Assembly (NCBI GenBank): GCA_021774775.1
Contig: JAJFIT010000004.1
Coordinates: forward strand, 1-64,000
DNA: 64,000 bases
Source of the DNA: Alphaproteobacteria bacterium
GTDB lineage: Bacteria; Pseudomonadota; Alphaproteobacteria; Sphingomonadales; Kordiimonadaceae
Direction: 5' to 3'
The notes under the pieces were generated by a model. It made no database searches and had not been told where the DNA came from. It was given only the letters and a program-made list of their open reading frames with translations. Shown here in pieces: positions 1-64,000 of this stretch. Every line of letters starts with the position of its first letter. Position 1 is the first letter of the stretch. Both the position numbers and the translations under genes were made by a program.

Positions 1-1
1 T

Positions 2-1330
2 CGACCAGGTCGATTTGGTTCTGAAGCGGGCATCGGCGCCGTGTCCGAGTATGAACGAATTGCCCTGTTGTTAAAGGCGTTTCAGAGAACTGACGCGGTG
101 AAATTAGGAACACCAAGCGATGCCCTGACTTTTTTGGCTGATGACGCCGTACCCATCCAGTTGGAAACCGCACAGGCACCAATTCCGGTTAAAAAACAGC
201 GCAAATACAACATCTTGCGCTGGGCGGTCACTGGCAGAGCTGACTTGGCACTGAACACCACCTGTTGGCGACTGTATGAAAGTATGTTGGCCGTTGGCGA
301 ACTAAAAGAGGACCAGTGGCGAACTTTGTGCAAATTGTGGGCAAGCGACTATCGAACCCACATTACCGAAAAACGCTGGTCCGGGTTGATGAAAACACTG
401 GAAGAAAGTTTTCCATTTATTTCCGGGTCGGCGACGACGAATAGGAAAAATGGTGATCACCTTCCGGGAGATGTTAAAATTGAGCGCGCTGGAAGATTTT
501 TGGTGATTGAAACGCCGCAGTTTCATTTGGCCCTCAACTGTGGACGGGGGCTTAGTATTCAGTCATTTGGACCAGGGAAATATGCTCCCGCACAAGCCGG
601 TGCCCCGGCAAAAAATGGCTTGATCGGTACGCTGGCACACGGTTTTTTCAATGATATTGAATTTGGAGCAGATTTCTATAGCGGCCATTTTGTCGGCGAA
701 CCAGCGAACAGCCCCAAGATAACCGACCTGACAAAGTGTGAACCGGAGGTTTTCTTCGCTCCTGAAACTGGCATTGTGCATATCATTGCCGATATAGAGA
801 CGACATTGGGAACGATACAAAAAACCATCGAGTTTGAAATCCACTCCCGTCGAATCACCGTCTCCTATCAAGGTATTTCGTTTCCGCTACCCAATGGCAC
901 TTTTAGATGCGGGCATATTACACTTAATCCACAGGCATTTAACCCTGAAAGCCTTTATTTTCAGGCAAAGAATGGCGGTTATACACCTGAATGGCACGCG
1001 CTGTGGGATGGGTCCGTTATCTCATTAGATCATGGTGCTCCTGTGTCCAGGCTTGTATCTGCATCGACTGGTCTGGGGCTTACCGACGGAGTTCTTGAGT
1101 TCGGCGACGCTGCAAATTTTATAAAACTGTCGATGGACCGGGTTGATGCTGCCGGAATTGGCTTGATTACTGCAAAGCCAGTATCGGATAGCTTTTTTGT
1201 ACGGGCGGCCATAACACTCGGCGAGTCTGATGAGACGGTTAAATCACTGGAGACGGGGGTAACTACAAGTCTGCCGGATCCGAAAATACGCTATTCAATC
1301 GAGTTTGGTGAACAGCCTAAGCAGTTATAA
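2..1330 (+). CDS. C-terminal part of a large protein upstream of pseB, possibly glycoside hydrolase family 57-like (5' truncated by window edge)
   Basis: Frame is open back to window base 2 (RPGRFGSEAGIGAV-SEYERI...), so the listed start at 41 is probably internal. Sits directly upstream of pseB. Family call is tentative. Confidence 0.5.
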   Translation, partial: RPGRFGSEAGIGAVSEYERIALLLKAFQRTDAVKLGTPSDALTFLADDAVPIQLETAQAPIPVKKQRKYNILRWAVTGRADLALNTTCWRLYESMLAVGELKEDQWRTLCKLWASDYRTHITEKRWSGLMKTLEESFPFISGSATTNRKNGDHLPGDVKIERAGRFLVIETPQFHLALNCGRGLSIQSFGPGKYAPAQAGAPAKNGLIGTLAHGFFNDIEFGADFYSGHFVGEPANSPKITDLTKCEPEVFFAPETGIVHIIADIETTLGTIQKTIEFEIHSRRITVSYQGISFPLPNGTFRCGHITLNPQAFNPESLYFQAKNGGYTPEWHALWDGSVISLDHGAPVSRLVSASTGLGLTDGVLEFGDAANFIKLSMDRVDAAGIGLITAKPVSDSFFVRAAITLGESDETVKSLETGVTTSLPDPKIRYSIEFGEQPKQL

Positions 1331-1407
1331 TAAAAGAATTTCTTTTTCTGTATTGTTGTGGGTGTTACCTTGGATAAATATAGCAGCCAACAGATGGAGC
1401 GATTGTC

Positions 1408-2445
1408 ATGGCGCTAAATGGCTTTGATAGTTCGAACGTGAATCTCGACGGCAAATCGATCCTGATTACCGGAGGAACCGGTTCGTTTGGCAAAAAGATG
1501 CTCAAGCAGCTGCTTCGGCATCATAACCCGAGGCGGGTTATCATTTTTGCACGTGGCGAATATAACCATTTTTTATTGCAGACCAGTCTTAATGAAGATG
1601 ATCGCAAAAAAGTTCGTTTCTTTATCGGTGACGTCAGGGATATGGAGCGGGTTGCCATGGCAATGCGCGGCATTGATATCGTTATTCATGCCGCCGCCCA
1701 AAAGCAGGTACCCCTGGCGGAATACAATCCCTTTGAATGTATTCGTACAAACGTGATGGGTGCCGAGAATGTCGTGCAGGCATCAATTCAGGCCGGGGTT
1801 GGCCGTGTTTTGGCCCTATCGACCGACAAAGCCGTTAATCCGATAAATTTGTACGGGGCCAGCAAGTTGGCATCCGATAAAATATTTGTAGCGGCAAATG
1901 CATTGGCAGCCGGTACGGATACACGTTTTTCGGTTGTGCGTTACGGCAATGTTCTTGGGTCGCGAGGCAGTGTCATCCCGTTCTTTCGCAAACTTCTCAA
2001 AGAGGGACAAACAGAACTGCCGGTGACAGACGAGCGCATGACCCGTTTTTGGATCACCCTCGAGCAAGCGGTGGACTTCACCATTTCATGTATCGATATA
2101 ATGCGGGGCGGCGAGATTTTTGTTCCCAAAATTCCATCCATGTTGATTACTGATCTGGTTAAGGCTTTGGCACCTGAGGCGGGAACCAATATTGTTGGAA
2201 TTCGTCCCGGTGAGAAACTTCATGAACTGATGATTACAGAGCATAACGCTCCGACGACGCTTGATCTTGGAGATCGCTACATCATAGAGCCCGAATGGAG
2301 TTTTTGGTCGAGACCAGCCCATAAAGATGACGGCCACCAGCTGGTTAAGGAAAATTTCGAGTATACCAGTGACCAAAATGACCAATGGATGACGGTTGAA
2401 GCATTGCGCAGCACGCTTGAATCAATTCCTGACGAAGGCGAGTAG
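1408..2445 (+). CDS. pseB: UDP-N-acetylglucosamine 4,6-dehydratase (inverting), pseudaminic acid biosynthesis
   Basis: SDR Rossmann motif ITGGTGSFGKKML, HAAAQKQVPLAEYNPFECIRTNV, YGASKL; followed by pseC. Confidence 0.93.
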   Translation: MALNGFDSSNVNLDGKSILITGGTGSFGKKMLKQLLRHHNPRRVIIFARGEYNHFLLQTSLNEDDRKKVRFFIGDVRDMERVAMAMRGIDIVIHAAAQKQVPLAEYNPFECIRTNVMGAENVVQASIQAGVGRVLALSTDKAVNPINLYGASKLASDKIFVAANALAAGTDTRFSVVRYGNVLGSRGSVIPFFRKLLKEGQTELPVTDERMTRFWITLEQAVDFTISCIDIMRGGEIFVPKIPSMLITDLVKALAPEAGTNIVGIRPGEKLHELMITEHNAPTTLDLGDRYIIEPEWSFWSRPAHKDDGHQLVKENFEYTSDQNDQWMTVEALRSTLESIPDEGE

Positions 2446-2451
2446 CCTAGC

Positions 2452-3645
2452 GTGACAGAAGACTTTCTACCATATGGCAAGCACTCTATCGACCAGGCAG
2501 ATATTGACGCAGTTGTTGATGTTCTGACGAATGGACCACTGACTTGCGGGCCAAAAATTACCGAATTTGAGACTGCGTTTGCTGCCTATATTGGCGCAAG
2601 AGAAGCTGTGGTCTGTTCCAACGGCACCGCTGCCCTGCATTTGGCTGCAATTGAGGCCGGCCTGAAAGAGGGTGATGTTGCCATTGTCCCGTCTATCACG
2701 TTTTTAGCGACGGCTAACGCTGTGCGCATGACCGGGGCTGAAGTTTGCTTTGCTGATGTAGACTCCGAGAGTGGTTTGATGTCTTCAGATGATTTCAAGC
2801 ACGCGGTTGCCAAATCGCCCCGAAAACCGACCGCTGTTTTGCCTGTTCATATGAACGGTCAATCTGGCGAGATGGCTGAGATAGCAGCATTCGCTCGTGC
2901 CAATGACATTAGCATTATTACAGACTGCTGCCACGCGCTCGGTGCGGATTATGTTGCAGGCGGAAAACCCGGTGACGGTCAATTCGAAGATTTTGGCACC
3001 TTTTCTCTGCATCCGGTCAAGTCAATCGCCATGGGAGAGGGCGGGGTGATTACCACATCAGATCCGGGAGCTGCCCAGCGCTTGCGCATGCTACGTGGGC
3101 ATGCGATGGAAAAAACGCCTGATGAATGGCAAAACCCTGACGAGGGCCACGCTGACGATGGCAACGCAAACCCATGGTATTACGAAATGCAAATGTTGGC
3201 CTATAATTACCGCGCAACAGATATTCAGTGCGCTTTGGGGTTAAGCCAACTCAAAAAACTTCCAACTTTCATTGCAAAACGCCGACAGGTTGCTGATTGG
3301 TATGATAAGCATCTTTGCGGTTTTTCAAATCACCTCAAGCCAATCAATCGATCAACAGACAGTTTGTCGGCATGGCATTTGTACGCTGTTCAAATCGATT
3401 TTGATGCTGTTGGCAAAGACAGGGCAGCAGTGATGATGCAGCTTGCCGCCAGTAATGTTGGAACCCAGGTGCATTACGTGCCGGTATCGAGCCAACCCTA
3501 TTACACCGCGCGCTATGGGCAGCAGAATTTGCCTGGCGCTGACGCATATTATCGGCAGATATTGAGCCTCCCGATCTTCCCGGCAATGGAAGAAGCAGAC
3601 GTAAAGCAGGTTGCCGATGCACTGCGCAGAGTATTGCACAGCTAA
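2452..3645 (+). CDS. pseC: UDP-4-amino-4,6-dideoxy-N-acetyl-beta-L-altrosamine transaminase (DegT/DnrJ/EryC1 family)
   Basis: PLP aminotransferase motifs (GTAALHLA, SLHPVKSIAMGEGGVITT); adjacent to pseB. Confidence 0.92.
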   Translation: MTEDFLPYGKHSIDQADIDAVVDVLTNGPLTCGPKITEFETAFAAYIGAREAVVCSNGTAALHLAAIEAGLKEGDVAIVPSITFLATANAVRMTGAEVCFADVDSESGLMSSDDFKHAVAKSPRKPTAVLPVHMNGQSGEMAEIAAFARANDISIITDCCHALGADYVAGGKPGDGQFEDFGTFSLHPVKSIAMGEGGVITTSDPGAAQRLRMLRGHAMEKTPDEWQNPDEGHADDGNANPWYYEMQMLAYNYRATDIQCALGLSQLKKLPTFIAKRRQVADWYDKHLCGFSNHLKPINRSTDSLSAWHLYAVQIDFDAVGKDRAAVMMQLAASNVGTQVHYVPVSSQPYYTARYGQQNLPGADAYYRQILSLPIFPAMEEADVKQVADALRRVLHS

Positions 3646-3774
3646 TCACTATAGATTTTTTTATTAGCCTTGGGCTACGCCAATATTTGGGTGTTACTTT
3701 ATGACATCCGGTTCCGTCAGGCCGTGAAGGATGGGGCGATGCCACGCTATTGCGAAAAAACCAATGGAACAGCT

Positions 3775-3822
3775 AAAAAAAGAAAAGCTCATGACCCCCA
3801 TGCTTGCATGGAGGCCGTGAGC
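3775..3822 (-). terminator. Rho-independent terminator of flagellin gene
   Basis: Hairpin gctcatgacccccatgc-ttg-catggaggccgtgagc (3787-3822). On the minus strand it is followed by GAGCTTTTCTTTTTTT. Confidence 0.8.
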
Positions 3823-3858
3823 TGAAAATGTCATAATCCAGGGGCTATTAGGCCGCTA

Positions 3859-4689
3859 CTAGCCTTGGAAGAGAGAGAGGATTGATTGCGGCGACTGGTT
3901 GGCGATCGATAGTGCCTGGATGCCCAGTTGCTGTTTTACTTGCAATGCCTGCAAATTCGCGCTCTCTTTTGCCAGATCCGCGTCAACAAGGTTACCGATA
4001 CCAATTTCAATAACATCTGAAAGTTGGCCAGTGAAATTCCGGCTTTGCTCCAGAGCAGTGGAGCCAGACCCTAGCTTGGTCAGCGCTGAATTTAGATTAT
4101 CAATCGCATTGGAAATATCTGTTACAGCCACTGCAGCAGTTGTTTGGGTAGAAATGGCCTGGGCTGCTGTGATCGGAATATTTGTACTACCTAATGTCAG
4201 GGTTTGATGCTGAACTGTCAGTGTCTGAGTAGCATCAGCGTTAGTAATAGCGACAATAGCGTCGGTACCACCATCGATCAGGTTTGTGCCGTTAAATTCG
4301 GCATTTTGAACAACAGACGTGATCTGGTCACGCAGCGACGTGAAATCCTGAGAAAGGGCCGTGCGGCTTGTGGCATCCAGTCCCTGATCAGCCGCAGCAA
4401 CTGCTTTTTCTTTCATTTCAAGAAGAAGATCAGAAACCGCGCTGGCGGCTGCCAGGGCAACATCAACAGTGGACAAGCCGCGGTCGAGGGACTGGCCTAC
4501 AGCAGACAGGCCGCGCAGATCACTGCGCAACTTTTGCGCGATTGAAAATACCGCAGCATTGTCTTTTGCAGACGAAATTCTGAGACCTGTATTGATCCTC
4601 GTTTGAGTATCGCCCAGGTCATTGCTAGTTTGGTTCAAATTACGCAGAGCACTCAGTGCACTGGCGTTTACATTAATTGAAAAGGCCAT
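3859..4689 (-). CDS. fliC: Flagellin
   Basis: Conserved flagellin N-terminus (MAFSINVNASALSALRNLNQTSNDLGDTQTRINTGLRISSAKDNAA) and C-terminus (KQQLGIQALSIANQSPQSILSLFQG). Confidence 0.95.
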   Translation of the reverse strand: MAFSINVNASALSALRNLNQTSNDLGDTQTRINTGLRISSAKDNAAVFSIAQKLRSDLRGLSAVGQSLDRGLSTVDVALAAASAVSDLLLEMKEKAVAAADQGLDATSRTALSQDFTSLRDQITSVVQNAEFNGTNLIDGGTDAIVAITNADATQTLTVQHQTLTLGSTNIPITAAQAISTQTTAAVAVTDISNAIDNLNSALTKLGSGSTALEQSRNFTGQLSDVIEIGIGNLVDADLAKESANLQALQVKQQLGIQALSIANQSPQSILSLFQG

Positions 4690-4750
4690 TTAACCTCTCC
4701 TGTTTATGACGTTTCAAAATAAACCGGTATTCCGGCATGAACAGTAAATA

Positions 4751-4765
4751 GCAAGAGGTGTGCCA
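4751..4765 (-). promoter_or_regulatory. Sigma-54 (-24/-12) promoter of flagellin gene
   Basis: Minus strand TGGCAC-ACCTC-TTGC, matches TGGCAC-N5-TTGC exactly; about 62 bp upstream of the flagellin ATG. Confidence 0.85.
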
Positions 4766-4950
4766 GTTTTATGTTAAGGTAAGTTATTGTTTAGTTTATA
4801 TTTTTTAGATTAATTTGATCTGAGATGCGATGGTGGGAAAAAAATTCAGCAAGAGAAGCGGATTACCATGTCCTAAAACTGCAACATCTGCCGAGCTCGT
4901 TGAGGGCGGCGAGGCTCATTAGCCAAGAGCTAACACAATATAAATGAGTC

Positions 4951-5292
4951 TTAAGAAAGCCTGGAGGGAGAGGCGGACGCTTTTTTGCGGACAGAACGCC
5001 TTTTTGCTGTGGCCTTACCACTGCTCGCTGACGTTGCGCCAACTGCTGGCGCAGCCGCACCAATCGATGCGGGGGAAAAGACGCCGCTGCGTACAGCGGT
5101 TGACGTATTTGCCGTCGATTGAGTGCTTTTTGTCTCAGCCTTAGCTTGTGCGGAAACTGCTCTGGCAAGTTCGTTTAGAAAGCTTCTTGTGGAATGTTGC
5201 GCTGTTGTTGCGCCGGGCAGGGACATGGTTGACAAATTAGCCGTTTTTGCTGTTGGGGAAACAGCCGGTGTTTGAGGGCCGCCAACTGTCAT
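4951..5292 (-). CDS. Small Ala/Ser/Thr-rich protein with basic C-terminus, translationally coupled to flgN-like gene
   Basis: ATG at 5292 lies 1 nt after the stop of the upstream gene (taa-c-atg). Product MTVGGPQTPAV...KATAKRRSVRKKASASPSRLS. The listed ORF start at 5403 would overlap flgN. Confidence 0.55.
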   Translation of the reverse strand: MTVGGPQTPAVSPTAKTANLSTMSLPGATTAQHSTRSFLNELARAVSAQAKAETKSTQSTANTSTAVRSGVFSPASIGAAAPAVGATSASSGKATAKRRSVRKKASASPSRLS

Positions 5293-5293
5293 G

Positions 5294-5776
5294 TTAGATA
5301 ACCTGGTTGAGGCTAAGTGACATTGGCTTGGCCGCGCGCGAAACCTGGTAAGCTGCATTGTTACCATAGGCAATAATGGGCCGATTCTGTTTCGCAACTT
5401 CATCGCCTACGCTTTTGATAAGGCCTTCTGCGACGGATTTCAGTCGCAGGACAAGCCGGGCATGGTCGCGGATGATTTCCCTAAGCTGGTCTGTAACGAA
5501 CTTGATATATTTGCGCTCACCGGAATCCTTGGCACCCAACAAATGCTCATTCACCTGTAGCTGGTTCATGGTGTTTTTATATTCAGCGATGAGTTTACTT
5601 TTTTCACCATGCAGCGATTGCGCTGCTTTGGTTTCTCGGTCCCGTAGCAAGGTGGTCTCGCGGGATATCAAGTCGCACAATGACCTGGTCAATTTGACCA
5701 GCTTTGCGCCCGGGCCAGTAAGTTTGGTCTCAAACGGTTTCAGGTCTGCTGGGAGGGTACGGCTTGGTTGCACCAT
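5294..5776 (-). CDS. FlgN-like flagellar export chaperone
   Basis: 160 aa, helical, immediately downstream of flgJ in the same operon: LTRSLCDLISRETTLLRDRETKAAQSLHGEKSKLIAEYKNTMNQL. Confidence 0.65.
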   Translation of the reverse strand: MVQPSRTLPADLKPFETKLTGPGAKLVKLTRSLCDLISRETTLLRDRETKAAQSLHGEKSKLIAEYKNTMNQLQVNEHLLGAKDSGERKYIKFVTDQLREIIRDHARLVLRLKSVAEGLIKSVGDEVAKQNRPIIAYGNNAAYQVSRAAKPMSLSLNQVI

Positions 5777-6109
5777 CTATCCCTCCTGCAGTTTAAGGAT
5801 TTCCCGATACACGGAATCTGCGATCCCGATACCGCCTTGTTTGGCAAGGGATTTGCCCATTTCTTCGACCATCATGCCGCGGTAAACACTTTCTGCATGG
5901 CCGCCGCCCATAAAATTGTCTGTCGGAACAGTTTCGAACATTGGCGACAGCATCTGCGACAGGAACACCGCTTCGAACTGTTCTGCTGCTTCGCGAGCGG
6001 CTGCCTTGTCCATGCCGCGGTAACGGTCTGTGTTCATACCAGATTGAGACGCCTTAAGTTGGGCGTCGATCAATTGGCCTTGAGCAACATTTACAGTTAA
6101 TGCTTGCAT
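5777..6109 (-). CDS. flgJ: Rod-binding protein (FlgJ N-terminal domain only)
   Basis: AAEQFEAVFLSQMLSPMFETV...GGGHAESVYRGMMVEEMGKSLAKQGGIGIADSVY. Confidence 0.88.
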   Translation of the reverse strand: MQALTVNVAQGQLIDAQLKASQSGMNTDRYRGMDKAAAREAAEQFEAVFLSQMLSPMFETVPTDNFMGGGHAESVYRGMMVEEMGKSLAKQGGIGIADSVYREILKLQEG

Positions 6110-7236
6110 TACATCACCTGAATTTCGGCTTGCATGGCACCGGATGCTTTTATCGCCTGTAGGATAGAGATCATATCACGCGGACCGATGCCCAAGGCAT
6201 TCAGGCCGTCCACCAGGTCCTGTAAGGTAACGGCGGGCGCGAGAACTGTAAGGCGTTTGTCACTGCCATCGTCAACTTCAATTCCGGTGCGGTTAACAAC
6301 TTGTGTTTGGCCGCCCTGGGCAAAAGCACCTGGCTGGGAGGCTTGCGGTTCTTCTGTAATGCTGATTGTCAGGTTTCCCTGCGCGATGGCAACAGAATTG
6401 ATGCGCACTTCGGCACCGATGACGATGATACCGGTGCGTTCGTCGATGATAACGCGAGCACGCTGGTCAGGGGTGATTGCCAATTGTTCAATATTGGTCA
6501 GAATGTCAACCATGGCCAACGGATGACCGATAGGCCGTTCAAGCTGGATGGTGGCTGGATCAAGCGTGCGGGCAAGCGACATTTTGAGGTTTTTGTTGAT
6601 CGCCGCGGTGATCCTGCGCGCGGTTGTAAGGTCTGGGTTGTGCAATGAAAGCTTTACTGAATTCATGTCGGACAGTTCGAAGGGAAGCTCGCGCTCGACG
6701 ATGCCACCGTTTGCAATCCGTCCGTTTGTGGGCACGCCTTGCACAATGCTTGCGGCTTCGCCCTGGGCGCTGAAGCCAGCAACTGCCACAGCGCCTTGTG
6801 CCACTGAGTAAACCTCGCCGTCAGCACCCAACAAGGGTGTTGCAATCAAGGTGCCGCCTTTAAGGTCTTCCGCGTCACCAAGCGAGCTGACCGACACATC
6901 AATGCGTGTACCCTGACGAGCAAAAGACGGCAGGTTGGCAGTTACCATCACCGCAGCAACATTCTCGGGCCGCATTACGGTTTCCTTGGCGTTAACGCCC
7001 AAGCGCTCCAACATGGCAGTCAGGCTCTGTTGAGTGTAGGGCACATTCAGGAAAGTGTCGCCGGTTCCATTAAGGCCAACAACCAAACCATAGCCAATCA
7101 GTTGGTTTTCCCGGATGCCTTCAATAGCGATAATGTCTTTGATTCGGGACGGCGTCGCCTGAGCAGCCTGAGCTGCCAACAGCAGGGTCGATATTGCCAA
7201 AGTGAAGAAACTGAGTGTTTTTGCTGTGCGACGCAT
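6109..7236 (-). CDS. flgI: Flagellar basal body P-ring protein
   Basis: SRIKDIIAIEGIRENQLIGYGLVVGLNGTGDT; LVDGLNALGIGPRDMISILQAIKASGAMQAEIQVM. Confidence 0.97.
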   Translation of the reverse strand: MRRTAKTLSFFTLAISTLLLAAQAAQATPSRIKDIIAIEGIRENQLIGYGLVVGLNGTGDTFLNVPYTQQSLTAMLERLGVNAKETVMRPENVAAVMVTANLPSFARQGTRIDVSVSSLGDAEDLKGGTLIATPLLGADGEVYSVAQGAVAVAGFSAQGEAASIVQGVPTNGRIANGGIVERELPFELSDMNSVKLSLHNPDLTTARRITAAINKNLKMSLARTLDPATIQLERPIGHPLAMVDILTNIEQLAITPDQRARVIIDERTGIIVIGAEVRINSVAIAQGNLTISITEEPQASQPGAFAQGGQTQVVNRTGIEVDDGSDKRLTVLAPAVTLQDLVDGLNALGIGPRDMISILQAIKASGAMQAEIQVM

Positions 7237-7295
7237 TACTAATGTCCTTGTTTACCTGTTTGTCAGGCGGGTCATCATTATTCATGCGTATAAAA

Positions 7296-7310
7296 GCGAA
7301 ATTCGTGCCA
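7296..7310 (-). promoter_or_regulatory. Putative sigma-54 promoter of flgI-flgJ-flgN operon
   Basis: Minus strand TGGCACGAATTTCGC; one mismatch to TGGCAC-N5-TTGC; about 60 bp upstream of flgI. Confidence 0.65.
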
Positions 7311-7449
7311 ATATTGAAACAAGATTAAGCCTTTGAAATTGCTGCCATAAAAAGGCAGTGATTTGCTTTTTTTGCGTCTGAACGGAATTAATTGCCGCAC
7401 AAACGCTGCAAGACTTGCTCTGACAACTGCAAGCGAATAGATTGGGTTT

Positions 7450-7884
7450 ATGAAGATAAGCGGCCCAGGTCAAATTCAATCCAAGTCTTTGAAAAAGACA
7501 TCAAAGCAGCGTTCGGCTGGCGCGGGTGAATTCTCGCGTAAACTTGATTCGTCTGGTGCGTCTGATGCGCCGCAAAATGTTGGAGGCGCAGCGCCTTTAA
7601 CTCATTTGGATGCGCTGCTGTCCCTGCAAGAAGTACCAGACAGCACCGATGGTCGCTCTAAGGGCCTTGCACGAGCAAATGAAATGCTTGATTTGCTCGA
7701 AGAGGTCCGCAAGGGCATTTTGCTGGGGGCGATCTCGGAGTCTAAACTTCGCAATTTAGCAGACATGGCGCGGAACCAGCGACAAAACGCTGGCGAATCC
7801 TTGGACGACGACGACCGTTTGCGTGAAATTTTAGATGATATTGAGCTTCGCGCAGAGGTTGAATTGGCGAAATTAGGTTTGTAA
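7450..7884 (+). CDS. fliX: Flagellar assembly regulator FliX
   Basis: MKISGPGQIQ start and C-terminal region LDLLEEVRKGILLGAIS...LREILDDIELRAEVELAKLG typical of FliX; divergent from flgI as in alphaproteobacteria. Confidence 0.9.
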   Translation: MKISGPGQIQSKSLKKTSKQRSAGAGEFSRKLDSSGASDAPQNVGGAAPLTHLDALLSLQEVPDSTDGRSKGLARANEMLDLLEEVRKGILLGAISESKLRNLADMARNQRQNAGESLDDDDRLREILDDIELRAEVELAKLGL

Positions 7885-7982
7885 TTCAACTAGATAGTTT
7901 GCTGATTAAATTCCGATAGTCGTCCGCTTTTCCCAGGTCAATAATTCATCTTGTCTCCAAACCAAGAAAACTCTATAAAGCG

Positions 7983-8045
7983 CCCAGCCTTTTTGGGGCA
8001 ACCCCCAGCCTTTTTGGGGCAACCCTCAGCCTTTTTGGGGCAACC
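7983..8045. repeat. Three tandem 21-bp repeats (cccagcctttttggggcaacc) upstream of dksA
   Basis: Units 7983-8003, 8004-8024, 8025-8045; only one base differs (ccc to ctc in unit 3). Confidence 0.97.
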
Positions 8046-8083
8046 AAGGAATAGTAGACGTAAGCGTTTGTTAGGGAGTGACT

Positions 8084-8515
8084 ATGTCCGAGACGAAGTC
8101 AGAGGTGAAATTACCGAAAAATTATTTGCCGTCATCGGAAGAGGATTTCATGAATCCGCGGCAGCAAGAGTATTTTCGTCGCAAGTTGAATGACTGGAAA
8201 GACGATATACTGAAAGAGTCCGCAGAAACTCTGCAAAATTTGCAGGAAGACAATCTGCGTGAGCCGGATATTGCTGACCGTGCGTCGTCTGAAACCGATT
8301 GGTCAGTGGAGCTTCGCACCCGCGACCGCCAGCGTAAACTTGTTTCCAAAATCGATTCAGCGCTTCGTCGTATCGAAGAGGGCGAATATGGTTACTGCGA
8401 AGTAACCGGCGAACCCATTAGCCTTCGCAGGCTGGATGCTCGCCCGATCGCCACAATGACCATCGAAGCGCAGGAAGCGCACGAGCGCGCCGAGAAAGTC
8501 ACGCGCGACGATTGA
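8084..8515 (+). CDS. dksA: RNA polymerase-binding transcription factor DksA
   Basis: LPSSEEDFMNPRQQEYFRRKL...ALRRIEEGEYGYCEVTGEPISLRRLDARPIATMTIEAQEAHER; ATG 8084 (GTG 8078 also possible). Confidence 0.95.
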   Translation: MSETKSEVKLPKNYLPSSEEDFMNPRQQEYFRRKLNDWKDDILKESAETLQNLQEDNLREPDIADRASSETDWSVELRTRDRQRKLVSKIDSALRRIEEGEYGYCEVTGEPISLRRLDARPIATMTIEAQEAHERAEKVTRDD

Positions 8516-8543
8516 TAACAAGCGCATAGAACCAGTTTGTAGA

Positions 8544-8567
8544 AGGGGGCCTTGGCTCCCTTTTTTT
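8544..8567 (+). terminator. Rho-independent terminator of dksA
   Basis: agggggcc-tt-ggctccct followed by ttttttt. Confidence 0.8.
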
Positions 8568-8571
8568 GTGC

Positions 8572-8607
8572 AAAAAAAAGGCCGGTCCCATTTCTGGGTC
8601 ACCGGCC
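8572..8607 (-). terminator. Rho-independent terminator of the flgF-G-A-H operon
   Basis: Minus strand ggccggt...accggcc hairpin followed by tttttttt. Confidence 0.8.
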
Positions 8608-8695
8608 ACTGCAAGTATACCACATGCAGAATTCAAGTTGGCTTTATTAATAATCTCGGTAAGTAATTTCCTTTAGATAGCGCCTCCTGCTGTTT

Positions 8696-9460
8696 TTAGA
8701 ATGGGAATACGATGTCATACAGTTGGGTCCCGTAACGTGGCTGCTGGACATCGGTTATTTGCCCTTTACCGCCGTAGGAAATTCTTGCCTCGGCGATTTG
8801 GGTGTGGGCTATTGTGTTCGAGGAAGAAATATCTTCCGGGCGCACAATTCCTGCGAGCAGAAGCTCGCGTTTTTCGAAATTCACTCGTACTTCCTGACGG
8901 CCCTGAATGACCATATTGCCGTTGGGTAGAACGTCGGTCACGATTGCGGCGACAGTCATATTGATTGCTTCGCTGCGATTGACTGTACCTGTACCGTTAT
9001 ATGAGCTCGTCGCATCCGCGCCGACAAGCGCACCCGGGTCTAAGGTCGCTGTTGAACCACTGCCGTGAAGCAAGCCTTGCAACTTGTCTTCAAACCCAAG
9101 AAAGTTGTTCAAGCCAGCATTTTCGGCAGATGTGCGGGCACGCGTTGTAGTGTTGCCGATCTGGGCATTGTCAGAGATAGCTATATTGACAGTTACGATA
9201 TCCCCAACACGCGCAGCACGTTGGTCTTTGAAGAAAGCCCGCGCACCAGTACGCCACAGCGAGTTAGCCTCGTGGCGAGACGGTGAATTGTCGGGCATTG
9301 GCAAGCTGATCGATCGCTGTGTCAGCGGTGCTTTTATATCTTTAATTGGGGTAAGCTCCGGTGCTTTGCCGATGTTGCCAACCCGGTCAAGGCTGCCGCA
9401 GGCCGCTAGGGCAAATATTGTGGCTCCGAGGGTTAAATTTTTGATCAACCTGCTGTGCAT
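8696..9460 (-). CDS. flgH: Flagellar basal body L-ring protein (lipoprotein)
   Basis: Lipobox ALAACGS; SLWRTGARAFFKDQRAARVGDIVTVNI; ARISYGGKGQITDVQQPRYGTQLYDIVFPF. Confidence 0.96.
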   Translation of the reverse strand: MHSRLIKNLTLGATIFALAACGSLDRVGNIGKAPELTPIKDIKAPLTQRSISLPMPDNSPSRHEANSLWRTGARAFFKDQRAARVGDIVTVNIAISDNAQIGNTTTRARTSAENAGLNNFLGFEDKLQGLLHGSGSTATLDPGALVGADATSSYNGTGTVNRSEAINMTVAAIVTDVLPNGNMVIQGRQEVRVNFEKRELLLAGIVRPEDISSSNTIAHTQIAEARISYGGKGQITDVQQPRYGTQLYDIVFPF

Positions 9461-9533
9461 CGCACATCTCCTGTTGGGGTGGCTTTGAAAGGCGGCATGT
9501 TTGTTGCCGTATTGTCAGTCGCGTGCTGCATTG

Positions 9534-10520
9534 TCAGCGCGACCCGAGGGCGAGCGTTGGCCCTGAAATTATTTCTACCTGACCGGCGCGTACTATTTTT
9601 GCATCTACCGTCAGCCTTGTTTTGGAATTGATAACCCGAATGGTGTCACCGATACCGCCGTTTTCCAGCGCTTTACCGCCAGCGGACAATATCATCGCTC
9701 TGGTACGTACTGTCATGGTTACAGCGTCACCTTTCGCGACTGCGATCGGTGCCGATACATCATTGTTGTTGATGGGTTTGTCTGTCCTTGCTGGGCGCCG
9801 CACTGTCATGCCAACAAGTTGTCGGCTACTCAGGATAACGCGGCCATTCAAGCGTTTAGCCGGGTATTTGATCCAACTTAGGTCCTCGGCACGAATTATT
9901 TCACCCGGCATTATACTTGTGTTGAACACAGGTATTATCCGGACCTCTTCAAGCACGCCGTTTAAGTTAAGCTTGGTCGGTACATCGCCACCAGAGGGGA
10001 TTAAAAGAGTTGCCGAAAAGCGATCACCCTTGTCGGAAAGCGAAAAAGCCTCGAATGTGATGTCATCGGCTGTCGCATCCATTGGCACGATAATGCCTTT
10101 ATTGCGACCAAAGAACCGTATTTGGCTTTCGGGATCTGCGCCGACGTCCACTGCTATATCGTGAATAAGCCGTTGAATTTCGCTGCTGGTGATCGTGTGT
10201 GCATGGCGTGAAATGCTGACTTTCCTGAGATAATTAGGTTTCTGCCACTTAATTTCATATTTGTTAGCCATCCGCTGCAGGTCGTTGCCGGAAATATTTT
10301 TGGTCTTTCCAGGGGCAGGGGCGTCAAGCACGATAACGCCAGCTTTATCGCCGATGTCGTCAAATAGGTCGCCGAGTGAAATGGTCCTCCCGTCAACAGC
10401 CAAATCAGTTTTCAAGTCTGCCGCTGCTGATGGCTGCGATAACGTTGCTGCCAGACATAGGACGGCGAGCCTGCTAAAACTTCGAATTGGTTTTTTAATT
10501 TGATCGGTTCTCATGGTCAT
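9534..10520 (-). CDS. flgA: Flagellar basal body P-ring formation chaperone FlgA
   Basis: SAF-domain C-terminus: PGEIIRAEDLSWIKYPAKRLNGRVILSSRQLVGMTVRRPARTDKPI...GGIGDTIRVINSKTRLTVDAKIV. Confidence 0.92.
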   Translation of the reverse strand: MTMRTDQIKKPIRSFSRLAVLCLAATLSQPSAAADLKTDLAVDGRTISLGDLFDDIGDKAGVIVLDAPAPGKTKNISGNDLQRMANKYEIKWQKPNYLRKVSISRHAHTITSSEIQRLIHDIAVDVGADPESQIRFFGRNKGIIVPMDATADDITFEAFSLSDKGDRFSATLLIPSGGDVPTKLNLNGVLEEVRIIPVFNTSIMPGEIIRAEDLSWIKYPAKRLNGRVILSSRQLVGMTVRRPARTDKPINNNDVSAPIAVAKGDAVTMTVRTRAMILSAGGKALENGGIGDTIRVINSKTRLTVDAKIVRAGQVEIISGPTLALGSR

Positions 10521-10548
10521 CTCCTATCAGAGATTATTAGGCTTGCTA

Positions 10549-11334
10549 CTAACGGAGGTTATTGGCTGCCTGCAGCATCTCGTCTGCGGTTTGAATTACC
10601 TTGGAGTTCAGCTCGTACGCACGTTGGGCTGAAATCATGGCAGTTATTTCCGATACGGCGTTTACGTTGGACTGCTCAAGGAAGCCCTGAAGGACTGCGC
10701 CATATCCGTTCTGATTGGCCAAACCAATCACCGGGGCACCAGAGGCCTGACTTTCCAGGAACATGTTGCCGCCAACAGCTTCCAGGCCGACTTCGTTAGG
10801 GAAGATCACCAGGTTTAGCTGACCGGCGGCGGCTGGTGCTGTGGCACCTGCTTCTAAATACTCCACCTGACCCTGCTCGTTGATGCTGACATCAGTGGCG
10901 GTTTGCGGGATTTGAATTGCCGGTTGAACCACGTAGCCTTCAGGGGTCACCAGTTGACCTGTTGGGTCAACCTGGAAGGACCCAGCGCGGGTGTATGCAT
11001 CCTGACCATCAGGTAGCTGAATGTTGAAGAAACCGCGTCCATTCACTGCCATATCATAGGTGTTGCCTGTGTTTTGTAGGCTGCCCTGGTCGGTTATCCG
11101 GTACACCCCGGCCGTGCGAACACCCACGCCGACCTGAATGCCGCTGGGGACAACGGTGCCGGCGTCAGAGGAATTCGCCCCGACGCGTTCAATGTTCTGG
11201 TACAAAAGGTCTTGAAATTCAGCGCGCTGGCGCTTGAAGCCCGTTGTATTCATGTTGGCAATGTTGTTTGAAACAACCTCGATATTGAGCTGCTGTGCTA
11301 ACATGCCTGTTGCTGCTGTGCTAAGTGCTTTCAT
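10549..11334 (-). CDS. flgG: Flagellar basal-body rod protein FlgG
   Basis: MKALSTAATGMLAQQLNIEVVSNNIANMNTTGFKRQRAEFQDLLYQ; ISAQRAYELNSKVIQTADEMLQAANNLR. Confidence 0.97.
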   Translation of the reverse strand: MKALSTAATGMLAQQLNIEVVSNNIANMNTTGFKRQRAEFQDLLYQNIERVGANSSDAGTVVPSGIQVGVGVRTAGVYRITDQGSLQNTGNTYDMAVNGRGFFNIQLPDGQDAYTRAGSFQVDPTGQLVTPEGYVVQPAIQIPQTATDVSINEQGQVEYLEAGATAPAAAGQLNLVIFPNEVGLEAVGGNMFLESQASGAPVIGLANQNGYGAVLQGFLEQSNVNAVSEITAMISAQRAYELNSKVIQTADEMLQAANNLR

Positions 11335-11370
11335 GGTTCCATCCTTCTAAATGATCAAACTGATTAGGGT

Positions 11371-12117
11371 TTACTGAACTCGCCCTAGTCGTTTGAGTGC
11401 ATCTTCTCTCATATCTTCATAACCGCCCGATTGACGCGAGGCGTTCTGGTACGCTCGCATCACGTCAATCATCTCGGTCATGGACTCGATTGCGTTGACA
11501 TTTGACCCTTCAAACGCCTTTTGCCTGACCGAGACTTCAGCCAAGTCGTCGGCTTCGTCTGGCGTTTGCCCTGTTTCATACAGCGATGTACCTCGGCGTT
11601 TCATATCCTGTTCGTTCGAGAATGTGGCAAGTCCCAGCTTGGCTTTTTCGCCGTTATTGCTGGAAATGGTGCCATCGTCAGCTATGTGAAAATCACGATC
11701 ATCGTCGTCGAACTTTATGTCCTGGCCGTTGTCGTCCAAAACGCGTTCACCGCTAAGAAGGGTGAGATATTGTTCCGAGTTGATGGTCATTCTGCCATTG
11801 CGTGTGAACAGCGTCTCGCCGTCTGAGCCTTTAACTGAAAGGTAGGCGCGTCCGTTGATAAAAATATCGAGCGGATTATTGGTTGGAATCATGGTTCCGG
11901 AATTCAGGTTCCGCAAAACTCCATGGTCCATGACATAGGAAATTTTGCCGCCGCTTGTTGCGGCTGCTCCAGGCGCATCAACCAGATGTTGCCTGAAAAC
12001 GATCTTTTCTTTGTTGTAGGCTGTCGTCGACATGTTTGCGATATTATGTGCGACTACGTCCATGCGCCTCTTAAGCGCTGCTTTATGAGCCAACCCGACA
12101 AAAAGTGCGGTATCCAT
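11371..12117 (-). CDS. flgF: Flagellar basal-body rod protein FlgF
   Basis: MDTALFVGLAHKAALKRRMDVVAHNIANMSTTAYNKEKIVF. Start at 12117 is preceded by an AGGAG site; the listed ORF start at 12171 is less likely. Confidence 0.93.
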   Translation of the reverse strand: MDTALFVGLAHKAALKRRMDVVAHNIANMSTTAYNKEKIVFRQHLVDAPGAAATSGGKISYVMDHGVLRNLNSGTMIPTNNPLDIFINGRAYLSVKGSDGETLFTRNGRMTINSEQYLTLLSGERVLDDNGQDIKFDDDDRDFHIADDGTISSNNGEKAKLGLATFSNEQDMKRRGTSLYETGQTPDEADDLAEVSVRQKAFEGSNVNAIESMTEMIDVMRAYQNASRQSGGYEDMREDALKRLGRVQ

Positions 12118-12177
12118 TATCTTTCTCCTGCTTTTGCAGATGACCCGCTTACCACGGGATTTGGTTGCCACTGACTA

Positions 12178-12193
12178 AGCAGAAACCATGCCA
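12178..12193 (-). promoter_or_regulatory. Putative sigma-54 promoter of flgF-G-A-H operon
   Basis: Minus strand TGGCATGGTTTCTGCT; GG and GC dinucleotides conserved with correct spacing, two mismatches; about 61 bp from flgF ATG. Confidence 0.55.
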
Positions 12194-12534
12194 ATAAATA
12201 AAAAGGCGTTGTTTCAATGCATTAAGTAATTTTTTTCGATTTGAATGGCTGAAAAGGCAAGAAAGTACCGGAACATTTTTGTCCCTCTCGGCAAGAAATC
12301 GCCGCCGCCGCCGCCGCGAAATAATAATGCCATAGTTTTGGCGGGCTTTGGCTAAAGCTTCACGCCTTGTTAACCATATTGGCTTAATTAATAAGGAGAA
12401 GTGGAAGATGAAACGGCAGATTGTTGGCAGACAATTGGCGCCCGGTTCAAATGATTGTTCGGACTATTGTACAAAGTTTGAGTTGCCGGTTCCAAATCAA
12501 CAGTGGTTGACCGTTTCATAAAGGACAAAGACAT

Positions 12535-13104
12535 ATGGCAGATAACCTTGAGGAAACCCTCGGTGAAGCAGAGCTGGTTGAGGGGCTTGAGAAAAAGAGA
12601 TTCAGCGGTAAAACCCTGGTGATTCTTGCTGCGGGTGCAGTTGTAGCCCTACTTGTCGTGATTGGTGCGATGAGTATGTTTGGCGGCGATGAAGCACCTA
12701 GTGATGACGACCCTGAAATCGAGCGCTTGGCCCAGGAAGCTGCGGACCGCAGAGATCAGGTTCAGCTGGAGCAGGACCGCAAGAACGAGGACCTGGAACT
12801 GTTGTTTGTCGAATTAGACGAACAACGGTTCAATCTCAATACTGGCGGCCAGGGCAGCAGTTTCCTCAGTGCCAAGATCGTGCTGGAGGTTGACCGTGAA
12901 AGTTTTCGGTCAGACCTGGAAAGCAAGATGCCCAGAATTCTTGATGAATTTAATACCTATATGCGCGAGCTGCGCCCTGAAGACCTGGACGGTTCCGCTG
13001 GCATTTTTCGTTTGAAAGAAGAATTACTAATGCGGATCAATCAAGCTGTGGCGCCCACGCGGGTTAAGGATGTTTTGTTTCAACAGTTTTTGGTACAGGG
13101 CTAA
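12535..13104 (+). CDS. fliL: Flagellar basal body-associated protein FliL
   Basis: Single N-terminal TM helix, FliL-type C-terminus (RLKEELLMRINQAVAPTRVKDVLFQQFLVQG), directly upstream of fliM. Confidence 0.9.
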   Translation: MADNLEETLGEAELVEGLEKKRFSGKTLVILAAGAVVALLVVIGAMSMFGGDEAPSDDDPEIERLAQEAADRRDQVQLEQDRKNEDLELLFVELDEQRFNLNTGGQGSSFLSAKIVLEVDRESFRSDLESKMPRILDEFNTYMRELRPEDLDGSAGIFRLKEELLMRINQAVAPTRVKDVLFQQFLVQG

Positions 13105-13153
13105 CAAAGTCGGCTGCGAAGCAAAAACCAGCTAATTGGATAAGGATCTGCCC

Positions 13154-14329
13154 ATGGCGGACGATGACAAACCGGTAGATGAAGAAGCGATGATGGCTGA
13201 ATGGGAAGCTATGGCCGCTGAAGATGATGAAGAAGGCGGCGACGAGGCTGCTACGCCGGACGACAATGAAGAAATGGCTGCCGAATGGGAAGCTATGGCC
13301 GACTCTGATGGGGACGGGGAAGAAGACGAGGACGGCCCAACATCTGGCCGTGTTCTGGATCAGGACGAAATTGATAGCCTGCTTGGTTTTGACGGAGACG
13401 CCGACGCCGGCGAGATGACAGGCATTCACGCGCTTATCAACAGCGCTCTTGTATCCTACGAACGCTTGCCAATGCTGGATATCATTTTTGACCGGATGGT
13501 TCGCATGATGTCCACGTCTCTGCGAAATTTCACTTCGGACAACATTGAGGTATCGCTGGACAATATTACCTCTGTTCGCTTCGGGGATTATCTCAATTCC
13601 ATACCGCTTCCCGCCATGCTGGGTGTGTTCCGGGCAGAAGAATGGGACAACTATGGCTTGATGACTATCGATAGCAGCCTGATCTATTCGATTGTGGATG
13701 TATTGTTGGGTGGTCGGCGCGGTACGGCGGCGATGCGTATCGAGGGCAGGCCTTATACAACAATTGAGCAAACGCTGGTTGAGCGGATGATATCAGTTGT
13801 GCTGAAGGATATGTGCGGCGCTTTCGAGCCCTTATCGCCGGTGAACTTCACTTTTGATCGTTTGGAGACAAACCCTCGGTTTGCAACTATTGCACGTCCA
13901 CCTAACGCCGCTGTTCTTATTAAACTGCGGGTAGACATGGAAGACCGTGGTGGCAGGCTTGAAGTGCTGTTTCCTTACGCGACACTTGAACCTGTACGCG
14001 AACTGTTGTTGCAGCGGTTCATGGGCGAAAAATTTGGCCGTGACACGATTTGGGAGACCCACCTGGCCACCGAGCTGTGGCGCGCAGATGTGGATCTGAA
14101 CGCTATTATGGACGAGGTCAGTATGTCGCTCGGGGATGTTATGAATTTTGAAGTGGGACAGACAATTTTGTTCAACAAAACGCCCAAGGATGAAGTTGTT
14201 TTGAAGTGCGGTGAAGTACCAATGGTTAGCGGTTCAATTGGCCGTTCGGGTCAGCATGTTGCCGTTATGGTACGCCACACAGCAGAACGCTTGATGCCTG
14301 AAGTAGACGCTGTGGAGAGGGCACAATGA
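13154..14329 (+). CDS. fliM: Flagellar motor switch protein FliM
   Basis: RVLDQDEIDSLLGFDGD; VSYERLPMLDIIFDRMVRMMSTSLRNFTSDNIEVSLD; ATG 13154. Confidence 0.96.
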   Translation: MADDDKPVDEEAMMAEWEAMAAEDDEEGGDEAATPDDNEEMAAEWEAMADSDGDGEEDEDGPTSGRVLDQDEIDSLLGFDGDADAGEMTGIHALINSALVSYERLPMLDIIFDRMVRMMSTSLRNFTSDNIEVSLDNITSVRFGDYLNSIPLPAMLGVFRAEEWDNYGLMTIDSSLIYSIVDVLLGGRRGTAAMRIEGRPYTTIEQTLVERMISVVLKDMCGAFEPLSPVNFTFDRLETNPRFATIARPPNAAVLIKLRVDMEDRGGRLEVLFPYATLEPVRELLLQRFMGEKFGRDTIWETHLATELWRADVDLNAIMDEVSMSLGDVMNFEVGQTILFNKTPKDEVVLKCGEVPMVSGSIGRSGQHVAVMVRHTAERLMPEVDAVERAQ

Positions 14330-14754
14330 TGGACGGAATTTCGTCACTGCTGATCGATGGTACTCTCGCGTTTTTGCTGGTTGCAGTCATATTTGTTTGC
14401 TTTTTGGTTTATCGTCGCTTGGGCACGATAAAAGAGGGCCAAGCAGAACTGCGTATTCTTGTAGACCAGCTAAACCACGCGGTTGTTGAGGCTCAACGTA
14501 GCGTGGCAAACTTGAAGCAGTCTGCTGCAGAAGTTGAAGGCCGCCTGCAGATTGAGACCCGCAAAGCCAGTTCATTGGCTGACGAGCTGGGTTTGATAAC
14601 GGAAGCTGGTAACAATTTGGCAGACCGGATCGAGCGCGGATTAATCGGCGGCAATGAAGCGGCACAAACTGTAACTTCGGGGTTTTCGGTGCAGCCGGAA
14701 CCCGGGAAAAAACAACAAAAAGAGATTTTAGCAGCGCTTCGTGAAGCGCGGTAG
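14326..14754 (+). CDS. DUF6468-like membrane-anchored coiled-coil protein of the flagellar operon
   Basis: TM helix then coiled coil; start overlaps fliM stop (atga-type overlap); position directly after fliM. Confidence 0.65.
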   Translation: MMDGISSLLIDGTLAFLLVAVIFVCFLVYRRLGTIKEGQAELRILVDQLNHAVVEAQRSVANLKQSAAEVEGRLQIETRKASSLADELGLITEAGNNLADRIERGLIGGNEAAQTVTSGFSVQPEPGKKQQKEILAALREAR

Positions 14755-15451
14755 TCCAGCAATTGACAGAAAGATTTCTACAATGAGTAGTAGCACGATG
14801 ACCCGGCTAAAATTATTTCCACTCCTAATGGGGGTGGCTGCTATCGCATTTGGTCTGCGAGCAGCTGATGTCTATACCGGAATGGAACTGTTGAACGCGC
14901 CGGTACAGGCGCAAGAGCAGCCCGCGGATGCGCAGGAAGCTGAAAAAAAGGGCGCTGAGGAGGCGCAGTCACCAACTGCAGTGCCTGAGCCCGTTAATCG
15001 TCCGCCGATAGTTGTTGGCTTGCCGGATGACGAGGAAATGGAGCTCATTACTCAGCTTCGCCAGCGGAGGGAAGCGCTCGAATCTCGATCTACATCGTTG
15101 GATTTGCAGGAAAAGCTTCTGGAAAGCACAGAGAAGAGGATCAATGAAAAAATTGGTCAGCTAGAGGTTCTGGAAGACCGGATCAAAAGCCATTTGCGGC
15201 TGTTTGAGGAAAAAGAGACTGAACAGCTTCAGAGTATTGTCAGTATTTATGAGACCATGAAGCCTAAGGAAGCTGCCCCGCGTTTTGAAGCCTTGTCGCT
15301 GCAAACCCAGCTTGATTTGGTCCAATTGATGAATCCGAGAAAAGTGGCGGCCCTAATGGAAAAAATGACACCAAGAAAGGCGTCGTTGCTGACCACAAAA
15401 CTGGCAACCAAGGCGCAACCTCCCAGTATTACGGATGTGGATAAAAAATAG
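14741..15451 (+). CDS. MotE-like flagellar protein (MgtE N-terminal-like C-terminal domain)
   Basis: Signal/TM, coiled coil, then YETMKPKEAAPRFEALSLQTQLDLVQLMNPRKVAALMEKMTPRKASLLTTKLA. Confidence 0.75.
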   Translation: MKRGSPAIDRKISTMSSSTMTRLKLFPLLMGVAAIAFGLRAADVYTGMELLNAPVQAQEQPADAQEAEKKGAEEAQSPTAVPEPVNRPPIVVGLPDDEEMELITQLRQRREALESRSTSLDLQEKLLESTEKRINEKIGQLEVLEDRIKSHLRLFEEKETEQLQSIVSIYETMKPKEAAPRFEALSLQTQLDLVQLMNPRKVAALMEKMTPRKASLLTTKLATKAQPPSITDVDKK

Positions 15452-15479
15452 TTCTGCGGTTTAGGGCAAGGAAAAGCAT

Positions 15480-16127
15480 ATGGCAAAACAGGCAGTTTCA
15501 GTCAGCATCGAAGAACGCACAGAGGCGTTGCGCAAGGAACACGGCAATTCGGTTCCCGTTGACGATATTGGAAGCGTCGTCCTGTCGCTCGTTCAGGGAA
15601 CCAGCCAGGGGGACGATATCGGCGAGATCGCTACTGAGCTCAAGGGGCTTTTGGATTATATCGGTGCTGCAAAGTCTGAATTGATTGGTATGCAGCCCAT
15701 GTCAATGTCGCACCGCGACATACCTGAGGCAGGCGAGCAGTTAACCGCGATTGTGTCCGCGACCGAAGGTGCAGCAAGCACCATTATGGATGCCGCTGAC
15801 TCTGTCAGCGAAATTGCAGAGCAGATTGATGGTGAAGCTAGTGAAAAGCTTGAGATTATCGCCACGGAATTATTCCAGGCGTCCAGTTTTCAGGACTTGA
15901 CCGGGCAAAGAATTACCAAAGTTACGCGGACGCTTGATCAGCTGGAACAGCGGCTATCGTCGTTAGCAGCTGCGATCGGAGATGACTTTATCGCGCCTGA
16001 AAAGGACCTGGATGTTGATGATCAGGGCGTGGCGGTTAATTCCGATGATTTGCTTCACGGACCTCAGCTTGAGGGCGAAGGCAATAGCCAGGACGACATA
16101 GACGCAATTTTAGCCGCGTTTGATTAG
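15480..16127 (+). CDS. cheZ: Protein phosphatase CheZ-like chemotaxis protein
   Basis: SFQDLTGQRITKVTRTLDQLEQRL motif typical of CheZ, C-terminal SQDDIDAILAAFD peptide. Confidence 0.8.
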   Translation: MAKQAVSVSIEERTEALRKEHGNSVPVDDIGSVVLSLVQGTSQGDDIGEIATELKGLLDYIGAAKSELIGMQPMSMSHRDIPEAGEQLTAIVSATEGAASTIMDAADSVSEIAEQIDGEASEKLEIIATELFQASSFQDLTGQRITKVTRTLDQLEQRLSSLAAAIGDDFIAPEKDLDVDDQGVAVNSDDLLHGPQLEGEGNSQDDIDAILAAFD

Positions 16128-16146
16128 ATAGCTGCCGGAATAAAAA

Positions 16147-16791
16147 ATGTATATTGAGGAACAGCAGACCCGCAAAGTATTTGGAAGCGATTCGACCATG
16201 GGGTTGTTTGTCGCTTTATATCTTATTTTGCTAGCGTTCTTCATTGTATTGACCTCAATTTCACAACAGTCATCGTCGCGGGCAACGGAAGCAATGGAAA
16301 GCGTGAATGCCGTATTTAAACATGCTGGCGTTGCAGACAATGGCTTTGATCCAGCTGAACTGCGAAGCGCCGCATCAGACCCGGTTCTTATTGAAATAGA
16401 ACGCGCGTTTTCTTCTGCGTTCAATGTGAAAGGTCAGTACGCAGTATCTGGCGGCCATATTTATCAGGTTCAACTTCCGGTAGCCTATTTGTTTGAAGCG
16501 GGCTCTTTTCGTGTGCGCACAAATATCCACCATGTTTTAGATGAGCTTCTATTGGCCTTGAAGAACGACGCGGACGTCGAACAGCAGGAAATGGCCCTTT
16601 TGTTCGGTAGCGGCCCGGGTGCAGTTGATCGGGAATTAACCCGCTCTCAGGAGATAGCTGTAAGGCGTGCAGGTACTTTCGCACGTTATATGTCCGAACG
16701 CGGTTTCTCAAATATATCCTCGGGTTTTTTACCACTGGCGGAAGACCAGATTATGGTGGTTTTCCGTAATAAAACCAATAGGCGGCTGTAA
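16147..16791 (+). CDS. MotB-like single-pass protein lacking the TM aspartate
   Basis: N-terminal TM GLFVALYLILLAFFIVLTSIS; C-terminal region GPGAVDRELTRSQEIAVRRAGTFARYMSERGF resembles an OmpA/MotB-type domain. Confidence 0.6.
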   Translation: MYIEEQQTRKVFGSDSTMGLFVALYLILLAFFIVLTSISQQSSSRATEAMESVNAVFKHAGVADNGFDPAELRSAASDPVLIEIERAFSSAFNVKGQYAVSGGHIYQVQLPVAYLFEAGSFRVRTNIHHVLDELLLALKNDADVEQQEMALLFGSGPGAVDRELTRSQEIAVRRAGTFARYMSERGFSNISSGFLPLAEDQIMVVFRNKTNRRL

Positions 16792-17510
16792 TGGACAAAA
16801 CCGCGCAATCCAGGGAAGACGGTTCAGCCAACGGAGGCTGGATGCTAACTTTCGCCGACTTATTGGCGCTGATGCTTACATTTTTCGTTTTGGTTTTTTC
16901 CATGAGCACGATCCATCATGACAGTTGGAGCGATGTCGTTGAAACCATGCGGGATCAATTCGACCCGAATTATAGTGCAATCGCGCAGCGCGACTTTGAT
17001 CACAATCAGGTTGTTGCCAAAAACAGTGGCGTTGGACTTAACCTGAACTATTTGCGGGCACTGGTTGAACGGGACCTGACTAAAAACCTGCCGTTGACGG
17101 GTGTGACCGTGCGCCGTGAGCCGGATAGGGTGGTTGTTTCCATCCCCGCCAGCTCGTTGTTCGTAAATAAATCAGGCCAATTCATGAGCGGTGTACCGGC
17201 AAAATTAAAGCAATTCTCCGGGTCGTTAACCCAAATCAAGAATAAATTGGTAATAGCAAGTCACACGAATGACCTACCTGTTTCCAGCCAGCGTTTCCGT
17301 TCGAATTGGGAACTGTCGGTTACCCGTGCTCAACTGGTGGCTGGTGTAATTGTTGATGCTGGCTACGTTCAGCCCCTGACTGTTGTCGGTCACGCCGATA
17401 GCAAATTTGATAAAGTCAGAACTACTGCGCGCCAACTGGACGCCCAGGAGCGAATTGATTTTGTTATTCTCGGCGAAGCTGGCGCAAAAGGCCCGTTTGA
17501 TGTTTTTTAG
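16791..17510 (+). CDS. MotB-like stator protein (TM Asp present)
   Basis: GGWMLTFADLLALMLTFFVLVFSMS (canonical MotB TM with Asp); C-terminal SNWELSVTRAQLVAGVIVDAGYVQPLTVVGHAD OmpA-like motif. Confidence 0.82.
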   Translation: MDKTAQSREDGSANGGWMLTFADLLALMLTFFVLVFSMSTIHHDSWSDVVETMRDQFDPNYSAIAQRDFDHNQVVAKNSGVGLNLNYLRALVERDLTKNLPLTGVTVRREPDRVVVSIPASSLFVNKSGQFMSGVPAKLKQFSGSLTQIKNKLVIASHTNDLPVSSQRFRSNWELSVTRAQLVAGVIVDAGYVQPLTVVGHADSKFDKVRTTARQLDAQERIDFVILGEAGAKGPFDVF

Positions 17511-17517
17511 AAACAAT

Positions 17518-20500
17518 ATGAAACTGCTCGCTGCGGCGATGCTGTGCTTGGTTGGTGGGCAAAGTTACCTGCCGAAAGGATTTGAATCCAGTGCCTCGGC
17601 ACAAAGCCAGCCGGAACTGCAGCTACAGGCCGCTAAACAGGCCAATTACACACGAATTGTCCTGAATTTGCCGGACAATGTTGTTTATTCGCTGGACCTA
17701 CGTAATCGCTTGCTCACGTTGTCGGTAGAGGGCGACTTTGAGGTCAATACCGCTGGTTTTAGCGCCGCGCAATTAACCCAGGTCGGCGACGTTGCAGTGC
17801 GCAGAAATGGCGGAAAAACGGATCTGGTTTTTGACGTTCTACCCGGTGTTACACCACGGGACTTCCGATCCGACGGATTTGTAATAGTTGATGTATACGC
17901 CGGAGACTTGACGGCCACGCTACGCCGTCGGGCACAGCGAACTGTTGCTGCCGTAGAACCTGTTGATGACCCAAATCCGCCAGTTGCGGTGCCCGCCCAG
18001 GACCCGGTAGCTGATCAAGCAGCTGCTCCGGCCAACCCGGTTGGGGGCCAAGCAGCGGGCGCAACACCGCGGCCAGTGGACACGGCTGCTGTGCCAGCGG
18101 GACAACCTGCACCTGCAGACCAGCAACCGGCTACGCCCGATCAGGCAACACCCGGTGTAACACCGCAGGGCGGGGCCGCCCCCGATACAGCTGGCGTGCA
18201 ACTAGACGCCCCCAAACTAGGTGATGACACGTCGATTACGACCGGTAAAGTCATCGACAGCCTGGCCAATACTGAGCGGGACAATGAACCTTTGGTTGAT
18301 AAGCCTTCTGAGCGCCAACAGGCGGATGTCGCCGACGGACCACGTTCCTCAGGGCCAACTGATGTTTCTGCCGACATAAGCAAACAAGTAAGCGCCATTG
18401 AATTTGGTAATCTGGATTCCGACGGGGATGCATCCAATACTGTAACGGTTCAGGCCACCAATCTTGAAGAGAGTGTTAAACTGAGCTTTGTTATGCCGGA
18501 AGAAGCTGCAATAGCAGTATTTGAGCGTGGCGGTTCGCTTTGGACAGTTTTTGACAAGCCGTTTAAGATAAACCCCGCTGGTTTGCGTGCCGGAGGCAAT
18601 GAGGTATCCCGGCGTATTCGCCGCATGGAACAGCGGTTTGACCCAGACGCGCTTATTCTGCGAATGACTATTCGAGCAAATCAAAATTTTGTCGTCGAGC
18701 GGGAAGATACTACCTGGCATATCAGTTTAAAAGACACACCCGCCAAACCGCGCTTTCCGCTTCGGCCGACACGGCGTGATGATCAGGCACAGGGACAACA
18801 AATATTTATTCAAGCTTCTGATATTGGCCGAAAAGTTGAATTCGAAGACCCGGATATTGGGGATATATTGGTTGTATTGCCAATGATGCGACAAAGCACA
18901 GGTATTGCGCAAAAATATAGCTACGCCGCCGCAGAGATTTTGGAGTCGTCACAGGGTATAGCGATTAGCCCGCTGTCAGACAATGTGGCCATTGACCGGT
19001 TCCGCGACGGTGTGGCGATACGCTCGACTGGCAATAGTTTATTGTCCGCCTCGCGTTTGTCACGTTCAACCGGTATCGGTAATGATGCCCAGCTCGGCTT
19101 TGCCCGGCTTATCGATTTCGAGTCTTGGCGGATCGGCCAATCCTGGGAATATCGAAAGAACAAAAGCAGATTGCTTTATGAGCTTTCTTTGACCGATACC
19201 GAGAGCGCCAATGACGTTCGTTGGAAACTAGCGAGATATTTTCTAGCCCACGGGCGTGCAGCAGAAGCGCTTGGAATCCTGAAAATGATGCTGAAACAAG
19301 ACGAGCTCCTGGAGAAAAACGGCGAATTTCGAGCTGTTCGCGGCGTTGCCAATTTCAAGCAAGGCAGGCTAGAGCAGGCAGCGGCAGACTTGGCATCGCA
19401 AGAACTTGCTGCCGAACAGGACGCAGAATTGTGGCGCGCCATGGTGGCTGAATCGCGCGGTAAACACAAAGATGCACTTGAGTTTTATCGTCGCGGCAAA
19501 GATGTCATGGGAACCTATGACGAGTTTGACCGTGCCGAGTTACAGCTTGCTGTGGTCCGGTCGGCGATTGAAACAAGTGATTTGGAGCTGGCACAAGAAG
19601 AACTGGATTTGATGAACGGTTTGACCCTGACAGAAGCTCAATTGTCTGAATCAGTTTACCAAAGTGCACGTATTGCTCAAATTCTAGGTCAGAATGATAT
19701 CGCACAGACGCAGTTTGATGACCTGACCGAATCGTCAGAACGCTGGATAGCAGCGCGGGCGCGTTATTCGCGAACAAAGTTTGGGCTTAAGAACGGCGAT
19801 ATCGATGCGCCGACAGCGATCGATCAATTGGAAAGGCTACGTTATGCGTGGCGTGGGGATCGATTTGAGAGCCTGCTGCTTAATGATCTGGCCGAGCTTT
19901 ATTTCGAAAACAAGGAGTATGAGATCGGCTTGGAGACTTTGCGCCAGGGCATTTCTTACTATCCCGAACTTGCACGCGATATGAAAATGTCCCTGAAAAT
20001 GGGTGAAGTTTTCCGGTCTTTGTTTTTGGACGGTATGGCACAAGAAATGACGCCTATTGCCGCTATCAGTCTATACTATAAATTTCGAGAGCTGACCCCC
20101 CTGGGCAGCGAAGGTGATTTGATGATTCGCCGGCTGGCTGACCGGTTGGTGTCGGTTGATCTGCTGGACCGGGCGGCAGATTTGCTTGATTATCAGGTAA
20201 AATCGCGAACCGAAGGTGCCGCTCGGGCTCAGATTGCCGCCAATCTTGCAAAAATTCACATTTTGAACCGCAAACCGGATGCAGCACTAGAGATCATCCG
20301 GGCAACGCGGGAGCCACGGCTACCACAGGACATTCTAGCCAGCCGACGCAATGTTGAAGCAAGGGCGCTTATCGAAATGGACCGCTACGAGGAAGCCGAA
20401 GTTCTGATTGAAGACGATCGCAGCGCTGACGCTGAAGTTCTGCGTGCAGACATTTTCTGGGGCGGTAAAAATTGGACTGATTTGGTGCCAACAATCAGGC

Positions 20501-20796
20501 GGTTGATGGGCGACGGCTGGCGTCGAAACGAGGCGCTGACGGAGTTGCAGCGTTTAAATTTGATACGGCTTTCAATTTCCATGACCTTCACAGAGGATCG
20601 GGCTGGTCTGATTGAGTTGAGGCGGCGGTATGGCGGACAAATGCGTCAGGGAGATTTTGCCAACGCATTTGAACTGCTGACAAATGATCAGGAACTGAGC
20701 GGACGTGAATTGGGTGCAATTGCGACGCAAATAGCCAGTGTTGAAAAGCTACAGTCTTTCATGCGGGATTATCGTAGCGACTTCAGTGGGCGCTAG
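17518..20796 (+). CDS. Large secreted AMIN-like/TPR repeat protein of the flagellar operon
   Basis: Signal peptide MKLLAAAMLCLVGGQSYLPKG; AMIN-like beta region YTRIVLNLPDNVVYSLDLRNRLLTLSVEG; Pro/Ala linker; TPR-like helices. Start 17518 rather than the listed 17383. Confidence 0.75.
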   Translation: MKLLAAAMLCLVGGQSYLPKGFESSASAQSQPELQLQAAKQANYTRIVLNLPDNVVYSLDLRNRLLTLSVEGDFEVNTAGFSAAQLTQVGDVAVRRNGGKTDLVFDVLPGVTPRDFRSDGFVIVDVYAGDLTATLRRRAQRTVAAVEPVDDPNPPVAVPAQDPVADQAAAPANPVGGQAAGATPRPVDTAAVPAGQPAPADQQPATPDQATPGVTPQGGAAPDTAGVQLDAPKLGDDTSITTGKVIDSLANTERDNEPLVDKPSERQQADVADGPRSSGPTDVSADISKQVSAIEFGNLDSDGDASNTVTVQATNLEESVKLSFVMPEEAAIAVFERGGSLWTVFDKPFKINPAGLRAGGNEVSRRIRRMEQRFDPDALILRMTIRANQNFVVEREDTTWHISLKDTPAKPRFPLRPTRRDDQAQGQQIFIQASDIGRKVEFEDPDIGDILVVLPMMRQSTGIAQKYSYAAAEILESSQGIAISPLSDNVAIDRFRDGVAIRSTGNSLLSASRLSRSTGIGNDAQLGFARLIDFESWRIGQSWEYRKNKSRLLYELSLTDTESANDVRWKLARYFLAHGRAAEALGILKMMLKQDELLEKNGEFRAVRGVANFKQGRLEQAAADLASQELAAEQDAELWRAMVAESRGKHKDALEFYRRGKDVMGTYDEFDRAELQLAVVRSAIETSDLELAQEELDLMNGLTLTEAQLSESVYQSARIAQILGQNDIAQTQFDDLTESSERWIAARARYSRTKFGLKNGDIDAPTAIDQLERLRYAWRGDRFESLLLNDLAELYFENKEYEIGLETLRQGISYYPELARDMKMSLKMGEVFRSLFLDGMAQEMTPIAAISLYYKFRELTPLGSEGDLMIRRLADRLVSVDLLDRAADLLDYQVKSRTEGAARAQIAANLAKIHILNRKPDAALEIIRATREPRLPQDILASRRNVEARALIEMDRYEEAEVLIEDDRSADAEVLRADIFWGGKNWTDLVPTIRRLMGDGWRRNEALTELQRLNLIRLSISMTFTEDRAGLIELRRRYGGQMRQGDFANAFELLTNDQELSGRELGAIATQIASVEKLQSFMRDYRSDFSGR

Positions 20797-21110
20797 ACGT
20801 CGCAGAACGCGATGACTTCACAGACCTGTTAGCTAAACCAATGATTAGGGGAGCTTGGCTGGATCCCAGGTGCATATTTACACGCTAATTTCTATGTCAT
20901 AAATTCTACACGTCTGTTTTTACTCTACAATCTGGATCAAGCCTCAGACTCACTAACTCGTGATTGGTTATCAATATAAATATTCTGGCGGTCGGGTATT
21001 ATTGCTCTTAACGGATGGCCACCTGCAGTGTTCGAAATATTGGAGTGCTGGCAGAAGGATCACGAATGCATCCGCTGTTAGACGAAGATTTTAAACAGAA
21101 GGACTTAGGT

Positions 21111-21386
21111 ATGAAATTCAATAAAGTTGCGAAAACTGCTGTTGCTACAACTGGCGCTCTTGCGTTTGCGATGACAGTTATTTCCGGCACTGCAATGGCA
21201 GCCGACAAAAAAGCAAAAAAGGAAAAATGCTACGGGGTGGTAGCCAAGGGCATGAATGACTGTGAAGCTAATGGTCACAGCTGTGCTGGTCAGGCGAAAA
21301 CTGACGCTGACGGAGCAGAGTGGATGTATGTTGCGAAAGGTCTTTGTGACCGTATCGCAGGTGGTTCTAAATCACCAAAAGCATAA
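21111..21386 (+). CDS. bufA1: Bufferin precursor BufA1 (DUF2282 family)
   Basis: Signal peptide plus four-Cys core KEKCYGVVAKGMNDCEANGHSCAGQAKTDADGAEWMYVAKGLCDRIAGG; RBS AAGGACTTAGGT; followed by bufB and bufC. Confidence 0.92.
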   Translation: MKFNKVAKTAVATTGALAFAMTVISGTAMAADKKAKKEKCYGVVAKGMNDCEANGHSCAGQAKTDADGAEWMYVAKGLCDRIAGGSKSPKA

Positions 21387-21413
21387 TTAATTTGGGCTCC
21401 GGAAGTTTTTACA

Positions 21414-22298
21414 ATGACGACCACTGTTTCATTTTGTTCTTCCGGGGCTCAATATCCAGTTGGTGTTGGGCTGAAGTCTGAACACATGCTGCAGATTATC
21501 GAAAGCCAGCCTAAGCTGGCTTTTTTCGAAGTGCACGCCGAAAATTTCATGACGACCGGCGGCAATCATATGCGATTCCTTGACGCTATTGTCGAAACAT
21601 ACCCGTTGTCGGTTCATGGTGTCGGCATGTCATTGGGTTCTGCCGAGGGTATAGACCAGGACCATCTGAATAAATTCAAACAAGTGGTTGACAGATATCA
21701 GCCAGGGCTTGTGTCTGAGCATTTGGCTTGGTCGGTCCACAGCGGACATTATTTGAATGACCTCCTGCCTCTGCCGCTCAATGCAACCACCCTCCGGGTA
21801 GTTGCTGATAACATTAACCGGATGCAAGACGGTATTGGCAGACAAATCCTTATAGAAAACCCCTCCACCTACGTGTCTTTTCAGGCAACTGATATACCCG
21901 AGCCAGAGTATCTAACCAAGTTGGCCGAGAAAACCGGCTGTGGCATTCTACTCGATGTAAACAATGTTTATGTTTCGGCACGTAACAACAATTTTGATGC
22001 CCGTCGCTATTTAGGCAATATCCCTGCAGATATTGTTGGAGAAATTCATTTGGCCGGCCATCTTGTTAAGAACATCGATGGCGCTGAAATTCGGATTGAT
22101 GATCACGGACGAGAGGTTGCACCGGATGTCTGGACACTTTACGGCGAAACGGTTGCTCGCATTGGGGCTCGGCCCACATTGATTGAATGGGATTCCAATC
22201 TGCCAGACCTATCGGTTTTGGTGCGTGAGGCTCACAAAGCAAGAGACCTCATGGCGTCTGCGCTTGCTGGAACGGAGCCTCTCCATGGAGTGGCATGA
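21414..22298 (+). CDS. bufB: Bufferin maturase BufB, DUF692 / MNIO (multinuclear non-heme iron oxidase) family
   Basis: VGVGLKSEHMLQIIE; FFEVHAENFM; SVHGVGMSLGS; SEHLAW; LIENPSTYVSF; LLDVNNVYVSARNNNFD; EIHLAGH; LIEWDSNLP. Confidence 0.94.
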   Translation: MTTTVSFCSSGAQYPVGVGLKSEHMLQIIESQPKLAFFEVHAENFMTTGGNHMRFLDAIVETYPLSVHGVGMSLGSAEGIDQDHLNKFKQVVDRYQPGLVSEHLAWSVHSGHYLNDLLPLPLNATTLRVVADNINRMQDGIGRQILIENPSTYVSFQATDIPEPEYLTKLAEKTGCGILLDVNNVYVSARNNNFDARRYLGNIPADIVGEIHLAGHLVKNIDGAEIRIDDHGREVAPDVWTLYGETVARIGARPTLIEWDSNLPDLSVLVREAHKARDLMASALAGTEPLHGVA

Positions 22299-23007
22299 TT
22301 TTCATAAATTTCAGAGCGATTTCAAAGATTTGATACTATCGGGTAAACCGAATCAACGACTGATTGATGGCCTGGAGGCAGTCGGCGATGTGCCAGCTGG
22401 TAACCGCCTGAATATTCACCGAAATAACTACAGAGAGTCGTTATCGAGCAATTTGTCAGGTCACTTTCCAGCATTGGCTGCCTATGTGGGCGACGAGTTT
22501 GTAAGTGGGGCAATCAAAGAATTTTGTACCGTAAACCCTCCAGTTTCCGCGTCACTCGCCAGTTACGGAGCTGACTTTGCAGGCTTTATAGACAGTCATG
22601 CAGTTAGCGACAAGTTGCCCTATATTTCGGACATTGTTCGTCTGGAATGGGCAATGCATGAGTTGCAAACGGTACCCGAAGTAGCATATCAGACAGAGCC
22701 GCAGGCAATGCAGAATTGCACGGTCAGCGACAATATTCGAGTGATCGATAGCGATTTTCCGCTAATGAGTATCTGGAGTGCCGCTATGGGTCATATTCCG
22801 GCGGAAGCGGTGCATCTGGAGCAGGGCGGACAAATGGTGGTGGCACTGTTGCACGATGCCGAAATTAGCCTGATGGCTTTGGACGATAGTGAAGCAGAAT
22901 TTTTCAGATCAGTTCAGCAAGACAGAAATACCGACAGCGAAGCAGCACCTCATAACGTTGATGCTGCACAAAAGCTATTTTATAAACGAATTTTAGTCCC
23001 GGTTTAA
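22285..23007 (+). CDS. bufC: Bufferin maturation partner BufC (DUF2063)
   Basis: Overlaps bufB stop; LNIHRNNYRESLSSNLSGHFPALAAYVGDEF... typical DUF2063; start MEWHDFHKFQ at 22285. Confidence 0.92.
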   Translation: MEWHDFHKFQSDFKDLILSGKPNQRLIDGLEAVGDVPAGNRLNIHRNNYRESLSSNLSGHFPALAAYVGDEFVSGAIKEFCTVNPPVSASLASYGADFAGFIDSHAVSDKLPYISDIVRLEWAMHELQTVPEVAYQTEPQAMQNCTVSDNIRVIDSDFPLMSIWSAAMGHIPAEAVHLEQGGQMVVALLHDAEISLMALDDSEAEFFRSVQQDRNTDSEAAPHNVDAAQKLFYKRILVPV

Positions 23008-23066
23008 CAATTCCGCTGTGCGCCGATGCCGCCGCCTGCGCGCACAGGTAAAAGAAGGGTCGACCA

Positions 23067-23741
23067 ATGAATATTGTCCAGACAGTTAGAAATATTTTTG
23101 ATAAACTAAGCGGGTTGATAACGCCCCCTGATGCCACCATGTTGTTTCTTAGGTTGTGGGTTGCAAAGATTTTTTACACGTCCGGCCGTACCAAGGCAGC
23201 GGCACCGGATACTGATCCGCTGATCGAATTGGACGTTGCGCAGGAGGCCATGCGCAGTATTGCAGGCGACGACGTAACTTATGCGGCCTTCGAAAAGCTG
23301 CTCACGGACGAACAGGGCTATTATGTTTCGGAATTGACTGAGTTCGCTGATAATCTATTCCCAGAATCAGGTATTACTGAGACAATAGAACAAACATTCG
23401 CCCCTGGTATTGGCGCAGATATTTCCGCATTTTTTACCGCGAGCGAAAATGCGGCTCTTTTGTTTGAAAATGAATATCAGGTGCCGGTTTTGTCACCTGA
23501 ATTTGCGGCACAAATGGCTCTTTACGGCGAAACACTCCTGCCCATTATGTTGATCCTTGGATTGGGTAGTCGTTTTGGTGCAATGGGGCTTTTGGTTATG
23601 ACGTTGGTCATCCAGACAGTCTATCCAAATCTCTTCTATGATCATATGGTGTGGGCGGCTGCATTAATTGGAATTCTGCTTATCGGACCAGGTAAAATGT
23701 CGCTTGATAATATGATTGCTAAAAAGTTGCGTACAACTTGA
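23067..23741 (+). CDS. DoxX family membrane protein of bufferin operon
   Basis: LFLRLWVAKIFYTSGRTKA; LPIMLILGLGSRFGAMGLLVMTLVIQ; operonic with bufABC. Confidence 0.85.
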   Translation: MNIVQTVRNIFDKLSGLITPPDATMLFLRLWVAKIFYTSGRTKAAAPDTDPLIELDVAQEAMRSIAGDDVTYAAFEKLLTDEQGYYVSELTEFADNLFPESGITETIEQTFAPGIGADISAFFTASENAALLFENEYQVPVLSPEFAAQMALYGETLLPIMLILGLGSRFGAMGLLVMTLVIQTVYPNLFYDHMVWAAALIGILLIGPGKMSLDNMIAKKLRTT

Positions 23742-23852
23742 TATAGAAAAGCTAATGCGGTTCTTTTTGGGGTCCGCTTTTACTTCCTTTATTTTGAATT
23801 TATGCTAGTTAACTAGCAACAATTGGATTAATCTTTCTCTTAAGGGCGACAA

Positions 23853-24344
23853 ATGGACGACATTGATCGTAAAATTCTCGGTTTGTTACAAAAAGATGCT
23901 ACATTGAGTACAGCAGAAATAGCCGAAATCGTCGGCCTTTCGACGACGCCTTGTTGGCGCAGAATTCAGATTTTGGAACAAGAAGGTTTTATCACCCGGC
24001 GCGTTGCACTGGTTGACAGAAACAAGGTAAATGTTCCCCTGGATGTGTTTGTTGCTATCAAAACCAATGAGCATAATTTTGACTGGCTCGACGAATTTGC
24101 CCGCATGGTCTGCGAGTTTCCCGAAGTGGTGGAGCTATACCGCATGAGCGGCGATGTGGATTATTTGATGCGAGTTGTTGTACCGGATATGGCTGCTTAC
24201 GACGAATTCTACAAAAAATTGATCAAAAAAGTTGAACTGACCGATGTAAGTTCGTCCTTCGCTATGGAACGCATTAAATATACCACTGCGCTTCCGCTGG
24301 ATTATGCAACAGGTTCGGGCCGACAGCGCCGAAAGAGAACGTAA
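23853..24344 (+). CDS. Lrp/AsnC family transcriptional regulator
   Basis: DDIDRKILGLLQKDATLSTAEIAEIVGLSTTPCWRRIQILEQEGFI HTH plus AsnC ligand domain. Confidence 0.93.
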   Translation: MDDIDRKILGLLQKDATLSTAEIAEIVGLSTTPCWRRIQILEQEGFITRRVALVDRNKVNVPLDVFVAIKTNEHNFDWLDEFARMVCEFPEVVELYRMSGDVDYLMRVVVPDMAAYDEFYKKLIKKVELTDVSSSFAMERIKYTTALPLDYATGSGRQRRKRT

Positions 24345-24347
24345 ACT

Positions 24348-27005
24348 ATGGGCAACCGACGGGCACCGGGCGCGGTAAAACAGGAAATCAAGCTGGCGGA
24401 CTATCAACCGCCGGCTTTTTTTGTCTCGAACGTGGAGATGTTTTTTCGAATTTTTGATGACAAGGTGCTGGTTCGCGCGACCAGTCAGCTTGGGTGCAGT
24501 GGACAGGGCGCTGCGGACCTGAAGTTGGAGGGTAGTCCCCATATGAAGCTTGTCGAGGTCCAGATTGACGGTGAACAACTGCCCCCCGAGGCTTACACAT
24601 TGGCCGAAGACTCGCTTGTTGTGTTGGGCGTTCCACGGCAATTCACATTGAGCATTGAGACCGAACTGCGACCTGCAGACAATACTCGTTTGGAAGGACT
24701 GTACCAGTCTGGTGGCAACTTGTGCACGCAGTGTGAAGCTGAAGGGTTCCGCCATATTACCTATTTTCTCGACCGGCCGGATGTGTTGGCAGTTTACGAT
24801 GTAACCATTGAGGCCGACGCGCATCGGTACCCGATTTTACTGTCCAACGGGGATTTGCACTCGAGCGGTGTGATGGACAGCGGGAGGCATTTTGCACGTT
24901 GGCAGGACCCACATCCTAAACCCTGTTATCTTTTTGCCCTTGTGGCTGGTGTTTTATCAGTGGTTTCAGATACATATAAGACAAAGAGTGGTCGAGATGT
25001 TGCCCTTAACATCTACGTTCGGGAGCCTGATCTGGACAAATGCGCCTATGCCATGCAGTCGCTAAAAAAGTCGATGAAATGGGATGAGGATGTGTTCGAT
25101 CTGGAATATGATCTTGGTATCTACAACATTGTTGCGGTCTCTGATTTCAACATGGGTGCCATGGAAAATAAGGGTCTAAACATATTCAACACCAAATATG
25201 TTTTGGCCAATAGTAAAACCGCTACCGATAGTGATTTCGATCATGTGGAGGGCGTTATTGGGCATGAATATTTTCACAATTGGACCGGTAACAGAGTTAC
25301 CTGCCGTGACTGGTTTCAACTAAGTCTGAAAGAAGGGCTGACTGTTTTCCGTGACCAGGAATTTTCCAGCGATATGACGTCGCGTGCTGTTAAGCGGATT
25401 GATGATGTGCGTGTTCTGCGAATGTTACAGTTTCCTGAGGATGGAGGGCCGCTTGCTCACTCGGTCCGGCCGGAAAGTTATATAGAAATCAATAATTTCT
25501 ACACCACGACGGTTTACAATAAAGGCGCTGAAGTTATCCGGATGATGAGAAGCCTGATGGGGCAGGCTGCGTTTATTGAAGGGGTGAAATTATATTTGGC
25601 ACGCCATGACGGAGAAGCTGCAACATGTGAACAATTTGTGTTGGCGATGGAAGCTGCCAGTAACCTTGATTTAGGGCAGTTCCGAAGGTGGTACTCCCAG
25701 GCCGGAACCCCGACAGTGGAATTTAGTCGGAAGCGGTCGGGTGCCGACATTATTCTAACTGTGCGCCAAGAATGTCCTGTGACACCTGGCCAGTCGACCA
25801 AACAGCCATTTCAAGTGCCATTACTTGTTGGATGGCTGGATGAAAGCGGGGCAGAGCTTGACCCCATAACGGGCGAGGGGATAACAAAAACCAGCGAAGG
25901 GTATTTGCTGGTTTTGTCTGACCAGCGCCAGAGTTTTGTGTTTAAAGATATGCCTGCGGGCGCTTGTCCGAGCCTGTTGAGAGGGTTTTCTGCGCCAGTC
26001 AAGATTGTTGATGACCTGACAGATGTGGAGACCGCGCACCTGCTGAAGTTTGATACCGATGCATTTGTACGTTGGCAGTCTGGCCAGAATTTGATGACAG
26101 GTTATTTGATGGCGTCACTTGATCCGGGATTTGAATTGTCAACTGAAGGTAAAAAAAAGCTGACACTGATTTCTGATGCATTTGAAGCGACTATCAGAGA
26201 CCAGTCAATTGATCCTGCTTTTGCAGCCGAGCTTTTGACGCTGCCCAGCGAAATTTACCTGGGACAGCAGCAGACGGTCTTAATGCCAGACGAACTACAT
26301 CAGGCCCACGGGGCACTCAAATCAAATTTGGCGCAGGCTCATTTTGACCTGATGGTTGAGCGTTTTAACATGCTGGATGTTTCTGCTCAGGGCACCAATC
26401 AAACAGCTAAAGGAAGTCGCAAGTTGCGGAACGTGATGTTAGGCTTCCTCGCAGCATCCAAACCGAACGAAGCTGCCGCCAAGGTTCGAATCATTACACA
26501 TTTTAATGCTGCGCAATGCATGACGGATCAATTGGCGGCATTGACATTAGTGGCGCACAGTAGCTGGCCGGAAAAAGATGGGATGTTGGCCAATTTTTAC
26601 CAACAGTGGGAAAAAGACGACTTGGTGATTGATAAATGGTTTGCGGTCCAGGCACAGGATCCAAACTTGGGCGCTGTAATCCGTATTCACCAATTGATGA
26701 AACACCCGGCGTTCACGCTGGAGAACCCTAATAGATTGCGTTCGTTGGTCTCTATATTTGCGATGTTGAATCAGGTTAATTTTCACGCATTAGACGGTAG
26801 TGGATACAACCTGTTATCAAATATTATTGCGAAAGTCGATCAAACCAATCCACAGACAGCGGCGCGTATGGTTGCGCCTTTAGGGCGTTGGATGCGGCTG
26901 GACGGCGAACGCAAAAAACAAATGAAGTTAAGCCTAAAATCATTGCAAAACAATACAGCACTAAGCAGCGACGTAAGGGAATTGGTAGAAAAATCATTGC
27001 TGTAG
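24348..27005 (+). CDS. pepN: Aminopeptidase N (M1 family)
   Basis: GAMENKGLNIFN and HEYFHNWTGNRVTCRDWFQLSLKEGLTVFRD zinc motif. Confidence 0.96.
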   Translation: MGNRRAPGAVKQEIKLADYQPPAFFVSNVEMFFRIFDDKVLVRATSQLGCSGQGAADLKLEGSPHMKLVEVQIDGEQLPPEAYTLAEDSLVVLGVPRQFTLSIETELRPADNTRLEGLYQSGGNLCTQCEAEGFRHITYFLDRPDVLAVYDVTIEADAHRYPILLSNGDLHSSGVMDSGRHFARWQDPHPKPCYLFALVAGVLSVVSDTYKTKSGRDVALNIYVREPDLDKCAYAMQSLKKSMKWDEDVFDLEYDLGIYNIVAVSDFNMGAMENKGLNIFNTKYVLANSKTATDSDFDHVEGVIGHEYFHNWTGNRVTCRDWFQLSLKEGLTVFRDQEFSSDMTSRAVKRIDDVRVLRMLQFPEDGGPLAHSVRPESYIEINNFYTTTVYNKGAEVIRMMRSLMGQAAFIEGVKLYLARHDGEAATCEQFVLAMEAASNLDLGQFRRWYSQAGTPTVEFSRKRSGADIILTVRQECPVTPGQSTKQPFQVPLLVGWLDESGAELDPITGEGITKTSEGYLLVLSDQRQSFVFKDMPAGACPSLLRGFSAPVKIVDDLTDVETAHLLKFDTDAFVRWQSGQNLMTGYLMASLDPGFELSTEGKKKLTLISDAFEATIRDQSIDPAFAAELLTLPSEIYLGQQQTVLMPDELHQAHGALKSNLAQAHFDLMVERFNMLDVSAQGTNQTAKGSRKLRNVMLGFLAASKPNEAAAKVRIITHFNAAQCMTDQLAALTLVAHSSWPEKDGMLANFYQQWEKDDLVIDKWFAVQAQDPNLGAVIRIHQLMKHPAFTLENPNRLRSLVSIFAMLNQVNFHALDGSGYNLLSNIIAKVDQTNPQTAARMVAPLGRWMRLDGERKKQMKLSLKSLQNNTALSSDVRELVEKSLL

Positions 27006-27226
27006 TGTATCGAATCGGAAAAATTGAAATTTCTGGACCCTAAAGTTTGATTTGCTGGACTCTGCGACTGAATTCAGGAAAAAACGACTAAAAAAACAGC
27101 TGACATTACAGCGAGTTCATAGTTTGTTTACATAAAGCTGATAATTTAGGTTGAGTAGAAGATGATTATACTTCAGATAGTATTAGGTGCACTTTACGGG
27201 GAAATAGTAATTTCGGAGAGGCAGTT

Positions 27227-27628
27227 ATGAACAAAGGTCCTGATCCAATTGATATTCATGTTGGTCAGCGGGTACGTGCCCGTAGGAAGATGCTCGGGTT
27301 GTCGCAAACTCAATTGGGACATGAATTGGGCGTTACTTTTCAGCAGGTTCAAAAATATGAGCGCGGAACAAACCGTATAGGATCAAGCCGATTGTTCCGT
27401 ATGTCGAACACGTTGGATGTTCCTGTGGCTTATTTTTTTGAGGGTGCTGAAACGAAAATGCCTGGCTATGTCTCATTGAATGAAACTTTAGGCGAAGCGG
27501 TATTTGACCGCGAGGAAACCCAGGAGCTGGTCGATGCATATTATCGAATTGCGGATCCAAGAATTCGCAAGAAAGTTCTTGGATTAGCCAGGCTGTTGTC
27601 ATCAGGTGTTGACGAATACGGTATGTAA
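27227..27628 (+). CDS. XRE-family helix-turn-helix transcriptional regulator
   Basis: HVGQRVRARRKMLGLSQTQLGHELGVTFQQVQKYERGTNRIGSSRLFRMSNTLDVPVAYFFEG. Confidence 0.92.
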   Translation: MNKGPDPIDIHVGQRVRARRKMLGLSQTQLGHELGVTFQQVQKYERGTNRIGSSRLFRMSNTLDVPVAYFFEGAETKMPGYVSLNETLGEAVFDREETQELVDAYYRIADPRIRKKVLGLARLLSSGVDEYGM

Positions 27629-27651
27629 ACTGAATAAACTAATTAAAGTAT

Positions 27652-27685
27652 AAAAAAGGCCCAAACATTGTTTGGGCCTTTTTTT
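27652..27685. terminator. Bidirectional rho-independent terminator between XRE gene and PEP-CTERM gene
   Basis: aaaaaa-ggcccaaacattgtttgggcc-ttttttt. Confidence 0.88.
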
Positions 27686-27714
27686 GTTGCCAAGTATAGC
27701 TGCGCAGAAACTGT

Positions 27715-30033
27715 TTAACTAACCTTGGCTGCTGCCTTGCGTTTTCTTCTTTCGCGCCTAGCCATGAAGACCAACCCGGGTGCAAGTAACCAAAGCCCAT
27801 AGGGCTCAGGAACAGAGACCAAACGTATTATGGCAGTGTCCACGCTGGTCAAAACAAAGTCGCCCGGCAAGAACAAACTGCCTCCGGTAAGCAGGTTGAT
27901 GGATTGGTCATTTCCGATATTGCCATCATACCGGACCCGTAGTGTGACCTGATAGTTGCCGGTTGTGTCAAATGCTGTTCCGTCACCAGAATTTAGCAAT
28001 AATGTTTGGCCGGTCCCCAATATCTGGCCGCCAAGAACCCAGGTTAAACTAAAGGCGCCAGTGTCAACAAGGTTACAGAATGCCTCATCTTCAAAGCTGG
28101 AACCGCAGCCATCGAGTGTAAAGGACTCGCCCAAGGGAATGGCATCATAAACGCCGGCCTCCGCGAGCAAAACAGGCTGGGGTTCCGGTTCGGGCTTTGG
28201 CGGCTCCACGGGTGGTTCTTCAACAGGTGGCTCCTCTACAGGTGGTTCCTCAACGGGTGGCTCCTCAACGGGTGGCTCCTCAACGGGCGGTTCCTCTACA
28301 GGCGGCTCCTCTACAGGTGGTTCTGGATCAGGAGTGGTCTCCGGGGCAGCTCCCAGTGTGTCCGGCGTATTGTCTACCGGTGCAGCCGCAGCCTCGGGCT
28401 CATTCGAAACCGGCTCAGGGGCGGGTTCTGGTTCAGGGTCGGGATCAGGCTCTGGTTCGGGCTCTGGTTCCGGCTCTGGTTCCGGCTCTGGTTCAGGTTC
28501 GGCCGTCGGTGTAATAGCCAAGGCCTCTTCCGTGGGCGTGCCATTTCCGCCGTCAGCGAAGGCCGTGACGGGATCGATGATAGGCACATCCAAACCAAGA
28601 ATTTCTTCAGCGGTTTGTTGAGCTGCAGCAGGTGCGACTCGCTCAATAAACTCTGCTACTTCCTCGGCGAGCTGTTGCTCGATATCGTTGTCAGGTTCCG
28701 GGTAAATAATAACAGCCGTCACGTAAGTGTCTTGGCCGCCAAGCTGCCGGAAGTTGATCCGCAGCGTGCCGTCAGTAACTTCGGCCCGGGTAACCAGCAT
28801 GTGACCTGTAGACGGCCCGCCGCCTCCGCCCGTCGCCTGAGCAAAGGGGCTGGTATCAGCAATCATGCCGACGGAATTTTGTGTTGTCATGCCGGCATAT
28901 GCACCTGGTGTAACAGCAGCGTCGATGCCAGACATGGAATGCATAACCGGTAAAAGCTCAGTCGAAGCGCTGGCGGCAAGACTATAAATAGTATCCTGCG
29001 CGTTAGATGACACCTTATCATCGCCTTCGCCGCTTGATCCGGACAATCTTCCAACGCCTTCGGTTGCCAGTTTCATAACCGGAACCAGGTCGTCAGTGGC
29101 TCTGGCGTCAACCATATTTACCTTGGCACCATTACGTTTGAGGTCAACACCGAACGGATAGAGTGGAGATTGCCCATTCGGACGGGGGGCCGTCAGGATC
29201 ACGACGCGGTATTTGCCGTTCTTAAGCCCGTTGGCAACGAATTGTTCAATATTTCGGACGCCTTTAGACAAAATGGAAGGGCCCGCGGTTGCCGCTTCGC
29301 TGTCCATCTGGCTGCCTTGAAGCATTTCACTGTTCGCTGACACCCGAATGAAGTCTTCGTATGGCTTGTCAGTTTCTGGGCCAAGGTCCCAACCAGTTGC
29401 ACCTTCCTGTAGTTCAAAGCCTTCGTCCAATACAAACGGAGCCATGAACGCGGTCCAGTGAGTTCTGGCGCCGGCCTCAATAATCAAATTTGCTGCATCA
29501 GATATTGTTGCTAAATCATAGTCACCAGCAACATCTTCAATTCTATTAAGAAGGGCATCCATGCGTTCTTTCAGATTTTCTGAATCGCCCATAGCCTGGT
29601 TCAAGTAAGATTGAACCACCTGGAAACCCCATTCGTCTACTGCAAGGGCACCTTCAACTGCTTCATCCAGCGTTACAGTCGGGAATGTCTCAATACGGGC
29701 TTCTACCGGCGTGCGTATCAATTCTGCACTGCGCGTCCCGGTGAGATAAAAATCTGCATCTGCGCTATCGTCGGCTCCAGCGGTTGACGCCAGACTTGGC
29801 CGCGCGATTTTAAGGCGGCGGATACCTGGAATTTCCACAGGGGGAGGGGTACGCATGCGATATGTCGCAGGCGGCGGCAGCAAACCTCGGCTCAAAACTG
29901 GCGGGATAGTATCATCTAAAACGATAAGATCCGGGGTCTGATTGGAGTAGGTGCCATATAACAAGGTACCGGTAGCAACAGCTGTGCCGGTCAACAGGGT
30001 TGAAATTATCAATGTCTTGTTGCTAGAAGCCAT
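27715..30033 (-). CDS. PEP-CTERM sorting domain protein with Pro/Glu repeat stalk
   Basis: C-terminus VPEPYGLWLLAPGLVFMARRERRKRKAAAKVS (PEP, TM, Arg-rich tail); (EP)n and (PPVEE)n repeats; start MASSNKTLII at 30033. Confidence 0.85.
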   Translation of the reverse strand: MASSNKTLIISTLLTGTAVATGTLLYGTYSNQTPDLIVLDDTIPPVLSRGLLPPPATYRMRTPPPVEIPGIRRLKIARPSLASTAGADDSADADFYLTGTRSAELIRTPVEARIETFPTVTLDEAVEGALAVDEWGFQVVQSYLNQAMGDSENLKERMDALLNRIEDVAGDYDLATISDAANLIIEAGARTHWTAFMAPFVLDEGFELQEGATGWDLGPETDKPYEDFIRVSANSEMLQGSQMDSEAATAGPSILSKGVRNIEQFVANGLKNGKYRVVILTAPRPNGQSPLYPFGVDLKRNGAKVNMVDARATDDLVPVMKLATEGVGRLSGSSGEGDDKVSSNAQDTIYSLAASASTELLPVMHSMSGIDAAVTPGAYAGMTTQNSVGMIADTSPFAQATGGGGGPSTGHMLVTRAEVTDGTLRINFRQLGGQDTYVTAVIIYPEPDNDIEQQLAEEVAEFIERVAPAAAQQTAEEILGLDVPIIDPVTAFADGGNGTPTEEALAITPTAEPEPEPEPEPEPEPEPEPDPDPEPEPAPEPVSNEPEAAAAPVDNTPDTLGAAPETTPDPEPPVEEPPVEEPPVEEPPVEEPPVEEPPVEEPPVEEPPVEPPKPEPEPQPVLLAEAGVYDAIPLGESFTLDGCGSSFEDEAFCNLVDTGAFSLTWVLGGQILGTGQTLLLNSGDGTAFDTTGNYQVTLRVRYDGNIGNDQSINLLTGGSLFLPGDFVLTSVDTAIIRLVSVPEPYGLWLLAPGLVFMARRERRKRKAAAKVS
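28211..28324. repeat. In-frame 15-bp coding repeat (about 7.6 copies) encoding PPVEE
   Basis: ggtggctcctcaacg-type units at 28211, 28226, 28241, 28256, 28271, 28286, 28301, partial 28316. Confidence 0.92.
28419..28500. repeat. 6-bp coding repeat encoding (EP)n
   Basis: ggctctggttcggg-type hexamers; protein EPEPEPEPEPEPEPDPDPEPEPAPEP. Confidence 0.85.
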
Positions 30034-30271
30034 GACGTTTTGAGGCCTTACCTGCTTAAAACACAAAAAATACACCCACAAGCATCATCGAAAAACTGGA
30101 GTGTTCACCCTCGACCCATCTGCAAAACCATAACACAGGAACGTAGGGTTTCAGCCAATAATTTGTAATAATTTGTATTAGGTTGTCGTTTCAATTGTAT
30201 TGTCTGGCAACAATCCAATATTACGGGTCAGTCATCAAACCTCAGTATAATGTAGTTAGGATCTTAAAATA

Positions 30272-31159
30272 ATGTCAACGCGCCGCCCTTTTGCCGATTT
30301 AGTTGACCTCCTTGACCAGATGCCCGCCGGAGACCCTATTACCAGCATGCGGCTGTCAACAATGGTTTCCGTGGCTGATGCTGCACCGCGCGATGATATG
30401 GCTCATATGCCAGCCTGGCTGGGCGCGTGGCAGCGAAACAGTGCGCCTAAACTTGCCGAAAGTCATATCTGCCTGTTTGTCAGCTCTTACGCGGATTATT
30501 CTGGCACGGAATCGTTAGTCGGTTTTATTGAGAATGCGGGCAAGGGACAGGTGCCGGTTGGCAGGCTGTGCAAAGAAAGAGGCGTGGGCTTCAGGCTACT
30601 GGAGATGGCTGTGGAATTGCCTCACGTTGTATCGAATAATTGGCCGGAAAAAGACTGCATGGCGGCCACTGCCTTTGGCATGGAAGCTACGGCAGCGGGT
30701 GGAGATATTCTGGGTCTAGCAGCGTTGGCACCCGGCGGCGACGAGCATTGTCAATCACTGTGTCACAGTATTCTTGATAGCTTAATTCAGATTAATCAAA
30801 CCACTATAGTGAATTCTGAAAGTAATACTTTCGCTTTTGACATTTTGAATTTGATGAAAAATAGAGTTGGCAGAGAAGTGGCGGCGTTGGTGGGGGCAAT
30901 GATCGCGGCGCGCAGTCGTAGTTTGCCAGTTCTAGTGGAAAGCTGGCCCGGTCTGGCGGCATTATCTATTCTTTCCGCAATTGACCGGTCAAGCACGGAC
31001 CATGTTAAGGTCGCGTCTGTTGAAAATGACGCTCAAGCAGCCATCGTGCGCCTTCTGGGTATGCAGCCAATCGTGGGACCGGCAGTAAATTTGGGGGCTG
31101 GATGCGGTGTCGCCCTTGCTCTTTCGACCATTGCACCAATGCTAAACCTGGTTGATTGA
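30272..31159 (+). CDS. Divergent CobT-like (nicotinate-nucleotide--dimethylbenzimidazole phosphoribosyltransferase fold) protein
   Basis: GREVAALVGAMIAARSRSLPVLVESWPGLAALSIL and LLGMQPIVGPAVNLGAGCGVALALSTI resemble CobT C-terminal motifs. Confidence 0.6.
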   Translation: MSTRRPFADLVDLLDQMPAGDPITSMRLSTMVSVADAAPRDDMAHMPAWLGAWQRNSAPKLAESHICLFVSSYADYSGTESLVGFIENAGKGQVPVGRLCKERGVGFRLLEMAVELPHVVSNNWPEKDCMAATAFGMEATAAGGDILGLAALAPGGDEHCQSLCHSILDSLIQINQTTIVNSESNTFAFDILNLMKNRVGREVAALVGAMIAARSRSLPVLVESWPGLAALSILSAIDRSSTDHVKVASVENDAQAAIVRLLGMQPIVGPAVNLGAGCGVALALSTIAPMLNLVD

Positions 31160-31322
31160 TACAAGGAAGGTTATCGTTAGGCGTTATCTTTGGTGGGATA
31201 ACGGCTTTTGCTGGTCCAAGCCTGATGCTATTATACCGGCCAAAAGGGCAATAATTCAGTTGCCTTTTTGGTGTATTACTACCAAAAATAAGGCGTTTGC
31301 GTTGGGGGAGATGCAGCGTTGG

Positions 31323-31336
31323 TGATCAATTGATCA
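31323..31336. promoter_or_regulatory. Perfect 14-bp palindrome TGATCAATTGATCA upstream of the XrtA-locus sugar transferase
   Basis: Exact inverted repeat 31 bp upstream of the 31367 start; possible operator, function unknown. Confidence 0.3.
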
Positions 31337-31366
31337 ATGTTCCAGGGCTGAAAGGGCTGAAAATTT

Positions 31367-32758
31367 ATGGCGCGCATTTTTCGCCACCATGTTTCTCCGG
31401 TTAAGCTGACACTGGCTATTACAGATGTTGTTTTGATTGCTGGCTGCGTTTTTTTGGCAGAGTGGCTTAGATTGTCGTCTCTTGAGTTGAGTTATGCTCA
31501 AACAGCGGCTTCTGTAGTCGCAAAACTTGCCATCCCCGCTTTCACCTTTCCGTTGCTGCTCGGTTTTGGAGCCTATCAGTCGGATGCTATGGGAGATATG
31601 AAAATATTTTTCCCGCGCATGGTTGTGGCATTTGTGGTTGGAATTTTGCTAACCGCTACTTTGGCATATTTGCTGCCCACATTGCCGCTGTGGCGTTCTA
31701 TTTTGTTGCTGGCTTTCGCTTTTTCGGCTGGTGCAATTCTTATTGCCCATGCCGGATTTATCCACTTTGCCAAAGACAGTTTTCTCGGTCGCAGGATTGC
31801 AATTCTGGGAGCAGGGCCGGAAGCAAAAGCATTGAAAGAAGAAGCCGAAAACTCGCCAGAGGCTGGCCTGAAAATTGTTGCTGTTTTTGCCACTCCGGAT
31901 GCGCCGAATATTCTTGATGGTGCCATTGTGTTGGCCGATGTACGGACATTGCCGGATGAAATTGAGAAGTGGGACTGTGAATTAATTGTCATAGGTGATC
32001 GTTTCGAAAAATATGCCTTGCCTATAGAAGCGCTTATCGCTTGTAAACTGGGAGGCGTTCAAATTATGGATCGCCTGGCCTTTTTTGAGGAAGTACGCGG
32101 TTACGTTGACTTGGATTCAGTGCAAAAAGACTGGATAGTCTTTGCCGAAGGGTTCAAAGGCGGCAGCATTCTTGAGCGTAGCGCAAAAAGGACCTTGGAT
32201 ATAGCTATGAGTTTAGTGTTTCTGTTGGCTTCGCTGCCAATTTTACTTGTGAGCGGTATTTTAATAAAACTGACCAGTTCAGGTCCGGTTTTTTACCGAC
32301 AAGAGCGGGTGGGGCTGAACCGGCAGATTTTTGATGTACTCAAGCTCAGGACCATGACCGTGGATGCTGAACAATCCGGTGTGCCAGAGTTTGCCAAAGA
32401 ACAGGATCCTCGCGTGACATGGATTGGGGGTTTCTTACGACGCACAAGAATCGATGAAATTCCACAAACGCTGAACGTGCTTAAAGGCGATATGAGTTTT
32501 GTTGGGCCACGGCCTGAACGACCCTATTTCGTTGATCAACTGGACGAAAAAGTGCCTTTTTACCGTGAACGACATTGCATGAAACCCGGAATAACCGGTT
32601 GGGCACAGATCAGATATCCCTACGGCGCATCTTTTGAAGATTCGCGTCGGAAGCTTGAGTATGACCTATACTATATCAAGAACTATTCGCTTTTCCTTGA
32701 TTTGCTGATTATTCTACAAACCTTGAGGGTCGTGTTGTTCCCGCACGGAGTGCGTTAA
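31367..32758 (+). CDS. XrtA/PEP-CTERM system exopolysaccharide sugar transferase (polyprenyl glycosylphosphotransferase)
   Basis: [88 protein letters not shown]. Confidence 0.92.
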
Positions 32759-32819
32759 CGTGAGTAATGGTTTGAAAAATATCATGATTTTTGAGCATGC
32801 AATTTTAACCCGAATCTCT

Positions 32820-35636
32820 ATGAAATTTAAGCGATTTAACCTGAAACACCAAACTGCCTTGCTTGGCATGTTGGCTATTTTATTGTTGTCTAACAATACT
32901 TCTGCTCAATCAGATTTTAAAGCCGCCGCCCGGACTCTGATCGAGCAGAAGCAATACAACAGCGCGCTCGAATTGATAACAGGAGCCCATAACCGGGGCG
33001 TTGCAGACTCGGAAAGTTATCGCTTACTTGCAGAAATTTACTTGAATGTAGGAAGCGGCATTCCGGCAGAGGCCGCGATTGATAGAGCGCGGCAGTTAGG
33101 GGCGGATTTTGCTGCCACGGCAATTCCTTTCGCTAAAAGCAAGTTGATTCAAGGCCAATATGACAATGCATTGCAGGCGTTGAGAGGCGTGACTATTCCG
33201 GACGGCCAGCGCGGCGCGGCGCTTATCATTACAGGTGATGCCTATTTCGCCACAGGCCAGTTTGTCGACGCTCGAAGAACATATGAGACCGCAAGAACGC
33301 AATTTCCCGGCGACTATCAGTCTTATCTCGGTTTGGCGCGTTTAGCCCTTAAACAGGGTCAGTTGGAGGAAGCCAGGCAATTGGCTGATTCCGCGTATGC
33401 ACGGTCAACAGACAATACCATGGTCCAATATACCCGTGGTTTGTTGGCCCGCTATATGGGTAACTTGGCAGACGCAGAAACCTTCATGGTTGACGCAGTT
33501 CGCTTGTTCCCGGGCAACGTCATGGCCAACCTGGAGCTTGCAGGTATTCGAATAAATCAACAGCGATATGACGATGCCGAACTGTTCCTGGACGGGGTTT
33601 ATCAGGTTAACCCCAAAAATCCGATGGCGCTTTATCTGTCCGGGGTAATCCTCGCCAGCAAAGGCGAATATGCACAAGCTGAAGCGTTGCTTAATCGGTC
33701 CCGAACCGTTACGGAAAACTTTTTGCCTGCTTTATATGTACGCGGACTGGTTGCCTACCAGCTAAATAGCAACGATACCGCGATTGAGCTTCTGACCAAG
33801 GTGATTGCCGCCCGGCCTGCAAACCGGACAGCGCGCATTGCGCTCGCCGGCTCCTATCTGAAGATCCAGCAGCCAGGTAACGCGTATAACGTGTTGTTGC
33901 CATTAATCGAACAGGAACAAAATGATGTAGATGTGCTTGCAATGGCAGCCGCAATTTTGATTGCGCAGGGCGAGACAGAACGCGGACGAGCCATGTATGA
34001 ACGCGTTGCTGCACTGCAGGGTGATCAGGGCACAGAGACGATAAGAGGGCTTGATACAAAGCTTGCGCTGGCGCAATTTGTGGCCGGTGATACCAAAAAT
34101 GCCTTATCGACCCTTTTGGGCGTTACTGCGTCTAAGGAGGTTCAACTGCGCGATCTGGGCGTCTTGGGAAGTATGCAACTGCGAACCAATGATTTTGACG
34201 GCGCAGACATTACGATATCGAAAATTATTCAGGCGGCACCGGGTAGGGCACTGGGCTATAATATGCGCGGAACGCTTGAATTTAGACAACGGGATTTCGA
34301 AGGCGCAATCCAGTCTTTCACTCAAGCGATAACACTGGAATCAAATTATTATACAGCGCGTAGAAACCGAGCCCTGGCAGCGATGAACCTTCGTCAATTT
34401 GACCGGGCAGAAACTGATCTTAAAAACCTTCTTGAAGACAAGCCAACGGATACGAGGGCAAAGGCAGCCCTCGGCAAGGTATTGTTGGAAAACGGTAAAG
34501 CAGAGGAAGCGGTACCATATTTCCGAGAGGCTGTTCGCCTAATTCCGGACTCGGTTGTTTTATGGGCTGATTATTCGCAGGCATTGGCAGATTCAGGAAA
34601 TACAACGCGCGCAATCGAAGAAGCGCGCGCAACTGCTGTGCGGGGCAATGATAATCCCGCTATATTGAAGCGCATGGGTCTGCTGTTGCTGGAGCTTGAT
34701 CAGGCAAGAGCTGCGGAACGCCCGCTGTCACGCTATGCTGTCTTTAAACATGCCAGCGGTGAGGCTAATCTGCTCCATGGCAGGGCATTGCTTAAAACGG
34801 GCCTTTATACTGGCGCACGCATGGCATTTCAGCGGGCAGCAGGGTCCACAGAAGACACGATTGAGCCCGATGTGATCAATTGGTACCTTTTTGCGACAGA
34901 AGCACTGGGCCGCAAACTGGAAGAGGCAGAAGCCCGGTTATCGTCGCTTCAGGCATCCAAACGCCCGGATGATATTGATCCCAGCCTGATCGGGCAGATT
35001 TTTCTGGATAAGGGCGAGCCTGAATTGGCGGCGTCAGCCTTCCGGGATGCTTTAAAAAGCACTCAGACCGAGAAATTGGTGATTGGTCTTTCGCAAGCGT
35101 TATACGCCATGGGGCTTGGTCCTTCAGGTGTTGCAGAATTGGAGCAATTTGTCAGCGATAATGAGCAGGTGCGGTTGGCTCGAGTTGAGCTGGCAAAAAG
35201 ATACGAGCAAAATGAACAGTTTGCCGATGCCAGTGAACAATATGAGATAATTTTGCGGTCAGGCGTAGCGGATGCGACTGTGGTTGCAAAATTGGCGCTG
35301 GTATATCTCAATCTCGAGGGCAGGGCGACCCAAAGCCTGCAACTGGCAGAGCGTGCCTACCTTATGTCGCCCGATGATCCTGCGATTTTGGATGTTGCTG
35401 GCTGGGTTGCTTTGCGGGCTAAAAATCAGGCAGTCAAGGCGGTCGATTATTTGGAAAAGGCAACCAGACGAGCGCCAGGCGAAGCTTTATACAAATATCA
35501 TTTGGGGATGGCGTATCTTACGCGGGGAAATCGGGCAGACGCCGCTCGGGTATTGCAGCAGGCACTGAATTTGGACTCTGACTTTGACGGCGCCGACGAT
35601 GCCCGCCAGCAGTTACTGACATTGGCGCCGCAATGA
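32820..35636 (+). CDS. prsT: XrtA/PEP-CTERM system TPR-repeat protein PrsT
   Basis: Signal peptide plus long TPR array, position in XrtA locus; start MKFKRFNLKHQ at 32820. Confidence 0.85.
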   Translation: MKFKRFNLKHQTALLGMLAILLLSNNTSAQSDFKAAARTLIEQKQYNSALELITGAHNRGVADSESYRLLAEIYLNVGSGIPAEAAIDRARQLGADFAATAIPFAKSKLIQGQYDNALQALRGVTIPDGQRGAALIITGDAYFATGQFVDARRTYETARTQFPGDYQSYLGLARLALKQGQLEEARQLADSAYARSTDNTMVQYTRGLLARYMGNLADAETFMVDAVRLFPGNVMANLELAGIRINQQRYDDAELFLDGVYQVNPKNPMALYLSGVILASKGEYAQAEALLNRSRTVTENFLPALYVRGLVAYQLNSNDTAIELLTKVIAARPANRTARIALAGSYLKIQQPGNAYNVLLPLIEQEQNDVDVLAMAAAILIAQGETERGRAMYERVAALQGDQGTETIRGLDTKLALAQFVAGDTKNALSTLLGVTASKEVQLRDLGVLGSMQLRTNDFDGADITISKIIQAAPGRALGYNMRGTLEFRQRDFEGAIQSFTQAITLESNYYTARRNRALAAMNLRQFDRAETDLKNLLEDKPTDTRAKAALGKVLLENGKAEEAVPYFREAVRLIPDSVVLWADYSQALADSGNTTRAIEEARATAVRGNDNPAILKRMGLLLLELDQARAAERPLSRYAVFKHASGEANLLHGRALLKTGLYTGARMAFQRAAGSTEDTIEPDVINWYLFATEALGRKLEEAEARLSSLQASKRPDDIDPSLIGQIFLDKGEPELAASAFRDALKSTQTEKLVIGLSQALYAMGLGPSGVAELEQFVSDNEQVRLARVELAKRYEQNEQFADASEQYEIILRSGVADATVVAKLALVYLNLEGRATQSLQLAERAYLMSPDDPAILDVAGWVALRAKNQAVKAVDYLEKATRRAPGEALYKYHLGMAYLTRGNRADAARVLQQALNLDSDFDGADDARQQLLTLAPQ

Positions 35637-35681
35637 CCTCCACCACAGAGCCATGGCAGCGAAACAACCTGGATTAATATT

Positions 35682-36905
35682 GTGTCGACAGAAGCGCCAT
35701 CTCAGCGACTACGCATCCTAGTCTTCTCAACTCTGTTTCCCCACAAAGGGGAACCCACTCAAGGGATTTTTGTAGAAAATCGACTACGTCACTTGCTGAA
35801 AGATGCAAATGTTGACGCTACTGTAATTGCGCCGGTACCCTGGTTTCCGTTTAAAAACAGAATATTTGGAAAATATGGTCGTGCGGCCAGCGCGGACTAT
35901 ACGGAAGTCAGAGGTGGTCTGTCTATTTATCACCCGCGATACATCGTGATCCCCAAAATTGGTATGATGCTAACGCCGTTTTTCCTGGCGAGAACTGCGT
36001 TAAAAATGGCGCAGAAATTACTGCGCGGCGGAGCGAAATTTGACCTTATCGATGCACATTATTTATTTCCCGATTGTGTTTCAGCTTCGCGGTTGTCGGC
36101 TAAATTAGGCCTGCCATATACTGCTACGGCAAGGGGTAGTGACGTTACCCAAATCGCGTTAATCCCGGGTCCAAAAAAATTGATATTGCAAGCATGTGCC
36201 GACGCTGGTCAGGTCATTACTGTAAGTCAGTCGTTAAAGGATAAATTGATGGCAGTGGGAGCTGATGGCCATAATATCTCAGTGCTTAGGAATGGTGTAG
36301 ATGCTGATCGGTTTTACCCGTCGGTAGCTGATCGTAACGGGCTTCTTGAGCATATTGGGTTGGACGGCACAACACCAACGATTATGTTTGCTGGCTGGCT
36401 TATTGAACGAAAAAGGGTGGATATTGTCATTGATGCTATGACTCATTTGCCGCGGGCGCAGGCGATCATTGTTGGGGATGGACCGTTACGTAGCAGTCTG
36501 CTGGCACAGACTAAATCATTGGGCCTTGAAGATAGAGTGAAGTTTGTCGGGCAAAAGCAGCCAGATGAAATGCCGCAATATTTTTCCGTTGCAGACGTTT
36601 TGTGCCTACCGTCCGAACGCGAAGGATGGGCAAATGTTATGCTTGAGGCAATGGCATGTGGGGCCGTGATTGTCGCGCGCAATGTAGACGGCGCAGTAGA
36701 ATTGATTACTGATGGTGCCCCGGGTCGGTTAGTCGATGGTGATGACGCAGCCAAATACGCTGGTGCCATTGACGAACTTTTGCTGGAAAAGCCCGCACGT
36801 GCCCATATACGCTCATATGCGTTGGGTTATAGTTGGCAATCTACATCAACAAAACAGATGAAAATATTTCAGTCGATAATTAGTCGCAAAAAACAGGAGC
36901 AATAG
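35682..36905 (+). CDS. Glycosyltransferase family 4 protein
   Basis: LFPHKGEPTQGIFVENR; GLPYTATARGSDV; NGVDADRFYP; PSEREGWANVMLEAMACGAVIVA. Confidence 0.9.
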   Translation: MSTEAPSQRLRILVFSTLFPHKGEPTQGIFVENRLRHLLKDANVDATVIAPVPWFPFKNRIFGKYGRAASADYTEVRGGLSIYHPRYIVIPKIGMMLTPFFLARTALKMAQKLLRGGAKFDLIDAHYLFPDCVSASRLSAKLGLPYTATARGSDVTQIALIPGPKKLILQACADAGQVITVSQSLKDKLMAVGADGHNISVLRNGVDADRFYPSVADRNGLLEHIGLDGTTPTIMFAGWLIERKRVDIVIDAMTHLPRAQAIIVGDGPLRSSLLAQTKSLGLEDRVKFVGQKQPDEMPQYFSVADVLCLPSEREGWANVMLEAMACGAVIVARNVDGAVELITDGAPGRLVDGDDAAKYAGAIDELLLEKPARAHIRSYALGYSWQSTSTKQMKIFQSIISRKKQEQ

Positions 36906-36908
36906 TCC

Positions 36909-37934
36909 TTGCCTAATACCAAGTTGCCAGATGGGCCCGCGTCTGAGCCTGTTGTTGAATCAGGACCTGTGTTGGTCACCGGAGGGGCTGGCTATATCGG
37001 CGGGCATGCTGTGTTGGCGCTTCAGGACGCAGGCATTGAAGTTTGTGTTATCGATGACCTAAGCACTGGAAAACGCCAGACGTTTCACGACACTGTCCAT
37101 TTTTATGAGGGCAGGGTTCATGACCAAGACCTGCTATCGCAGATAATCAAGTGCCATGAAATTCGCTCGGTATTACATTTTGCCGGCTCAATTAAAGTAG
37201 ACGAATCGGTCACTAACCCTTTGAAGTATTATGAAAATAATACAGAGGGAAGTCGAAGTTTGATCGAGGTTGCGGTTGCTGAAAAGATCAAACAATTTAT
37301 ATTTTCCTCAACCGCCGCAGTGTACGGCGAAACTGGTAATGAACCGGTCAAGGAAAGCGCTGTCCCGGCTCCTCTAAACCCCTACGGCGTATCCAAACTA
37401 TTCACTGAGCAACAGCTCAAAGATGTTTGTGCGGCATCAGACATGCAATATGGGATTTTTCGCTACTTTAATGTGGCGGGTGCCGACCCCGACCTTCGGC
37501 ATGGACAATTTCTTGAAAACCCCACCCATCTTATCGGCAGAGCAATTGATGCCACTTTGGGCAAGTCATTGCCTCTGACTATTTTTGGCCGGGCTTTGCC
37601 AACCGCCGACGGGACCGGCGTGCGGGATTATATTCACGTATCAGATGTGGTTGATGCCCATCTCGCACTATTGAAGCATATGAAAAGTGCTGATGGTTCG
37701 TTTTTGTTCAATTTGGGTTACGGACGGGGTAGCAGCGTGTTGGATGTTGTCACAGCGCTTGAAATGGAGACGGGGCAAAAAGTACCCCATGAATTCGGGC
37801 CGCCGCGGGCCGGAGAAGCACCGTCGGTCATAGCCGACATCAGTTGCCTTAATGGTCAACTGGATTGGCAGCCGAAATACGCAACGCTGGAACAATTGCT
37901 GCGTTCGTCGTATAGTTGGGCGAAATCACTTTAG
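36909..37934 (+). CDS. galE: UDP-glucose 4-epimerase
   Basis: LVTGGAGYIGGHAVLAL; FSSTAAVYGE; NPYGVSKLFTEQ; GTGVRDYIHVSDV. Confidence 0.93.
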   Translation: MPNTKLPDGPASEPVVESGPVLVTGGAGYIGGHAVLALQDAGIEVCVIDDLSTGKRQTFHDTVHFYEGRVHDQDLLSQIIKCHEIRSVLHFAGSIKVDESVTNPLKYYENNTEGSRSLIEVAVAEKIKQFIFSSTAAVYGETGNEPVKESAVPAPLNPYGVSKLFTEQQLKDVCAASDMQYGIFRYFNVAGADPDLRHGQFLENPTHLIGRAIDATLGKSLPLTIFGRALPTADGTGVRDYIHVSDVVDAHLALLKHMKSADGSFLFNLGYGRGSSVLDVVTALEMETGQKVPHEFGPPRAGEAPSVIADISCLNGQLDWQPKYATLEQLLRSSYSWAKSL

Positions 37935-37946
37935 GAAGCTAATAAG

Positions 37947-38141
37947 TTGGATACTCTCTATTTCGTGGGTTTTTGTTTTCTGATCGCCTTGGCTATTGTT
38001 TGGGGTTATCTCAATGATGACTATGCGGCATTTAATGAAACCGGTAAGAGCAAGAAGTTTTCCATGAAAAATTCGGAGCCGGAACCAGACGCGGCTTCTG
38101 AGGTGGACGAAAAAGACACACCCCAAGCTAATCTTCTGTAA
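37947..38141 (+). CDS. Small single-TM hypothetical protein
   Basis: 64 aa, TM YFVGFCFLIALAIVWGYL, charged C-terminus; lies between galE and the export gene. Confidence 0.45.
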   Translation: MDTLYFVGFCFLIALAIVWGYLNDDYAAFNETGKSKKFSMKNSEPEPDAASEVDEKDTPQANLL

Positions 38142-38271
38142 TTGTTGCGTGTTTCTTGGTTTTGCGCGCGTTAATTCTTGATTTTACTGCCTGTTAAGAG
38201 GCATATAGTATTAAATATGGTATTCAGTACGAGGATGTGTGGGGTCCGCGGAAAATTAACAGAGTATTTTT

Positions 38272-38910
38272 ATGTTGTTGAAACAAGTACTTAATATTTT
38301 CGCCGTCGCTACAATTTCACTGGGTTTGGCCGGTTGTGACTTATTCAGAATTTATGAGAGTTTGCCGCCTGCGCCGTTTGTCCCACCTAATGAAGGCCCG
38401 GGCGAAGAATATTATTTGATTGGACCGCTCGACAGCTTGAATGTTTTCGTGTGGCGAAACCCCGAGCTTACAGTGCAGGTAGTTGTTCGGCCTGACGGGC
38501 GTATGACCATGCCGCTGATTGAAGGTTTGGCCGCGACCGGTAAAACGCCGAGCGAGCTGGCGCGCGACATTGAAGAAGAATTAGGTATCTATATTCAGGG
38601 CCCAACTGTCACGGTGGTGGTAAATGGTTTTAATGGACCCTTTTCCCAACAGGTTCGGGTATTGGGCGAAGCAGGCACGCCTCAGGCCATTCCGTATCGT
38701 GCCAATATGACATTATTGGATGTGATGATTCAGGTTGGCGGGTTAACCGAATTTGCAGCGGGGGACCGGGCAACCCTGGTTCGTTTCGAAGACGGTGAAC
38801 AGCATGAGTACCGTTTGAAGATTGAAAGTTTGATCAAAGACGGCGATATTAATGCTAATGTAAAAATATTACCTGGCGATGTAGTGATCATTCCAGAAAG
38901 CATCTTGTAA
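38272..38910 (+). CDS. XrtA/PEP-CTERM system polysaccharide export lipoprotein (Wza-like)
   Basis: Lipobox LAGC; EYYLIGPLDSLNVFVWRNPELTVQVVVRPDGRMTMPLIEGLAATGKTPSELA; GDVVIIPESIL. Confidence 0.93.
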   Translation: MLLKQVLNIFAVATISLGLAGCDLFRIYESLPPAPFVPPNEGPGEEYYLIGPLDSLNVFVWRNPELTVQVVVRPDGRMTMPLIEGLAATGKTPSELARDIEEELGIYIQGPTVTVVVNGFNGPFSQQVRVLGEAGTPQAIPYRANMTLLDVMIQVGGLTEFAAGDRATLVRFEDGEQHEYRLKIESLIKDGDINANVKILPGDVVIIPESIL

Positions 38911-38923
38911 ACAAGATAGCAGT

Positions 38924-40585
38924 TTGCGTGGGCAGATAGTCCCCGCGGGAGACAAAAAAATGGCAGCAGCAAGTTTCGGATTACACGATTTATACCAACA
39001 GGTTAAATCTGTTGCCTACGGTATTTGGCGTAAACGCTGGTATATGATGGCAACAACCTGGTTAATATGCCTGGTTGGCTGGGGTCTTGTCGCCACATTG
39101 CCGTATCGCTACGAATCAAGTGCCCAAATTCTTGTCGATACCGACAGTTTATTGCCGTCGATTGTTAAAGATCTCAGCGTTGAGGTCGATGTCGGCAAAA
39201 GAATTGATGCTGTTAAGAAAACTTTGGTGACCCGGTCCAATCTGGAAAAAATTATACGCCGGTCAGAATATTTAGAACGGCTTGGCTCTGATGAAGGCGC
39301 GCTCAACCAATTAGTTGCTACGATGCAGGATAATATTCGTATCATCTCATTAGATGGTGGTTTGTACCGCATCCAATATGAAATATCGGATAGTCGCCTG
39401 AGTGACCGTCAGCGAGCTGAAGTTGCACGAAACGTTGTGAACAACTTGTTGGCATTTTTTCTTGAAGGCAGCTCGGACGGTAGTGACGAAGGCGACAGAA
39501 ATGCCCAGGAATTTATAGATAAGCAAATCGAGGATTATGCGGCGCGGCTAAACGCAGCCGAAACAGCGCATGCCAAATTCAAACAGGACAATATTGATAT
39601 CATTGGTGGGTCATCCAGCTTCCTGTCGCGGCATGATCAAGCCAAGGAAGATTTACGCAAGACCCGAAATGAAATCGGGGAATTGACAGTTACGCTCACA
39701 ACGTTGCAGGAACAAATTCAGAATGTTCCGGCAACAATTCAGAATGCAGCATCATCGCGTTCACGTGGCGGAGCCGGAGACGATGACCCGCTTCAGGGGA
39801 GAATAAGTGAACTTTCAAAAACGCTCGATAAGTTACGTATTCTTGGATACACGGACCGTCACCCTGACGTGGCAAATGTACTCAGGCAATTAAATGCCCT
39901 CAAAGAAGAAGCCAAGGTGAAGCAGGAAGAAACGGCGGCGGAGCTGTCTAAGTCTGCAAGTGCGGGTAAAAAATCGATATCTTCGACCGAAACACCGAAC
40001 CGGCTTTACGAGCAGTTGATGTTTAACATCATCGATACCCGGACGAACGTTAAAAGATTGCAGCAGCGCCAGACTGAACAACAAAAGCTTATTGGCGAAC
40101 TGGAAGAAAAAGCCAAGAAGGTGCCAGAGATTGAAGCACAGGAAAGCCAGCTGCTGAGAGACTTTAAGCAGGTACGAGACCGGTACCAGGAGTTTCTTTC
40201 ACGTAAGCAGGATCTTCAACTGAGAATTGATGTCACCGATTCTGACGAAAGCATCAGCCTGCGAATTATCGAGCAACCCAATCTGCCGACGCGCCCCAGC
40301 GGGCCAAACCGACTGCTGTTTATGAGCGGCATGCTGGTATTTGCATTGATGTCCGGTGTTGGTTTTGCACTGGTTCTATCGGTATTGCGCCCGGTTGTGC
40401 TGACTGTGGAACAATTGAGAATGCAGTTTGACCTCAATATTTTGGGGAATGTATCGCGGTCACTTTCCGAAGAAGAAACGCGTCAACGCAGTATGGAATT
40501 ATTGATGTTTGCCGGGGCAACAGTTCTGTTGTTCGTGGTATTCGGTGGTTTCATTGTGTTCGATATGATTGGGGGAACTGGTTAA
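38924..40585 (+). CDS. XrtA system polysaccharide chain-length determinant (Wzz-like)
   Basis: Two TM segments, coiled coil, YESSAQILVDTDSLLP, terminal PxxPxxP-TM module. Confidence 0.9.
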   Translation: MRGQIVPAGDKKMAAASFGLHDLYQQVKSVAYGIWRKRWYMMATTWLICLVGWGLVATLPYRYESSAQILVDTDSLLPSIVKDLSVEVDVGKRIDAVKKTLVTRSNLEKIIRRSEYLERLGSDEGALNQLVATMQDNIRIISLDGGLYRIQYEISDSRLSDRQRAEVARNVVNNLLAFFLEGSSDGSDEGDRNAQEFIDKQIEDYAARLNAAETAHAKFKQDNIDIIGGSSSFLSRHDQAKEDLRKTRNEIGELTVTLTTLQEQIQNVPATIQNAASSRSRGGAGDDDPLQGRISELSKTLDKLRILGYTDRHPDVANVLRQLNALKEEAKVKQEETAAELSKSASAGKKSISSTETPNRLYEQLMFNIIDTRTNVKRLQQRQTEQQKLIGELEEKAKKVPEIEAQESQLLRDFKQVRDRYQEFLSRKQDLQLRIDVTDSDESISLRIIEQPNLPTRPSGPNRLLFMSGMLVFALMSGVGFALVLSVLRPVVLTVEQLRMQFDLNILGNVSRSLSEEETRQRSMELLMFAGATVLLFVVFGGFIVFDMIGGTG

Positions 40586-40626
40586 TTGGAACGAATTAAA
40601 TCGTTTCACAGCGAGTTGTTTGACCT

Positions 40627-41745
40627 ATGGACCTGATTGAGCGCGCAGCAAAAAAAGCCAAAAAGAAAGAGGACGAAAGCAGTTCTCTTGTCGAAAGGGC
40701 GGCAAAAAAGGCTGGAAACAGTCCTTTTGAAAAACGCGCCGTTGTTGGCGGGATTGGTAACCCTGCCAATAAAAAAGCTGACCCGTCTTCTTTAAACCCG
40801 ATTGAACCTTCCACGCCAAAACCCAGTTCTTTCAAGGGTATTGGTGCCCCGGGAGCGACACCCAAGCCCAGACCTGCGAATGAAGACACGGCACCTGTAT
40901 CTGCACCTGAGGGAATGTTGGCTCGAGCGGGTACCGCCCAGCCAAGATCATTGGCAATCGGTGATACCGCAACCTCTCCGGCAGCGCCTAAGAAAGATCG
41001 ACCCAAAAAGCCGCCTGAGGAAATTGATTTGGCTGCTTTGCGGGAGGCTGGCTATATCACACCGGACATGCCGCCAAATTTGATGTCCGAGGAATTCAGG
41101 ATTATCAAACGGTCTTTGCTACTGAAGGCCTTTGCCAAAGACGACAAAAAAACTGGAACCAATAACAATGTTATTCTGGTCACCAGCTCAAATCCCAGCG
41201 AAGGAAAAACCTTCTGCACGATCAATCTCGCGCTTTCGATTGCGACTGAGCAGGATGTGACTGTTTTGCTGGTGGACGCCGACTTTTCCAAACCAGAAAT
41301 ACTTAACCGTCTTGGCATCAAGGGGGGGCGTGGCCTGATGGATGTAGTTGCGGACGGAAAAGTTGACGTTGGTGATTGTTTGGTAAGAACCAATATTCCC
41401 AATCTGGTTCTTTTACCTGCAGGACGCCAACACAATCTAACCACTGAACTTCTTGCCAGTGAGCGGATGGCGAACATGGTTTCAGAAATATCAGCCCGTT
41501 ACCCTGACCGGATTGTTATTTTTGATTCGCCGCCGGTTTTAGCAAGCTCTGCGGCGTCTGTTCTTGCGCTCTATATGGGCCAGACTGTCTTTGTGATTGA
41601 GGCAGAAAAAACCACCGAACCTCAGATAAAAGAGAGTTTGGGCATGATAAGTGCCTGCGAGAATATTAACCTGCTTCTCAATAAAACCAGGTACAACGGC
41701 AGCAACAAGAAATTTGCGACCTATTATGGCTACGGCGGACGATAG
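40627..41745 (+). CDS. XrtA-associated tyrosine autokinase
   Basis: VTSSNPSEGKTFCTINLALSIA; VLLVDADFSKP; C-terminal Tyr cluster ATYYGYGGR. Confidence 0.92.
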   Translation: MDLIERAAKKAKKKEDESSSLVERAAKKAGNSPFEKRAVVGGIGNPANKKADPSSLNPIEPSTPKPSSFKGIGAPGATPKPRPANEDTAPVSAPEGMLARAGTAQPRSLAIGDTATSPAAPKKDRPKKPPEEIDLAALREAGYITPDMPPNLMSEEFRIIKRSLLLKAFAKDDKKTGTNNNVILVTSSNPSEGKTFCTINLALSIATEQDVTVLLVDADFSKPEILNRLGIKGGRGLMDVVADGKVDVGDCLVRTNIPNLVLLPAGRQHNLTTELLASERMANMVSEISARYPDRIVIFDSPPVLASSAASVLALYMGQTVFVIEAEKTTEPQIKESLGMISACENINLLLNKTRYNGSNKKFATYYGYGGR

Positions 41746-41753
41746 GCAACGCG

Positions 41754-43274
41754 GTGTTATCATCAGGCAATCCTATCGGAGCCCCAACAAGTATCCGGCT
41801 CAGAGCTTTGCTGCATGTTACGCTGGCACTGTCGGCTTTTTCCGGATTGTCGCAGCTAGTTTCAGCACAACATATTTATATAGACCCACGCGCTGAAGTT
41901 CGACTTTCAGCGACCGACAACGCTAACCTTACAGAAACTGCTAAAGTGGGTGACGCCGTGCTCAACTCGGCGATAGGGTTGAATGCGCGGATTGACGGAA
42001 ACCGTGTAAATCTGGCGGTTGACTACTCGCTAGATCATTTTCTGTTTCTCACCGACGGTGGATCAGACTATCGCCAAAATCTATTTGGCACGCTTGATGC
42101 TGAAGTTTGGGAAGACCACTTTACGGTGAATGGCAGGGCAAGCCTTAGACAACAATTTTTGGATCAGGCCAGCAGCCTCTCCGGCAGTTCAGCAAACAGA
42201 ACGGCCAACCGCAGATTGGTGCAGGCGTATACCGGCACCGGTATTTTCAGAACTGGACTTCGGGATTTTGCCGACGCCCGGGTGACGTACCGTGTGGGAA
42301 TTGCACGCAGCCCGGCAGATAACCTGCTTGACGATACTCTGCCAGTTAACTTTTCGGATTCCACGAGCCATGAGTTGTCTGCCTCCATCGATTCTGGTGA
42401 TAGGTTTCGGTTATTCCAGTGGCGCTTGTTTGGCGATTCATCGCGGGTAATACGCTCACTGGATGTAAATAATTTCCGAAGAGAGAAGGCTGGCGGCGAA
42501 TTTACGGTTAAATTCAACCGCTTCTTCCAAGTTACTGGCAACCTTAATGTTTCAAGCAATGATTTACAATCTGACGTGCTTTCAGAAGAGGGGTTTGGAT
42601 GGGAGGCTGGTTTCCGCTGGACACCAGGCCGGAAGCTGGACCTTTCCGTTTCCTATGGGCGAGAGGGGGCACGAGAAATCTGGTATGCGTCCCTGCAGCA
42701 TTTTTTCACCATCAGGTTCGATTTTACCGGAAGTTACACCGATACAATCTCTGCAAATGCGATTGTGTCAAACAATACTCTCAATAGCCTAAGGTTTAAT
42801 GGCCAGCAGGGCATCGAAGATGGTACTGGCTTGCCTATCGACGAAACAGATCCTAACTTTTCCTTCTCGGATACCGATTTCCGTCGCCGCGCTGCTGTGG
42901 GTACTTTTACCCTGCGACAAAAACGTACAACCAGCTATCTGACCGGCAATGCAGAATGGCGCACATTTGATGATGGAACAGGTACAGGCCGCTCGTGGGG
43001 TGTCTCAATGGGCACAGACCATAAAATAAACCAGAAAAGCTCAATATCTGCTCGACTTAGCTTTCGTCAGAGTTTATTTGATAATGGGGTCGTAGTAGAC
43101 ACACTGACGAGTAGAATAGATAATTTTATAGTTGGAAACCTGAGCTGGACAAAAACTGTTTCGAAATATCTACATGTTGCAGTATCTTACGATCACTCTC
43201 AGCGCTTTTCTAATGTTGCCGGGCAAGGCCTGGAAGAAAATGTTCTTACGTTCTACTTAAGAGGGACTTTTTAG
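41754..43274 (+). CDS. XrtA/PEP-CTERM system outer membrane beta-barrel protein
   Basis: AQHIYIDPRAEVRLSATDNANLTE..., alternating beta pattern, aromatic C-terminus VLTFYLRGTF; position in locus. Confidence 0.87.
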   Translation: MLSSGNPIGAPTSIRLRALLHVTLALSAFSGLSQLVSAQHIYIDPRAEVRLSATDNANLTETAKVGDAVLNSAIGLNARIDGNRVNLAVDYSLDHFLFLTDGGSDYRQNLFGTLDAEVWEDHFTVNGRASLRQQFLDQASSLSGSSANRTANRRLVQAYTGTGIFRTGLRDFADARVTYRVGIARSPADNLLDDTLPVNFSDSTSHELSASIDSGDRFRLFQWRLFGDSSRVIRSLDVNNFRREKAGGEFTVKFNRFFQVTGNLNVSSNDLQSDVLSEEGFGWEAGFRWTPGRKLDLSVSYGREGAREIWYASLQHFFTIRFDFTGSYTDTISANAIVSNNTLNSLRFNGQQGIEDGTGLPIDETDPNFSFSDTDFRRRAAVGTFTLRQKRTTSYLTGNAEWRTFDDGTGTGRSWGVSMGTDHKINQKSSISARLSFRQSLFDNGVVVDTLTSRIDNFIVGNLSWTKTVSKYLHVAVSYDHSQRFSNVAGQGLEENVLTFYLRGTF

Positions 43275-43280
43275 CTTCGC

Positions 43281-44321
43281 ATGTACGAGAGTTTTTATAA
43301 TCTACAGGGACGTCCGTTTCAATTAACGCCGGACCCTCGGTTTTACTTCAGTTCCAGGACCCATAAAAAGGCGATGGCTTATCTTACCTATGGTTTGAAT
43401 CAGGGTGAGGGTTTTATTATTGTAACCGGTGATATCGGAACGGGTAAAACCACGCTGGTGCGTCACCTTTTCGATACACTGGACAGAAACGAATTTATCG
43501 CTGCAATGATTGTTAGTACGCAGCTAAGTGCGGAAGATCTGCTGCGTAGTGTTGTAGCGGCTTTTGGGCTAGATGCTCAAGCTGAAGACAAGGGCCAACT
43601 TTTAGCACGTCTCGAGAAACACCTGCGCGAACAGTTCGCTAGAGGTCGCCGGGCACTCTTGGTTGTGGATGAGGCACAAAACCTGTCCAACGCAGCCCTT
43701 GAAGAAATGCGCATGCTCTCTAATTTCCAAGAGGGTGACAAAGCTCTGGTCCAGAGTTTCTTGGTTGGTCAACCAGAGTTCCGCGAGCGTATTTTTGTTG
43801 CGCCGGAACTTGAGCAGTTGCGTCAGCGTGTTATCGCAACCCACCATCTTGAACCAATGGAACAAGAAGAATTGGCTGACTATATCCAGCATCGACTAAG
43901 TTTGGTCGGCTGGGATAATGACCCATGCTTCACCGCAGATGCGGTTGAAGCCATCTACAATCATTCTGCCGGTGTTCCCAGACGTCTTAACACACTGTGT
44001 TCGCGGGTTCTGCTCTATGGTTCGCTGGAAGAACTGCATACCATTGACGGCGAGGTTGTTAGCTCAGTTATTGCTGATATGACAAGCGACACCCGGCCCG
44101 TAGTCTCAACATCGTCTGCTCGACCCACAACACCACCTCCGTCTTTCGGCTCCGATGCGACGGTGCCTCTGGAAGCGCCAAAAAAATCACAAAAAAGCAA
44201 CGAGGTAGATAACAGAATCGATAAGCTGGAAGATATGATGAAGTCGCAGGACCAAACCTTGCAGCAGCTTACACAGCTTATGACGCAGCTTGCAGGCGGG
44301 GCTGATAAGGACGATAAGTAG
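43281..44321 (+). CDS. XrtA/PEP-CTERM system-associated AAA ATPase (ExeA-like)
   Basis: MYESFYNLQGRPFQLTPDPRFYFSSRTHKKAMAYLTYGLNQGEGFIIVTGDIGTGKTTL; LLVVDEAQNLS. Confidence 0.94.
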   Translation: MYESFYNLQGRPFQLTPDPRFYFSSRTHKKAMAYLTYGLNQGEGFIIVTGDIGTGKTTLVRHLFDTLDRNEFIAAMIVSTQLSAEDLLRSVVAAFGLDAQAEDKGQLLARLEKHLREQFARGRRALLVVDEAQNLSNAALEEMRMLSNFQEGDKALVQSFLVGQPEFRERIFVAPELEQLRQRVIATHHLEPMEQEELADYIQHRLSLVGWDNDPCFTADAVEAIYNHSAGVPRRLNTLCSRVLLYGSLEELHTIDGEVVSSVIADMTSDTRPVVSTSSARPTTPPPSFGSDATVPLEAPKKSQKSNEVDNRIDKLEDMMKSQDQTLQQLTQLMTQLAGGADKDDK

Positions 44322-44324
44322 GAC

Positions 44325-45236
44325 ATGTCCACGCCTGTTCCCGCTGACCTGAAAATTGTGCCTCGCAGCACTGGTAAGCGGAACAGGCCGCCGTTAAATG
44401 CTTTTTCTGTTGATATTGAAGAATGGTTTCAGGTAGGCGCATTCGAAAACACGCTTAAGCGCAGCGACTGGCAAATGCTTGAAAGCCGGGTTGAGCTGCA
44501 AACCAACAAGATACTTGAAATACTGGAAACATACGGCGTTTCCGCCACGTTTTTCTGTTTGGGTTGGGTTGTTGAGCGGCATCCTGGCTTGGTCCAGTCG
44601 ATAGCCCGGGCAGGGCATGAAATTGGCTGTCACGGAATGGACCACCGACGTATCTTCACTCTGTCAGCCGAAGAGTTTGCAAAAGATATTGCACGGTCCA
44701 AAGGCCTGCTCGAGGATGCCAGCGGTGAGATGGTTAGAGGTTATCGGGCACCCAGTTTTTCAATGAATACTGACACCTGGTCCTATTATCGGTTGTTGGA
44801 AAAGGCAGGTTTTTCGTATTCATCCAGCGTGGTGCCCGCTAAAACGGATCACTACGGAATGGAAGGTCTGCCGCGTGTGCCGTTTTACCCGCTAGAAGAC
44901 AGCAAGTTTATCGAGGTGCCAATGACAGTCGTGCATGTTGGTGGCGCAGTAGTGCCTGCCTCGGGCGGTGGATATTTTAGACTTCTGCCCCAGTTTTTAT
45001 CGCGGTTTTTGATGAATAAAGCTAAAAATCAGACCGGGGTCGGGACGATTTTTTACATGCACCCCTGGGAAATAGATCCGGGCCAACCCTTCGTTCGTGA
45101 CGCACCGCTGAAGTCTCGGCTGCGCCATTACACCAACCAATCCCAAATGGCGGGTAAAATTTCGTCTCTGCTAGGCAGTGCCCAGTTTTCGCGCATGGAT
45201 CACTTGTTAACCAGCCAGTTCGCTGCGGAGTTTTAG
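44325..45236 (+). CDS. XrtA system polysaccharide deacetylase
   Basis: NAFSVDIEEWFQVGAFE; VSATFFCLGWVVERHPGLVQSIARAGHEIGCHGMDHR; GYRAPSFSM. Confidence 0.94.
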   Translation: MSTPVPADLKIVPRSTGKRNRPPLNAFSVDIEEWFQVGAFENTLKRSDWQMLESRVELQTNKILEILETYGVSATFFCLGWVVERHPGLVQSIARAGHEIGCHGMDHRRIFTLSAEEFAKDIARSKGLLEDASGEMVRGYRAPSFSMNTDTWSYYRLLEKAGFSYSSSVVPAKTDHYGMEGLPRVPFYPLEDSKFIEVPMTVVHVGGAVVPASGGGYFRLLPQFLSRFLMNKAKNQTGVGTIFYMHPWEIDPGQPFVRDAPLKSRLRHYTNQSQMAGKISSLLGSAQFSRMDHLLTSQFAAEF

Positions 45237-45239
45237 TGA

Positions 45240-46280
45240 ATGGGCATCCAAATTTCATTATTGGAGGCAAGTGACCATATCGGATGGGATGCGTTTGTTA
45301 ACGACCACCAACAAGGTACCTTTTGCCATTTGGTCGGCTGGAAAACCGTAATAGAGCAGGGCGCAGGGCAGCAGTGCCCTTATCTGGTTGCTAAACAGGA
45401 TGGCGAGATTGTTGGTGTATTGCCGCTGACAGTGAAGAAACATTTTCTTTTCGGTAAGGCGTTGATTTCGAACATGTTTTGCGTATATGGTGGCGCGCTT
45501 ACGGCTGATGAGACCGTTGCAGTCACTTTATACGAACATGCTTGGAGTTTCGCCCAGGACCACCAGTTGCCAGTGCTGGAACTGAGGGCCGATGTTCCTG
45601 AAGCAGTAAAGGATGCCAGCTGGGACACGGCAACGGGGTCCGCGACATTTAACAGGCAGTTAGCAGCCACAGACGACGAGCAGCTGTTAATGATCCCACG
45701 GAAACAGCGCGCTGTTGTACGCAAAAGCCTGAAGAATAATTTGAGCACAAATTGGGTTGGAGACACCGATACATTTTATGACCTGTATGCCCGCAGCGTT
45801 CTGGCGCTGGGTACTCCGGTGTTTCCGAAAAAACTATTCGCCGCCCTGGCGTCGGTGTTTGGCGACGCGGTTCAAGTACAACTTACGCTCGGCCCCGACG
45901 GGCGGCCTGTCGCAAGTTTGATGAGCTTTTATTTCAACCAGACTGTTATGCCTTATTATGCCGGTGGTTCAGCGTTCGTGCGGCCACTTGGTGCTCATGA
46001 TTTCATGTATTATAATTTAATGCTACATGCGCGAGAGCGAGGTTGTTCTATCTTCGACTTTGGACGCAGCAAAGTTGATAGTGGACCGTATAAATTTAAG
46101 AAGAACTGGGGCTTTGAACCAACACCGCTTCATTATTGTTCGCGCATCGCGCCAGGGGCTGCACAACCAAATTTGTCTCAGCAGGCGGGACCCTTTGCTA
46201 CATTGAGCAAAGTCTGGAAGAAGTTGCCGCTGGGGGTGTCAAAAATTCTTGGGCCGCCGTTGGCGCGTCATTTGGGCTGA
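45240..46280 (+). CDS. FemAB family XrtA/PEP-CTERM system-associated protein
   Basis: GNAT/FemAB-like acyltransferase fold; GAHDFMYYNLMLHARERGCSIFDFGRSKVDSGPYKFKKNWGFEP. Confidence 0.92.
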   Translation: MGIQISLLEASDHIGWDAFVNDHQQGTFCHLVGWKTVIEQGAGQQCPYLVAKQDGEIVGVLPLTVKKHFLFGKALISNMFCVYGGALTADETVAVTLYEHAWSFAQDHQLPVLELRADVPEAVKDASWDTATGSATFNRQLAATDDEQLLMIPRKQRAVVRKSLKNNLSTNWVGDTDTFYDLYARSVLALGTPVFPKKLFAALASVFGDAVQVQLTLGPDGRPVASLMSFYFNQTVMPYYAGGSAFVRPLGAHDFMYYNLMLHARERGCSIFDFGRSKVDSGPYKFKKNWGFEPTPLHYCSRIAPGAAQPNLSQQAGPFATLSKVWKKLPLGVSKILGPPLARHLG

Positions 46281-46284
46281 GAGC

Positions 46285-47523
46285 ATGGCACGCATTCTTT
46301 TCCTCGCACATCGAATTCCCTATCCGCCAAATAAGGGAGATAAAATCCGGTCATGGCATTTCCTTGAATATTTGATGGAAAGGCACGAGGTTCATCTCGG
46401 TTTTTTTGTTGATGATAGGGCAGATCTGGAGCATGTGGACTTTTTAAAGAAACGATCTGCCAGCATGCAATTCAGCTATGCATCCCCCCTAAAACAAAAA
46501 ATATTTTCCTTGAAAGGCTTTCTAACTGGCACCTCCTTAACAGAAAATGCGTATCCGTCGTCAGAAATGCGTGGTTTCGTTGCCCATCTGGTCGATACCA
46601 ACCAAATTGATGCTGTGTTTCTATATTCGGCCGCCACTTATCGCTTTTTGCCGAAAGATATGAAAGATGTTCCGATCATCACCGATTTTGTCGACGTTGA
46701 TTCAGCAAAGTGGGATGCCTACGCAGCCAACAATGTTTGGCCAATGAGTTCAATTTTCCGCCGTGAAGGTGCAAAACTCGCGGCGTTTGAAGCTCATGTT
46801 GCTGCTCATAGTTCCACAAGTGTGTTAGTCAGCAACGACGAGGCTGCGTTGATGCAAAGTCGCTTATCTGAGCAGCGACAAGGCGTTGGCAAGGTTTTAG
46901 GTATTACCAACGGAGTTAACGCGCAGGCATTTTCACCGGAGAAATATTCTATCACTCCAACCAGGGGCAGATTAATTTTTACCGGCGCAATGGACTATGC
47001 TCCGAACATTGAAGCAGTTGTTTGGTTCGTAAAACATGTTTTCCATCGTGTGAAATTCGAACACCCCTGGATTGAACTGGTGATAGCAGGAAAACCCGTT
47101 GCACCGGAGGTCCAGAGACTTGATGTTGATGACGGCGTCAGTGTTCTTGGTGCCGTGGATGATATGGCAGAAACCATTGCGACCGCATCCATCGTTATTG
47201 CACCGTTGCTTACCGCTAGAGGCATCCAAAACAAGGTTTTGGAAGGCATGGCGATGGCGAGGCCCGTTATCGCCACCAGCGCCGCCAATGAGGGCATCAA
47301 TGCTCCCGACAGAACAGCAATATGGATCGCCAACGATCCGGATAGTTTTGTTGAAGCTGTTGTCGCTTTGCTGGAGCCGGTCGCCGCAAAACAACTGGGT
47401 GCTGCCGCAAGAAATTTTGTTATGGAAAATTTTAACTGGAGTTCAAGTTGTAAAGCGATAGAGGCGCTGCTTATCGAGGCTTCTAATCGTACCAGCCAGC
47501 CGCAGCGGGGGAAGTCGGATTGA
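46285..47523 (+). CDS. XrtA/PEP-CTERM system glycosyltransferase (TIGR03087-like)
   Basis: MARILFLAHRIPYPPNKGDKIRSWHFLEYL; FTGAMDYAPNIEAVVWFV; IAPLLTARGIQNKVLEGMAMARPVIAT; start 46285. Confidence 0.93.
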   Translation: MARILFLAHRIPYPPNKGDKIRSWHFLEYLMERHEVHLGFFVDDRADLEHVDFLKKRSASMQFSYASPLKQKIFSLKGFLTGTSLTENAYPSSEMRGFVAHLVDTNQIDAVFLYSAATYRFLPKDMKDVPIITDFVDVDSAKWDAYAANNVWPMSSIFRREGAKLAAFEAHVAAHSSTSVLVSNDEAALMQSRLSEQRQGVGKVLGITNGVNAQAFSPEKYSITPTRGRLIFTGAMDYAPNIEAVVWFVKHVFHRVKFEHPWIELVIAGKPVAPEVQRLDVDDGVSVLGAVDDMAETIATASIVIAPLLTARGIQNKVLEGMAMARPVIATSAANEGINAPDRTAIWIANDPDSFVEAVVALLEPVAAKQLGAAARNFVMENFNWSSSCKAIEALLIEASNRTSQPQRGKSD

Positions 47524-49040
47524 CCTTTAACCGGCATATTGGACTGTTCGCCGTCGCATTACTGGCTTTAATGATTTCCTGGCGCGGAACGGTTTTTCAT
47601 ATGGCAAATATCGTCTGGTCAGTGGATGTTTTTTCGCATGGTTTGGTGGTTCCATTTGTCAGTGGGGCCCTGATCTGGTCTCGGCGCGGCATATTGCAGG
47701 CGGTCGCGCCGCAGTTTTCCTATTTGGGTGCAGCTATTGTGGCGGCGGCAAGTGCTTTGTGGCTGTCAGGCGAGCTGATTGATGTTGCACTTTTTCGCCA
47801 TGTGGGGTTGGTCGCCGCCATAAACGGGTTGGTTATAACGTTTTTTGGTTTGAAGTTTTACCGAGCAATTTTGTTCGCCATGTTGTTTCTTTTCTTGGCA
47901 ATTCCTTTCGGTTACGAGCTTGTTGGGCCGCTGCAAACAATGACAGCAAACCTTGTCATCGGTACGCTTGAACTGGTGGGAGCAACCCATAAAGCTGACG
48001 GTGTACTGATTGAACTGTCCAGCGGTATGTATGAAGTTGCCGAAGCCTGTGCGGGGGTTAAATTCTTTTTCACCAGTTTGGTTACAGGGGTTTTACTGGC
48101 GCATTTGGTATTTGAAAGCTGGGGCCGCCGGATATTCATTCTGGCCGTTAGTGCGATATTACCTATTGCGGCTAACGCACTGCGCGTGCTCGGTATTCTG
48201 GCAATTGCCGAAATGACCGACCAGAGCTTTGCAAAAGATGTAGATCACATTGTTTATGGCTGGGTTTTCCTATCGATTGTTTTGTTTACCCTGATTGCCT
48301 TTGCATACAAAATTACAGACAAACGAACATCAAACGCGCCGGTCGCTTCCGAAAACCCATGTGCTGAAGGTTTCCAACAAAATGTTTTCGGGGTGATCGC
48401 CGTTGCCGTGATTCCAGTTCTGACAACATTTATAGCGCCGCAAGCAACCCCTCCGGCATACCGGGAGGGTGGCGTGCCAATCGAGCCGCTTATTGAGCAA
48501 GTGCCAGCGGGCTATCGAATTTTACCACAGGCCGCATCTATCTCGCCTCCCAACTTCCTGAATGCTGATGTTATGCGGTCAACTATCCTGCGCCGGAACG
48601 ATCACGTTTTTTTGGCCAGTTATGCCCGGGTCGGCATTTTGCATGCCGGTAGCCGTCTTTTTCAGCCTGGCAATAATCTTGCGGGCAATGAATGGTTGGA
48701 AATGCGCGGGCTTAATGTTCGTGCCAACCAGTTTTGTAACGTGATGTTTAGTGAGCGAATGCTCAGGCGCGGTGACCGCCGAATGCTGATTTGGAGTGTT
48801 TATACTGTGAACGGAGAGGCCGTTACGTCTGGCCTTACTGAAAAAATGCTGACAGCAACGGCACGAATTATGCGCAAGCCCTCTGTCGGTGAAATATTGT
48901 CTCTCAGTGGCCTGGTCGGTTCAGATGCCAGCGAAACTCGTAAAGTTTTTTCCGATTTTTTGTCGACATTTCCTCCAGATAGGCTTTTATGGTCCCTTGG
49001 GGGCGGTGAACTAGGGAACAGCATTATATGTGCGGGATAA
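47520..49040 (+). CDS. xrtA: Exosortase A fused to an EpsI-like C-terminal domain
   Basis: Catalytic residues visible: EACAGVKFF (Cys), AANALRVLGI (Arg), DHIVYGWVFL (His); C-terminal about 200 aa EpsI-like. Confidence 0.94.
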   Translation: MTFNRHIGLFAVALLALMISWRGTVFHMANIVWSVDVFSHGLVVPFVSGALIWSRRGILQAVAPQFSYLGAAIVAAASALWLSGELIDVALFRHVGLVAAINGLVITFFGLKFYRAILFAMLFLFLAIPFGYELVGPLQTMTANLVIGTLELVGATHKADGVLIELSSGMYEVAEACAGVKFFFTSLVTGVLLAHLVFESWGRRIFILAVSAILPIAANALRVLGILAIAEMTDQSFAKDVDHIVYGWVFLSIVLFTLIAFAYKITDKRTSNAPVASENPCAEGFQQNVFGVIAVAVIPVLTTFIAPQATPPAYREGGVPIEPLIEQVPAGYRILPQAASISPPNFLNADVMRSTILRRNDHVFLASYARVGILHAGSRLFQPGNNLAGNEWLEMRGLNVRANQFCNVMFSERMLRRGDRRMLIWSVYTVNGEAVTSGLTEKMLTATARIMRKPSVGEILSLSGLVGSDASETRKVFSDFLSTFPPDRLLWSLGGGELGNSIICAG

Positions 49041-50926
49041 CCGGTTGGATGACGCGCGACGGCAGTCCTGTTGAAGAGCGTCTGTTCAAACATATGACGG
49101 ACAAGATTAATCACCGCGGGCCTGACGGCGAGGGCTATTTCATCGGTCGTGACGTCGCCCTTGGTCATAAACGACTGTCAATTATTGATATCGCTGGCGG
49201 TCACCAACCCATGTATAGTCAGGGCCGGGAAGTTGTACTGTCCTACAATGGCGAAATATATAATTTTCAGTCACTGCGGCGCGAACTTGAAGGTCTAGGG
49301 CATCGTTTTATCACTCAATCCGACACTGAGGTTCTTCTCAACAGCTATATGCAATGGGGTGAGGCCTGTGTTGAGCGGTTGCGTGGCATGTTCGCTTTCG
49401 CCGTGTGGGACGGTCCTAAACAAAAGCTTTTTCTTGCGCGCGACCGGCTCGGCATCAAGCCTTTATATTATAGTTTTCTGCCCGACGGTGATTTTGTCTT
49501 CGCATCTGAAATGAAGGCATTGCTTGCGCATCCAAAAATCTTTCGAAAATTGCGAGTTGATGCTCTTGAGGATTATTTGATGCTTGGTTACGTGCCTGAT
49601 CCCAAGTCAATTGTTGAAGGCATAATGAAACTGGAGGCAGCAAACAGCCTGTCACTGGAAAAAGGGTCGACACAAGCGCGGGTCAACTGCTACTGGCAGC
49701 CCGGCGTCGGTAAAACAGGTGTGTCGGTTTCGCGGTCAGAAGACCTGGTGGCGCGCCTTGAAGATGCGGTGAAAATGCGCATGATTGCGGACGTCCCACT
49801 GGGCGCTTTTTTGTCGGGGGGGGTCGATTCAAGTGCTGTCGTCGGTCTTATGTCAAAGCTGGGAACCGAACCGGTTGAGACATGTGCCATAGGATCGGAA
49901 GATCCAAACTATGACGAAAGTGGTTATGCACAAATTGTTGCCGACAAGTTTGAAACAAACCATCGATGGCGTTTGGTATCAGCCAACGATCGATCATTAA
50001 TTGATAAGATGGTGGACATTTATGACGAACCTTTCGCAGACCCATCGGCTTTGCCAACCTACCGGGTGTGCGGTTTGGCCCGCGAGAAAGTAAAGGTTGC
50101 TCTGTCTGGCGATGGGGGTGATGAACTGTTTGCTGGTTACAGGCGGCACAGGTTTCATATGGCTGAAGAATCGCTTCGTGGCACGCTGCCCATGTTTGCC
50201 AGACGCGCATTATTTGGTCCCTTGGCCAAATTATATCCGAAACTGGATCGCGCGCCGCAGTTTTTGAGGGCGAAATCCACATTTGAAGCCCTGTCGCGAA
50301 CCTCTGCGCAAGCCTATTGTCAAAGCGTTAGTCGCACGCCCGACCGTGACAGAAAACGGTGGCATTCCAGACGCATGAGAAAAATGCTTGCTGGGTACCA
50401 CCCTCACGACCGCTTTAGTGAGCTAGCTAGCGAGGTCAAGGGTGCCGACCCGCTCTCCGTTATTCAATATATCGATATGAAAACTTATTTATCAGGGGAT
50501 ATTCTAACAAAAGTTGATCGGGCAAGTATGGCGCACAGCCTTGAGGTGCGTGTTCCAATATTGGATCATAAGTTTGTGGAATGGGGGCTGCGCGTACCAC
50601 CCCAGGAACGCATTGTCGACGGCGAAGGCAAAGCAGTTTTCAAAGCTGCATTGCGTGGTTTTTTACCCGACAACATATTATATCGACCCAAAAAGGGTTT
50701 CGATGTTCCCACCATAAGTTGGCTGCGCAACGAATTGGCAGATGAAACCATGTCACTGGGTGAAAGCGAATTGTTCGCGGACAGTGGACTTTTCAACATG
50801 CAAGGTATCCAGCAGATGGCTGAGGAGCATGTCCTGGGATCCCGTGATCATCATACCAGCCTGTGGGCGCTCATTATACTTGAGCGTAGCCTTAAAAAAC
50901 TGAATTTGGAAATGCCAACCAGTTAA
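49028..50926 (+). CDS. XrtA/PEP-CTERM system amidotransferase (asparagine synthetase-like)
   Basis: MCGITGWM Cys2 glutaminase; GAFLSGGVDSSAVVGLMS PP-loop. Confidence 0.94.
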   Translation: MCGITGWMTRDGSPVEERLFKHMTDKINHRGPDGEGYFIGRDVALGHKRLSIIDIAGGHQPMYSQGREVVLSYNGEIYNFQSLRRELEGLGHRFITQSDTEVLLNSYMQWGEACVERLRGMFAFAVWDGPKQKLFLARDRLGIKPLYYSFLPDGDFVFASEMKALLAHPKIFRKLRVDALEDYLMLGYVPDPKSIVEGIMKLEAANSLSLEKGSTQARVNCYWQPGVGKTGVSVSRSEDLVARLEDAVKMRMIADVPLGAFLSGGVDSSAVVGLMSKLGTEPVETCAIGSEDPNYDESGYAQIVADKFETNHRWRLVSANDRSLIDKMVDIYDEPFADPSALPTYRVCGLAREKVKVALSGDGGDELFAGYRRHRFHMAEESLRGTLPMFARRALFGPLAKLYPKLDRAPQFLRAKSTFEALSRTSAQAYCQSVSRTPDRDRKRWHSRRMRKMLAGYHPHDRFSELASEVKGADPLSVIQYIDMKTYLSGDILTKVDRASMAHSLEVRVPILDHKFVEWGLRVPPQERIVDGEGKAVFKAALRGFLPDNILYRPKKGFDVPTISWLRNELADETMSLGESELFADSGLFNMQGIQQMAEEHVLGSRDHHTSLWALIILERSLKKLNLEMPTS

Positions 50927-50942
50927 AACAGTTAGCCTGCTG

Positions 50943-51668
50943 CTAGCGTTTGTTGTCCAGCGAATAACCTGCCGAGCGAACCGTGCGAATGTAATCCTCA
51001 CCGCTGGCATTCATTGCTTTGCGCAAGCGCCGAATGTGCACATCCACAGTTCTGGCTTCCACATATACATTATGGCCCCACACCGCATCCAGCAGTTGCT
51101 CGCGAGAAAAGACGCGACCGGGGTTCTCCATAAAATGGCGTAACAATCGATATTCGGTCGGACCTAATTGAACGGCTTCACCGTTTCTCGTCACACGGTG
51201 CGAGACATTGTCCAGATGGATGTCTTCAAATGTCAGATCTTCACCGGCAAGGGCAGGGCGCACGCGCCGCAATACCGCTTGAATACGCGCGATCAATTCT
51301 TTTGGAGAAAAGGGTTTTACAACATAATCGTCGGCACCCATTTCAAGCCCTCGGACCCTGTCCGGTTCATCAGCACGAGCTGTCAGCATTATGATGGGTA
51401 CATTGGCAGTGTCTGCATTTCGGCGTAACTGGCGACAAATTTCCAGGCCGGACAGGTTAGGCAACATCCAGTCCAACAAGATTACGTCCGGAGTATCCTG
51501 AACTGCCATATATAGGCCGTCTTCTCCGTCGGCGACCGTCTCAATAATATAGTTGGCGCGCTCCAGGTTATAGCGAACCAACTCTGTGATATTCAGGTCG
51601 TCTTCTATCAGTAGTACTTTGGTCTTCACTTGATGGTTCCTTTTCACCGCTTTTTTGCGGTCACTCAA
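50943..51668 (-). CDS. phoB: Phosphate regulon response regulator PhoB
   Basis: Receiver DVILLDWMLPNLSGLEICRQLR; winged HTH VWGHNVYVEARTVDVHIRRLRKA. Confidence 0.92.
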   Translation of the reverse strand: MSDRKKAVKRNHQVKTKVLLIEDDLNITELVRYNLERANYIIETVADGEDGLYMAVQDTPDVILLDWMLPNLSGLEICRQLRRNADTANVPIIMLTARADEPDRVRGLEMGADDYVVKPFSPKELIARIQAVLRRVRPALAGEDLTFEDIHLDNVSHRVTRNGEAVQLGPTEYRLLRHFMENPGRVFSREQLLDAVWGHNVYVEARTVDVHIRRLRKAMNASGEDYIRTVRSAGYSLDNKR

Positions 51669-51770
51669 CGAACATTGTCTATTTTATACTAACCAAATGT
51701 TACAGTTTAATGGCGACAAACCTGCATTATTACTGTCTTGTTTCACCTTATAACTTATTATTTCTATTGG

Positions 51771-53063
51771 TTAATTTTTGTTTGGTGCCTTTAGTTCAAA
51801 ACTAAACACTGTGCCTTTGCCGACCTGGCTTTCTACATTTAGCAAGCTGTCGTGACGCAATAAAATATGTTTCACTATGGCAAGACCTAGCCCTGTTCCT
51901 CCCATTTTGCGGGAACGAGCATCGTCAATTCGGTAAAATCTTTCTGTAAGTCTGGCTAAATGTTCGTGTAAAATGCCCGGACCTTCATCGCGAATTGATA
52001 TGGATATTATGTTGTTATCCACGTTAGTCGCTGCGCTGACAAACACAGTCGTGTCCCGATCAGCATATTTGGCGGCATTCACCGTGAGATTGATCAAAAC
52101 CTGCATCAATTGATCAGGGTCTGCGACAACCTTTTCCGCCCCTGCATCAATATTTGCCTCAAATTTGATGCCCCGCTCTTTGCCGATTGAAGAAGCAGTC
52201 AAAACAATGCTGTTAATCATTGTAGCAAGGTTGACTTCACTGTCCGGTGATTCGTGCCGCGACATTTCAATTCGTGAAAGCGAGAGCAGGTCATCGATCA
52301 ATCGGACCATACGTTCGGTTTCTGTTTGCATTATTCCCAAAAACCGTTCGCGCGCAAGTGCGTCGCCCTTGGCAGGCCCTTGCAATGTCTCAATGAAGCC
52401 AATTACAGAAGAAAGTGGTGTTCGCAGCTCGTGGCTGGCGTTCGCCACAAAGTCCACGCGCATTTGCTCTGTTTGCAACATGCTGGTCACTTCATAGAAG
52501 AAGGCCATGGCCTGTGTGGGGACATCTTTCGAACCGGTTCCTGACACCCTGGAAATTGTAACATCAAACGCTCGCTTCTGGCTGTTGGTGAAGCGGATCA
52601 CGCCTGCATTTTTTTTGCCGTCGACAAATATTTTTTGGATCGCATCAACTATCTTTGATTGCCGCAAGTACAAATAAACATCATTGCCGACAACATCTTC
52701 GCCCAATAGCTCCTCTGCTGCATGATTTGCAAATGACACCCCGTGATCCTCGCCAATAATCAAGATAGGAAGCGGAACGGCGTGCAAAGTTTTCGCCCAG
52801 ACCGAACTCATCCCACTGCCCTGACCTCCAAAACCAATTGAATCATCCTGTTTTTTGGCGGGTTTTTTTTCAGTGTTATTGGTATCCGCTCGATCCAGTT
52901 GCAGCAGCAAAATGATTGTCACAGCCAAGATCACCACTGCTGCCTGCGTAGAAATCAAATCCAAAGACCAAAAAAAAGTAAATAGGGCTAACAGAACAGC
53001 GATAACCATTCGCCTAGTCAGGAGACTGGCTAGTTTTGTGATGGTTTTGTTTGCTTGAGTCAT
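51771..53063 (-). CDS. phoR: PhoR-like sensor histidine kinase
   Basis: PAS; FVANASHELRTPLSSVIGFIETLQG; DEGPGILHEHLARLTERFYRIDDARSRKMGGTGLGLAIVKHIL. Confidence 0.9.
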   Translation of the reverse strand: MTQANKTITKLASLLTRRMVIAVLLALFTFFWSLDLISTQAAVVILAVTIILLLQLDRADTNNTEKKPAKKQDDSIGFGGQGSGMSSVWAKTLHAVPLPILIIGEDHGVSFANHAAEELLGEDVVGNDVYLYLRQSKIVDAIQKIFVDGKKNAGVIRFTNSQKRAFDVTISRVSGTGSKDVPTQAMAFFYEVTSMLQTEQMRVDFVANASHELRTPLSSVIGFIETLQGPAKGDALARERFLGIMQTETERMVRLIDDLLSLSRIEMSRHESPDSEVNLATMINSIVLTASSIGKERGIKFEANIDAGAEKVVADPDQLMQVLINLTVNAAKYADRDTTVFVSAATNVDNNIISISIRDEGPGILHEHLARLTERFYRIDDARSRKMGGTGLGLAIVKHILLRHDSLLNVESQVGKGTVFSFELKAPNKN

Positions 53064-53145
53064 AATACGAAATGGTTACCGCCAAGGGTTAAGGGAACTA
53101 GCTGCAGTATGTACGTGCAGTAAAAAACAGCAACATTACATTTAC

Positions 53146-54057
53146 ATGACGGTCTTTTGTTGCTTGTTATCAAATTTTATTAGGCAAAATGTAACAAAAT
53201 GGCGTAATAATAGGTTGTTGGTTGGGGTTTGGCCTGCGAAAATGCAGCCCGAATATAGTTTTGTGACCATTTACAATGGATTTGTTGTGACCGAAAAACC
53301 AATAGTACCTGATACTTCTGAGAGTGACTCTGAAACCTCCGAAAACGACAGAATTGCGGAACGTCGGCAATTGTTGATGTTGGGGGCCGCTGGTCTTCCC
53401 ATGATGCTTACATTGAAAGCATCGGCGCAGGAGGTGCTTGTCTCACAATTAACCTGCGCTATTAAACTGCCAAAGCGGTTGCGAATTTTGGTGGATTGTG
53501 ACGGGCGTGCCTGGGTAGGCACTAAGAATATCAAATATACAAATGGTAAAGGCTTTAAGGTCGCTGACATTGTTAAATTTAAAGACGATGCGACCTACGC
53601 ATTCCCTGCTGGCGATGTGCCAAATTACTGGTTGCCTGACAATTGCCCGATTGAAGAATGCAGTAATGGTGGCGGCGGCGATGATGATGATGACGGTTTT
53701 GATTATGAAACAGCATCGGCAGAATTGGATGACCTGATGCGCACATCTTTGCCGTCGCAGGCAGATGGTATTGTGTTGGCCTCGGCACGTATGGGGGACG
53801 GGGACGATGACGATGACGAAGACGACTGCGATGAGGATTGGATTGATTCAGGGTATGCTTTCTACGAGTTGAGTAAAAACTCAACTATCCTGCCTGTTGA
53901 CCATACCAGTGGTACCGGATGGAGCCCGCAGGCCAACACGCAAGGTTTGTTTATTGCGCTGTCTCTGGTATACGAAAGCAGGCACGGCGATGCTCCGGGC
54001 TGGCCAGGAATTTCCTGTATTGTTTCCATAATAAGTTATTTCGGCACCCAAAATTAA
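53146..54057 (+). CDS. Asp-rich, secreted-looking hypothetical protein upstream of HPr-rel-A cassette
   Basis: Twin-Arg-type segment ERRQLLMLGAAGLPMMLTLKASAQ; GGGGDDDDDGFDYE and GDGDDDDDEDDCDEDW. True start could be 53242 (ATG) or 53287 (GTG). Confidence 0.6.
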   Translation: MTVFCCLLSNFIRQNVTKWRNNRLLVGVWPAKMQPEYSFVTIYNGFVVTEKPIVPDTSESDSETSENDRIAERRQLLMLGAAGLPMMLTLKASAQEVLVSQLTCAIKLPKRLRILVDCDGRAWVGTKNIKYTNGKGFKVADIVKFKDDATYAFPAGDVPNYWLPDNCPIEECSNGGGGDDDDDGFDYETASAELDDLMRTSLPSQADGIVLASARMGDGDDDDDEDDCDEDWIDSGYAFYELSKNSTILPVDHTSGTGWSPQANTQGLFIALSLVYESRHGDAPGWPGISCIVSIISYFGTQN

Positions 54058-54089
54058 CGTAAAGCCCCTTTTGTCGGCGAAGTTCTGAT

Positions 54090-54398
54090 ATGGCTGCAGT
54101 CCCGCCTACCACTGGCAAAAAATGGTCATCTGATTCTCGCCAATATTTGGCTATAGAGTATGATGACACTTTTTTGGTATATTTCCGCCCGTCGGGAGAA
54201 ACTCACTTTTTGAATTTCCTTTCTTACGGAATGGTTGACGCCGTGTCGTCTATGCCTTTGTCTGAGGAAGAAATATTGGCCCGGATGAGGACAGACTTTT
54301 CCCTGACTGCAGAAGAGTTACCTGAAGCGCTTGTTGCTACAACTCTAAGCGAGCTGGATCAGGCAGGCTTGATCTCCGCCTTGGGTGCGGGAGCATGA
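54090..54398 (+). CDS. PqqD-like protein of HPr-rel-A system
   Basis: Approx. 100 aa: VYFRPSGETHFLNFLSYGMVDAVSSMPLSEEEILARM...LDQAGLI, PqqD-like layout; overlaps the kinase start. Confidence 0.8.
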   Translation: MAAVPPTTGKKWSSDSRQYLAIEYDDTFLVYFRPSGETHFLNFLSYGMVDAVSSMPLSEEEILARMRTDFSLTAEELPEALVATTLSELDQAGLISALGAGA

Positions 54399-55327
54399 GC
54401 GCGCTTTCCTGTGTGGCCAGTTATCAACGACGTGATTTGCGCGCAGCGCTGCGCAACGGTTCGTTCACGCTGCACTTGGGGCCGTTTAGCCATCTTATAT
54501 CAGGGGCGAGCGAACCTTTGCTTGATTACCTGACTGATACCTACCGTGATTACCCCGTAGAGCTATCCCCCAGCGATGTGACAGATGTTCTGCTTCGCCT
54601 GGAGGCTCCAAATGTTTTACGCCGCTTTGTCCGGCGGCAAATAACACCCAATCCGGGTTTTAAGATTCCCGCGGTGCCATTGCCGTTAAGTATGGCGCCT
54701 CTGGCATTTGAGATGGGACTTAACCTCTCTGTTGCGCTTAAATGCTGCCGATTTATCAACGTGCACGCAGGCGTGGTTGCAGATGAGACCGGGGCAATTG
54801 TCATGAGTGCTGCTTCCGGTGCTGGCAAAAGCACTTTGACGGCGGCGTTGTTGCAGCACGGATACCGTCTGTTCTCCGATGAATTTGCCCTAATCGGACT
54901 GGACCAGCCGCTGTTGCACCCCTATCCACGGGCCATATCGCTGAAACAGGAAACCATTCCCGTGGTTCGGGATATGGTTGGCGACAACTGGATTAGTAAA
55001 ACAGTGACAGGAACCCCGAAGGGCGACATCGCCTATTATCGGGCAAGGGCTAGTGACGTGGCGCAGGACAAAATACCCACAAAAGCCAAACTGGTCTTGT
55101 TTCCCAATTTTGAAAAAGGCGCCCGGCCTGTTGCGCGTCAGTTAAACCCGGCGGAAGCAATCATGCGTCTTGTCCCAGCATCAACCAACTATTCCCTGCT
55201 TGGTGAGCCAGCCTTCCATGCGGTCACCGGGATGTTGAAAAACATACGTGCTTACGAGATTACCTATGGATCGACAATGGATAGTTTGCGCCTTGTTGAA
55301 CAAATAACCGATCAGAAGTTAGTCTGA
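54395..55327 (+). CDS. HprK-related kinase A
   Basis: INVHAGVVADETGAIVMSAASGAGKSTLTAALLQHGYRLFSDEFALI: HprK-type P-loop. Confidence 0.88.
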   Translation: MSALSCVASYQRRDLRAALRNGSFTLHLGPFSHLISGASEPLLDYLTDTYRDYPVELSPSDVTDVLLRLEAPNVLRRFVRRQITPNPGFKIPAVPLPLSMAPLAFEMGLNLSVALKCCRFINVHAGVVADETGAIVMSAASGAGKSTLTAALLQHGYRLFSDEFALIGLDQPLLHPYPRAISLKQETIPVVRDMVGDNWISKTVTGTPKGDIAYYRARASDVAQDKIPTKAKLVLFPNFEKGARPVARQLNPAEAIMRLVPASTNYSLLGEPAFHAVTGMLKNIRAYEITYGSTMDSLRLVEQITDQKLV

Positions 55328-56373
55328 TGCAAAAGTCCGCTCTCAAACAGATAGTTGGGATTGCTCCTTTGCCCGAAAAAGTGATGGACCGCATTGACCT
55401 TGTTCGGTATGCCGACGCAAATCACATTCTTGGTCAAATGGCATCGGTTGACACCGCTGGTGTGAGCGATCGATTGAACGATATATTCAGGAATGCGCTG
55501 CTGCGGGCAGGGCATGACCACACCATGTTGCAGTTTGAGATGAACCGGCTGGAGCATGCGCTTTCAGGAACCGGCATAGAGCCTGTTGTATTAAAGGGCG
55601 GTGCATATGTAGCACAGGGAAAAAGGGCGGCAGGCGGCAGGCGGGTCAGCGACCTGGATATTCTGGTAACGGAAGGCGAATTAGACGAAGTGGAGGCCCG
55701 GCTGAAACAGGCCGGCTGGTCGCCTGACGAAGCAACGGACAACGAATATGACCAAGCCTATTACCGAGAGCATATGCACGAGCTGCCACCGCTGCGCCAT
55801 GCCAAAAGAGGCACGATTATCGACGTACACCACCGCCTCCTGCCCAAAACAGCGAGATCCAACGTTGATGTCGCTTTGATGCAGCAATCAGCAACGCGCG
55901 TTGCAGGAACCCTGGTGAAAACATTTGACGATGTGGATATGTTCATCCACTCAGCGGTGCATGCTTTCGCCGACGGGGCTATAGACACGCCGGCGCGCAG
56001 TTTGGTGGAGCTGTATATGCTTTACTCTGAACTGTCATTCAACGATACCTCACGCCTTCAAATCCGTGCAAAGGCCGTTGGCGCGTCAAAACCTGTATCC
56101 ACGGCGTTATGGGCCATCGACGAATTTTTCAGTGCGGACGGTGCTCCTGCTCTGTTGAATAAAACGCTAACAGAAAAGCCGCACTTCATCCTGCGATGGG
56201 CCATTACGTCCAAGACATTTGAGCGGCGGTTGGCACCGCTGGCGAAGGCACTTCTTTATATCCGCAGTCACTATTTGAGGATGCCACTGCGCCTGCTTGT
56301 GCCGCACTTGGCGCGTAAAGCCATCGCCTGGCGGCCAAGCGTACAAAAACCTGTCGAGCTACCCTTTCCCTAA
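55327..56373 (+). CDS. Nucleotidyltransferase family protein (PF14907-like)
   Basis: VVLKGGAYVAQGKRAAGGRRVSDLDILV; IIDVHHRLLP; DVDMFIHSAVHAF. Confidence 0.85.
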   Translation: MQKSALKQIVGIAPLPEKVMDRIDLVRYADANHILGQMASVDTAGVSDRLNDIFRNALLRAGHDHTMLQFEMNRLEHALSGTGIEPVVLKGGAYVAQGKRAAGGRRVSDLDILVTEGELDEVEARLKQAGWSPDEATDNEYDQAYYREHMHELPPLRHAKRGTIIDVHHRLLPKTARSNVDVALMQQSATRVAGTLVKTFDDVDMFIHSAVHAFADGAIDTPARSLVELYMLYSELSFNDTSRLQIRAKAVGASKPVSTALWAIDEFFSADGAPALLNKTLTEKPHFILRWAITSKTFERRLAPLAKALLYIRSHYLRMPLRLLVPHLARKAIAWRPSVQKPVELPFP

Positions 56374-56534
56374 TAATATCGTTTAGGCCTTGATAATGCG
56401 GTGTTAAGCACGGAATATTGGTGTGTTTCTGCTTGCATCTCAAGCCATGCATGGTTTAAGAGCAAATGAAATTGCGCAAAACGCCTTGATATTGAAATAT
56501 CACGAAAGGGTGTAACGCTGTGTAAAAGGTAAGA

Positions 56535-57911
56535 GTGATGAGTGAATGGCGTCCAGATAGCTGGAGGAAAATGCCGATAATCCAGGTGCCAACCTACCCG
56601 GACGAGGCCGAACTGAAAGCAGTAGAGCATGAGCTTTCCAGTTATCCGCCACTGGTTTTTGCAGGCGAAGCCAGAAACCTGAAAGCCCAGTTGGGCGATG
56701 TTGCACTTGGTAAAGGTTTTTTATTGCAGGGCGGTGACTGCGCAGAAAGCTTTGCTGAGTTTCATCCCAACAATATCCGGGATACTTTTCGCGTGCTGCT
56801 GCAAATGGCTGTTGTTTTAACTTTCGCCGCCAGTTGTCCAGTGGTCAAAGTGGGCCGTTTGGCTGGTCAATTCGCCAAGCCGCGTTCCAGTGACATTGAG
56901 ACCAAGGACGGCATTGAGCTACCCAGCTACCGCGGCGATATCATCAACGGCATTGATTTTACCGCCGACGCTCGCATTCCAGACCCCAAACGCATGCTGC
57001 GCGCATTCAGCCAGTCGGCTGCGACGCTCAACCTGCTTCGGGCATTCGCACAGGGCGGTTACGCCAACTTGATGTCGGTCCACAAGTGGAACCTGAATTT
57101 TGTTACTCAAAGCGGCGCGGGCGAGCGATACCGCGAGCTTGCCGACCGTATCGGCGAGTCGCTGTCCTTCATGCAAGCGTGCGGCATCAACCCCGGCGAA
57201 GTCAGGCAGCTGCAGGGAACCGATTTTTATACATCCCATGAGGCGCTGCTGCTTGGGTACGAGCAAGCGCTGACGCGGGTGGATAGTACGTCTGGCGATT
57301 GGTATGACACCTCAGCTCATATGTTGTGGGTTGGTGACCGCACTCGCCAAACTGACGGGGCTCACCTTGAGTTCTTGCGTGGCGTGGCTAACCCGTTGGC
57401 GTCGAAAGTTGGGCCGACCACTGACCCCGATGATTTGATTCGTCTGATCGATATTCTGAACCCTGACAACGAGGCGGGTCGATTGACGCTGATTACACGC
57501 TTCGGTGCGGACAAGGTTGAGGAATATTTGCCGAGAATTCTCCGCAAGGTAAAAAGCGAAGGCCGTCATGTTGTCTGGTCCTGTGATCCCATGCACGGCA
57601 ATACACTGTCTGCGGCAGGAGGCCTGAAAACCCGGCCATTTGAGCGTATCTTGCAGGAAGTTAAGCAAGTGTTCGCCTGTCATAAAACTGAAGGCACGTA
57701 TGCTGGAGGCATTCATCTGGAGTTGACCGGGCAGAATGTTACGGAATGTACCGGCGGTGCCGCTGCGATCACGGAAGACGGACTGTCATCGCGGTATCAT
57801 ACCCACTGTGACCCGCGCTTAAATGCCAACCAGGCTATTGAATTGGCGTTTTTGGTGGCCGGTGCCCTTAAAGAAGAACGTGATGCAATGGCAAGCGTTG
57901 CTGCCGAGTAG
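56535..57911 (+). CDS. Class II 3-deoxy-7-phosphoheptulonate synthase (DAHP synthase)
   Basis: [62 protein letters not shown]. Confidence 0.96.
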
Positions 57912-58023
57912 ATTCGACACATCCGTGGCCGATACAAATGACCGTCCGGCAAGGACGGCTAACGAGGTTTTTTGGTTGTCTCTAGGGCTTGTTTGGTACT
58001 GCAGGTCGAGGTAAAAGGCTGCC

Positions 58024-59691
58024 ATGACTGATACTCTCTCAATATATCTGGTTCAATCGAACCCAAGACTTGGCGCGGTGAAAGAAAACTGCGAGGCAAT
58101 AGCAGCTGCATACGCCCGCGGGATGGTTGCGGGCGCTGACCTTGTCCTGACCCCAGAACTGTCTGTTACCGGCTATCCGCTTGAGGATCTGGTTTTGAAG
58201 CCATTTTTTGTGCGGGTTGCTATGCAAGCGGTCGAAAGCCTGGCAGAAATAACCAGCGGTGAGGGATTGCCAGGATTAATAGTTGGTGTTCCCTGGAAGG
58301 TCGACGGCCGGTTATTCAACGCGATTTTGTTGCTGGACGGTGGCAAGATATCAGAAATTCGTTACAAACACGACTTGCCTAACTACGGCGTTTTCGATGA
58401 AAAGCGGGTGTTTGATCAGGGGCCGTTACCGCAGCCTATTGATTTTCGTGGTTTCTCGCTGGGCGTCATGATCTGTGAAGATATGTGGTACCCCGAGGTC
58501 TCATCCGCGCTGGCTACGGAAAAGGCCGACATTCTTTTGGTGCCGACTTGCAGCCCATTCGAATTGGACAAACACGGCGAACGACAGGTCTATGCCCGCA
58601 AGCGGGTTGAGGAAACCGGATTGCCGCTTGTGTTCTGCAACCAGATATGCGGTCAGGACGAATTGGTTTTTGACGGCGCGAGCTATGTTCTGGACGCAAA
58701 CGGTCAACCTGTAGTGCAGCTTGCCGCGTGGAAAGAGACGGAGCAGCTTACTTCCTGGCGTCGCACGCCCACAGGGGCTGTTTGCACGACCCAAAAATCC
58801 GTAAAACTCGAAAATGGTTTGGCGGCCATGTACCAAGCTATGATGCTGGGTTTGCGCGACTATGTGCAGAAAAACAGATTTCCCGGCGTTATTTTGGGGC
58901 TCTCGGGGGGCGTTGACAGCGCTCTTTCGGCGGCGGTTGCTGTTGATGCATTGGGTGCTGCGCAAGTGCACTGTGTAATGATGCCTTCCCGCTACACATC
59001 GGGAGAAAGCCTCGACGACGCAGCGGAGTGCGCCAAATTATTAGATGTTCCGTATGAAACTATTGCAATCAAGCCGGGCGTAGACGCCTTCAATACAATG
59101 CTTGCAGGCTCTTTCGAGGAGACCAAACCTGACACCACAGAAGAAAATATTCAATCTCGACTGCGCGGCCTTGTGTTGATGTCACTGTCCAATAAGTTTG
59201 GCAATATGGTTCTGACAACTGGCAATAAGTCTGAAATGTCAGTGGGCTATGCGACTTTATACGGTGATATGTGTGGCGGTTACAGTGTGCTGAAAGACGT
59301 CTATAAGCTTGATGTGTTTGCCTTATGTCGTTGGCGCAACGAAAATATGCCGACAAATGCTCTTGGACCGGAAGGACTGGTGATGCCGGACAATATCATC
59401 ACCAAACCACCCACTGCCGAGCTTCGCGACGACCAAAAGGACGAAGACAGTCTGCCACCCTATGAGAGGCTGGATGACATACTTCACTGTCTGGTCGATG
59501 AGGAAATGGCTGTTGCTGACATTGTTGCGCGGGGCCACGATGCATCAGAGGTTGCGCGGATCGAGCACCTGCTGTACATCGCCGAGTATAAAAGGCGTCA
59601 GGCTCCGCCCGGCGTTAAGATTACTCGAAAGAATTTTGGTCGGGACCGGCGGTATCCGATTACAAACGGTTTTAGAAGTGCGCGACCGTAA
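58024..59691 (+). CDS. nadE: NAD+ synthase (glutamine-hydrolysing)
   Basis: Nitrilase domain (ELSVTGYPLEDL) plus PP-loop GLSGGVDSALSAAVAVDALG. Confidence 0.95.
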   Translation: MTDTLSIYLVQSNPRLGAVKENCEAIAAAYARGMVAGADLVLTPELSVTGYPLEDLVLKPFFVRVAMQAVESLAEITSGEGLPGLIVGVPWKVDGRLFNAILLLDGGKISEIRYKHDLPNYGVFDEKRVFDQGPLPQPIDFRGFSLGVMICEDMWYPEVSSALATEKADILLVPTCSPFELDKHGERQVYARKRVEETGLPLVFCNQICGQDELVFDGASYVLDANGQPVVQLAAWKETEQLTSWRRTPTGAVCTTQKSVKLENGLAAMYQAMMLGLRDYVQKNRFPGVILGLSGGVDSALSAAVAVDALGAAQVHCVMMPSRYTSGESLDDAAECAKLLDVPYETIAIKPGVDAFNTMLAGSFEETKPDTTEENIQSRLRGLVLMSLSNKFGNMVLTTGNKSEMSVGYATLYGDMCGGYSVLKDVYKLDVFALCRWRNENMPTNALGPEGLVMPDNIITKPPTAELRDDQKDEDSLPPYERLDDILHCLVDEEMAVADIVARGHDASEVARIEHLLYIAEYKRRQAPPGVKITRKNFGRDRRYPITNGFRSARP

Positions 59692-59741
59692 CAACACCGA
59701 AAGATGGCCAGGTAATCGCTGATGGCTTCAAGGAAAAGACA

Positions 59742-61064
59742 ATGAGTGTAAAAGTTCGTTTTGCGCCGTCACCGACGGGGAAATTACATATCGGTAATAT
59801 TCGTGCCGCTTTGGTAAACTGGTTGTTTGCCAAACAGCAGAATGGCACCTTTGTGCTGCGGATTGATGACACTGACGTGCAGCGGTCCACCCAGGAAAAC
59901 GAGGATGCCATTAAAGCAGACCTTACCTGGCTGGGGTTGAACTGGGACGAAACTTTCCGTCAAAGCGAACGGTTTGACCGCTACAACGACGTTGTTGCTA
60001 CCCTGAAAGACGCAGGCCGACTATATCCATGCTATGAAACCGCTGAGGAACTGGACGTAAAACGGAAAATCCAGATGGGGCGCGGGATGCCGCCGGTTTA
60101 TGACCGCTCCGCATTGGCGCTTGGTGCAGAGGAAATTGCAGCTTTTGAAGCCGACAACCGAAAACCACATTGGCGTTTCAAGCTGGAAGTCCCTGCACGT
60201 GTTGAGTGGGACGATCTTATCCGCGGGCGGGTATCAATCGATATGGAGTCGGTTTCCGACCCGATCCTGATCCGGGAAGATGGTAGTTTTCTCTATACCT
60301 TACCCAGCGTGGTGGACGACAGTGATTACGGCATCACTCACATCGTGCGTGGTGAAGACCATGTGACCAACTCCGCGGTTCAAGTGCAATTATTTGATGC
60401 GGTTGGCGGCAACGTGCCACAAATGGCTCATTTTGCACTGATGACAGGCAAGGGTGGTGAAGGCCTGTCCAAGCGCCACGGTGCTATGGCGATCGGTGAA
60501 TACCGCGACGAGGCGGGTCTGGAGCCTATGTCGATCATATCATTGATGGCGAGGGTGGGCACCAGCGAACCAATCGAAGCTTACGCCGTGGTTGACCCTC
60601 TTATTGACGGCTTTGACTTTGGAAAATTCAGCCGATCGACCGCCAAACTGGACCCGGCGGATCTGGAAATGTTGAATGCAAAAATTCTGCACACGCTTCC
60701 CTATGCATTCGTTCAGTCAAGATTGGATGGTGTCAGCGAAGACATGTGGGCCGCCATTCAGCCCAACCTCAATAAGCTATCTGATGTTGCTGACTTGTTG
60801 AGGATCATTAACGGACCGATTATACCAATTATTGAAGATGCGGACCATATTGCCAAGGTCCGCGAACTGTTTCCAGCTGGCGCAGTAACGCCGGAGACTT
60901 GGGGAATATGGACCGGTATAATCAAGGACAAGCTAGGTGTGAAGGGTAAGGCGCTTTTCAAGCCGTTGCGGCAAGCGCTGACCGGGCAGGAACACGGCCC
61001 TGAAATGGCTGTTTTGCTGCCACTGATTGGACGTGATCGCATTTTGGACCGTTTGGCTACCTGA
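59742..61064 (+). CDS. gltX: Glutamate--tRNA ligase
   Basis: RFAPSPTGKLHIGNIRAALVNWLFA (HIGH); GLSKRHGAM (KMSKS-like). Confidence 0.95.
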   Translation: MSVKVRFAPSPTGKLHIGNIRAALVNWLFAKQQNGTFVLRIDDTDVQRSTQENEDAIKADLTWLGLNWDETFRQSERFDRYNDVVATLKDAGRLYPCYETAEELDVKRKIQMGRGMPPVYDRSALALGAEEIAAFEADNRKPHWRFKLEVPARVEWDDLIRGRVSIDMESVSDPILIREDGSFLYTLPSVVDDSDYGITHIVRGEDHVTNSAVQVQLFDAVGGNVPQMAHFALMTGKGGEGLSKRHGAMAIGEYRDEAGLEPMSIISLMARVGTSEPIEAYAVVDPLIDGFDFGKFSRSTAKLDPADLEMLNAKILHTLPYAFVQSRLDGVSEDMWAAIQPNLNKLSDVADLLRIINGPIIPIIEDADHIAKVRELFPAGAVTPETWGIWTGIIKDKLGVKGKALFKPLRQALTGQEHGPEMAVLLPLIGRDRILDRLAT

Positions 61065-61067
61065 TAT

Positions 61068-62405
61068 ATGGTTGATATTCATTTATATAACACCAAGGCA
61101 CGGGCCAAACAGCTTTTTGAACCCATCAACCCGGCTAACGTTCGAATGTATGTGTGCGGGCCAACGGTTTACGACCATGTGCACATAGGTAATGCGCGCC
61201 CGGTTGCGGTGTTTGACGTAATGTTTCGCTTGTTACGTCATGTATATGGTAGCGATCACGTGACATACGCCCGCAATATTACTGATATTGAGGACAAGAT
61301 TATGGAGCGCGCTGTGCGTGACGGCGTTAGCATCAAGTCGTTGACCGAGCGCTGCGCCCGTCAATATCAAACGGATATGTTAAAGCTGGGAACGCTGGAA
61401 CCAAGCTTGCAGCCCAAAGCAACAGAACACCTACCCGAGATGATTAAGATGATGAAAGTCCTGATCGAAAAGGGACACGCTTATGTTGCCAAGGGCCATG
61501 TGATGTTCCACGTGGCGTCGATGGAAAATTACGGCCAGTTGTCACGCCACTCACGAGATGAGCTTATCGCCGGCGCGCGCGTTGAGGTGGCACCCTATAA
61601 GAAAGATGCGGCGGACTTTGTGCTGTGGAAGCCATCCTCAGAAGATCAGGTAGGCTGGGACAGCCCTTGGGGCAAGGGCAGACCGGGCTGGCACCTTGAG
61701 TGTTCCTGCATGATCGAAAAGCATCTCGGCGAGACCATTGACGTTCACGCGGGCGGACAGGATCTGATTTTTCCGCATCACGAAAATGAAATTGCTCAAA
61801 GTGAATGCAGCCACGGCACCACATTTGTGAATTACTGGATGCACAATGGTTACCTCACTGTTGACGGTGAAAAAATGTCCAAGTCCCTTGGAAACTTTCA
61901 CACCGTGCATGACCTTTTGAAAGAACATGAAGGCGAAGCGTTGAAGCTGTCGCTCTTGGTGGCGCATTACCGTCAGCCCATTGATTTTTCGATAAAGACC
62001 ATTCAAGAGCAAAAGCGCAGGCTTGATCGATGGTATCGGTTAACTGAAGACGTTGCTGCAGATGCGACTATCCCTATGGCGGTTATTGAAGCGCTTGCGG
62101 ACGACCTAAATACGTCGAAGGCAATCGCAGCACTTGACTCTTTAGCCAGCGACGAGACTGCGGGAGCATTAAAGGCTGGCGCACAGTTTCTTGGCTTGTT
62201 GTTGCAGACCAACGACCGTTGGTTCAAAGGCGACGCACCGGAGGGTATTACCGCTTCGGAAATTGACGCCCTGATTGCTGACCGTATCAAAGCAAGAGCC
62301 GACAAGGATTTTGCCGAATCTGATCGAATCAGAGGCAAACTCGAGTCGGCAGGTGTGATTCTTGAAGACAGCGCGTCTGGCACTACATGGCGCAAGGCTG
62401 ATTAA
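61068..62405 (+). CDS. cysS: Cysteine--tRNA ligase
   Basis: MYVCGPTVYDHVHIGNARPVAVFDV; GEKMSKSLGNF. Confidence 0.97.
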   Translation: MVDIHLYNTKARAKQLFEPINPANVRMYVCGPTVYDHVHIGNARPVAVFDVMFRLLRHVYGSDHVTYARNITDIEDKIMERAVRDGVSIKSLTERCARQYQTDMLKLGTLEPSLQPKATEHLPEMIKMMKVLIEKGHAYVAKGHVMFHVASMENYGQLSRHSRDELIAGARVEVAPYKKDAADFVLWKPSSEDQVGWDSPWGKGRPGWHLECSCMIEKHLGETIDVHAGGQDLIFPHHENEIAQSECSHGTTFVNYWMHNGYLTVDGEKMSKSLGNFHTVHDLLKEHEGEALKLSLLVAHYRQPIDFSIKTIQEQKRRLDRWYRLTEDVAADATIPMAVIEALADDLNTSKAIAALDSLASDETAGALKAGAQFLGLLLQTNDRWFKGDAPEGITASEIDALIADRIKARADKDFAESDRIRGKLESAGVILEDSASGTTWRKAD

Positions 62406-63131
62406 GTGGCACTGAACCCCGCCATAATTCTCGTGCAACCGCAGCTGGGCGAAAATATTGGCAAAACAGCCAGGGCCATGTTGAATTTTGGTCTGACAGA
62501 CCTGCGGTTGGTTTCGCCTCGTGATGGTTGGCCCAATCCGTCGGCAGGACCTGCGGCATCTGGCGCCGATACTGTCCTGGACCAGGCAAAAGTGTATGCC
62601 AATGTGGCGGATGCTGTCGCCGATTGCCACAGGGTATTTGCTGCGACCGTGCGTGACCGGGATATGCCGAAACCGGTTGCTACACCTCAAGCTGCTGCCC
62701 AAATTGTTGCAGAATATGACGCATCCAGCATGAATTGTGGCTTTCTATTTGGCCGCGAGGCTTCAGGCCTGTCTAACGATGATGTATCACATGCCGACAT
62801 TGTATTGACCGTGCCGGTCAACCCGTCGTTTGGTAGCCTGAACCTTGCGCAGGCAGTTATCTTGGTTGCCTACGAGCTGTTTAACATGACGGACGGTACT
62901 GAGGACATGGTGGATGCTGACCGTGAGGAGCCAGCGGATAAGGCAGAGACAGAAGGCCTTCACCAGCATTTACTGGAAGAACTAACCAATCGTGGTTATT
63001 TCCGCAGCGAAGGCCGCGAAGCGACCCAGCGGCGCACTTTACGTAATTTAATATTGAATGCGGGTTTTTCGTCGCAAGAAATTCAGACGCTACGCGGGGT
63101 TATTAAATCACTATCCCGACCAAAGTGTTAA
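62406..63131 (+). CDS. trmJ: TrmJ-type tRNA/rRNA (SPOUT) methyltransferase
   Basis: IILVQPQLGENIGKTARAMLNFGLTDLRLVSPRDGWPN; GREASGLSNDDVSHAD; PVNPSFGSLNLAQAV. Confidence 0.9.
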   Translation: MALNPAIILVQPQLGENIGKTARAMLNFGLTDLRLVSPRDGWPNPSAGPAASGADTVLDQAKVYANVADAVADCHRVFAATVRDRDMPKPVATPQAAAQIVAEYDASSMNCGFLFGREASGLSNDDVSHADIVLTVPVNPSFGSLNLAQAVILVAYELFNMTDGTEDMVDADREEPADKAETEGLHQHLLEELTNRGYFRSEGREATQRRTLRNLILNAGFSSQEIQTLRGVIKSLSRPKC

Positions 63132-63169
63132 TCTCAGCTTCATTTGACGCGGCTATATAGTTAGCTAAA

Positions 63170-63784
63170 GTGGCCGCCACAAGTAGGCCGAAGGGAGTAG
63201 GAATTATGTTTGCAGCTGTAGTTGGCGCAATGATGTTAATGCAGAACATTGACGAAACTGGTATCGCAGTAGCGCGACCAGTGGGTGACGCAATTCTTGA
63301 ACCCGCGTCCGGCAGCGTTTTCCAGGTTTTTGAGTTTTACGGCAGGCCACCACACACATGGCGCCATGCGACAAGAATGGTTAAAGGCTACCGCCATGAT
63401 GGCCGGGAAGGACGTTTGGCGTTTGTGAAAACCGGGGCCACCCACTTCTTTCTGGTATTGAACTTCGACATGCTGCGTGAGCAAAAAATGTGGATTGGCC
63501 TAAGTGCGGAATGTAACGATCAGGCTGACTTGAAATGGCTGGACGAAACTGCGCTGGTCGATGGTAGCTTTCGCGCCTGGAGCCCAGTCGCTCAAAAAGG
63601 CATCCGAGAGGGATGCGCCAGGCTAGAGGGCACGGGTACCCGGTTGCCCGTGTTTTATGATCCTACTGAATTTGGCGTTCGTTGGGAAATTGGTGGGGTC
63701 AACAACAATATCAAGCATATGATGGTCGAGTTTCCAGTGCCTCCGAAAGAGACAGACGAGGCTGACCCTGCCAGCAAAAATTAA
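63170..63784 (+). CDS. Hypothetical protein with C-type-lectin-like motif
   Basis: MWIGLSAECNDQADLKWLDETALVDGSFRAWSPVAQKGIREGCARL (WIGL...W...W-P...C). A start at 63206 (MFAAVVGAMM) is also plausible. Confidence 0.55.
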   Translation: MAATSRPKGVGIMFAAVVGAMMLMQNIDETGIAVARPVGDAILEPASGSVFQVFEFYGRPPHTWRHATRMVKGYRHDGREGRLAFVKTGATHFFLVLNFDMLREQKMWIGLSAECNDQADLKWLDETALVDGSFRAWSPVAQKGIREGCARLEGTGTRLPVFYDPTEFGVRWEIGGVNNNIKHMMVEFPVPPKETDEADPASKN

Positions 63785-63802
63785 TCAGGGCCAATTACCG
63801 TT

Positions 63803-64000
<198 letters not shown>

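Follow-up and report, generated by a model that had tools for sequence, protein, structure and literature searches.

What does the HPr-rel-A cassette act on? HPr-rel-A is a named, conserved cassette for which neither a substrate nor a function was found in the literature or in family databases, and a literature search (subscription journals lay mostly outside it) returned no paper on HPr-rel-A, which is weak evidence of novelty. We addressed this question with the copy carried by the window, the 64,000-nucleotide stretch of Kordiimonadaceae DNA analysed here, where four genes lie on the forward strand (Table 1). A sequence-only reading had described four open reading frames at this place, had assigned the last three, which overlap, to the HPr-rel-A trio and had proposed the protein encoded before them as the partner of the trio. 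All four frames were present, with the kinase gene starting at 54395, before the PqqD-like gene ends at 54398, and position 55327 common to the kinase and nucleotidyltransferase genes; the trio assignment held as well, the first two products scoring over the TIGR04353 and TIGR04352 cut-offs and the third belonging to PF14907. The start given for the upstream protein, ATG 53146, had to be moved. Conservation instead begins at GTG 53287, with VTEKP at the GTG and VTERP or VTEQP in L005, L007 and L008, and sequence comparison makes this GTG the probable true start. On present evidence we lean toward regarding the four genes as a precursor-plus-modification operon.

Table 1. Features of the window locus, with coordinates in the window
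Feature	Coordinates	Strand	Remarks
Precursor / candidate substrate gene	53287..54057	+	256 aa, GTG start; homologues, synteny, model
Leader RRQLLMLGAAGLPMMLTLKASA	53362..53427	+	Tat-type n/h/c regions; KASA before presumed cleavage site
Cys57 in S-x(3)-C near mature N-terminus	53455..53457	+	Invariant in alignment A6
Variable Asp/Gly-rich linker	53662..53838	+	Missing from stand-alone paralogues L026-L031; low pLDDT
C-terminal S-C-I-V-S-I, with Ser247 as candidate phospho-acceptor (inference)	54013..54030	+	Class-1 motif conservation
PqqD_rel_X, RRE-type predicted leader-binding protein	54090..54398	+	102 aa; TIGR04353, 49.7 bits vs NCBIfam cut-off 35; AF2 fold
HprK_rel_A, HPr-kinase-like P-loop kinase	54395..55327	+	310 aa; TIGR04352, 231.5 bits vs NCBIfam cut-off 200
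Predicted catalytic segment: His124, P-loop GAGKST (Lys145), Asp162-Glu163	54764..54883	+	Alignment A3
PF14907 (NTP_transf_5) nucleotidyltransferase	55327..56373	+	348 aa; 132.4 bits vs gathering score 31.2
Nucleotidyltransferase motif LKGGAY...GRRVSDLDIL	55591..55665	+	Conserved in homologues

The precursor matched no Pfam or NCBIfam family. It is laid out as an RR leader, a small alpha/beta core, an Asp-rich linker and a C-terminal SCIVS motif, and window-type precursors keep the RR leader, the Cys at residue 57 and a C-terminal SCxxS (alignment A6); S-x(3)-C is invariant in sphingomonad precursors too (alignment A4). The earlier description of a secreted, Asp-rich protein was apt as far as it went, but the Asp-rich stretch proved to be a linker that varies and that paralogues lack. 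In the AF2 model, two segments were predicted with confidence, the linker was unfolded and SCIVS lay on a C-terminal helix; predicted fold confidence was high for the core, and a Foldseek comparison of the model with the PDB found no relative (best E 1.7). Several genomes hold a stand-alone second precursor copy of ~200 aa without the Asp-rich linker; one of these (G000:C54:12340-12894, also L100:7338-7940) has no adjoining cassette and is flanked by a sigma-factor gene and by a 590-aa ORF that matches nothing in Pfam.

Homologues of the upstream protein were detected by blast in 23 of 41 related genomes, namely in all 20 of the genus and in 3 of the family, and at blast sensitivity none of the 41 yielded one outside the family. 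The best copy per genome lay directly upstream of pqqD in the fetched loci (in L023 the contig ends first). Loci were then read for the 61 genomes, among 399 sampled evenly but not exhaustively from the phylum, in which HprK_rel_A exceeded its cut-off, together with 80 named loci that included Sphingomonas, Sphingobium, Sphingopyxis, Massilia, Duganella, Thiobacillus, Methylicorpusculum and Psychrosphaera; there the gene before pqqD encoded an RR-leader protein even where its body could not be aligned to the window protein. Related precursors accompanied HprK_rel_A at 127 of 138 loci from Alpha-, Beta- and Gammaproteobacteria, nearly always just upstream of pqqD, a count that is partly circular for L062-L181 because the precursor profiles were trained there on the same genes that they count. 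No precursor match was present nearby at 11 of the 138. Profile matches lay on the cassette strand and upstream of the cassette, except for two downstream genes in L181, and the precursor ORF of L105, whose frame extends into HprK, was for this reason counted as lying elsewhere.

Three lines of evidence are independent of profile training: an order-wide set, unlinked cases and a leader-only search, which is described below with the leader. Across the order, where strong matches to the sphingomonad-type precursor profile were counted, 201 genomes divided into 31 with both precursor and cassette, 0 with the precursor only, 60 with the cassette only and 110 with neither (Fisher 7e-13). The association is also independent of the operon, since five HprK_rel_A-bearing genomes of genus g23 encode the precursor 160-690 kb from the cassette or on a different contig. 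Nineteen further regions from the order, which had not been used in choosing the motif, had the same layout, and 11 of 13 matches to the profile of a second precursor class (class 2) in the phylum sample adjoined HprK_rel_A, the other two being body only, without the leader. Comparative genomics shows the pairing of cassette and precursor, and the co-occurrence that the sequence-only reading had asked for was borne out: its candidate partner stands upstream of the cassette across genus and family and has analogues across the phylum. That the precursor is the substrate of the cassette is, in our judgement, very likely.

Locus layout varied in several respects. Two precursor genes per cassette occur in L016, L024, L172, L181, L217 and L227. 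Sphingopyxis-type cassettes in L092, L112, L120, L125 and L232 are preceded by other genes, not by a precursor; several cassettes of this type follow a TonB-receptor-like ORF, and five such genomes carry the precursor elsewhere. A group-1 glycosyltransferase gene is intercalated between precursor and pqqD in four Sphingobium loci (L109, L113, L119, L123), which hints at glycosylation of the product.

The genes flanking the window cassette suggest another role for it, that of serving the XrtA/PEP-CTERM envelope system with the precursor gene as a co-regulated neighbour only. A full XrtA locus, whose last gene is the XrtA amidotransferase gene at 50926, ends 2.4 kb upstream, and XrtA was commoner in genomes with the cassette (25 of 61) than in the others (10 of 338). 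However, 36 cassette genomes had no XrtA over its cut-off, the cassette adjoins phoR rather than XrtA in most of the order, and precursors track the cassette even when unlinked. XrtA is associated with the cassette and is not required; a role confined to the XrtA system is highly improbable, and the XrtA-linked substrate named earlier as an alternative is not favoured. Elsewhere in the window, positions 27715-30081 of the reverse strand encode a 788-aa protein without a family match whose C-terminus (SVPEPYGLWLLAPGLVFMARRERRKRK) resembles a PEP-CTERM sorting signal. Divergent from the window cassette stands phoB-phoR. A Pho-box-like element at 53135-53152 (reverse complement CCGTCATGTAAATGTAAT) overlaps ATG 53146 and has similar counterparts in several relatives; because it faces phoR and fails to reach significance in most relatives, control of the cassette by a Pho box was rejected and the element was left out as evidence on the cassette.

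The leader proved to be the best-conserved part of each precursor family, with a mean pairwise identity over its 24 columns of 0.71 vs 0.39 in class 1a, 0.44 vs 0.32 in class 2 and 0.69 vs 0.63 in class 1b. Such conservation is unusual for an ordinary signal peptide. A leader-only profile (A7), built from a 38-residue leader region of Kordiimonadaceae that takes in the stretch listed in Table 1 and searched over the 41 whole genomes, gave matches below 1e-12 to precursors exclusively, and in other families of the order (six genomes: G026, G027, G033, G039, G030, G037) it picked out the gene that precedes the cassette. Those of the 41 that lack HprK_rel_A had no match, G019 set apart; this 78% complete assembly has a precursor match cut by a contig end, and HprK_rel_A was not found in it. 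Weak extra matches occurred in G010 and G004 and as second ones in G027 and G015.

The same N-terminus contains an RR motif, a hydrophobic stretch and AxA, and a TatC gene is present in the genome; from these sequence features, export of the precursor by Tat is likely. The leader may be recognised by Tat alone, and its textbook Tat signal, with a basic residue before AxA, would also suit a quality-control system in which the PqqD-like protein is a signal-peptide chaperone, the kinase and the nucleotidyltransferase control export or have another target, and the precursor stays unmodified. Yet the leader profile did not match the remaining Tat proteins of these genomes at comparable scores, the kinase and nucleotidyltransferase are a known lasso tailoring pair, and the PqqD fold resembles RiPP leader-binding proteins, so that we regard quality control as unlikely. 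The AF2 model of the PqqD-like protein (pLDDT 80.8) had winged-helix RRE topology, and the lasso B1-leader complexes 5v1v, 5v1u and 6jx3 were its top PDB matches, among which TruD and TigE also appeared (Foldseek probability 1.00); the RRE fold is thus shown by prediction, whereas a PDB search with the sequence returned nothing meaningful. The specificity of the leader profile lends indirect support to the predicted binding of the leader by this protein. Apparent PqqD-HprK fusions were rejected, the long HprK ORFs being start-codon over-extensions.

Beyond the leader, precursors fell into two classes. Class 1 precursors end in [ST]C-hydrophobic-x-S and comprise the window type (1a), a sphingomonad type of ~130 aa ending in TCFASLQMPRG (1b) and a type ending in SCWxSF (1c). 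The C-terminal motif, written as [STC]C-hydrophobic-x-S, was present in 87 of 89 class-1 precursors, and of the two exceptions one is truncated where its contig stops and the other carries the motif further in. Class 2 precursors, mostly from beta- and gammaproteobacteria and ~210 aa long, share the blocks SPGYWKNH and HxVAAxLNA and lack a C-terminal CxxS; C-x-S[GA]-x-S directly follows the leader in 45 of 58 instead, and a single acceptor motif for all precursors was therefore rejected. Two small ORFs of 70 and 90 aa (L101:7263-7475, L245:4123-4395), each with a hydrophobic stretch and either KR or RR, adjoin more distant pairs of HprK-like and nucleotidyltransferase genes and are possibly a second, shorter precursor type.

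The position of the class-1 motif at the C-terminal end, together with the report that the Ser modified by lasso kinases is C-terminal (PMC9266682), would also fit a small-peptide RiPP, in which cleavage would set the modified C-terminus free as a short product. This scheme is very doubtful, because the loci read contained no recurring protease or transporter gene in the operon, the precursor core folds with high predicted confidence and the Ser cluster of class 2 lies near the mature N-terminus. For modification of the whole precursor, the CxxS as phosphorylation site is a tentative assignment from motif conservation that we hold at somewhat below even; the motif could be structural rather than an acceptor site, since the AF2 model has Ser247 on a C-terminal helix predicted with fair confidence.

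HprK_rel_A had a single match in its own genome and none in control genomes (0/14), and its closest named relative came from an uncultured Kordiimonas (69% identity). A canonical HprK is encoded separately in the same genome and already provides a kinase for HPr. H124, K145, D162 and E163 were invariant in the HprK_rel_A alignment (A3). The D-E pair was found in 169 of 169 sequences, whereas related kinases outside the cassette have D-D, some of them adjoining Asn-synthase and sulfotransferase genes; the activity of HprK_rel_A may differ, because the HPr and lasso kinases that are active have D-D where it has D-E. The nucleotidyltransferase motif was recovered by pattern in 115 of 117 homologues and was visible in one more, with the DxD conserved; a PDB sequence search with this protein gave nothing meaningful. 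One genome (G222; L080:5944-8064, L054) encodes HprK_rel_A and the nucleotidyltransferase as a single 706-aa ORF.

These residues bear on which chemistry the cassette performs. The invariant D-E, the intact nucleotidyltransferase motif and the Cys of CxxS, which is as conserved as its Ser (alignments A4, A6), would be compatible with nucleotidylation by the PF14907 enzyme (AMP or similar) as the main step, or with Cys modification, the HprK-like protein being an ATP-driven helper. But HprK_rel_A retains the H, the P-loop Lys and the first Asp, and the pseudomycoidin nucleotidyltransferase acts on a phosphate placed by a kinase (PMC9266682); we give this alternative a small share of our belief. 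In lasso pathways, the linear precursor is phosphorylated on a C-terminal Ser by PadeK, ThcoK and SyanK, and PsmK phosphorylates before PsmN leads to a hexose on phospho-Ser (PMC9266682). Phosphorylation and/or nucleotidylation, as the sequence-only reading had it, fits the enzyme families and this lasso-peptide precedent.

The pathway that we propose would start with the secreted precursor (53287-54057), whose twin-arginine N-terminus would double as a recognition leader. The PqqD-like RRE would bind this leader and present the precursor to the HprK-like kinase. In the cytoplasm, while the precursor is unfolded or has just been synthesised, this kinase would phosphorylate one of its Ser residues, for which Ser247 of the C-terminal S-C-I-V-S-I is the best candidate. 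The nucleotidyltransferase may then extend the phosphate with a nucleotide or hexose, as PsmN is reported to do in a lasso pathway, and Tat export and removal of the leader would deliver a modified protein that acts in the envelope. By analogy, Ser phosphorylation of the precursor, which we rate likeliest as the first chemical step, stands at an even balance, and a further addition to the phosphate is rather doubtful. Still more tentative than phosphorylation itself is the broadest reading, a so far undescribed kind of modification spread through Pseudomonadota, in which an RRE-guided kinase and nucleotidyltransferase would decorate whole Tat proteins, rather than small peptides, with phosphate or phosphate-linked groups before export, with the Tat leader as recognition sequence. 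If true, RRE-guided chemistry is not confined to peptides but reaches whole proteins exported by Tat, and one N-terminus is both leader and export signal. HPr-rel-A now has identified precursor families with a common leader and with a candidate site that is almost invariant; with a likely substrate named across Pseudomonadota, its function becomes directly testable.

Among known systems, the window locus shares with HPr-rel-A all three defining genes, their order, their overlaps and scores over the cut-offs, whereas HPr-rel-A as catalogued has no substrate or function and the upstream precursor families stand outside Pfam and NCBIfam. SynChlorMet cassettes carry radical SAM genes. The window kinase has a weak likeness to ScmC of that system (TIGR04249, 12.4 bits vs a cut-off of 125), but no radical SAM genes adjoin the window cassette. 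With HprK the window kinase shares, by sequence, the P-loop kinase fold (1jb1, 2qmh), while an HPr kinase/phosphorylase assignment fails on Hpr_kinase_C (13.9 vs 33.3 bits) and on D-E in place of D-D. A lasso cluster is not indicated, the sole nearby Asn-synthase homologue being the XrtA amidotransferase (TIGR03108, 859 bits), which scored 260 on the lasso cyclase model against a cut-off of 525. In contrast to lasso clusters, no lasso cyclase was seen in the window operon, no protease gene was noticed among its immediate neighbours, the precursors of HPr-rel-A are Tat-type proteins of 120-280 aa, and the kinase has H-K-D-E instead of the H-K-D-D conserved in lasso kinases (PMC9266682). The lasso tailoring module B1-K-N likewise combines an RRE protein, an HprK-like kinase and a nucleotidyltransferase, B1 is the best fold match of the window PqqD-like protein, and in sphingomonads related kinases adjoin Asn-synthase-like genes. 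Because HPr-rel-A has the same three kinds of protein as this module, leader-guided modification of a Tat-exported protein is the best reading of the window locus.
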